This document shows positions 1-33,827 of a DNA stretch of 33,827 bases, piece by piece. The position numbers were made by a program, and so were the translations under genes. Position 1 is the first letter of the stretch, and every line of letters begins with the position of its first letter. A model generated the notes under the pieces. The model searched no databases and was not told where the DNA came from. It saw only the letters and a list, made by a program, of their open reading frames with translations. Source of the DNA: Bacteroidales bacterium (GTDB lineage Bacteria; Bacteroidota; Bacteroidia; Bacteroidales; GCA-2748055); contig JAOZQY010000022.1 of assembly GCA_029931975.1 (NCBI GenBank), positions 1 to 33,827 on the forward strand. The letters run 5' to 3'.

Positions 1-2
1 CC

Positions 3-74
3 GATATTGAAGAAAAAAAGCCATGGAATTCAACCCGTCTCTATGAGAATGGAATGTATATCGAACCGCTATAA
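3..74 (+). CDS. Possible C-terminal end of an unidentified gene (5' end outside window)
   Basis: The third forward frame is open from the window edge and ends in TAA at 72-74. It gives about 23 residues containing the segment KPWNSTRLYENGMYIEPL, which has a protein-like composition. The other two forward frames look less natural. I do not recognise the family. It would converge on deoC, which ends at 136. The fragment is too short to be certain that it is coding. Confidence 0.4.
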   Translation, partial: DIEEKKPWNSTRLYENGMYIEPL

Positions 75-80
75 TAATGT

Positions 81-98
81 ATAAGAACGTTTTCTTAT
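81..98. terminator. AT-rich hairpin between convergent gene ends
   Basis: ATAAGAA (81-87) pairs perfectly with TTCTTAT (92-98) around the loop CGTT. It sits between the end of the left-edge reading frame (74) and the end of deoC (136). The stem is short and AT-rich and there is no strong U tract, so it is at best a weak bidirectional terminator. Confidence 0.3.
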
Positions 99-135
99 CA
101 AACAAATATAGGGCTTTTAATCCAACTAAACATTG

Positions 136-1008
136 TCAAAAATAACTATAATCGGGTCCTTTGTCAAAAATTTCACCTAAAATCCGGTTTGCAAGCCTGC
201 TTGCACCAATTCTGAAGAGTTCAGAATTGAGCCAGTCATCTCCCAGGATTTCCTTTACGATATGAAAATATAGAAGAGCAGTACTGGTATCAGAAATACC
301 TCCCGCGGGCTTAATGCCAATTTTTCGTCCGCTTCGCTGGTAATAGTCTCTGATGGCGCAGCACATCACCACCATGGCCTCTGGCGTTGCGCCTGGTGAA
401 ATTTTCCCGGTGGAAGTCTTAATGAAGTTAGCTCCGGCTCCAATGACCAGCAGGGAGGCTTTACGAATTAGGTCGAGTTCTTGCAGGCTCCCGGTCTCCA
501 GGATCACTTTCAGGTGAACCGGACCTATTCGTTGCTTAATTACCTGGATCTCATATACAACATATTCAAGATCGTCCATGAGGAATTTTCCAACCTGCAT
601 CACTATATCAATCTCCTCCGCTCCCTGCTCGATGGCCTGTTCAATTTCCATTACTTTGATATTGGTAAAGGTCTGGGAGGCAGGAAATCCCCCACCCACA
701 GATGCAATACCTGTCAATGGATTATCCAGTTTTTCTTTTACAACTGACACCAGTTCCGGGTAGACGCAGATGGCAGCAACCCTGGGCATATCAGGGTAGA
801 TATCTGAGAGCTGGTTCACTTTTTCACACAGGCGTGATACATTTACTGAATTGTCTTGTTCACTCAGGGTGGTCAGATCGATCAGGCTAAAAATCTGTTT
901 CAGGTCTTCTTTGTTTGCAACCGAAGGTATGGATGCTTTTGCCCTTTGGAGATGTTGCTTAACCTCATGCGGGTCTACTGAGAGTTTAAAATCTGAGAGA
1001 ATTTTCAT
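136..1008 (-). CDS. deoC: Deoxyribose-phosphate aldolase
   Basis: Cytosolic class I aldolase that cleaves 2-deoxyribose 5-phosphate to acetaldehyde and glyceraldehyde 3-phosphate in deoxynucleoside catabolism. The product is 290 residues, longer than the roughly 250-260 residues usual for the enterobacterial enzyme because of an N-terminal extension of about 35 residues. The Schiff-base lysine lies in FIKTSTGK (K197), the second active-site lysine in IKPAGGI (K233), and the catalytic aspartate in EIDIVM (D134), so the active site is complete. It is the last gene of a minus-strand group (receiver protein, dtd, mazG remnant, deoC). Its ATG at 1008 lies inside the frame of the mazG remnant, which suggests the original genes were tightly packed. 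The identification is firm. Confidence 0.96.
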   Translation of the reverse strand: MKILSDFKLSVDPHEVKQHLQRAKASIPSVANKEDLKQIFSLIDLTTLSEQDNSVNVSRLCEKVNQLSDIYPDMPRVAAICVYPELVSVVKEKLDNPLTGIASVGGGFPASQTFTNIKVMEIEQAIEQGAEEIDIVMQVGKFLMDDLEYVVYEIQVIKQRIGPVHLKVILETGSLQELDLIRKASLLVIGAGANFIKTSTGKISPGATPEAMVVMCCAIRDYYQRSGRKIGIKPAGGISDTSTALLYFHIVKEILGDDWLNSELFRIGASRLANRILGEIFDKGPDYSYF

Positions 1009-1149
1009 TTGTGGCTTCTATTCCATACAATTTATCATTTTGTTGATGACGGTCAAAATCCCGGACGGTTTTTTTCTGCAGATTTTTCGCATCAATACTG
1101 GCGCTTCCACTGGATTGTCTACCGTTTACCTGGCTTCCGACACAGTCAT
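986..1149 (-). pseudogene. Remnant of a MazG-like nucleotide pyrophosphohydrolase gene (internal deletion)
   Basis: An ATG at 1149-1147 overlaps the dtd stop as TAATG and begins MTVSEAR before a stop. This matches the usual start of the short MazG-like proteins (M-T-x-x-E-A-Q). Shifting one base, the next frame reads on and contains KKTVRDFDRHQQNDKL at roughly 1080-1027, the characteristic C-terminal tail of the same family (EKKTxRDxDRHxxNxKL). The 70-80 central residues with the metal-binding EExxE/ExxD helices are missing. In Bacteroides-type genomes I recall a gene order of dtd, mazG-like, deoC, exactly this position. What is left is the two ends of the gene with a deletion and a frameshift; no working enzyme can be made. 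Confidence 0.7.
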
Positions 1150-1601
1150 TATTCCCTGTTTTTAGTATCAATAAAGATGGTTACGGGGCCTTCATTGGTC
1201 AGGGATACCTGCATATAGGCGCCAAATTTACCCGTAAGTACTGTTTTTTCAATTTCGGCCTGTATATGCTCGATAAATGCTTCGTACAGGGGGATTGCTG
1301 TTTCTGGCGAAGCAGCTTTTATATAAGAGGGCCGGTTTCCTTTTTTTGTGCTGGCATGAAGGGTAAACTGGCTGATTACCATGATATCTCCTTCGACATC
1401 CTTAATAGAAAGATTCATGAATCCTTCAGCATCATCAAAAATTCGTAGCAGGCTGATTTTTCTGCTTAGCCATTCAATATCGGATCGGGTGTCGGATTCT
1501 TCAATTCCCAGCAGGACCACCAGTCCCACACCAATCTCCTTTGTTGTTTCCCTGTTAATGATGATTGAGGCACCAGACACTTTTTGAATAAGCGCTCTCA
1601 T
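1149..1601 (-). CDS. dtd: D-aminoacyl-tRNA deacylase
   Basis: Cytosolic proofreading enzyme that hydrolyses D-amino acids (and glycine mischarged on tRNA-Ala) from tRNA, recycling the tRNA. The product is 150 residues, the normal length for the family. Both signature motifs are present: SQFTL at residues 77-81 and NEGPVT at 136-141, including the Gly-Pro pair (138-139) that gives chiral selectivity. The start codon overlaps the stop of the upstream receiver gene (ATGA), so translation is probably coupled. The stop overlaps the ATG of the degraded mazG-like gene. The identification is firm. Confidence 0.96.
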   Translation of the reverse strand: MRALIQKVSGASIIINRETTKEIGVGLVVLLGIEESDTRSDIEWLSRKISLLRIFDDAEGFMNLSIKDVEGDIMVISQFTLHASTKKGNRPSYIKAASPETAIPLYEAFIEHIQAEIEKTVLTGKFGAYMQVSLTNEGPVTIFIDTKNRE

Positions 1602-2023
1602 GAGAGATTGTCGTTGACCATTCTGTATAGGGCTATCCGGTTGATTGGTTTGGCTATATAGTCGTTGAAACCTGCCTGGAGACAGCGGTTCCGATCATTA
1701 TTCATGGTGTAGGCAGTCTGGGCAATAATGGGTATGGCCGGATGGCGCGATTTAATAATCCGCATGGCTTCATATCCATTCATTACAGGCATATTTAGAT
1801 CCATCAGTATCAGGTCAACACCTCCCCCATATTCAGTGATAATATCTACAGCTTCTTTTCCGTTTTTGGCACGGATTACTTTTGCGTCTGCTCTTTGAAG
1901 AAGGGTTTTCAAATAATAAAAATTCACCTCTTCATCCTCGGTGATCAAAACCACCCGGTTGTTCCAGCGATAGTCAGGCATTCCCATAATGGGAGCTGCC
2001 TTTTTAGAGTCTTGTTTTTTCAT
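1598..2023 (-). CDS. Stand-alone response regulator receiver protein
   Basis: A 141-residue protein made of one CheY-like receiver domain after a basic N-terminal tail of about 22 residues. The acidic pocket (D30/E31/E32 in ITEDEE), the phospho-acceptor D75 (LILMDLNMP), the switch threonine T103 (AQTAY) and the invariant lysine K125 (IAKP) are all there, so it should be phosphorylatable. There is no output domain. The sequence resembles the C-terminal receivers of Bacteroidota hybrid kinases, so it may pass phosphate on or act by protein contact. No kinase is adjacent; the hybrid kinase at 11809-14673 and the kinase at 17694-18896 are the nearest. It overlaps dtd by four bases and is probably co-transcribed with it. 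A run of nine G/C lies 59 bases upstream. Confidence 0.9.
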   Translation of the reverse strand: MKKQDSKKAAPIMGMPDYRWNNRVVLITEDEEVNFYYLKTLLQRADAKVIRAKNGKEAVDIITEYGGGVDLILMDLNMPVMNGYEAMRIIKSRHPAIPIIAQTAYTMNNDRNRCLQAGFNDYIAKPINRIALYRMVNDNLS

Positions 2024-2081
2024 GACGGCGCTTTAATAGCTTGTTACAAAGGATACCTTCTAATAAACATGAAAAAGCTTA

Positions 2082-2090
2082 GGGGGGGGG
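2082..2090. repeat. Nine-base homopolymer G (C on the minus strand)
   Basis: A run of nine G on the plus strand lies in the 116-base space between the start of the receiver gene (2023) and the end of the beta-barrel gene (2140), that is in the leader or promoter region of the receiver-dtd-deoC group. Such tracts are prone to slippage. The same interval shows no clean TAnnTTTG promoter on the minus strand; the nearest is a one-base-too-long match at 2047-2055. Confidence 0.7.
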
Positions 2091-2139
2091 ATATAGTTTT
2101 TAACAATTTGGCAAAAAAGGTAAAAGGATCAATTAACAG

Positions 2140-3312
2140 TTAAAAACTCCACTTCAAACGTAGAAAACCAAAGGTATTCTTCTCCCTGTTTTTATGGCCC
2201 GAGGGGTCTTCAAACTCGGCAGAAAAGTACTGAAGGATCAACGAGAGATCAAAATTGCTATTTATTGAGAGGTCGAAGGAGGGTCCCAGATAGACTCCTT
2301 TCCACCGGGGATACCAGATAGTGGCAAAGCCACCATTGATCAGCGGAGTAAGAGGATAACTTATGTTTCCAAAAAAGGACCATTCGGTAAATCCCAGGTT
2401 TTTTACGTCCAGACTACCCGAATAGAATTGCAGAAAACTGTAAATATCCAGGTCCTTTGCAAAGGCGGAATACAACCCTTCTATCTGGATCATCAAGGAA
2501 TTGGAGAAGGTATAGTCAAAGCCGACAGAGCTCATTAAATAGCCGGTGGTATCCTTAAACTGTTTCAGGTCTCTGAAATAGCTCATTTCGCCACGAAAAG
2601 CCGAGGAGCCTATATTTCCGCTCCAGCCCGCTCCAAGGACCAGGTCCTCTTCCTGGTAGATCCCGCCCAAGAGCTGGATATCAAAAGCCAGAGTGTTAAA
2701 CCTGAAGTATCCTGCAGCGGTGACCCGGTTGGCACTGTCGATCTTGGTAGCCAGCTCAATGCTTGAAGCATTCCCCGTATAATAAGAGAGTCGCAGGGCA
2801 TCGCTCCCGGGACGTTCAGGATAATCTACCTCGAAATAGGAGTAGCTGTTAAAGATGTCATTGGGATTCCAGACAAAGGTCTGGCCCCAGTTGATCCGCT
2901 GACGACCTGCTTTGATTTCCAGGTTTCCAAAGCTTGCCTGCAACCACAAGCGGTCCATGGTGGAGGCAAGTACATATCCGGCATTGTCTCCCAGATTTCC
3001 ATCATACATCCATGTCAGGTCCATCCAGCCGGGATCTCCGGCCAGCCCCTCTGTGTATCCGGGAATCTTAGCTATGGTGTTTCCGCTAATGATTCTGCTT
3101 CTGAATTGCAGGGAGCCGGACAGCCAGTCTGTGGGATAGATCATCAGCTTAAATCTGTTCTGTAAACTGTTTTCCCAGAGCCACTGGTTGGGAACATGGT
3201 AAGCGGTTTGCATATCGGAAATGTAGCCATTGAGGCTTATCTTCTCCTGGCCCCGGGCTCCGGCAGAAATCAGCAGGATAAAAAAGAGTATGCAGATGGG
3301 CCTTCTGTTCAT
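2140..3312 (-). CDS. Outer-membrane beta-barrel protein of the ABC export operon
   Basis: A 390-residue protein with a clear signal peptide (residues 1-22, cut after GARGQ). The rest is a series of alternating hydrophobic/polar strands ending in LRLKWSF, a C-terminal aromatic typical of barrel proteins of the outer membrane. The segment GRQRINWGQTFVWNPNDIFN (136-155) followed by ERPGSDALRLSYY recalls the family signature of DUF1302-type porins; the family link is my inference. It is the last gene of the operon and starts only six bases after the ABC ATPase ends, which argues that it is the outer-membrane exit or acceptor of the transport system. No enzymatic motif is seen. The barrel call is fairly sure; the exact function is unknown. 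Confidence 0.8.
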   Translation of the reverse strand: MNRRPICILFFILLISAGARGQEKISLNGYISDMQTAYHVPNQWLWENSLQNRFKLMIYPTDWLSGSLQFRSRIISGNTIAKIPGYTEGLAGDPGWMDLTWMYDGNLGDNAGYVLASTMDRLWLQASFGNLEIKAGRQRINWGQTFVWNPNDIFNSYSYFEVDYPERPGSDALRLSYYTGNASSIELATKIDSANRVTAAGYFRFNTLAFDIQLLGGIYQEEDLVLGAGWSGNIGSSAFRGEMSYFRDLKQFKDTTGYLMSSVGFDYTFSNSLMIQIEGLYSAFAKDLDIYSFLQFYSGSLDVKNLGFTEWSFFGNISYPLTPLINGGFATIWYPRWKGVYLGPSFDLSINSNFDLSLILQYFSAEFEDPSGHKNREKNTFGFLRLKWSF

Positions 3313-3318
3313 TGCCCC

Positions 3319-4005
3319 CTAATTCTTTCTTTCGTCTGAAATCACTTTTCCGTCTTCAAGGGTAATGACCCTTCTGGCTTTTTTTACTACACGGGCATCG
3401 TGGGTGGAAAAGATAAAGGTGATCCCCTCCTCCTTATTCAACTGTTCCATGATATCCAGCAGGGTTTCGGTGGATTTGGAATCCAGGTTGGCGGTGGGCT
3501 CGTCGGCCAGCACAAACTTGGGCTTGGATGCCAGGGCACGGGCTACAGCCACCCGCTGTTGCTGTCCACCCGACAGTTTTGACGGTCTGCTGTTGATTCG
3601 GTCCTCCAGCCCTACAGCCTTCAGCAGTTCAAAGGTGCGGTCATCTCGTTCCTTCTTGTTCCATTTCTGCAGACTCATGATGAACTCAACGTTCTCTTTG
3701 GCGGTAAGCACAGGTATCAGGTTATAGGACTGGAATACAAAGCCGATGTTGCGCATTCGGAAATCGATCAATGCCGAAGATTTTAATCCGGCCAGGTTGG
3801 TTTGATCCACTATAATTTCTCCATCGCTTGGAGTGTCGAGGCCACCAATCATATTCAGCAGGGTGGTTTTCCCCGATCCCGAAGGACCTACAATCGCTGC
3901 AAATTCCCCTTTTTCAAAGTCCAGGGAAACGCCATTCACGGCATGAACTTTCACCTCGGAGCTGTTGTATATTTTGTGTACGTTTTTGATTTCTAATATT
4001 TTCAT
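3319..4005 (-). CDS. ABC transporter ATP-binding protein, LolD/MacB type
   Basis: The cytoplasmic ATPase subunit of an ABC transporter, 228 residues. It has Walker A GPSGSGKTT (40-48), Q-loop Q92, signature LSGGQQQR (144-151), Walker B FVLADEP with E169, D-loop NLDS and switch H202 (FSTHD). The SYNLIPVLTAKENV segment after the Q-loop is typical of the LolD/MacB/FtsE group, which drives conformational change in FtsX-fold permeases rather than classic import. It lies downstream of the two permease genes. The gap of 62 bases holds a strong hairpin and a 12-base direct repeat, which may set its level relative to the permeases. All ATPase residues are intact. Confidence 0.93.
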   Translation of the reverse strand: MKILEIKNVHKIYNSSEVKVHAVNGVSLDFEKGEFAAIVGPSGSGKTTLLNMIGGLDTPSDGEIIVDQTNLAGLKSSALIDFRMRNIGFVFQSYNLIPVLTAKENVEFIMSLQKWNKKERDDRTFELLKAVGLEDRINSRPSKLSGGQQQRVAVARALASKPKFVLADEPTANLDSKSTETLLDIMEQLNKEEGITFIFSTHDARVVKKARRVITLEDGKVISDERKN

Positions 4006-4021
4006 GACTTTTGTATTTTAT

Positions 4022-4078
4022 ACTATCTAACTATCAACTATCTAACTAAGTACAGAATAGCCTGTGGCTATTCTGTAC
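4022..4078 (-). promoter_or_regulatory. Intercistronic 13-bp perfect hairpin plus 12-base direct repeat
   Basis: GTACAGAATAGCC (4050-4062) and GGCTATTCTGTAC (4066-4078) form a perfect 13-bp stem with a three-base loop. The permease stop codon (4070-4068) lies inside the stem. Next to it the 12-mer ACTATCTAACTA occurs twice (4022-4033 and 4037-4048), separated by TCA. On the transcribed strand there is no U run after the stem, so it does not look like an intrinsic terminator. An RNA-stability or processing element between permease and ATPase messages is more likely. Confidence 0.65.
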
Positions 4079-5495
4079 GCAAGGCTTCAGCCGGATCCAG
4101 CTTCAGGGCTTTCAATGCCGGATAGATGGAAGAAAGGATTCCGGTAATAATGATCAGGACGGTTACAGTTATGAAGAAGGAGCTTGAGATTACAGGATAA
4201 ATATGAGAAGTAAATCCCATGGCTTCCAATCCTTCGGCATAGTTGCTAAAATTTATTCCATTCGTTGAGGTCAGACCGATAATGATCTTACTGAAAATCA
4301 TTCCTACCACGCCACCTATCAGGGAAAGGAATACGGATTCAAGCATGATCATTTGGAATACCTTCTTCTTATTCATTCCGATGGCTGTTAGCATTCCCAG
4401 CTCCTTGGTTCTTTCGAGCACGACCATCAGCATGGTATTTACAATACCGAATGCCAGTGCTGCTAAAATAATGACCATGAAGAAGGCATACAACTTGCTT
4501 ATCATGTCGATCATCATGGCCAGGTCGGGTTGTATCTCTTTCCAGCTCATGATCTCAAGGCCGGGAAGTTTTTTTTCCAGAGAAGCTGCCATCTCTTTGC
4601 TGGCATCCGGGTTATCCAGTCGGACAATGATTTGATGATACGCGTCCGGGGCCAAACCGGTAAGTTCTGCCAGGTCCTTATTTTGAACCAGCACCTGGCT
4701 CATTTCGAACATGCTGTTCTTGATATCAAAAATTCCTGCAATCCTGAATACAGCCCCGGTCTGCATCTGGTCTTTATCAAGGAAAGTCAGTGTCATTTTT
4801 GAGCGGGTCCTGAAGGACCATGCTTCCTCCTTGATCAATGCGCCGTATTCATGTTGTTCTTTCATGGAGAGCACAGTCTTCATTTCCTTTTTAAAAGCTT
4901 TCTCACTTTTGAAGCGTTTGCCATTGAAAGGAGCTAATCTATCCAGTACTTTCACCGGAACCCCCCTTGCAGCCAGGTTGTCGAGCATTTCCTGATCGAT
5001 TCGGTAACGAATAATGTTCAGTTCTTTAGCAAGCTCCTGGCCAATGAAAGCCAGTTTATGGCGACTTTCTGTTTCAAAAAAATCACCTGTTGCCGGCATG
5101 GTGGTTTCATTGAGCCTTAGTACTTCTTTTTCTTTTTCCGGATCGATTCCCACGATCTGTACCCCTGCACTCTTGGTGGCCGTATTGGCCATGCCGCTAA
5201 TCACTTTCCGGCCACAAGCTGCGTTCACGCCTGGTGTTTCCTCTACGCTTGAAAGAACCTTTTCAGCATCAGGGATGAGAAGTTGCATATCGTAGTTGTC
5301 ACGAAAGGCCGGATCATTAATATGTATATGTGATATTTCTTCATTCAGAGCGGCATCCACACGCTGCTCAATGGCGCCATTCATAACGGCTACTGCGAAG
5401 ACGCCCCCAAAGATCCCGATGGTGATTGAAATAATGACCACCAGGCTGCGGACCTTGTTTCGCCAGATGTTTTTCCATGCTGTTTTCCAGATCAT
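4068..5495 (-). CDS. ABC transporter permease, FtsX/MacB (LolC/E-like) fold
   Basis: An inner-membrane permease of 475 residues. The topology is the LolC/E/MacB pattern: one N-terminal membrane helix (about 17-39), a large periplasmic domain (about 40-330), then three helices (about 336-359, 382-407, 436-460). The cytosolic segment ERTKELGMLTAIGMNKKKV (361-379) after the second helix is the typical coupling loop that contacts the ATPase. The periplasmic domain includes a charged stretch at about 160-235 that may be an insertion compared with shorter family members. It starts 10 bases after the preceding permease gene ends. The two permeases are different in sequence, so the pump is probably a heterodimer as in LolCDE. 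The substrate is not shown by the sequence. Confidence 0.9.
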   Translation of the reverse strand: MIWKTAWKNIWRNKVRSLVVIISITIGIFGGVFAVAVMNGAIEQRVDAALNEEISHIHINDPAFRDNYDMQLLIPDAEKVLSSVEETPGVNAACGRKVISGMANTATKSAGVQIVGIDPEKEKEVLRLNETTMPATGDFFETESRHKLAFIGQELAKELNIIRYRIDQEMLDNLAARGVPVKVLDRLAPFNGKRFKSEKAFKKEMKTVLSMKEQHEYGALIKEEAWSFRTRSKMTLTFLDKDQMQTGAVFRIAGIFDIKNSMFEMSQVLVQNKDLAELTGLAPDAYHQIIVRLDNPDASKEMAASLEKKLPGLEIMSWKEIQPDLAMMIDMISKLYAFFMVIILAALAFGIVNTMLMVVLERTKELGMLTAIGMNKKKVFQMIMLESVFLSLIGGVVGMIFSKIIIGLTSTNGINFSNYAEGLEAMGFTSHIYPVISSSFFITVTVLIIITGILSSIYPALKALKLDPAEALRTE

Positions 5496-5505
5496 ATCAA
5501 ATAGC

Positions 5506-6921
5506 TTATGCTCTTAGAGCGTTTACGACTTTCATTGTGAAAATTTTTCGGAGGGGATAGACGATAGCCAGTAGTACCATGGCCAGGACGATCAAAATTT
5601 GGGAGATGTAGTAGATATCGATGGTCCAGAAGGCAAATTGTGGCTCCATGCCATACTCTTCAAACATAAGAGCCATTTCTCCCTTGAATATAAGGGGATG
5701 ATTCACACCATAAAGGATGAGGATAGTGGCAACTATTACTCCGGCAAGGAGGCCCAGCATTCCAATCAGCAGCATCTCCAGGGTTATGACCGAACTGAGT
5801 TTCTTTTTCTGCATTCCGATGGCCACCAGAACCCCGAACTCTCGCTTTCGCTCAGCCGTAAGCATTAATACGGTTCCGAATATTCCAAAGGCAATCACCA
5901 GGTACAGGATCCCCAGCATAATCTGTCCGCCTTTATCATCTGCATCCATCTGCGAGACCATCACATCGTTCATCTCCCTCCATTCCATGACCCTCTTCTC
6001 CCCCGACACCAGGCCGCCGATCCTTTCAACGGTTCCGGCTATGGCCCTGTCTTTGTTATCCTTCACCGCCAGAGCCAGGGAGGTAAGGTTTCCCTCTGCA
6101 TTATAAAGCCCCTGGCAAATATCAAGGGGCAGGTAGACAATCTTATTATCAATATCGGGAAGCGGAAGTTTCACGATCCCTTTGATCTCGTATTTACCTG
6201 CAGCTGTGGTGGCATGATAACCCTGGCTGATCAATACAATGGTGTCCCCGATGCCCAGCTTCAGGTAGCTGGAAAGCTTTTCACCCACCCAGACCCCGGG
6301 CTCACCCATCTCTATATGGCCATTGTCAAAACGGGAATATTGTTCGATGGCTGGCATCCACTGCCCGGCATCTTTATCACTGATGCCCAGATCCAATTGT
6401 AGCCTGGAGGCAGTGGTATAAGTGCTGTTTTCAAACAGTGGAGCCAGTTCTTTAATCTTTTCAGGCAGATTGCTGTCCTGTTTGATAAGCTCAATGGATG
6501 CTGCACTTAGTTTGTATTTCACCATTTTGTCTGTGACCTTCGACAGGTGCTCTTCCTTTTCAGGATCCACACCCATAACCATAACCCCCTTGGTTTGCGG
6601 GCCATTGGAGGCAAGGGCAAAGGATTCGAAGCGCGGTATTGTAGCTGTCACATTTGCATCCGCAAGGATCCGTTGCTCCAGTTGCCGGTCATAAGGGAAG
6701 GTGTTGTCAACTATCTTTTCTTCCCAGAAATCCTTGTGCTGTACCTGGATGTACCCGGTATAAGATTCAATGGCGTTCTTATACATGTGATCATAAGATC
6801 CCAGCTGGAGGGATCGCATAAACAGGGCGAAAAAGACTGCAAAGAAGATGGATGCTGAGGTGATCAGTGTACGGCGTCTGTTTCGCCAAAGATTTCGCCA
6901 TGCAAGCTTTAAATTATTCAT
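5506..6921 (-). CDS. ABC transporter permease, FtsX/MacB (LolC/E-like) fold, second subunit
   Basis: A 471-residue inner-membrane permease with the same plan as its neighbour: membrane helix at about 18-38 after a basic RNLWRNRRR stretch, a long periplasmic domain, then three C-terminal helices. The coupling loop ERKREFGVLVAIGMQKKKL follows helix 2. Near the N-terminus of the periplasmic domain, ESYTGYIQVQHKDF resembles the short conserved stretch seen in LolE/LolC-like permeases. It begins 24 bases after the LolA-like gene ends and is followed after 10 bases by the other permease gene. It is presumed to pair with that permease and the ATPase at 3319-4005. Assignment to the fold is firm; the substrate is unknown. 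Confidence 0.9.
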   Translation of the reverse strand: MNNLKLAWRNLWRNRRRTLITSASIFFAVFFALFMRSLQLGSYDHMYKNAIESYTGYIQVQHKDFWEEKIVDNTFPYDRQLEQRILADANVTATIPRFESFALASNGPQTKGVMVMGVDPEKEEHLSKVTDKMVKYKLSAASIELIKQDSNLPEKIKELAPLFENSTYTTASRLQLDLGISDKDAGQWMPAIEQYSRFDNGHIEMGEPGVWVGEKLSSYLKLGIGDTIVLISQGYHATTAAGKYEIKGIVKLPLPDIDNKIVYLPLDICQGLYNAEGNLTSLALAVKDNKDRAIAGTVERIGGLVSGEKRVMEWREMNDVMVSQMDADDKGGQIMLGILYLVIAFGIFGTVLMLTAERKREFGVLVAIGMQKKKLSSVITLEMLLIGMLGLLAGVIVATILILYGVNHPLIFKGEMALMFEEYGMEPQFAFWTIDIYYISQILIVLAMVLLAIVYPLRKIFTMKVVNALRA

Positions 6922-6945
6922 AGCTATAATATTAACATATATTAT

Positions 6946-7707
6946 TTAACGAATCCGTTTCATGTTCTGTTGGGAAAAGAAACTCTCTTTAATGGGAGCG
7001 TTGAAATGGTTCTCTTTAATCTCAATAATAGTCATCTGCCCCTCTTCCTCGGCCGGGATCATCTCGATTCGAGTGGGAATCAGGCGTCCGTCCATGGTTT
7101 TTATTTCGCTACCTGTTTCGGTTCGAACCAGGTAGCCATCTTCGTCGTAAAGCTCTGATTTCAGGAAGAGGAAATCCTTTTTATCTATCCAGCGGATCTG
7201 GTGTCCCCAGATGACAGCTGCATCTTCTTTGGCCACCAATTTGATTTTATAACACATGCGGCCGTCTACCTCTTCTTCTCCCACGATCTGATGGGTATAA
7301 TCGTTGACCACGGACGATTCTTTCAGGATATCATCATTGGTATAGTCGGAGCCCATCCAGCCCTGCGACATCATGGAAGGAGGAAGTTTAATCAGCCGGC
7401 TGATGGTGGGGTTCCAGCTCCACATTTCATTCTGGCGCTTCAGGAAAGATTGTCCTTTATCCTTGGCGGGAGCGGTAATCAGGGTCAGGGCATACTCTCT
7501 GCCACTGGTCCAGTTCTTAAACTCAATGGTTCGCTCCCAGGTGGGCCGGACGATGGTCATGGCCATAATGCTGGTACTGGTCTTTTCGCCATTGAATTTT
7601 TCATCTGCTTTGTGAACAATCTCTTTGGGGGAGAGATCCTGTCCCAGCACGGGGAAGGTTATTCCCGAAAGTAGGAACATTGTTAGTAGTTTGGTTCTTG
7701 TTTTCAT
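6946..7707 (-). CDS. LolA-like periplasmic carrier (outer membrane lipoprotein-sorting protein family)
   Basis: A 253-residue exported protein with signal peptide 1-22 (cut after PVLGQ). The mature part shows the pattern of the COG2834/LolA_like family: WERTIEFKNW, then TAPAKDKGQSFLKR, MWSWNP and the diagnostic MGSDYTNDDI (118-127). Members fold as an open half-barrel that can hold acyl chains or lipoproteins. This is not the housekeeping LolA; relatives often sit beside RND or ABC pumps and an outer-membrane barrel. Here it lies 16 bases after the TetR gene and 24 bases before the permeases. The likely role is to carry a lipid-like or lipoprotein substrate from the pump to the outer membrane. 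That role is inferred from fold and context. Confidence 0.87.
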   Translation of the reverse strand: MKTRTKLLTMFLLSGITFPVLGQDLSPKEIVHKADEKFNGEKTSTSIMAMTIVRPTWERTIEFKNWTSGREYALTLITAPAKDKGQSFLKRQNEMWSWNPTISRLIKLPPSMMSQGWMGSDYTNDDILKESSVVNDYTHQIVGEEEVDGRMCYKIKLVAKEDAAVIWGHQIRWIDKKDFLFLKSELYDEDGYLVRTETGSEIKTMDGRLIPTRIEMIPAEEEGQMTIIEIKENHFNAPIKESFFSQQNMKRIR

Positions 7708-7723
7708 GGTGTTTAAAATTCAA

Positions 7724-8329
7724 TTAACTCGATCGTTTTGTGAACATCCCAATGACTCGTTCCTCGTAAGAGCGGAGCAGCTCATCGGGCAACTCAACAC
7801 TGGGATAGGCGTAAACCATCAGTACCCCGAAGCCTTCAATCATGGCGGAGAGGGTAAGCATCTCCAGGGCGGGGTCCTCAAAATCCATATCTGTGAAATA
7901 GACCATCAGCATGGGGCCATATTGCTCCATGACATTGCTGAAGGGCTTGCCTTCCAGGAGCTCTTTGACCCCGGGTTGAAGTACAATGTTGATATATAGA
8001 ATCCAGAATTGCTGGTTCTCCCTGATACTGAAAAAGACTTTCCTGATGAATTTTGTCAGCTCCTCTGGGGTCAGCACCCCGTCATGGTTGGGGTCAAAAT
8101 AGTCCAAAAATTCACTTATACCCTCTTCTATGATGTCTGCCAGCAGGGCCTCTTTACTCTCAAAATAGTTATACATCAAGCCCTTGGAAATGCCAGCATG
8201 CCTGGCAAGCCTGGCAATGGAGCAGTTGGTGTAACCCTCCCGGGCAAAGAGCTCCAGGCCAGCTTCCATGATCTGAGCCCTTCGCGATTCGCGCATCTCT
8301 TCAAACTGTTCTGCTGTTCTTGGCGACAT
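7724..8329 (-). CDS. TetR/AcrR-family regulator with an embedded EF-hand motif
   Basis: A 201-residue transcriptional regulator, first gene of the export operon. The N-terminal HTH (about 16-62) has the family pattern FAREGYTNCSIARLARHAGISKGLMYNYFESKEALL. The C-terminal part is all-helical, as expected for the ligand and dimer domain. Residues 79-91, DPNHDGVLTPEEL, match every position of the canonical EF-hand calcium loop (D79, N81, D83, G84, L86, T87, E90). They are flanked by amphipathic helices (EFLDYF before, LTKFIRKVF after) that fit the E and F helices. An inverted repeat overlapping its own promoter suggests autoregulation. TetR assignment is firm; calcium sensing is inference from the motif. 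Confidence 0.93.
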   Translation of the reverse strand: MSPRTAEQFEEMRESRRAQIMEAGLELFAREGYTNCSIARLARHAGISKGLMYNYFESKEALLADIIEEGISEFLDYFDPNHDGVLTPEELTKFIRKVFFSIRENQQFWILYINIVLQPGVKELLEGKPFSNVMEQYGPMLMVYFTDMDFEDPALEMLTLSAMIEGFGVLMVYAYPSVELPDELLRSYEERVIGMFTKRSS

Positions 8330-8340
8330 GTGTTTATGAC

Positions 8341-8354
8341 TGACCGCTCGGTCA
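8341..8354. promoter_or_regulatory. Probable TetR operator (inverted repeat)
   Basis: TGACCG (8341-8346) and CGGTCA (8349-8354) form a perfect inverted repeat around CT, 12 bases upstream of the TetR start. Form and position are typical of TetR/AcrR operators. The right arm overlaps the TTTG end of the -7 promoter element on the minus strand, so bound repressor would block the operon promoter. It lies about 110 bases from the divergent sigma-factor gene. Confidence 0.75.
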
Positions 8355-8385
8355 AAGATAGCGTTATAGAGGTAGGAAAAGCAAA
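8353..8385 (-). promoter_or_regulatory. Bacteroidota-type promoter of the TetR-LolA-ABC-barrel operon
   Basis: On the minus strand TATCTTTG (8360-8353) matches the -7 consensus TAnnTTTG exactly. TTTG (8385-8382) supplies the -33 element, 21 bases upstream. Transcription would start near 8346, giving a leader of about 17 bases before the TetR ATG at 8329. The operator at 8341-8354 covers the -7/start region. Confidence 0.7.
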
Positions 8386-8463
8386 TAATTTTACTCTTTT
8401 TTCATTTTCTCTGTAACTTTCAAGAACCGACTTCGTCTTATTTACGCCAATCAGATTGATTTA

Positions 8464-8949
8464 ATGACGGTAGAAGAGTACAACAGGGCAGTGGATGCTT
8501 ATGCAGACAATCTATACAGGTTTGTAGTGAAGAACCTGAAGAATGACATGGCTTCTTCGGATGTTATCCAGGATACCTTTGAAAAGTTATGGATGAAACT
8601 GGAGGAGGTAAGCGCACTCAAGGTAAAAAGTTACCTGTTTACCTCGGCCTATCATACCATGATCGATTATATCCGGAAAGAGAAAAGGTATATAGATGTA
8701 AATCCTGTTCATATGCTTGAACTATCGGGCAATGACCAATACTCAGACCTGGGAGAGGTGCTGGAGCGGGCAGTTCAAAATCTGCCGGAGGATCAGAAAG
8801 CCGTGGTCATGCTGCGCGACTACGAAGGTTATTCATACCGGGAGATCGCAGAGATTACCGGGCTAAGCGAATCGCAGGTCAAGGTTTACATTTACAGGGC
8901 CAGGGTCTATTTGAAGGCTTATATAGGATCGATGGAACAAGTGATATAA
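8464..8949 (+). CDS. ECF-type RNA polymerase sigma factor
   Basis: A 161-residue sigma-70 family protein with region 2 (about 7-75; VIQDTFEKLWMKL and the -10-binding MIDYIRKEKR) and region 4 (about 97-151; LPEDQKAVVMLRDYEGYSYREIAEITGLSESQVKVYIYRAR). It lacks regions 1 and 3, as ECF factors do. It probably directs transcription of a small envelope-related regulon. It is divergent from the TetR operon. Six bases after its stop begins a one-helix membrane protein that looks like its anti-sigma factor. A poor match to the vegetative -7 element (TAACTTTC, 8414-8421) lies upstream. The family is firm; the regulon is unknown. Confidence 0.92.
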   Translation: MTVEEYNRAVDAYADNLYRFVVKNLKNDMASSDVIQDTFEKLWMKLEEVSALKVKSYLFTSAYHTMIDYIRKEKRYIDVNPVHMLELSGNDQYSDLGEVLERAVQNLPEDQKAVVMLRDYEGYSYREIAEITGLSESQVKVYIYRARVYLKAYIGSMEQVI

Positions 8950-8955
8950 AGAAAG

Positions 8956-10050
8956 ATGGGTATTAACAGACATAACTATGAGGCATTTTTGCTGGACTTG
9001 CTGGAAGGCAGATTGTCTGTTGATGACCGACGGCAATTGGATGAGTTTCTGCTGTTGAATCCAGGTTGCAAGGGTGATATTCTGGAAGGGGAACTCTGGT
9101 TTCTGGAGCCTGAAAAGGTCTCTTTCCCCGGATCGGGGGCTTTGAAAAAAGAGCTTCCCGGCGAGACCTCATTGCTGACCGATCATAACTTTGATCTCTT
9201 TTCCATTGCGCGGATGGAGGGTGATCTCACTGATGAGCAGGAAACGGCCCACCAGGCTGTAATCGATGTCGATACTCAGAAAGCCGGCCAATGGAGAGAG
9301 TGGCAGAAGACCAGGATGATTCCGGAGTCTGTGCTGCTGAAGGAGAAAGCGCAGTTATACCACAGGAAGGGATCCGGAAGCAGGGTGCTCTGGCTCAGAA
9401 CGGTTTCTGCTGCAGCTGCAGTTACACTGCTTATTGTACTCTTCAGGATAGGCCTCATTCTTCCTCAGAAGGAATTGAGCCTGGAAGTGCTCCCTGAAGC
9501 AGAAAGCGCGCAAGTTCCTGACACTCCTGATCAACCGGAAGTTCAGAAGAGCGAAACCAGCCAGGTTGAGGTTCAGTCGCACCAGGAAACACTTGATCCA
9601 CAAGTGCAAAAGGCCAGGAACCCTGTTATGTTTTCCATTAAAAAGGAGCATGAGCTTCCTGCTGAGGTGCAAGAACATATCAAGCCAAAGGACGATATGC
9701 AGCCTCGCCCTCTTCGAATCGCGGAATATATGAAAAATACTGTCCTGCTGCCTGGAGAAGTTGTTCCGGACCGGATTGTGCCACTTGAAATTCCACCCGT
9801 TCCTATTCACCTGGGTAGTTTGACCGTTGCACAGCTTGTACACTTGGACCCACAGGTGCTGTTTGATGAGTATACCAGGGAGCGGGACTTTTCCATGTGG
9901 ACCATCGCCAATACCGGTCTAAAGGGGATCAACAGGATTACTGGTTCAGATATCTCACTGATGGCCTCCCGTGATGAAGAGGGGGAAGTCTCCGGGTTCC
10001 AGCTGAAATCCAGGCGCTTTTCCATGACCAGGCCGCTGGGAAGGGAATAA
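8956..10050 (+). CDS. Anti-sigma-factor-like single-pass membrane protein
   Basis: A 364-residue protein directly following the ECF sigma gene, with a six-base gap. The N-terminal region (1-140) is cytoplasmic. It begins with HNYEAFLLDLLEGRLSVDDR, resembling the start of Bacteroidota proteins annotated as anti-sigma factors. One membrane helix lies at about 146-169, preceded by RKGSGSRVLWLR. The periplasmic part (170-364) starts with a Pro/Gln/Glu-rich linker (about 180-240). It ends in a compact region containing NTGLKGINRITGSDISLMASRDEEG, which looks like a conserved C-terminal domain. Gene order and topology suggest that it holds the sigma factor at the membrane and responds to an envelope signal. 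No FecR or zinc-finger motif is evident. Confidence 0.75.
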   Translation: MGINRHNYEAFLLDLLEGRLSVDDRRQLDEFLLLNPGCKGDILEGELWFLEPEKVSFPGSGALKKELPGETSLLTDHNFDLFSIARMEGDLTDEQETAHQAVIDVDTQKAGQWREWQKTRMIPESVLLKEKAQLYHRKGSGSRVLWLRTVSAAAAVTLLIVLFRIGLILPQKELSLEVLPEAESAQVPDTPDQPEVQKSETSQVEVQSHQETLDPQVQKARNPVMFSIKKEHELPAEVQEHIKPKDDMQPRPLRIAEYMKNTVLLPGEVVPDRIVPLEIPPVPIHLGSLTVAQLVHLDPQVLFDEYTRERDFSMWTIANTGLKGINRITGSDISLMASRDEEGEVSGFQLKSRRFSMTRPLGRE

Positions 10051-10076
10051 TAATTTAAGCGGCATGCAACCTGTAT

Positions 10077-10110
10077 GCATGGGTTTTGTCTTTAGAGATA
10101 AAACCCATGC
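10077..10110 (+). promoter_or_regulatory. 11-bp perfect hairpin just upstream of the exported-protein gene
   Basis: GCATGGGTTTT (10077-10087) pairs perfectly with AAAACCCATGC (10100-10110) around a 12-base loop. It lies between the stop of the anti-sigma-like gene (10050) and the proposed ATG at 10118, ending seven bases before that start. No U run follows, so it is unlikely to be a terminator. It would lie over the ribosome landing site and may reduce expression of the third gene or protect the message. Confidence 0.6.
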
Positions 10111-10117
10111 CATAATC

Positions 10118-10711
10118 ATGAAGAGATTTACTACTGTTTTGTTGATGCTGGCTATTCTTATAGCTGCTTATTCGCAAGAGAAAGAATACCAGACAATCTT
10201 TGATAACCAGGACCTTCGTATCTCCGGAATGGGAGGGCCCTTCATGCAGTTTACCTCAGTTGCTAATGAGTTAGGGCATATGATGGGTGGCGGCGGTGGC
10301 GTTCTGCTGAACAATTTTTTCTTTGGTGGCTACGGACTTGGGCTGACCAATGTTATTCCCGATTATGTAAATGATAATCCTGCTGATCGCCTGACTCTTG
10401 GTCATGGCGGTTTCTGGATTGGCTACTCATTGTTCGGGCAAAAACCCATCCATCTGTCTTTCTCCTCTATGATTGGTTGGGGAGAGTTTGGGGTCATGAA
10501 ATCTGATGGCTATTATCCTTTTGTGAGGGATAAAATATTTGTGGTGGCTCCCACAGTTGAAGTTGAAGTGAACCTGACAAGGTATTTCAGGATAGGAGCT
10601 GGTGCTTCATACAACCTTTATACCATGATGGATGAGCAAATGCATGGATATAAAAGCAGCGATATATCGGCCCCGGGAGGATTCCTCAGCTTTAAATTCG
10701 GATGGTTTTAG
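10118..10711 (+). CDS. Small exported protein, probable outer-membrane barrel, unknown function
   Basis: I choose the ATG at 10118 because it begins a textbook signal peptide (MKRFTTVLLMLAILIAAYSQ). The in-frame ATG at 10064 would add 18 residues that cover the hairpin and would spoil the signal. The product is then 197 residues. After cleavage it is rich in Gly and aromatic residues (GGPFMQF, GHMMGGGGG, GGYGLGL) and ends in GGFLSFKFGWF, a pattern of beta strands with a terminal aromatic as in small outer-membrane barrels. It follows the sigma/anti-sigma pair on the same strand and may be co-transcribed with them. I do not recognise a named family. Confidence 0.75.
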   Translation: MKRFTTVLLMLAILIAAYSQEKEYQTIFDNQDLRISGMGGPFMQFTSVANELGHMMGGGGGVLLNNFFFGGYGLGLTNVIPDYVNDNPADRLTLGHGGFWIGYSLFGQKPIHLSFSSMIGWGEFGVMKSDGYYPFVRDKIFVVAPTVEVEVNLTRYFRIGAGASYNLYTMMDEQMHGYKSSDISAPGGFLSFKFGWF

Positions 10712-10777
10712 CTGATTGATTTCAGTGTTTTTTTGTTACTTATTCAAATAGGATGGAGATACTTTCATTACATTTGA

Positions 10778-11716
10778 ATGAATATGAAAAAAGGCAAGGG
10801 AACAGTCATTAAATCAACGGGAGGTCAGTATCTGGTGAAGATTGAGGACAACAAAGTGATCTCATGCAGCATCAGGGGTTTATTCAGGATCAAAGGTATT
10901 CGGGCCACCAATCCGGTTGCCGTGGGAGATCATGTTGGGTTTGAGTGGATGGAGGATGGTAGCGGCGGTATTATTACAAGCATCAGGGAACGTAGCAATT
11001 ATATTATCCGCAAATCCTCTAATCTTTCAAAGGAATACCAGCTCCTGGCCACCAATGTGGATTTTGCCTGGCTCATGATAAGTATGACTATGCCCAGGAC
11101 CATGACTCCATTTATCGACCGCTTCCTGGTGTCGGCCGAAGCATACAGGATTCCAGTGATTATTCTGTTTAATAAGACCGATCTATATGGAGAAGCTGAA
11201 CACGAAGAGATGAACTATCTAAGTTCAGTTTATTCAGATATTGGGTACCGTTGTATGCAAATGTCCCTTCAAACAAGGGACGGTGTTGAGGAGGTCAGGA
11301 AGGAAATGGCTGGAAAAGTAAGTGTTATATCAGGTAATTCAGGAGTTGGAAAATCAACCCTGATCAATGTTCTTGACCCCACCATACGATTGAAAATCGG
11401 GAATATTTCTGAGTATCATAAAACGGGGAAGCATACAACAACCTTCTCAGAAATGTTTGAATTATCTTCCGGGATCAGGATTATCGACACACCCGGGATC
11501 AGGGGGTTTGGGACCATTGATATAGAACGGGAGGAACTGTTTCACTTTTTCCCGGAAATTTTCAGGGCAAGCAAAAAGTGTAAATTTCATAACTGCATTC
11601 ATTTGCATGAACCTGATTGTGGTGTAAAAGAAGAGGTGGAGCAGGGAAGCATCAGCGAATTCAGATATATTAACTACCTGATGATGATGGAAGAGGAGGG
11701 AGGAAAATACCGATAG
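10778..11716 (+). CDS. rsgA: Ribosome small-subunit biogenesis GTPase RsgA
   Basis: A circularly permuted GTPase that acts late in 30S ribosomal subunit maturation. The 312-residue product has an N-terminal OB fold (about 5-75), then the permuted G domain with NKTD (132-135) before the P-loop GNSGVGKS (186-193). The switch region TGKHTTTF and DTPG (237-240) follow. The C-terminal zinc site has C268, C273, H275 and C281 (CKFHNCIHLHEPDC). All motifs are intact. A second in-frame ATG at 10784 (MKKGKG) is an equally possible start. The 66-base gap before it and the change of function suggest its own transcription unit. Confidence 0.95.
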   Translation: MNMKKGKGTVIKSTGGQYLVKIEDNKVISCSIRGLFRIKGIRATNPVAVGDHVGFEWMEDGSGGIITSIRERSNYIIRKSSNLSKEYQLLATNVDFAWLMISMTMPRTMTPFIDRFLVSAEAYRIPVIILFNKTDLYGEAEHEEMNYLSSVYSDIGYRCMQMSLQTRDGVEEVRKEMAGKVSVISGNSGVGKSTLINVLDPTIRLKIGNISEYHKTGKHTTTFSEMFELSSGIRIIDTPGIRGFGTIDIEREELFHFFPEIFRASKKCKFHNCIHLHEPDCGVKEEVEQGSISEFRYINYLMMMEEEGGKYR

Positions 11717-11808
11717 CTGCATTGCTCAGCTGTTAGTAACTATCATTCTGTTTTCTGAATCCTGTAAAAAATAGTTTTTAAGTTTATAGATTACCATCGA
11801 ATAGCTTG

Positions 11809-14673
11809 ATGATCAAAAATAATTTAATAACAGGAGTTATTCTAGCTGTGGTTTTGGCCTTGAATGTCATCACCATTTATCGTGTTAATCAGCGATATAT
11901 AGAAAATCTGAATCAGACACTTTTGTCACAGTCCGTGAGCTGTGGTGAAAATATGGAGACAACGCTTTTGCAGTTTTCCAGTGATATCAACCATGAGTTG
12001 AATATGTACAACTATGCGGAGATTTTTAATGACCCTGCAAAGTTTAAAGAAGCCACCGGTAGCCTTCGTCTTTTTTATACCAAGTACCGTGATTTGATAA
12101 GCAGGATCACGGTGTACGACAATCAAAAGAATTTGTATGCACTTTATCTGGATACGGAGGATAAGTTTGGAAGAGCGGACCATTTTGTGGTGGATAGTTT
12201 TGCTACCCGAAGACAGGAGCCGCTGTTTGCCCGGGACAAGATAGAGTTGGACGGAGTCATGCTGAAGTACTACTATCCATATTTTGGACAGGATGCGGTG
12301 AATGGTAATATCGTTGTTCAACTGGACCTGCAACGGTTTACGGATTTGGTGTTTAAGCTCTATCCACAGAGCTCCACCAAAAGCTGGCAATGGGTTCTGG
12401 ATACAGAGGGAGATATTATTATCGATAATTTCGATGCCGATTCTCTTGAAATTGATGGACTTAAGGCCCTGACGGATAGCGTAAATGCAGAGACCTCTGG
12501 AATGATCGAACATTATATAAATGGCGATAAAAAAGGACGGGAAAGAGTATATACCGCTTATTACCCGCTGAGTATTTATGGCAGGAAGATAGGGCTTATG
12601 TTTTCTATGGCACGGGGACAAATATTTGATTTTTACCTGTCCAGCAACCTGATGGCTAGTATTGTGACTCAGTTGCTGATAACCGGACTGGTTATTTATT
12701 TGCTTGTCTTATTGGGAAAGCAAAAGAAGCAGGAGAAGAAATTGAAGCTTTCAGAGATTGTATTAAGACAGGAGCTGGAACATTTTCCCATGGGAATATT
12801 AATTCTAGATAAAAAGAATATCATTCGCAACATCAATAATGCAGCTCAGAGGATGTTGTTTCTGGGAAAATCACAAGACCTGGTGGGCAGAGACTTTTCA
12901 AAGCAATTCTTAATTTCAAATAGATATCTCCTGAGCGATGCTCCCAGCCCTTTTATGGACGATTCTCATTACCTTTATTATGAGAAGGATGGGATGGAGA
13001 CAGTGATTTACAGGTCAGAACGGGCTACTAATATTGGTGGGGAGGAGTTGAGGCTCATTGCCCTGATTGATGTTTCTCCGCTTGAAAAATCAAGAAAAGG
13101 GGAGGTTGCTGCCAATAAGGCAAAATCCGATTTCCTGGCAGCCATGAGTCACGAGATTCGTACCCCGATGAACGGAATCCTGGGGATGGTGAATAGTCTC
13201 CTTGAAGAAAAAGCAGGCAAGGAACTCCAGGGTAAAATAGAGGTTATTAAGAGATCGGCCGAGTTGCTGATGACCATCATTAATGATATTCTGGATTTTT
13301 CAAAAATTGAAGCAGGGCGGATGATGATGGAGGAGATACCTTTCAACCTGTCAGAGGAGATGGAACTTGTTGGAGAATTATTTAAACCTCTGGCAGAGGA
13401 GAAAGGTTTAAGACTTCAAATCGAAATACGTCCCGATGTGCCCAATAAATTAATCGGGGATCCATTCAGGCTACGGCAGGTTATTTCCAACCTGGTGAGC
13501 AATTCTGTGAAATTTACCGAAAAGGGAAAAATAGTTATTGGGGCTACCCTGATGGAATCCTTCAGGAACCATGTAAATATACTTTTCACTGTTGAGGATA
13601 CCGGAATAGGAATTCCAAAGGACCGTATCAAGGAAATTTTCGGATCCTACACCCAGGCCAGGGGATCGGTGCAGCGCAAGTTTGGGGGAACCGGACTTGG
13701 AACTGCTATTGCCAAGCAACTGGTGGAACTAATGCATGGAGAAATCTGGGTGGAGAGCCCTTCGACAATCGGAATCGATGATGATTACCCCGGGTCCAAG
13801 TTCAGCTTCACCATTGAGGCCTATTCAAATGAACGGATTCCAAAGAAATTTGATTTCAGCAGTATTTCCAGGCTTAGTGATATCAATGTGTTGATATTGA
13901 CAAAAGAGTCTGATCCGGAAAAAAACACTATGACCCGGATGCTGCAAAAATTCGGATTGAACGTGGTGACCAAGATTTACCAGGACAGTACAGTCGATAG
14001 TGTAACACATCACCTGCAGGTAAACTCGGAGGAGTATCAGATGATTGTGCTGGTGGATAAAAATCAGCTGGACGGATTTGCTCTGGCCCAGGGAATGAAA
14101 AACAGCAACCTGATTGAGTACTATCCCATTGTACTGGTAAGCTCCAACGATAAAACCGGGAACTATAAAACCTGTCGGAAACTGGGTATAGATTACTACC
14201 TTATCGAGCCTTTTGAGACCAAGGAAGTCATTGATATTCTGGATGAGAATTATCCTGGTATTGAGGACCGGAAGGTCCTTGAACCAATGATTAATGCGCT
14301 TCCCGAAGAGCTGTCCATCCTAATTGCCGAAGACAACCTGATCAATCAGAAGGTGGCACAATCCATTTTCAAGAATATAGGCTACGAGATTGAGATTGCT
14401 AAAAACGGAATTGAAGCTGTTGCTATGGTGGAGGAGCAGAGGTTTGATGTGATCTTCATGGATCTGCTGATGCCTGAAATGGATGGCTACCAGGCTACCG
14501 ATCAGATCAGGGAAGCAGGACACATCCTACCCATCGTTGCCATGTCGGCCGATGAAACCCCTGAAACCAGGAATGCTGCATTTGAGGCTGGTATGAATGA
14601 TTACCTGATGAAACCGGCCAGAGTAGAGAGTATTAAACAACTATTGATCAAATTATTTTCAAAAACAATTTAG
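11809..14673 (+). CDS. Hybrid sensor histidine kinase with two receiver-like domains
   Basis: A membrane sensor of 954 residues, starting at the ATG at 11809 rather than the TTG just before it. Order: membrane helix (about 6-26), periplasmic Cache-like sensor (27-278), second helix (about 280-302), PAS-like domain (about 316-425), HisKA with phospho-accepting H448 (MSHEIRTPMNG). The HATPase has an N-box VISNLVSNSVKF, DTGIGIP and GTGLGTAIAKQL. A receiver-like domain (about 690-805) follows, then a complete receiver (about 834-953; AEDN, phospho-acceptor D885 in FMDLLMPEMDG, MKP lysine). The first receiver-like domain has a shortened acceptor loop and a Glu where the invariant Lys should be, so it is probably inactive. 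There is no Hpt or output domain. The stand-alone receiver at 1598-2023 is a possible downstream partner. Confidence 0.93.
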   Translation: MIKNNLITGVILAVVLALNVITIYRVNQRYIENLNQTLLSQSVSCGENMETTLLQFSSDINHELNMYNYAEIFNDPAKFKEATGSLRLFYTKYRDLISRITVYDNQKNLYALYLDTEDKFGRADHFVVDSFATRRQEPLFARDKIELDGVMLKYYYPYFGQDAVNGNIVVQLDLQRFTDLVFKLYPQSSTKSWQWVLDTEGDIIIDNFDADSLEIDGLKALTDSVNAETSGMIEHYINGDKKGRERVYTAYYPLSIYGRKIGLMFSMARGQIFDFYLSSNLMASIVTQLLITGLVIYLLVLLGKQKKQEKKLKLSEIVLRQELEHFPMGILILDKKNIIRNINNAAQRMLFLGKSQDLVGRDFSKQFLISNRYLLSDAPSPFMDDSHYLYYEKDGMETVIYRSERATNIGGEELRLIALIDVSPLEKSRKGEVAANKAKSDFLAAMSHEIRTPMNGILGMVNSLLEEKAGKELQGKIEVIKRSAELLMTIINDILDFSKIEAGRMMMEEIPFNLSEEMELVGELFKPLAEEKGLRLQIEIRPDVPNKLIGDPFRLRQVISNLVSNSVKFTEKGKIVIGATLMESFRNHVNILFTVEDTGIGIPKDRIKEIFGSYTQARGSVQRKFGGTGLGTAIAKQLVELMHGEIWVESPSTIGIDDDYPGSKFSFTIEAYSNERIPKKFDFSSISRLSDINVLILTKESDPEKNTMTRMLQKFGLNVVTKIYQDSTVDSVTHHLQVNSEEYQMIVLVDKNQLDGFALAQGMKNSNLIEYYPIVLVSSNDKTGNYKTCRKLGIDYYLIEPFETKEVIDILDENYPGIEDRKVLEPMINALPEELSILIAEDNLINQKVAQSIFKNIGYEIEIAKNGIEAVAMVEEQRFDVIFMDLLMPEMDGYQATDQIREAGHILPIVAMSADETPETRNAAFEAGMNDYLMKPARVESIKQLLIKLFSKTI

Positions 14674-14678
14674 AAGTC

Positions 14679-15446
14679 ATGCAATCACATGATTTAGATT
14701 ACAGGATTATCGGAGATGATATCCAGCTGGTGGAGGTTGAACTTGACCCCATGGAGACCGTTATAGCTGAGGCGGGAACAATGATGTATATGGACAGCCA
14801 GATTCGTTTTGACACGAAGATGGGAGATGGTTCCGATCCCAATCAAAACCTGATGGGGAAACTCCTATCTGCCGGAACCCGTGTGCTTACCGGGGAATCG
14901 TTGTTTGTAACCCATTTTACAAATCAGGGAGGAAGCAAACAACGGGTGGCCTTTGCCGCACCCTATCCCGGGAAGATTGTTCCCGTTGAACTGGGTCTCC
15001 TGGGAGGATCCCTGGTTGTTCAGAAAGATGGCTTCCTGTGCGCGGCCAAAGGGACAAAAATATCCATCACTTTGAATCGAAGAATTGGAAGCGGACTTGT
15101 CGGTGGTGAAGGATTTATTCTCCAGAAGCTTCAGGGGGATGGAAAGGCATTTATGCATGCAGGAGGCACTGTGATTGAACGACGATTAAATAATGAGTCT
15201 TTGAAAATCGATACAGGTTGTGTCGTAGGATTTACACCGGGCATTGAGTTCAATATTGAAACCTCCGGGAATCTGCGTTCCATGATATTCGGGGGAGAGG
15301 GAATTTTCCTGGCCACTCTTAGCGGTACGGGCACCGTATGGCTTCAGTCCATGCCCATTCGGAAGCTGGTTCAGGCAATTTCGCCCTATGGAAAGAACGT
15401 TAGCAAGGAAGGGCGTTCCATCCTTGGGAATTTCCTTGAACGATAG
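14679..15446 (+). CDS. AIM24 / TIGR00266 family protein
   Basis: A cytosolic 255-residue protein of the AIM24-like family, recognised by the opening LVEVELDPMETVIAEAGTMMYMD and by the Gly-rich repeats GGEGFILQKLQGDGKAFMHAGGT and GGEGIFLATLSGTGTVWLQS. These build a symmetrical beta structure. The eukaryotic member is a mitochondrial inner-membrane organising factor; the bacterial role is not established. The gene starts five bases after the hybrid kinase gene ends and lies 18 bases before mnmH, so it is probably in one transcript with them. No catalytic residues are known. Confidence 0.88.
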   Translation: MQSHDLDYRIIGDDIQLVEVELDPMETVIAEAGTMMYMDSQIRFDTKMGDGSDPNQNLMGKLLSAGTRVLTGESLFVTHFTNQGGSKQRVAFAAPYPGKIVPVELGLLGGSLVVQKDGFLCAAKGTKISITLNRRIGSGLVGGEGFILQKLQGDGKAFMHAGGTVIERRLNNESLKIDTGCVVGFTPGIEFNIETSGNLRSMIFGGEGIFLATLSGTGTVWLQSMPIRKLVQAISPYGKNVSKEGRSILGNFLER

Positions 15447-15464
15447 TTACATTACCTTTTGCTC

Positions 15465-16496
15465 ATGGCTGATCTGATCCCAATAGAATCTTTTCTCTCG
15501 CTGTCAGACAGTTTTCCTGTGATTGATGTTCGCTCCCCTGCGGAATTTTTGCAGGGTCATATACCGGGATCCGTCAATATTCCTTTGTTTGATAATGAAG
15601 AAAGGAAAGTTGTTGGGACGGCCTATAAGCAGGTGAACAAAGAGGCCGCCATGTATATTGGCCTTGATTACGCAGGCAAGAAACTGGTCAAGCTGGCTAA
15701 AGAGGGTGAGCAGGTTGCCGGAAAAAATAAGACTCTGCTTGTTCACTGCTGGCGGGGAGGTATGCGGAGCAAAAGCATGGTCTGGCTATTTGAAACCATG
15801 GGAATTACCTGCCACCTGCTCCAGGGGGGATATAAGTCCTATCGGAATTATATCAGGGAGGCCCTTGCTCTTCCCTTAAATTTGCTGGTGATAGGAGGCC
15901 GGACGGGTAGTGGAAAAACGGCTGTTCTGAATCATTTGAAGAATAAGGGTGAACAGATCATTGATCTGGAAGGGCTGGCACATCATAAAGGATCAGCATT
16001 TGGCGCACTTGGTGAGATTGAACAGCCTTCCACAGAACAGTTTGAAAACGATCTTGGCAGGGAAATTTTATTTCTTGATCCAAAGCAGGTGACCTGGATC
16101 GAAGATGAAAGCAGAAATGTGGGAAAGTGTGTGATCCCCGGCGAGTTTTTTTCCAGTATGAGGAAAGCAGAAATAGTGTTTTTGGATATTCCTCGTGAAC
16201 AAAGAGCAATGCACCTGGTTGAGGATTATGCTAAATATAAGCAGGAGGACTTGAGGGGCTGTATTTTAAAAATTGAAAAGAGGCTGGGAGGTGACCGTAC
16301 CAGGGAGGCGCTGGAGGCCATCGACCGGGAGGATTTTTTCAATACCGCCATGATTACCCTTCATTATTACGATAAAGCCTATATGTATTCTCTTGAAAAA
16401 AACCACGAACAGTATCAGGTTCTTTCGTCAGAGAAGGTGGACCCGCATATTAATACAGAACTTCTGATTCAATATGAGAAGAAGAGAAGATTATGA
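15465..16496 (+). CDS. mnmH: tRNA 2-selenouridine synthase
   Basis: The enzyme (also SelU, YbbB) replaces sulfur by selenium in 2-thiouridine at tRNA wobble position 34, using selenophosphate. I take the ATG at 15465 rather than the TTG six bases earlier; the product is 343 residues. The N-terminal rhodanese domain (about 10-130) has catalytic C95 in HCWRGGMRS, and DVRSPAEFLQGHIPGSVNIP is typical. The C-terminal half has a P-loop GGRTGSGKT (144-152) that is part of this family. Its presence implies that the organism makes selenophosphate (selD), which is not in the window. The last 23 bases overlap the start of the U32 gene. Confidence 0.94.
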   Translation: MADLIPIESFLSLSDSFPVIDVRSPAEFLQGHIPGSVNIPLFDNEERKVVGTAYKQVNKEAAMYIGLDYAGKKLVKLAKEGEQVAGKNKTLLVHCWRGGMRSKSMVWLFETMGITCHLLQGGYKSYRNYIREALALPLNLLVIGGRTGSGKTAVLNHLKNKGEQIIDLEGLAHHKGSAFGALGEIEQPSTEQFENDLGREILFLDPKQVTWIEDESRNVGKCVIPGEFFSSMRKAEIVFLDIPREQRAMHLVEDYAKYKQEDLRGCILKIEKRLGGDRTREALEAIDREDFFNTAMITLHYYDKAYMYSLEKNHEQYQVLSSEKVDPHINTELLIQYEKKRRL

Positions 16497-17718
16497 GTTA
16501 CTGGCTCCTGTTGGTAGTTATGAATCACTGAGCGCTGCAGGACAGGGGGGTGCTGATGCCATCTATTTTGGCATAGAGCAGCTGAATATGCGTGCCCGTT
16601 CATCTGCCAGCTTTACCACTGAAGATCTTCCACAGATCGTTGAGCGTTCCAGGGAACTTGGAATGAAATCTTATCTCACTGTCAATACTGTAGTATATAA
16701 CCACGAACTGATCACCATGCGAAAGATTGTCGATCAGGCGACAAGGTTTGGAGTGGATGCCATTATTGCTTCGGATCAGTCGGTCTTGCAATATTGTAAG
16801 AGTGTGGGAGCCCGTGTTCATCTGTCCACACAGCTGAATATCAGTAATATTGAGACGCTGAAGTTTTATTCGAATTTTGCTGATGTAGCTGTTCTGGCCA
16901 GGGAGCTGAACCTTGAGCAGGTCAAAGAGATGTCCGATGCCATTGAACTGGAGGGGATTATAGGGCCTACTGGGAATCCCATACTGTTAGAGATGTTCAT
17001 TCATGGAGCTCTCTGCATGGCTGTATCTGGAAAGTGTTATTTGAGCCTGCATGAGCACAACCAGTCTGCAAACAGGGGCAACTGTTTCCAGGTATGTCGC
17101 AGGGGATATACTGTAAAAGACAAAGATCGGGAAGTGGAATTGGATATTGACAACGAGTATATAATGTCGCCCAAGGATTTAAAAACCATTCATTTTTTGA
17201 ACAAGTTACTGGATGCAGGAGTAAGAGTTTTGAAAATCGAAGGAAGGGCCCGGTCTGCCGAATATGTAAAGACAGTGGTAAGTTGTTATGATGAAGCCAT
17301 TTTTGCCTATGTGGATGGATCCTTTACCAGAGAGAAGATTGTAGAGTGGGATAAGCGACTTACTTCAGTGTTTAACAGGGGGTTCTGGGATGGATATTAC
17401 CTGGGGCAGAGACTGGGCGAATGGAGCGAAAAGTATGGATCCAGGGCCACACTTAAAAAAGTCTATATTGGTAAAGGGACAAACTATTTTGACCGGATCG
17501 GAGTTGCTGAGATAGTAATTGAAACAGGTAATTTGAATGTGGGCGATTCCATTGTTATTATTGGTCCAACAACAGGGGTGATAGAGACCACAGTCAGGGA
17601 GCTCAGGGTGGATGAAATCAACAGCCAGGTAGCCAGCAAAGGAGATAAGTGCTCATTGCCACTTGACCAGCAGATCAGGCGCTCAGATAAGGTTTATAAA
17701 CTGGTGTCCAGGGACTGA
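16474..17718 (+). CDS. U32-family protein, probable tRNA hydroxylation (TrhP/YegQ-like)
   Basis: A 414-residue protein of the peptidase U32 family. Characterised bacterial relatives (TrhP, RlhA, UbiU/V) are iron-sulfur proteins that hydroxylate RNA or ubiquinone precursors. Here ELLAPVGSYESLSAAGQGGADAIYFG opens the TIM-barrel-like domain. Four cysteines (C181, C188, C204, C208 in GALCMAVSGKCYLS and GNCFQVCRR) fit the 4Fe-4S site. HGALCMAVSGKCYLS and VLKIEGRARSAEYV are typical U32 stretches. The gene starts inside mnmH (23-base overlap) and no other sensible start follows. Linkage to a wobble-uridine enzyme favours tRNA 5-hydroxyuridine formation, but RNA versus other substrates is not decided by sequence. 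Confidence 0.88.
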   Translation: MRRREDYELLAPVGSYESLSAAGQGGADAIYFGIEQLNMRARSSASFTTEDLPQIVERSRELGMKSYLTVNTVVYNHELITMRKIVDQATRFGVDAIIASDQSVLQYCKSVGARVHLSTQLNISNIETLKFYSNFADVAVLARELNLEQVKEMSDAIELEGIIGPTGNPILLEMFIHGALCMAVSGKCYLSLHEHNQSANRGNCFQVCRRGYTVKDKDREVELDIDNEYIMSPKDLKTIHFLNKLLDAGVRVLKIEGRARSAEYVKTVVSCYDEAIFAYVDGSFTREKIVEWDKRLTSVFNRGFWDGYYLGQRLGEWSEKYGSRATLKKVYIGKGTNYFDRIGVAEIVIETGNLNVGDSIVIIGPTTGVIETTVRELRVDEINSQVASKGDKCSLPLDQQIRRSDKVYKLVSRD

Positions 17719-18896
17719 GATGCTGATTTCTTCATGATGATCCGCAAAATGGTGGAATCAAAAGGATCTGAGGAGAGCACATAGATTTTCCCATTATGGT
17801 ATGATTCTATAATACGCTTGGAAAGCGACAGCCCCAGTCCCCATCCCCGTTTCTTAGTGGTATATCCTGGTTTGAAGATAGTCCGGAATTTTGATTTGGC
17901 TATTCCTGTGCCTGTATCTTCTAAGTCCACAATCACACTCTCTTCTGTCTCCACCGCATGTACTATAATCCTTCCCTTTTCTTTAATAGCATCGGTGGCA
18001 TTTTTACACAGGTTTTCGATGACCCATTCAAACAGAGTTATATTGAGTTTGTGAATAATAGGTTTGGAAGGCAGGTCCAGCAGGTATTCAATGCTTTTTG
18101 GTCCACGGGTTTTCATGTACTCCAGGCTTTCAGCAAGGATGGCAGAGAGGTCTGCTTCTACTAGTGTGGGTTTGGACCCAATTTTGGAGAAGCGGTCCGT
18201 GATCTTTTCCAACCTGATTGTATCCTTCTGCATTTCAACGATTATGGAAGGATCCAGACCCGATTCCCTGAGCAGTTCCATCCATCCGATCAGAGAAGAG
18301 ATGGGTGTGCCCAGTTGGTGGGCGGCTTCCTTGGTGAGTCCTGTCCAGACCTCGTTCTGTTCGGCCTGCCTTGAAATGCTGAATGCGATATAGGAAACCA
18401 GGATAAACAGGATGATGACCCCCAGCTGAACATAAGGAAAGAAAATCAACTTCCGAAGCACAATTGAGTCACGATAGAAAAGCAGCTGATATTCACCGGC
18501 ACCCAGGTTTATTACCAGGGAATCGTTTTCTTCGCGTGCATGTTCAAGTTGTCTGTAGAGGTAGGTAGAATCATCCAGACGGGTTGAATCCAGGTTTTTG
18601 TTCCCTAAAATTCGTCTTTCACTATCGGTAAGTATTACCGGAATATGTGTATTGCTCTCAATTACTGAAAAGGAGAAGGCCAGTTCCGATTCCAGATCTG
18701 CACTGACGACATTGCGTTCCGCTTCTGCCCACAACTCCATTTTATGTCTTTCAGTGTCTTCGATCTGACTGACCAGGCGGTTGGTATACCATAGAGAACC
18801 CATCCCGATAAGAATGGCTGCCATGAGAAGAATTTGCTTCCAGCGTTGTTTCTTGCTGTATATATCCACTCTGTTGTGTTTATTTAACTTATTCAT
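17694..18896 (-). CDS. Sensor histidine kinase (orphan)
   Basis: A membrane histidine kinase. I choose the ATG at 18896 (MNKLNKHNRVDIYSKKQRWK), which overlaps the stop of the AsmA-like gene by eight bases. A more upstream ATG at 18986 would add 30 lysine-rich residues inside that gene. The product is 400 residues: helix 20-37, periplasmic domain about 40-150, helix 152-173, H-box with H193 (EAAHQLGTPISSL), N-box WVIENLCKNATDAI (291-304), DTGTGIA (327-333) and GWGLGLSLSKR (351-361). All kinase boxes are present. No response regulator is next to it. The 3' end overlaps the convergent U32 gene by 25 bases. It is last in the pepE-asmA-kinase run. Confidence 0.9.
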   Translation of the reverse strand: MNKLNKHNRVDIYSKKQRWKQILLMAAILIGMGSLWYTNRLVSQIEDTERHKMELWAEAERNVVSADLESELAFSFSVIESNTHIPVILTDSERRILGNKNLDSTRLDDSTYLYRQLEHAREENDSLVINLGAGEYQLLFYRDSIVLRKLIFFPYVQLGVIILFILVSYIAFSISRQAEQNEVWTGLTKEAAHQLGTPISSLIGWMELLRESGLDPSIIVEMQKDTIRLEKITDRFSKIGSKPTLVEADLSAILAESLEYMKTRGPKSIEYLLDLPSKPIIHKLNITLFEWVIENLCKNATDAIKEKGRIIVHAVETEESVIVDLEDTGTGIAKSKFRTIFKPGYTTKKRGWGLGLSLSKRIIESYHNGKIYVLSSDPFDSTILRIIMKKSASQSLDTSL

Positions 18897-21465
18897 CAAT
18901 AACGAATTCAACTGCTGGTTTATTCTTAAAAGTGTCTTTTTCCACTCTTTTATTGCTCCAGCGTCCTTTTTCTTTCTTTTTTTCATTTTTGAAAAGACCC
19001 AGCTCTTCCTTAAGAATCTGCTTCAGTTCATTTTTCTCTTCATTCAGGTCCTTACGGATTTTCTCAGCAGTTTTTTCACGATCCATCTCTACTTTTGTTC
19101 CTGAACCACTGCTGTAAACCTTCAGAAAAAGGACCCTTGTGTCAGAGTCATCCGCTGCAACATTAAATTCACTGTTCCTTGCTCTCCGCGCCTTATTGTA
19201 TAGCACTTCTGACAACTTAAGTCTGAGCCGGTAGTCATATTGATTATTAAAGCCATGGGTTCCCGAGGCCAGCAGGTTCAGGGCATTGGACTGTATATTC
19301 ATGGAGGGGATTATGATCTGTCCCTCTTTGATAAGAATGTTATTTTCCAGTGTTTTGAACTGGATGTTTCGGAGTTCTTCCACTTCAATAAACCTGGAAA
19401 GGGACATAATAGGCTCAAAGTTGTTTAGTTCTCCATCTCTGATGCTTACACTGTTTTCGCTCATGATAGATGGTGGCCTGATGGAAAAAGTAGTATCAAA
19501 AGCAGCTGAAAAGATAGTGGTGCCGGAAATGCTGCCTTTCAGGTTCTCATGAGTAATCTGATTCTGCCCGAAATTGTTAAAGGAATGGAAGAGTTGACCG
19601 ATATCCAGGTTATGGAGGCTTGCATTCACATTCATAAAGATATCTCCTTCCCTGTCCTGTACCATTCCATAATCTCCCCGAAGGGTTCCCTCCATGGTTT
19701 GCATGGTAAGTGATTTTACAAAAAGGAAGGGGGCATCGTAGGTGGCAATTCCTCTCACATCCTCAGCTTTGAACTGGTCCATATAGAACTCATTTATTAC
19801 AAAATCGAGCTTCAGGTTTAGCTGTTCAGGAAAAAAAACAGATGTGTTGTGTCCCGAATCAGTTTTGGGAAAGTTGTCCAGTATTTCACGTAGGTCCAAG
19901 CGATTGGTATGAAGCGTGGCAGAGGCTATCAGGTGTTCCTCCTTCTTCAACAGAAAGGAGAGCAGATTATGGCCCGAAGCGGAAAAATCAAAATCGCTTG
20001 TTCCAAAAGAGCCTGAGAATGAGGGTTCCCAGAAATCGTTGTCGATATGTACAGTTCCGTTTAGCTTGCTGAAGGGAGCTCCGTTTTTTTGGGTCACGAT
20101 CAGCACATCTTCAAGTGCCAGTCCACCCGAAAAATCAAGGGCCAGGAATTTTTCGCCCGGAGGTTTTAACCTGTCGTAAGAGCCGGATATTTTCAGATCG
20201 CTGATCAATGTTCCTTCGGCCCGATGGAGGGGAATCTCTTCATACCAGTCCAGCCACTGCTCCGGATGAATCTTCCCCTTAAGCCTGAAAGAAAAAATGG
20301 GATCGTAAAAGTTATGGATCCGACCGTTGAGGGAGAGATGGTCCGTACCAATAAGGGCATTGAGAGATTCAATGGTTAAAGAGGTGGTGATGGGACTGAA
20401 TTGCCCCCCGTTCGAGTAAGTACCGCTTAGGTTCAGATTTTTTACTGAGAAGGGTAGCTGGTCCCATGATAAATTTGCGTTGGATGTTTGAAAGTCAGCT
20501 TCAATGCTGGGAGTTAATGTTGAACTGACCATTCCTGTGGTTCTTACATAGAGCTGAAGTGCTCCATTTCCCCTAATTCCTTTCAGAGTGTTGCTTACCT
20601 CGCTGGGCAGAAGATCCAGTACTTCATGTATTTCCAGGTTCCTGGCTTCTGCAACCAGGTCCATTTTCACTCCGACTCCATCATAGATTAAAAAATGTCC
20701 GTCCATATCAGCCAGGATCCGGTCAATCTGAATCTGCCCGGATTTGATGGTATACAGGGAATCGCTTACATCCATGTTCAGTCCGGCCTGAATCTCTCTG
20801 TCGGAAGTATAGAGGATTCCTTTATTTGATATTTCGCCAAGATGGCCGGAAAGAGCTCCCCGAAGTTGTGTGCTGCGTTTTGAGAATCGTCCATTCAGAT
20901 CAAGACGTTTCAGGGATCCGGTGGAAATAAGCTGCTTGGCTTCGTTGTTTATCACCAGTCCAAAATCCAAAATCCTTAGGTTTGAGAGATTCACCGGCCC
21001 CCCCTCCTTTTTTTTTTGGTCTTCACTCGAAGAGATCTGGTAATTTATCTCGCCCCGGCTATCTGTATAAAGATGAATAATTCCGGATTTTATCTCAAGT
21101 TGCCTGATATTATACTTTTTCCTGATTAGTCCGATCAGGTTAAAACTGACGTTCACATTTTCAGCATACAGAAGCGTATCGGCTCCCGGGCCACTAAAAT
21201 GCCGGGGACTGAAATTGTGACTGGACCAGATGGTAACGTTTTTCAGTTGGATAGAGGTATTGGGGAATTTTTGAAACACCTTTACTGTGATTTCCTCCAC
21301 ATCCACTTTGCTGTCGAGGCGCTCGTTGATCTCTTCCATCACATAGGCCTTGAGGTCGGTACCGTAAAATTTGACCACCACTACCCCTGTTATTGTAAGC
21401 AAGAGCAGGAGGATCAACACGAAAGCTGACAGATATTCAAGTATGACCCTTAATTTCTGCATCAT
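18889..21465 (-). CDS. AsmA-like membrane-anchored envelope protein
   Basis: An 858-residue protein anchored by one N-terminal helix (about 9-32), with a long periplasmic part of repeated beta segments. These patterns (VEEITVKVFQKFPNTSIQLKNVTI near the N-terminus, DLNGRFSKRSTQLRGALSGHL, and a C-terminal portion with GELNNFEPIMSLSRFIEVEELRNIQFKTLEN) mark the AsmA family. Larger relatives form hydrophobic grooves that move phospholipid between membranes; this role is known for other members and only inferred here. The C-terminal 90 residues are very Lys/Glu-rich. It starts two bases after pepE ends. The coding strand carries A10 and G7 runs near codon 150, a possible slippage site. Confidence 0.88.
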   Translation of the reverse strand: MMQKLRVILEYLSAFVLILLLLLTITGVVVVKFYGTDLKAYVMEEINERLDSKVDVEEITVKVFQKFPNTSIQLKNVTIWSSHNFSPRHFSGPGADTLLYAENVNVSFNLIGLIRKKYNIRQLEIKSGIIHLYTDSRGEINYQISSSEDQKKKEGGPVNLSNLRILDFGLVINNEAKQLISTGSLKRLDLNGRFSKRSTQLRGALSGHLGEISNKGILYTSDREIQAGLNMDVSDSLYTIKSGQIQIDRILADMDGHFLIYDGVGVKMDLVAEARNLEIHEVLDLLPSEVSNTLKGIRGNGALQLYVRTTGMVSSTLTPSIEADFQTSNANLSWDQLPFSVKNLNLSGTYSNGGQFSPITTSLTIESLNALIGTDHLSLNGRIHNFYDPIFSFRLKGKIHPEQWLDWYEEIPLHRAEGTLISDLKISGSYDRLKPPGEKFLALDFSGGLALEDVLIVTQKNGAPFSKLNGTVHIDNDFWEPSFSGSFGTSDFDFSASGHNLLSFLLKKEEHLIASATLHTNRLDLREILDNFPKTDSGHNTSVFFPEQLNLKLDFVINEFYMDQFKAEDVRGIATYDAPFLFVKSLTMQTMEGTLRGDYGMVQDREGDIFMNVNASLHNLDIGQLFHSFNNFGQNQITHENLKGSISGTTIFSAAFDTTFSIRPPSIMSENSVSIRDGELNNFEPIMSLSRFIEVEELRNIQFKTLENNILIKEGQIIIPSMNIQSNALNLLASGTHGFNNQYDYRLRLKLSEVLYNKARRARNSEFNVAADDSDTRVLFLKVYSSGSGTKVEMDREKTAEKIRKDLNEEKNELKQILKEELGLFKNEKKKEKGRWSNKRVEKDTFKNKPAVEFVIDE
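20998..21017 (-). repeat. A10 and G7 homopolymer runs within the AsmA-like gene
   Basis: On the coding strand ten A (21017-21008) are followed after GGA by seven G (21004-20998), coding for QKKKEGG at about residues 148-154. The frame is intact in this sequence. Runs of this length are prone to polymerase slippage. Confidence 0.7.
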
Positions 21466-21467
21466 CG

Positions 21468-22175
21468 TTATTTCAGAAACACGCTGAAATCATGGGTGTT
21501 GTCCAGCTCTAAGGGGGCTTCATTGAAGCGGAATATTCGAACTGGTTTCTTTCCGGTCAGAGACATTTGCTCTCCTTCCACGGAGAGCATGCACCCCTCT
21601 CTCAGGCCGAGAACTGTATCTCCTGGATTGGCTGCCAGATATTCCAAAATGCGGTCTTCTCTTGTTTCGCCTGCATGTCCGGGAGGATTCAAATCGGTGA
21701 AATGTGGATTGATCTGAAAAGGAATAAGCTCAAATGCCTTGAAGCTCTGTGGCTCCAGGATTGGCATATCATTGGTTGTGCGGATAGACGGACAGCATAC
21801 ATTGCTTCCGGCGCTCCACCCCACATATGGTATCCCCCTTCGGACCCTCTCCTGTACCGGAGCTATCAGGCCATTCTCCTGGATCATTTTGATCAGCTGA
21901 AAGGTGTTGCCACCTCCCACAATAATGGCTTCAGCGCTTTTCACAGCTGCAACAGGATCAGAAGCATGGTGAATGGATATAATGTCGTGTCCTATTTCTG
22001 CAAAGCGGTCTTTTACACGAGCTTCATAATCATCAAAACTGATGCTTACACCCGCATAAGGAAGGAAAAGGCACTGGAGTCGGTCTTTGCCTAAAAAATC
22101 CCGGATATTGTATTTTGGATAATCCAGGTAGGCCTCACCTGCATTGGTTGAATTGCTGATCAGAAGCAGTCTCAT
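21468..22175 (-). CDS. pepE: Dipeptidase E (alpha-aspartyl dipeptidase)
   Basis: A cytosolic serine peptidase of family S51, 235 residues, that cleaves dipeptides with N-terminal aspartate. The nucleophile S121 lies in GWSAGSNV, and H158 lies in INPHF. D136 (RTTND) is one residue beyond the equivalent Asp135 of the Salmonella enzyme, as are the other two, which fits a complete triad. The start is LLLISNSTNAGEAYLDYP and a GHAGETREDRI stretch follows His, both typical. It leads a minus-strand run with the AsmA-like protein (two-base gap) and a kinase. A good promoter match precedes it. Confidence 0.94.
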   Translation of the reverse strand: MRLLLISNSTNAGEAYLDYPKYNIRDFLGKDRLQCLFLPYAGVSISFDDYEARVKDRFAEIGHDIISIHHASDPVAAVKSAEAIIVGGGNTFQLIKMIQENGLIAPVQERVRRGIPYVGWSAGSNVCCPSIRTTNDMPILEPQSFKAFELIPFQINPHFTDLNPPGHAGETREDRILEYLAANPGDTVLGLREGCMLSVEGEQMSLTGKKPVRIFRFNEAPLELDNTHDFSVFLK

Positions 22176-22198
22176 AGCTTGATTAGTTGGTTACAAAG

Positions 22199-22206
22199 CA
22201 AAGTTA
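22199..22206 (-). promoter_or_regulatory. Likely -7 promoter element of the pepE-asmA-kinase run
   Basis: TAACTTTG on the minus strand (22206-22199) matches TAnnTTTG exactly, 24 bases upstream of the pepE start. No clear TTTG lies at the -33 position, so the promoter is only a fair match. The terminator of the preceding unit ends just upstream at 22233, which makes a new start here sensible. Confidence 0.5.
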
Positions 22207-22232
22207 ATATTTTTGGGGTGCTATGTTCTTAT

Positions 22233-22274
22233 AAAAAAACCGGCCCATCAGGATGAATCCCTGAACAGGCCGGT
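22233..22274 (-). terminator. Intrinsic terminator after the barrel-protein gene
   Basis: On the minus strand ACCGGCC (22274-22268) pairs with GGCCGGT (22245-22239). Inside, TCAGG (22264-22260) pairs with CCTGA (22252-22248), separated from the outer stem by small unpaired bulges. The stem is followed by a run of seven T (22239-22233; the first is also the last base of the stem). It begins 22 bases after the stop of the gene at 22297-23322 and closes the SRPBCC-receptor-barrel unit before pepE. Confidence 0.85.
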
Positions 22275-22296
22275 CGGACGGTAGTGGATAAAAAAT

Positions 22297-23322
22297 TTAG
22301 AAGGCAAATGCAAGCCCGATGTCGAAGGGATATAGTTCCGGTCCCAGATCTTTTTTGAAGAGGGGTGTCATATAATAATTGACGTAAAATCCCAGGGCTC
22401 TGTATCCTACCCTGGCTGTAAATCCCCAGCGCAGCGGGGCCAGGTTATAATCTCCTTTGGCTTTCTCTTTAGACTTTTCTCCGCTGACGGTATATTTAAT
22501 TTTTGTGTTTGACCAGAGCTTTAATCCACCAATAACCCCACCGGAAATGTAGATGCGATTTCTTGGTACCGGAATTTGAATTTCCAGTAGAAGGGGAGCC
22601 GTAAGATAGGTAATGTTCATTTTCGACTTGGAGATGTTCTCTGCATAGTCAGGCACATATTCATCTATTTTCCTGCTTACGGGATCTTTACGGATGCTAT
22701 TCTGACCATCAAAATTATAGTTGATGAATTGAAATCCCAGGCCTGAGACGATACCTATTTTGTCGGTACCCAATCCAAAACCATAATCGATTATATTCAT
22801 GTTCCAGTTCCAGGATTTTCCTGTGTTCAGGTCCATATATGCATCCTCAGGAGGCAGAGTCAGGGAGAAATCCGGAGTTACATAATTATTCAGGCCAACT
22901 TCCAGTCCTGCAAAATGAGGCCGGAATCTTTTTTTCCTTGTCTTGTTGTGTGTTTTGGGAAAATCGTCCATTTCCATCACTTTGATCTCCGTACCATCCT
23001 CACCTTCCACAATGCTAATGCCTCGGGAGCCCAGGACAACCCTGACGGTATCCCCGTTTTCTTCAACTATAAGTACCTCGTTTTCTCCCAGGGTGACCCT
23101 GGTGTTTTCAGGAGTCTCGATGACCTCCAGCTTGCCTAATACATTCATCGTGTCTCCCTTTGCGGGAGCCTCAGGAGCCTCGTCCAAAATAGGAACTTCT
23201 TCAACAACAGGGACCTCCTCGATCAGGGGGACTTCTGTAACTTCCGGAACGGTGTCCACCTGCTGAGCTGAAAGAGGAAACAGCATGAAACCTGCCGTTA
23301 ATAGTAAAAACATCTTCTTCAT
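22297..23322 (-). CDS. Outer-membrane beta-barrel protein with acidic repeat-like linker
   Basis: A 341-residue exported protein: signal peptide 1-20 (cut after PLSAQ), then a Pro/Glu/Val-rich stretch (about 22-55) with the imperfect unit EVPxxEEVP repeated. A short beta-rich region with ENTRVTLGENEVLIVEENGD and EGEDGTEIKVMEMDD follows. The rest (about 125-341) is a barrel beginning FRPHFAGLEVGLNNY and ending FDIGLAFAF. The second half resembles the PorT/outer-membrane beta-barrel group common in Bacteroidota. The linker may span the periplasm. It follows the receptor-phosphatase gene after 65 bases without an evident promoter and is closed by a terminator. The function is unknown. Confidence 0.8.
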   Translation of the reverse strand: MKKMFLLLTAGFMLFPLSAQQVDTVPEVTEVPLIEEVPVVEEVPILDEAPEAPAKGDTMNVLGKLEVIETPENTRVTLGENEVLIVEENGDTVRVVLGSRGISIVEGEDGTEIKVMEMDDFPKTHNKTRKKRFRPHFAGLEVGLNNYVTPDFSLTLPPEDAYMDLNTGKSWNWNMNIIDYGFGLGTDKIGIVSGLGFQFINYNFDGQNSIRKDPVSRKIDEYVPDYAENISKSKMNITYLTAPLLLEIQIPVPRNRIYISGGVIGGLKLWSNTKIKYTVSGEKSKEKAKGDYNLAPLRWGFTARVGYRALGFYVNYYMTPLFKKDLGPELYPFDIGLAFAF

Positions 23323-23387
23323 GAGCTGTGGTTTTGTTGATTTGGTGGTAAGACGGTTGTGCGGACTGAAAAGTTACAGGATCAGTT

Positions 23388-26300
23388 TTAGATTTTCATT
23401 CCAACCACAATCACATCGTCAATCTGATCCAGATCTCCTCTCCAGTGTTCAAACTCTCTGTCGAGCTGCAGGCCCTGCTCACGCATTTCTTTTCCTGCAA
23501 GTGAGATCAACAGATTTTTAAATGGAAGGTATTTGAACTTTTTGCCTTGGGGACCACCAAACTGGTCTGCATAGCCATCAGAAAATATATAGAGATGATC
23601 ACCGGGTTTAAGGTCGATTTTGTGACCGGTAAAAGGATGCATTACCAGGTGAATACTTACAGGCATTTTGTCTGTTTTGTATTCTGTCAGTTCTCCGCCT
23701 CTTACCAGGTAGAGCGAATTATTGGCACCGGCAAATAGAAGACGTTTTTTGTCTTTGTCAACCTTGCAAACCACCATATCCATTCCGTCTTTCGCTGTTC
23801 CGGGGTCTCCTTTCTGGTGCAGGGTTTCAATAATCTGGCTGCGCAATTCATTGAGCAGACTGTCGGGATCTATATCAGGGTGTTTGTTGACGATTTCGTT
23901 CATCAGGGCCATACCCAGCATGCTCATAAAAGCTCCGGGGACCCCATGACCTGTGCAGTCTGCTGCGGCAATATAGAAATGTTTTTCCTGCTGGCTGAAC
24001 CAGTAAAAATCCCCACTAACAATATCCCGTGGTTTATATAAGATAAAGTATTCCGGGAGCCCATCTTTCAGGATATGGGAGGATGGAAGCAATGAGTTCT
24101 GGATGGTCTGCGCGTAGTGGATGCTATCCATGATCGCTTTCTGATGCTGAGCAATCTGATCCCGCTGGAATCTTGCAAAATCACGCTGGGCCTCAATCTC
24201 CGTATTGGCCACTTCCAGCTCATGGGTCCGCTCCCTAACCTGTTGTTCCAGCCTGTCTTTCTGAGCCTTGATGGTTCTGATTCTGATAATATAAAAGAGG
24301 TAAGTGGCTGCAATGAAGGTCAGGATGAGCAGTATTCGAAATACCCATGTATTGTACCAGGCCTTGCGGATGAAAAAGTCATAGTTTTGCGTGTAACCCC
24401 AGATATTGTTTTTCCCTTTTGCCTTGTAGATAAAAGTATATTTACCGGGAGGCAGGTTGTTGTAATACGCTTTATATTCATTTCCCCGGTGGTAGGAGGA
24501 ATACTGATTTCCTGTTCCTCTCAGGTAATATTCATATTCTACCGAAGTTTCATCTGAAAAAGAGAGTGCACTTATTTCGAAAATAAAATTATTTTCATTG
24601 TGTGAAAAGATTTGTTCATTTTCAGGGAGAACAGGGTCCCCGTTAAGAAACATTTTTTCGATGTAGCATACAGGAGCAAAATTCTGAGTCGATTTGGCCC
24701 TGATATTGAAATTGGAAATCCCATGGTAGGTTCCCACCCAGAGCAAATCATTCTGGTCCAGGTAGAGTCCGCCCGGTGTAATCTCATCCCCACTTAGTCC
24801 GTCTTTGGTATTAATGGTGAATTCAAATTCCTGGTTGATGGTATTGAAATAGGAGAATCCTTTATTTGTACCAAGCCAAAGGTAATTCCTGTTTTTTGCA
24901 GGCAAAATCGATTTGATCATCATCTCGCGGTCGAAGGTGGAAAGTTCCATCTGTTCGAAACGATTGTCTCTTACGAGGCCAATTCCACAGTCGGTACCCA
25001 CCCAGATCTTATTTTCCTCCTGGTGGAGTGACCAGATATTACATTCGGTTTGCTGAAGCAGTTCAAATTCTGTCCCGTTAAACTCCACAAAACCCGAGTT
25101 GTTGCCCCCAATTATTTTTCCGTTCACCTCGATAAGCTGAAATATATTGGCGGTAAATTTATTTTTGAGTTCCCTGGGCCGGGAATAGAAGTCGGGAAAA
25201 TAGTAGATAATCCCGTTAATGCCTGTAAGCAGGAACATTTCACCTTTGGATGTTACAAAAATATTTTCAATGCCGTGGGCAATCTGTGTGAAGGGTTTGT
25301 GCCTGACAATCTCCAGTGTTGCGCTGCTTACTTCGAACAGCCCTTTATTGTTGGCCAGCAGAATATTTTCATTGGGCAAGAGGGTCCCTGTGAATTTGGT
25401 GTTGTTCGACCCTATGACGGGGGTGAAGTTCACGGGCTGATCATGATCATAGTAAAAAGCTCCATTGTCAGAAGTGATCCACATTCGCTGCCGCTTATCC
25501 TGAAAAACAGAATAGATGTAACTGTTGATGGTTCCGGGATAAAAATTACGTAATCCCTTGCGGTTGGTCAGACGTTGCAGTCCACCCGAAAAACCAATCC
25601 AGATATTGTCTTCATGATCGATCAGGAAGGAGAGAATCTTGTTGTTTTTAATCCCGATTTCCTGCTCATAAATGATAGGTTCCTGGTCGGTGGAGATGAC
25701 CTGCATAATTTGTGAGTCGGTCACAAGCCAGATGGACCCAAATTTATTGGTGGTGATATCTGAAATAATATTGACAGGGAAATGAAGCCTGTTGTTCAGG
25801 TTTTGAAAGTTGGTTTTTCGGCGATTCTCAATCAGATCTGATAAATGCGCAATGGTGAGGCCATCTCTGGTTGATATCCAGATGCTATCATTGACATCTA
25901 TATAAAGGGAATAACAATCTACGTCACTCAACTGGGTAAGCTGTTCCCCTAGGGGATCAAACATAAACACTCCCTCATTGGAGGCAAAGAGGAGATTTAA
26001 GCTTCCCGGATCTTCCGTGATGCTATAGATGACCCCGGGCAGGGTGGGGTGTTCAGCATTGAGATACCGTGTTTCTCCAGTGTTACTCTCCTGGTAGATC
26101 CCGTCATCGCTGATAAACCACCGCATATCTCTGGAATCGATAAATATATTTTGAAAAGAGAGACCTTCCCAGAGGATTGCCAGGGTTGAATCGCCTGAGA
26201 ATTTTGTGATGCCTCCTGTGGTTGCAAAATACATGGTGCCACTGCTGTCCTGTTCAATGTCCCGGACCGAATTTCCGGGAAGCCCCTGTTCATGATTGAA

Positions 26301-28031
26301 TACCGTCATTTCCCGACCATTGTAGCGAACAGCTCCTGAATTTGTTCCGAACCACATATATCCTTTTTTATCCTGGAAGATTGAAAATATATCCTCCTGG
26401 GGAAGTCCGTCGTTTGCACCATAATTCACGTAGGGTAACTGACCGGTCTGAAAACTCTCGTAGTAGCTGTTAATAAATGCTTCCGGTGCCTGCAGGGTAT
26501 TTCCCCGGAGTGCTTTTATCAGTATACCGATCAATCCCTGTTGTTGTGATCTATGAATGAATTTTTCAACCTCCTTCTGAAGTTTAGGCTGGTCCTTACG
26601 CAGCGCCCAGCTCACATTTACACTTCCCAGTTCTAACTTTGCTTCCAGGTTGGGATACTCCGATAACTCATTAAATGCGTTGTACAGAATGGTATAATCG
26701 GCCTTCCCGGCCAATACATCGGGAATAAAGTTGTTTATATTTTCGTAGTAGTAGTTTGTAATACCGTTCTTTTTCAGCATATCCTCATAAACTGTTCCGC
26801 TACCGGTTACTCCACGAAAATTTTGCAAATCATCCAGGGTTTCAATTTTTGCTTCTTTCCTTGCCATTACAGTGTAGGTGGATGGGTACACCGGAATCAT
26901 ATTGACCTTGTTGGACCTCCAGTCGAGCGGGGCAATGGTCTCACATGCCAGGTCAAAATAATTGAACCATTCAGGGGTGTAAGAGGAGTCTCGTACGACT
27001 TCTCCTTCATCGTTCTCCCAGTATTTTTCAAAATGAGGGGTTACCACAAATTCAAGGGTGACTCCCAGGTAATCAGCAAACTCTTCTGCCAGGGCATGCA
27101 TGAATTGCTTTTGGCCGTTTTCATGGTAAACAAAATCCCGGTCACGGAGAGCTACTACCAGTGTGCGGGAAGCAATGATCTCATCCAGGTCCCGGTGGTA
27201 GCGGTCAAGTTTCAGATTCTTATTGACCCGGTCCAGATAGGAGTGATACGTAATGCCAAAACGTTTAAAAAAAATCTCATCCAGGATTCCGTTACTAGCA
27301 ATGGTCTCGAAAAAATTTTCAACTTCCTTGATCAAAGGGTTGTTCTTTTCAACGGCCCAGGCCGTTTTGCTGATATCGCTTATTGGGAAGGCAATTTTAT
27401 ATTTTTGCCCGCTGTTTGCAATGAAATTCAGGGCCTCATCAGCATCAAGTACAATCCCATATACTTTGCCTTCCTCAATCAGATCTTTGGTTTCTACTGT
27501 GGATCCGGTTCTGATCAATTCAATTTTTTCCCCGAGCGTATTGTTTATTTCTCTGAGGTGCTCGTCGAATGTCGTGGCTCCCATGAAAGCGATTCGCTTA
27601 TTGGAAAGATCAGCAATTCCTCCGGGAATAGTCTCGTTTTTGTTGATGATTAACAATTCGGCAGACTGGAGGGTTTGAGCAAAACCAAAAAGTTTTTTTC
27701 GCCACTCATTAATGGTAAATGTGGAGCAAATAATATCGGAATGCTTGAGTGCATCGGGTGTATACAGGAGATCGGGATTGCTTTTCATGTCGGAAGGAAT
27801 GCTTCCGTTTTTCTTAAAGGCTTCATCCCAATCGATCTCTACTTCAATGAGTTCAACATTGAGATAGCGGGCAAACTCCAGGGCAAGGTCATGGTTGATG
27901 TTCCTCAGGTCGTCGGAAGTAAAAGCCACATATATTTTTCCAGATCGTCTGATTTCATCCAGGCTCCGGCCAAAGACTCCGGCCACAAACAGAAGTAGTA
28001 TAAGAAATAGAGTTTGTCTTTTTAGAAACAT
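23388..28031 (-). CDS. Transmembrane receptor with two periplasmic binding domains, beta-propeller and SpoIIE phosphatase
   Basis: A 1547-residue protein, starting at the ATG at 28031 (MFLKRQTLFLILLLFVAGVFG, signal or anchor) rather than a TTG 15 bases earlier. Domains in order: two tandem SBP_bac_3-type binding folds (about 22-265 and 280-525; each opens like IRRSGKIYVAFTSDD or IIASRTLVVALRDRD); a two-component-regulator propeller (about 535-1110) with repeated W(F/I)GT/S units; a Y_Y_Y-like domain ending in GKYTFIYKAKGKNNIWG; a membrane helix (about 1229-1250); a coiled coil; and a SpoIIE/PP2C phosphatase (about 1305-1547). The phosphatase metal ligands are present (SGDFYW, AADCTGHGVPGAFMS, DGMDMV, FSDGYADQFGG, QIDDVIVVGMK). 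Family logic suggests that ligand binding outside controls dephosphorylation inside. The target is not in the window: no STAS or anti-sigma kinase gene is adjacent. Confidence 0.9.
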   Translation of the reverse strand: MFLKRQTLFLILLLFVAGVFGRSLDEIRRSGKIYVAFTSDDLRNINHDLALEFARYLNVELIEVEIDWDEAFKKNGSIPSDMKSNPDLLYTPDALKHSDIICSTFTINEWRKKLFGFAQTLQSAELLIINKNETIPGGIADLSNKRIAFMGATTFDEHLREINNTLGEKIELIRTGSTVETKDLIEEGKVYGIVLDADEALNFIANSGQKYKIAFPISDISKTAWAVEKNNPLIKEVENFFETIASNGILDEIFFKRFGITYHSYLDRVNKNLKLDRYHRDLDEIIASRTLVVALRDRDFVYHENGQKQFMHALAEEFADYLGVTLEFVVTPHFEKYWENDEGEVVRDSSYTPEWFNYFDLACETIAPLDWRSNKVNMIPVYPSTYTVMARKEAKIETLDDLQNFRGVTGSGTVYEDMLKKNGITNYYYENINNFIPDVLAGKADYTILYNAFNELSEYPNLEAKLELGSVNVSWALRKDQPKLQKEVEKFIHRSQQQGLIGILIKALRGNTLQAPEAFINSYYESFQTGQLPYVNYGANDGLPQEDIFSIFQDKKGYMWFGTNSGAVRYNGREMTVFNHEQGLPGNSVRDIEQDSSGTMYFATTGGITKFSGDSTLAILWEGLSFQNIFIDSRDMRWFISDDGIYQESNTGETRYLNAEHPTLPGVIYSITEDPGSLNLLFASNEGVFMFDPLGEQLTQLSDVDCYSLYIDVNDSIWISTRDGLTIAHLSDLIENRRKTNFQNLNNRLHFPVNIISDITTNKFGSIWLVTDSQIMQVISTDQEPIIYEQEIGIKNNKILSFLIDHEDNIWIGFSGGLQRLTNRKGLRNFYPGTINSYIYSVFQDKRQRMWITSDNGAFYYDHDQPVNFTPVIGSNNTKFTGTLLPNENILLANNKGLFEVSSATLEIVRHKPFTQIAHGIENIFVTSKGEMFLLTGINGIIYYFPDFYSRPRELKNKFTANIFQLIEVNGKIIGGNNSGFVEFNGTEFELLQQTECNIWSLHQEENKIWVGTDCGIGLVRDNRFEQMELSTFDREMMIKSILPAKNRNYLWLGTNKGFSYFNTINQEFEFTINTKDGLSGDEITPGGLYLDQNDLLWVGTYHGISNFNIRAKSTQNFAPVCYIEKMFLNGDPVLPENEQIFSHNENNFIFEISALSFSDETSVEYEYYLRGTGNQYSSYHRGNEYKAYYNNLPPGKYTFIYKAKGKNNIWGYTQNYDFFIRKAWYNTWVFRILLILTFIAATYLFYIIRIRTIKAQKDRLEQQVRERTHELEVANTEIEAQRDFARFQRDQIAQHQKAIMDSIHYAQTIQNSLLPSSHILKDGLPEYFILYKPRDIVSGDFYWFSQQEKHFYIAAADCTGHGVPGAFMSMLGMALMNEIVNKHPDIDPDSLLNELRSQIIETLHQKGDPGTAKDGMDMVVCKVDKDKKRLLFAGANNSLYLVRGGELTEYKTDKMPVSIHLVMHPFTGHKIDLKPGDHLYIFSDGYADQFGGPQGKKFKYLPFKNLLISLAGKEMREQGLQLDREFEHWRGDLDQIDDVIVVGMKI

Positions 28032-28035
28032 GGCA

Positions 28036-28416
28036 TTACTTTTCAAAAAACTCTTTCAGTCCGCCAAAATAGAAAACATCCCATCCATGAATCATATCTT
28101 CATATGCCTCATCGGGAATATTGGTATGATGAAGATCAATTTTTGTGAAATGCCTGTTTGGACGCAGGGAAATGGTCACGATGGATTTCTCTTCCTGATC
28201 GCCAAAAAACCATTCCTGTACGATTTTGCTGTCCTTTTCAAAGGAGATATTAATGCCTTCGATATCCCCATCGAAGAGAGAAAACGGTGTTCCCGGCTCT
28301 TCTTTCATTTCAGCTTTAGCACCCGTCCAGAGGGCAATAGCAAAAGGATTGATAAGTGCAGCATAAATCTCTTCGGGAGAACCTTTGATGCGGTAGTATT
28401 TGCGTAGTTCTTTCAT
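28036..28416 (-). CDS. SRPBCC (START-like/AHSA1-type) domain protein
   Basis: A 126-residue cytosolic protein. YYRIKGSPEEIYAALINPFAIALWTGAKAEM and the C-terminal IPDEAYEDMIHGWDVFYFGGLKEFFEK are characteristic of the helix-grip SRPBCC/AHSA1 superfamily, which binds hydrophobic ligands. It has no active-site signature and the ligand is unknown. It lies four bases before the receptor-phosphatase gene and is probably co-transcribed with it. A promoter-like TATTTTTG on the minus strand (28440-28433) lies 17 bases upstream of the ATG, without a good -33 element. Confidence 0.85.
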   Translation of the reverse strand: MKELRKYYRIKGSPEEIYAALINPFAIALWTGAKAEMKEEPGTPFSLFDGDIEGINISFEKDSKIVQEWFFGDQEEKSIVTISLRPNRHFTKIDLHHTNIPDEAYEDMIHGWDVFYFGGLKEFFEK

Positions 28417-28432
28417 AGTTAACTCAGTTATT

Positions 28433-28440
28433 CAAAAATA
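28433..28440 (-). promoter_or_regulatory. Possible -7 promoter element of the SRPBCC-receptor unit
   Basis: TATTTTTG on the minus strand matches TAnnTTTG and lies 17 bases before the SRPBCC start. No TTTG lies at the usual spacing upstream, and the AT-rich context raises the chance of a random match. Confidence 0.35.
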
Positions 28441-28490
28441 AGGCTTTTTGTGGAATTACCCCCATGCGCAACCATCAGGAAGAAAGTTGC

Positions 28491-28504
28491 ATCATTTAAA
28501 TGAT
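28491..28504. promoter_or_regulatory. 14-bp perfect palindrome in a divergent intergenic region
   Basis: ATCATTTAAATGAT is a perfect palindrome in the 129-base space between the SRPBCC gene (minus) and the DUF3160 gene (plus). It lies 41 bases before the DUF3160 start, where it would overlap a promoter. It could be a regulator-binding site, but AT-rich palindromes also arise by chance. Confidence 0.4.
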
Positions 28505-28545
28505 CAGTATTCTCTTTTTCAGTAACTTGTATTAACATTAACACA

Positions 28546-31122
28546 ATGAGAACTATATCCAGAGTAATTTCGACAGCAATTATTTTCCTGGCTATTTGGA
28601 GTCAGGGATTGGCTCAAAGCACATTCTCCCCGGAAGCCTATATGCAATTTCGTACGCAGCATGTGAATTATACGGCCGGACAATTACTTTCCGATTTTCC
28701 TGCCAGAAATACCTACTATTCTCAAAGGAAGTATCCGGCTTCCCTTCCGGAGATCCCCTGGTTTGATACCCTTGACAGCCATTTTCAATTCACATCCGAT
28801 GAAAAAGAAATCTTAAGTAAGAACTGCTTTATGGTCTCAGAACGGCTAAGTGATTTTAGCTGGACAGATGCATTTATTGATCTTTATGGTAATGACCTGC
28901 CCCTCTTTCTAAGTTCCGATTTTCTTCTTTTCACTTTGCATAATTCCTACGATGCTGTTTTACAGACCATCGAATGGCAGTACCTGGAACCCAATCTGAA
29001 AGAGTTGTTGTTGGCCATGTACAATCGTTTTCCTATGGTAGCAGCCAGTTATGCAGATGAGAGCCGTTTTGAACCGGTCTTGGAAGATGTGGACCTTTAT
29101 ATCTCAGTGGCGCTTTCCCTGGCAGAAGGGAAAAATTATTTTCCTCAGTGGGATACTCCGGAGAAATTCAACCAGGTCATGGAGGCCGTGGCTGCAGAGC
29201 AGATGAGCTGGATGACGCTATTTACAGAGAGCAGGGACCGGAAACTGGATTTTAGCCAGTTCACACCAAGGGGGCATTATAATAAGATCATATATACGCC
29301 CGATGGAGAGCGTACCCTGGAAAATTATTTCAGGGCCATGATGTGGTTGGGACGCATCGATTTTTTGTTGACGGCCCCTCCGAACAACCCCTGGGAGGCT
29401 GACTGGACCAACGATGAGCTTCGGAGAATGCAACTGGGGGCCCTACTTACCAATGAGGTGCTTTACAGTTGCGGAAAACTGGCTAATCTGAACAGGCACG
29501 AAGAGATCATATCATTTATGGTGGGTCCGGACGATAACCTGACTCCTGCTGAACTTCACGAATTAAGTGAAGTATCATTGGATAAGGCTGCTGACCTTTT
29601 TGAGCAGACGGAGTTTGCTGATTTTATGATGGAGCTGAATGCATCGGACGATTATGGGCAGAAGATCATGTCCAATTTCTTTCTCGTAGATCCTGATACC
29701 ACTGATCCTGGAAAGTTGCCCGTATCCTATAAACTACTGGGACAGAAATTCCTGGTGGATTCCTATGTGTTCAGTGAAGTGGTTTTTGACAGGATCGTCT
29801 TTGAGGGAAAGAAGATCTGGCGACCCTTGCCCGATCCACTGGATGCTATGGCGGCTCTGGGAAACGAAGATGCCCTGGCTTTGTTGGAAGGAGAGCTGGA
29901 GCGGTATAAGTATGCAGCCAATATGGCCAGTCTCAAATACCTTATTGAGGAGTATGATGATGATTTCTGGGAGCAGTCTTTGTACAATACCTGGCTGGGT
30001 GCCATAAGGAGCCTGAATCCACCGATTTCCACTAACGGGATGCCCTATTTTATGCTTACTACGGCCTGGCATCAGGAGAAACTTAATACACAACTTACTT
30101 CCTGGGCCCAGTTGAGGCATGATAATATCCTTTACGGGAAACAATCCTATACCGGAGGAACGGGGTGTTCCTACCCTTATACCTATGTGGAACCCTACCC
30201 CGAATTATATGGAAATCTGATGGTTTTTGCTGAGAAGGCTGAAGCTAAGTTCGAAGAAGTTTTACCCGGAGGCCTTGCCTGTAAGGCGCAGATAACCAGT
30301 TATTACAGGAAGTATGCAGTGCTTATGGAGAAGCTGCATGAAATTGCCAGGATGGAGTTGAATGGAACAATGCTCACCGAAAGCCAGGTGATTTTCTTAA
30401 AAACAATGATCAACGATTATATGACTTCCGGCCCCTCTGTCACCGGCTGGTATACAGACCTGTTTTTTGATATTCAGAAGGGTCTCTCCCAGGATTTCAC
30501 CGTGGCTGATGTTCATACGCAGCCAACTGATTACAGTGGAGCTGTTGTTGGAAATGTGTTGCATGTAGGTAATGGTGTTATTAATATGGGTGTCTTCCTG
30601 GCTGAAAACCCATGTAATCCGAAAGAGCTGATGGCCTTTGCCGGTCCGGTTTCTTCTTTTCATACAAGTTTGACTGGGAATTTCAAGCGGCTGACGGACC
30701 AGGAATGGGAGGAGACTTTCTGGTCAGGATACAAGAATTTTCCGGATCGTCCCGACTGGGTAGCAGCCTATTTGCTTAATAAGGATGGAGAGCTGTATGA
30801 TGAAGGCAGGAAATTGAAAGGGGCTTTGTATACGGGGTTAGCACAAGCACAAGAAGAATCTCAACTGGTCGATTATCTCCTGCTGTTTCCAAATCCTGTG
30901 GAAAACGAGGCCCATGTGCGCTTTGTGTTGAAAAGGGATGCTCCTTTCTTCATGGCAGTGTATGATATGACAGGAAGAGTTATGTTTAAAGAAGATACAA
31001 GGATGCTCTACGCGGCCGAACATGATGTGTTAGTTCCGGCCGAAAGTTGGGCCTCCGGCCTCTACCTTGTCAGGATCAATCTGGGCGACTTGTTTTTTAC
31101 CCGGGAACTTGTGGTTCAATAG
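28546..31122 (+). CDS. Secreted DUF3160-family protein with type IX secretion sorting domain
   Basis: An 858-residue exported protein. Signal peptide at 1-23 (cut after GLAQ). The DUF3160 region starts with FMVSERLSDFSWTDAFIDLY and DLPLFLSSDFLLFTLHNSYDAVL (about 96-140) and extends to near 770. It contains a Trp/Tyr-rich middle and the stretch QLRHDNILYGKQSY typical of the family. The last 80 residues (about 778-858; LLLFPNPVENEAHVRF, VYDMTGRVM, GLYLVRI, ELVVQ) are a type A T9SS sorting domain, which directs the protein across the outer membrane and commonly to the cell surface. The function of DUF3160 is unknown. It is monocistronic and converges on the DUF2721 gene with one base between the stops. 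Confidence 0.92.
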   Translation: MRTISRVISTAIIFLAIWSQGLAQSTFSPEAYMQFRTQHVNYTAGQLLSDFPARNTYYSQRKYPASLPEIPWFDTLDSHFQFTSDEKEILSKNCFMVSERLSDFSWTDAFIDLYGNDLPLFLSSDFLLFTLHNSYDAVLQTIEWQYLEPNLKELLLAMYNRFPMVAASYADESRFEPVLEDVDLYISVALSLAEGKNYFPQWDTPEKFNQVMEAVAAEQMSWMTLFTESRDRKLDFSQFTPRGHYNKIIYTPDGERTLENYFRAMMWLGRIDFLLTAPPNNPWEADWTNDELRRMQLGALLTNEVLYSCGKLANLNRHEEIISFMVGPDDNLTPAELHELSEVSLDKAADLFEQTEFADFMMELNASDDYGQKIMSNFFLVDPDTTDPGKLPVSYKLLGQKFLVDSYVFSEVVFDRIVFEGKKIWRPLPDPLDAMAALGNEDALALLEGELERYKYAANMASLKYLIEEYDDDFWEQSLYNTWLGAIRSLNPPISTNGMPYFMLTTAWHQEKLNTQLTSWAQLRHDNILYGKQSYTGGTGCSYPYTYVEPYPELYGNLMVFAEKAEAKFEEVLPGGLACKAQITSYYRKYAVLMEKLHEIARMELNGTMLTESQVIFLKTMINDYMTSGPSVTGWYTDLFFDIQKGLSQDFTVADVHTQPTDYSGAVVGNVLHVGNGVINMGVFLAENPCNPKELMAFAGPVSSFHTSLTGNFKRLTDQEWEETFWSGYKNFPDRPDWVAAYLLNKDGELYDEGRKLKGALYTGLAQAQEESQLVDYLLLFPNPVENEAHVRFVLKRDAPFFMAVYDMTGRVMFKEDTRMLYAAEHDVLVPAESWASGLYLVRINLGDLFFTRELVVQ

Positions 31123-31123
31123 T

Positions 31124-31600
31124 TTAATCGATGGATTTATAAACTTCGGAGATCTCGATCTTAACGATGCGGTAGCCTTTCCAGACCTCGATGGCGGCAA
31201 AGATAATTCCCATAAAAACTGCAAACATTCCTGCATAGAAAAAGGCAACGATCAGCCAGTCAAATCCGAGACTGGTTTTATTTATGGTTACCCCGATTAA
31301 TACGGAGCTGACGATAAAGAGCGCCACCGCCAGTGAGTAGCTAAAAACAGCATTTCGAACCAGGGAAATGCGGCCGATCAGGTGGCTGATCTGGAGTTCT
31401 ATATTATTTATACGGGTGCTGTCATTTTCATCAATCTTCTCCTGGTGAAAAATCTTTCGTTTCTCTTCATTTAGCAGCCGGATACGATTGACCACCAGGC
31501 TGTATTTGTTGTTCATGCCAAGCAGAAGCAGTCCGCAGGCTGAAATCATTAATCCGGGTGCCAGCATCCCCTGGATTAATTGAACAATGGGAGTCTCCAT
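31124..31600 (-). CDS. DUF2721 family membrane protein
   Basis: A 158-residue inner-membrane protein with three predicted helices (about 9-28, 84-106, 114-138). The pattern APGLMISACGLLLLGMNNKYSLVVNRIRLLNEEKRKIF at the start is the DUF2721 signature (P-x-L-x-x-S, then NR..VVNRIR). A charged cytoplasmic-type linker (about 38-78) separates the first helix from the hairpin of the last two. No catalytic motif is known. Its own unit probably starts within 31601-31695, where I see no clear promoter. Confidence 0.85.
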   Translation of the reverse strand: METPIVQLIQGMLAPGLMISACGLLLLGMNNKYSLVVNRIRLLNEEKRKIFHQEKIDENDSTRINNIELQISHLIGRISLVRNAVFSYSLAVALFIVSSVLIGVTINKTSLGFDWLIVAFFYAGMFAVFMGIIFAAIEVWKGYRIVKIEISEVYKSID

Positions 31601-31695
31601 TACATGAGTGTTTGTTATTGCAAATGTTGCGATTAAATGTGGAATTCACAAGATCTGGGGGAGCCAGAGGGACAGGTGAACCCTGGGCGGGATAA

Positions 31696-32988
31696 TTAAT
31701 TCTCGTCTCTGAAGAACAATTCTTCCTTCAGTGTAACAATCCGGTCCTCTACAATGGCTCTGACTGAGATACCCTGGTTGCTTGTTTCCTTTTCCGGGAT
31801 CCGATCCAGGGCATCAATGTAGCGCTGGTAATCTACCAGGGCCGCTTTTGATTGCTGAAGGCTATTGTCGAGGATGGAGGCCATATAGTATAGCGACATG
31901 GCATTGGCTGAATCTGCCTCCCAGGCCTGCTCATACAGGGTATAAGCCTCGTTATACTGCATCTCGAGCCGTTTGATATTTCCCTGTTCGGAATAGATAC
32001 GGGAGACAATTGAGGGATCGGGCTGCATCAGTTCCAGGGATCTGTTCAGGTAGTACATGGCTTCCTTTTTCCTGGTGGTGGTGGCCAGGCTGGCCCCAAG
32101 GAAAAAGTAGATTTCTGCATCTAGGGTGTCTTTTTTCAAAGCGAAATTTAGAGCTTCAATGGCCGATGCAAAGTCTACCCGCAGGTAATGAGAGATCCCC
32201 TTGAATTTTAATGTAAAAGCGGTGGAGTCGCCCAGTTGATTGGCATATTCTAAATAGCGCACGGCAGTTTCTGGTTCACCGGTCTTATAATAGGCATAGC
32301 CAAGGAGCTTGCTGAATTTAATACTGGTGGTATCGATTCCCAACATGGCTTTGCAGATGGGGATGGACTTCCAGGCATTTTTTGACTGGATATACCAGTT
32401 TGCCAGGGCAAAGGCGGCTTTTTGGTTTTCCGGGTAATAGTGATAGGCTTGTTCATAGCAAACCACAGCTCTTGTATGGTGGTGCCGGTTCAGGATATCT
32501 CCCATCATCATCAGGCTGCTCAGGTTCAGGGAATCGATGGCCAGGACCTGGTTCAGTGCACGCTCAGCTTCTCTATATTGCTGACTGAAAGAGGCCATTT
32601 CGGCCAGCTTCAACCAGGAGGCCACATCTGTACTATCGGATTGCACAAGCTGGGTGTAGCTGATTTTGGCTTCTACATAGTTTCCTGCATCAAAATATTC
32701 TCTGGCCAGCATACGACGAAGTCTAAGCTCACCGGGATGATGTGTTAGTGCGTGTTGAAGGGTTCCAATGGCCTTCGTGGGCTGTCCAAGCTGTGTCTCT
32801 GAGAGCGCCTTCAGGTAGAAGTTGTAATATGCAGTATCGCCCGATGCAATCAAGGAGGTTGAAGCATCGATTACATCTTGGTAACCACCGGAATAGTAGA
32901 GGTCAGAAAGCTTATTCTGGGCCAGAATGGAAAAACAGGGTGCAAAAACAAAAATTGCTGCAAGAAGGAGATGTTGAGCGTGTTTCAT
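31696..32988 (-). CDS. Exported tetratricopeptide-repeat protein
   Basis: A 430-residue protein with a signal peptide (1-24, MKHAQHLLLAAIFVFAPCFSILAQ) followed by about ten TPR-like helix pairs. The 34-residue pattern with conserved small residues recurs, for example AIGTLQHALTHHPGELRLRR, AERALNQVLAIDSLNLSSLM and AIEALNFALKKDTLDAEIYFFLG. Such proteins are scaffolds in the periplasm. The terminal segment (about 390-430) is charged and not a repeat. A hairpin and 54 bases separate it from the M56-TonB gene upstream; reduced read-through from that gene is possible. The partner is unknown. Confidence 0.9.
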   Translation of the reverse strand: MKHAQHLLLAAIFVFAPCFSILAQNKLSDLYYSGGYQDVIDASTSLIASGDTAYYNFYLKALSETQLGQPTKAIGTLQHALTHHPGELRLRRMLAREYFDAGNYVEAKISYTQLVQSDSTDVASWLKLAEMASFSQQYREAERALNQVLAIDSLNLSSLMMMGDILNRHHHTRAVVCYEQAYHYYPENQKAAFALANWYIQSKNAWKSIPICKAMLGIDTTSIKFSKLLGYAYYKTGEPETAVRYLEYANQLGDSTAFTLKFKGISHYLRVDFASAIEALNFALKKDTLDAEIYFFLGASLATTTRKKEAMYYLNRSLELMQPDPSIVSRIYSEQGNIKRLEMQYNEAYTLYEQAWEADSANAMSLYYMASILDNSLQQSKAALVDYQRYIDALDRIPEKETSNQGISVRAIVEDRIVTLKEELFFRDEN

Positions 32989-33000
32989 GAGTAGAAAATA

Positions 33001-33025
33001 ACCGCTGTACCTTATATACAGCGGT
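33001..33025 (-). terminator. Hairpin after the M56-TonB gene
   Basis: TACAGCGGT (33017-33025) and ACCGCTGTA (33001-33009) give a perfect 9-bp stem with a seven-base loop, starting 17 bases after the M56-TonB stop. On the minus strand the stem is followed by TATTTTCT, a moderate U-rich tail. It is a likely but not strong intrinsic terminator, or an attenuator for the TPR gene 12 bases further on. Confidence 0.55.
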
Positions 33026-33042
33026 CACAATATGGAAATATT

Positions 33043-33827
33043 TTATTGAAGGGCGAAGGTAACGGGGAAGGTAAATATAACATCAACGGTTTTTCCACGC
33101 TGCTTTCCGGGTTGCCATTCGGGTGAAGATAAAACAACCCGTTTCACTTCATCGATCGATTTGCCTTCTACCCGGGCAAGTTTCTCCTGATTCGGCACCT
33201 CTACTTTACCCTCGTGGGACACAATAAATTTGATTTGTATTGTTCCACCTACGCCTTGCTCGGAAGCCTCAGATGGATATTTGAGATTCCGGGCAATGTA
33301 TTTTCTGAATTCCAGTGGATCCTCACTTCCGTTGAAAGTGGGCATCTCTTCGACTATATAGAAAAGTTCACCTGTGTATGTGTCAGGGGATGTAGTTTCA
33401 ATCGCTTCGATGGGTTCGACGGGTGTATCCTTATCCGTACATGAGACGATAAAGAGTGCAATGACGGTTAGCGGGAGCAGCAAAGCAAGTTTCCACCTGC
33501 TTCCCAGCTTATAGTTCTTGTTTAGCATGTTGATTCGATTTTTGATTTGTCTACTGAATTGATTTGAAATGGATGCGCGTCCGATATATTGGTTTAAAAT
33601 TGACAGTTGATATAAATTGAGGTCGGTGCCCTTGCTCAGCACTCCGGAATCAGCCAGATATTCCAGGTTCTCAATCAAAGATCTGCGGAACATCCAGGCC
33701 ACCGGGTTGAACCAGTTAATCAAAACAAATATCTCCAGGAGAATACGGTCGATGGAGTGCCATTCTCTTTTATGAATGTTTTCATGTTCCAGGATGTGAT
33801 TGAAGGAGGAGTCTTCTGTAGTGGCAG
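33043..33827 (-). CDS. M56 (BlaR1-type) metallopeptidase fused to TonB C-terminal domain, 5' end cut off
   Basis: The reading frame stays open to the window edge, so the real start lies outside. The visible 5' part reads ILEHENIHKREWHSIDRILL and then WFNPVAWMFRR. The HENIH (coding bases 33786-33772) is the zinc-binding HExxH of M56 membrane peptidases, and WFNP is also typical. A helix (KLALLLPLTVIALFIVS) follows, then a linker and a TonB-type C-terminal domain with NLKYPSEASEQGVGGTIQIKFIVSHEGKV and SSPEWQPGKQRGKTVDVIFTFPVTF. M56-TonB fusions occur in Bacteroidota, often beside a BlaI-like repressor, which would lie beyond the window. Confidence 0.88.
   Translation of the reverse strand, partial: ATTEDSSFNHILEHENIHKREWHSIDRILLEIFVLINWFNPVAWMFRRSLIENLEYLADSGVLSKGTDLNLYQLSILNQYIGRASISNQFSRQIKNRINMLNKNYKLGSRWKLALLLPLTVIALFIVSCTDKDTPVEPIEAIETTSPDTYTGELFYIVEEMPTFNGSEDPLEFRKYIARNLKYPSEASEQGVGGTIQIKFIVSHEGKVEVPNQEKLARVEGKSIDEVKRVVLSSPEWQPGKQRGKTVDVIFTFPVTFALQ

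Follow-up and report, generated by a model that had tools for sequence, protein, structure and literature searches.

The window analysed here is the whole 33,827-nucleotide stretch of contig JAOZQY010000022.1 from a Bacteroidales bacterium (assembly GCA_029931975.1). A TetR-family regulator gene, whose product contains an EF-hand loop, lies there on the minus strand at the head of a predicted operon, with a putative operator and promoter in front of it. The features are as follows:

2140..3312, minus strand, probable outer-membrane barrel (weak DUF1302 match, E 3.7e-4, below cut-off; its position recurs in relatives)
3319..4005, minus strand, ABC ATPase (PF00005, E 1.1e-35)
4068..5495, minus strand, FtsX/MacB-type ABC permease 2 (PF02687, E 5.3e-19)
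5506..6921, minus strand, FtsX/MacB-type ABC permease 1 (PF02687, E 3.5e-13)
6946..7707, minus strand, LolA_like protein of the outer-membrane lipoprotein-sorting type, next in the predicted operon (PF17131, E 1.8e-55; adjacency conserved)
7724..8329, minus strand, TetR-family regulator gene, 201 aa, ATG start (open reading frame, TetR_N match, fold by structure)
8039..8116, minus strand, match to the EF-hand_1 profile over residues 72-97, running from the end of helix 4 across the loop into the first part of helix 5, below the curated cut-off
8060..8095, minus strand, codons of the EF-hand loop, residues D79-E90 (DPNHDGVLTPEE), between helices 59-78 and 88-104; conserved in relatives
8337..8354, minus strand, predicted operator TGACCGAGCGGTCAGTCA, 18 bp, near-palindromic, 7 bp before the start codon (upstream conservation)
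8353..8360, minus strand, predicted -7 promoter element TATCTTTG, overlapping the operator (TAnnTTTG consensus)
8382..8385, minus strand, predicted -33 element TTTG, 21 bp upstream of the -7 element (read from the sequence)

On the other side of the regulator gene, a divergent ECF sigma factor gene (8464-8949) is followed by a fast-changing gene encoding 364 aa (8956-10050). Both adjoin the TetR gene in the closest relatives and are found a few kb off in some more distant ones. Elsewhere in the window (23388-28046), a 1552-aa protein combines a periplasmic solute-binding domain, two-component regulator propeller repeats and a SpoIIE phosphatase domain, a composition that would make it an unusual one-piece sensor.

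TetR regulators, which rank among the most common switches of bacteria, are known to respond to small molecules. The assignment of the window protein to this family, already made in the preliminary description, is upheld by an N-terminal TetR_N helix-turn-helix (PF00440, residues 20-65, E 2.2e-15, 56.6 bits against a Pfam cut-off of 24) and by an AlphaFold2 model of the monomer (mean pLDDT 91.1, pTM 0.82), which adopts an all-helical TetR fold over its full length. The structural neighbours of this model are TetR-family proteins, the top one being RutR (Z 15.9, rmsd 3.4 over 191 residues). The protein scores only 53.1 bits with the NCBIfam FadR model, far under the cut-off of 200.

Residues 79-91 (DPNHDGVLTPEEL) match the PROSITE-type EF-hand loop pattern used here as a test, with acceptable residues at loop positions 1, 3, 5, 9 and 12 and a Gly at position 6 (D79, N81, D83, G84, T87 and E90). 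The loop is thus complete, every ligand position being acceptable as first described. Its claimed location between helices 4 and 5 agrees with the AlphaFold2 model, in which it separates helix 59-78 (helix 4) from helix 88-104 (helix 5), with a mean pLDDT of 94 for residues 81-90 and of 85 for residues 71-80. Helix 5 begins at loop position 10, which is where the exit helix starts in the canonical EF-hand register. When the loop fragment is modelled alone, two helices (2-21 and 31-49) are predicted and the exit helix starts again from position 10. No second, paired EF-hand was found in the 201 residues, which therefore hold a single EF-hand motif and not a canonical paired EF-hand domain of the calmodulin type. 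An unpaired EF-hand usually has a weak affinity.

A Pfam search for both domains had been suggested in the preliminary description. TetR_N is clearly recognized but EF-hand_1, although found in the window protein (E 2e-4, 21.1 bits), does not reach its curated cut-off of 25.4 bits. Among ten relatives that were scanned, four exceed this cut-off (L046, 28.3 bits; L054, 27.0; L098, 26.9; L050, 26.2), four stay below it and two, L058 (Carboxylicivirga linearis FB218, loop DPNHDGVLTEEE) and L064, match no EF-hand family at E 0.001 despite their loop. At E up to 1, EF-hand_1 is detected in 48 of the 68 members of a family alignment (A1), window protein included. Across the 4.76-Mb genome to which the window belongs, this profile matches two places at E up to 0.001, none of them over the cut-off, and the TetR gene is the better of the two.

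With the loop fragment alone, Foldseek reports 42 matches up to an E of 10, mostly calmodulin, S100 and other EF-hand proteins, together with Tim9/10-type chains, Tetrahymena complex IV and dockerins; with a best Foldseek E of 1.7 and a best Z of 4.9, these matches favour an EF-hand identity weakly. A profile of 47 loop-bearing TetR fragments (A2) retrieves 569 PDB sequences at E up to 1, and the best 60 of these 569 are by name all EF-hand proteins or fusions containing one, except 8v3l_A (a CCDC81B chain). The best whole-sequence E (5.8e-15) is a sum over several EF-hands of one target, whose best single stretch has an E of 8.9e-4. As the A2 fragments were picked for their loop, these matches indicate that the stretch reads as an EF-hand and not how frequent it is.

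The loop is not an oddity confined to the window protein, since it recurs in relatives. The regulator is present in 22 of the 28 genomes of the window's family, its own included (E up to 1e-20). At the level of the order, a profile search of 393 genomes at E 1e-30 gave 110 matches distributed over 106 genomes, counting that of the window, and all 110 were read. A strict loop is found in 66 of them and a near-canonical one in 7 (73 together) and the other 37 lack the loop, the loop-bearing share being perhaps somewhat high because the A1 profile derives mostly from loop-bearing rows. A1 consists of the window protein and 67 loci: from 80 loci, five (L065, L077, L083, L095 and L099) were left out of the alignment references on account of unknown or stop letters, and the remaining 75 were reduced by a near-copy (L041) and seven likely paralogues (L088, L089, L090, L094, L097, L103 and L104). 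The conservation of D79, N81, D83 and E90, which the preliminary description proposed to check, is partial: it holds in the 73 loop-bearing matches out of 110 and fails in 33 of the 99 order-level matches located beside a LolA-like gene.

Where the loop is present, its ligands are strongly conserved. Of 88 non-redundant loop-bearing rows, all 88 have a Glu at position 12, where Asp was also permitted by the selection rule, positions 1 and 3 are Asp or Asn in 88 each and position 5 is Asp in 82, whereas positions 4, 7, 10 and 11 vary. The ligand codons are mixed synonymously (GAA 79 and GAG 40 for E12; GAT 85 and GAC 25 for D1). A recent origin without selection is not favoured, as the ligand codons vary synonymously while the non-ligand positions vary in residue. 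Loss can be recent: a relative from the same genus (L013/L034; 72% identity) has a Lys at ligand position 5 and has lost the loop. Altered loops also occur, namely an NPDHDD-type loop in L070/L071 and loops without the ligand set in L080/L086.

The four key ligands (positions 1, 3, 5 and 12) occur together in 61 of 98 non-redundant rows chosen regardless of the loop, against 28.9 expected if they were independent. The corresponding ratio of 2.11 exceeds those of all 2000 four-column control sets (maximum 1.94); this control does not remove the shared ancestry of the rows, which also affects its own columns. Three key ligands are present in 6 rows, two in 8, one in 11 and none in 12, so that 25 rows are intermediate. 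As the linkage exceeds that of the controls, these residues tend to come and go as a set, as one would predict for a metal site. The loop pattern appeared in 33 of 100,000 shuffles of the window protein, and the strict pattern, the only one looked for, was found nowhere in 82 distinct other TetR proteins from the same order (from 90 TetR loci: 30, plus 60 taken down the list, skipping members of the studied family). Ligand conservation, the linkage of the four positions and the absence of the pattern from these 82 proteins rule out a chance origin of the loop.

The distribution of the regulator is wider than that of its EF-hand. Among 394 genomes drawn from the phylum, 35, including the window's own, have a match at E up to 1e-30; of the 35 matches other than its own, 29 were read, all from outside the order, the six weakest being left out. 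None of these 29 homologues from outside Bacteroidales carries the EF-hand loop and 25 of the 29 have a LolA-like gene in their locus. Therefore, the regulator and its operon extend further than the EF-hand, which, judging from these sequences, was added within the Bacteroidales part of the regulator family. The aligned stretch has 34-35 residues in the 29 outside homologues against 35 in the window protein, which would fit an EF-hand that arose through substitutions at existing positions and not through an insertion, even if the alignment mode can hide insertions. Many of these loop-less homologues have a DP near the turn between helices 4 and 5. On a quick tree inferred without the loop columns, which is not cleanly rooted and has 69 of 184 inner branches poorly supported, the loop state changes at least 22 times, compared with a mean of 55 in shuffles, and 8 of these changes are forced by well-supported branches. 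Such repeated changes indicate that the EF-hand loop is dispensable. One gain followed by many losses, or several gains, could explain this pattern; the loop reads almost the same throughout the order, which probably favours few gains.

In most relatives with long enough DNA, the same gene order (TetR, LolA-like, FtsX, FtsX, ATPase, barrel) is found, in keeping with the export operon named in the preliminary description, at the head of which the TetR gene lies. The LolA-like gene adjoins 66 of the 73 loop-bearing order-level matches, two of the 73 having too little DNA to tell, and 33 of the 37 loop-less ones. The EF-hand is not required for the operon, as indicated by the 33 loop-less matches among the 99 beside a LolA-like gene and by the 29 loop-less homologues from outside the order. 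Conversely, the operon is not strictly required for the EF-hand, since 10 of 186 rows carry a full or near-canonical loop and have downstream room but no LolA-like gene. The loop-bearing genes of L185 and L196 precede FtsX permeases, that of L155 precedes a gene for a radical-SAM protein, and the gene following the loop-bearing TetR gene in L053 and L098 has no Pfam match. In Parabacteroides sp. PFB2-10 (L068:7998-8597), an EF-hand TetR relative has the same type of operator-like site in front of it and is accompanied by an AraC regulator gene and then a topoisomerase gene in place of the LolA-like operon. In L079 (1214-3955), the genes after a near-canonical EF-hand TetR gene code for another TetR protein and for an outer-membrane efflux protein; this type of sensor may thus serve other exporters.

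The promoter consensus of Bacteroidota is TAnnTTTG with a -33 element, and the predicted operator overlaps such a predicted promoter. An operator-like site with at most 4 mismatches to a consensus was found in 179 of 185 upstream regions, including those of 103 of 104 genes with a strict loop, 14 of 15 with a near-canonical loop and 62 of 66 without the loop; the close relatives that supplied this consensus are, however, not independent of it. Among 930 shuffled upstream regions, none comes closer than 5 mismatches. The site overlaps TAnnTTTG in 159 of the 179 cases, 135 of which have a TTG 19-23 bp further upstream. As operator-like sites are kept with and without the loop, DNA specificity seems to have hardly changed with the EF-hand. 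The operator of FadR is a palindrome of similar look. The genome of the window (96% complete, both strands) has a single copy of the site when up to 2 mismatches are allowed. A regulon is thus not supported and only local control is. The palindrome at the regulator's own promoter looks like a TetR operator, and its overlap with the promoter suggests repression by the TetR protein, which is best read as a local, self-controlling repressor.

Taken together, these data lead to a reading to which we give somewhat better than even chances: the window protein would be a self-controlling TetR repressor, acting on a LolA-like/FtsX ABC/outer-membrane operon, whose allosteric hinge has acquired a calcium sensor. 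In members of the TetR family, the DNA-binding head is connected to the ligand domain by helix 4, and the swing of this helix determines how far apart the two heads of the dimer lie. The switch might operate as follows. The repressor would control its own operon (the TetR, LolA-like, two FtsX, ATPase and probable barrel genes) from a single palindromic operator lying over the promoter. Within the Bacteroidales, the turn joining helices 4 and 5 has evolved into a single EF-hand, of which helix 4 is the entering helix and helix 5 the exit helix, and which places the putative calcium site at the hinge. When cytosolic Ca2+ rises, for example after envelope damage or at high external calcium, the loop would bind the ion and, once filled, would hold helix 4, to which the DNA-binding head is attached, at a fixed angle to helix 5 of the ligand domain. 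This would alter how far apart the two DNA-binding heads of the dimer sit and hence their grip on the operator. Release of the DNA by calcium, leading to induction of the operon, is somewhat likelier than a role of calcium as co-repressor. Calcium influx as the signal and operator release as the response are preferred because the operon looks like one for envelope transport. The usual TetR pocket may in addition receive another ligand, possibly an acyl compound like those of FadR, that acts with calcium. The more specific proposal of a one-component calcium-responsive factor, whose EF-hand arose in the TetR hinge and through which calcium entering via a damaged envelope directly switches an operon servicing that envelope, is tentative and has slightly less than an even chance. 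Given the 33 loop-less regulators among 99 beside a LolA-like gene and the 29 loop-less outside homologues, the proposed switch would be an optional layer in one lineage and not a general feature of this regulator. Several observations go against the favoured reading: 37 of the 110 order-level matches lack the loop, among them the same-genus relative with its Lys at position 5, 25 of 98 rows have a partial ligand set, the loop is dispensable, the EF-hand is single, the structural matches of the isolated loop fragment are weak and the window protein does not reach the EF-hand_1 cut-off.

A serious rival, although we consider it unlikely, is that the loop constitutively holds a divalent ion (Ca2+ or Mg2+) that merely stabilizes the turn between helices 4 and 5, the signal being an ordinary ligand of the pocket. 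The EF-hand being unpaired and missing from 33 of the 99 regulators beside a LolA-like gene would fit such a structural ion, as would the presence, among the closest solved TetR relatives, of FadR-type regulators, the ligands of which are acyl-CoA according to the titles listed for them. This rival accounts poorly for the many orthologues that lack the site, which indicate that the fold has no structural need of it, and for the Glu, never Asp, at position 12 of all 88 loop-bearing rows. Glu rather than Asp at this position favours Ca2+ over Mg2+. Less probable still is the same calcium sensor with the opposite sign, calcium being a co-repressor, so that the loaded protein would bind the operator and falling calcium would derepress the operon. 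Nothing in the sequence fixes the direction and nothing decisive speaks against this version, which overlaps the favoured reading and differs from it in sign only. It is improbable that the loop resembles an EF-hand merely through the needs of helix capping (an Asp/Pro/Asn/Gly turn and a Glu cap) and binds no metal: the turn between helices 4 and 5 is general in TetR proteins and DP lies near it in many loop-less homologues, but the four ligand positions co-occur more than in the 2000 control sets, the whole loop matches EF-hand profiles and the strict pattern is found in 0 of 82 other TetR proteins.

To our knowledge, bacterial calcium signalling is still without clear one-component, DNA-binding sensors. 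Under the favoured reading of a hinge calcium sensor, calcium-controlled bacterial transcription becomes testable with a 201-residue protein and 18 bp of DNA. Moreover, homologous regulators located beside the same LolA-like gene, with near-identical operator-like sites and with or without the EF-hand in their hinge, constitute a natural comparison that bears on how a new sensor joins an old repressor. The earlier claim that no TetR regulator with an EF-hand had been described is consistent with the open-access full-text literature, a scope outside which most subscription journals fall: no prior report was found among the matches listed, in the portions of text available. Papers among these matches that name both an EF-hand and the TetR family deal with rhizobial transcriptomes and with zinc. 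The places listed from PMC7407188, PMC10574481 and PMC13171946 concern tetracycline, tetra- and similar words and not TetR. Since members such as L046 exceed the Pfam cut-off, some entries may already carry both TetR_N and an EF-hand by automatic annotation.

Several described systems are comparable to the regulator of the window. The FadR-type regulators, that of Bacillus subtilis included, have the same fold and are among its closest solved relatives by profile (3whb, E 2.9e-21; 1vi0, E 2.4e-21), but they answer to acyl-CoA and have no EF-hand loop at the turn between helices 4 and 5 among the five alignments listed. In Porphyromonas and Prevotella, excerpts of one report describe strongly regulated TetR/LolA-like/MMPL operons, in which a TetR/AcrR regulator gene lies beside genes for an outer-membrane lipoprotein-sorting protein and an ABC transporter, and give iron starvation as the signal (PMC10434189). 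These operons encode an MMPL transporter and the excerpts mention no EF-hand, whereas the window operon encodes FtsX permeases and an EF-hand TetR protein. Calmodulin, the Entamoeba calcium-binding protein and NCS-1 share with the window protein the 12-residue loop and, according to the prediction, the helix-loop-helix register; they have several paired EF-hands and no TetR DNA-binding domain, in contrast to the one loop inside a repressor found here. EfhP of Pseudomonas and CaBP of Caulobacter are bacterial EF-hand proteins tied to calcium responses, as proposed here for the window protein; EfhP has two EF-hands and CaBP, which is periplasmic, has three, and neither is presented as a DNA-binding regulator in the passages available. 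The window protein appears from its sequence to be an ordinary TetR repressor with an unusual, lineage-specific site of the calcium type in its hinge.
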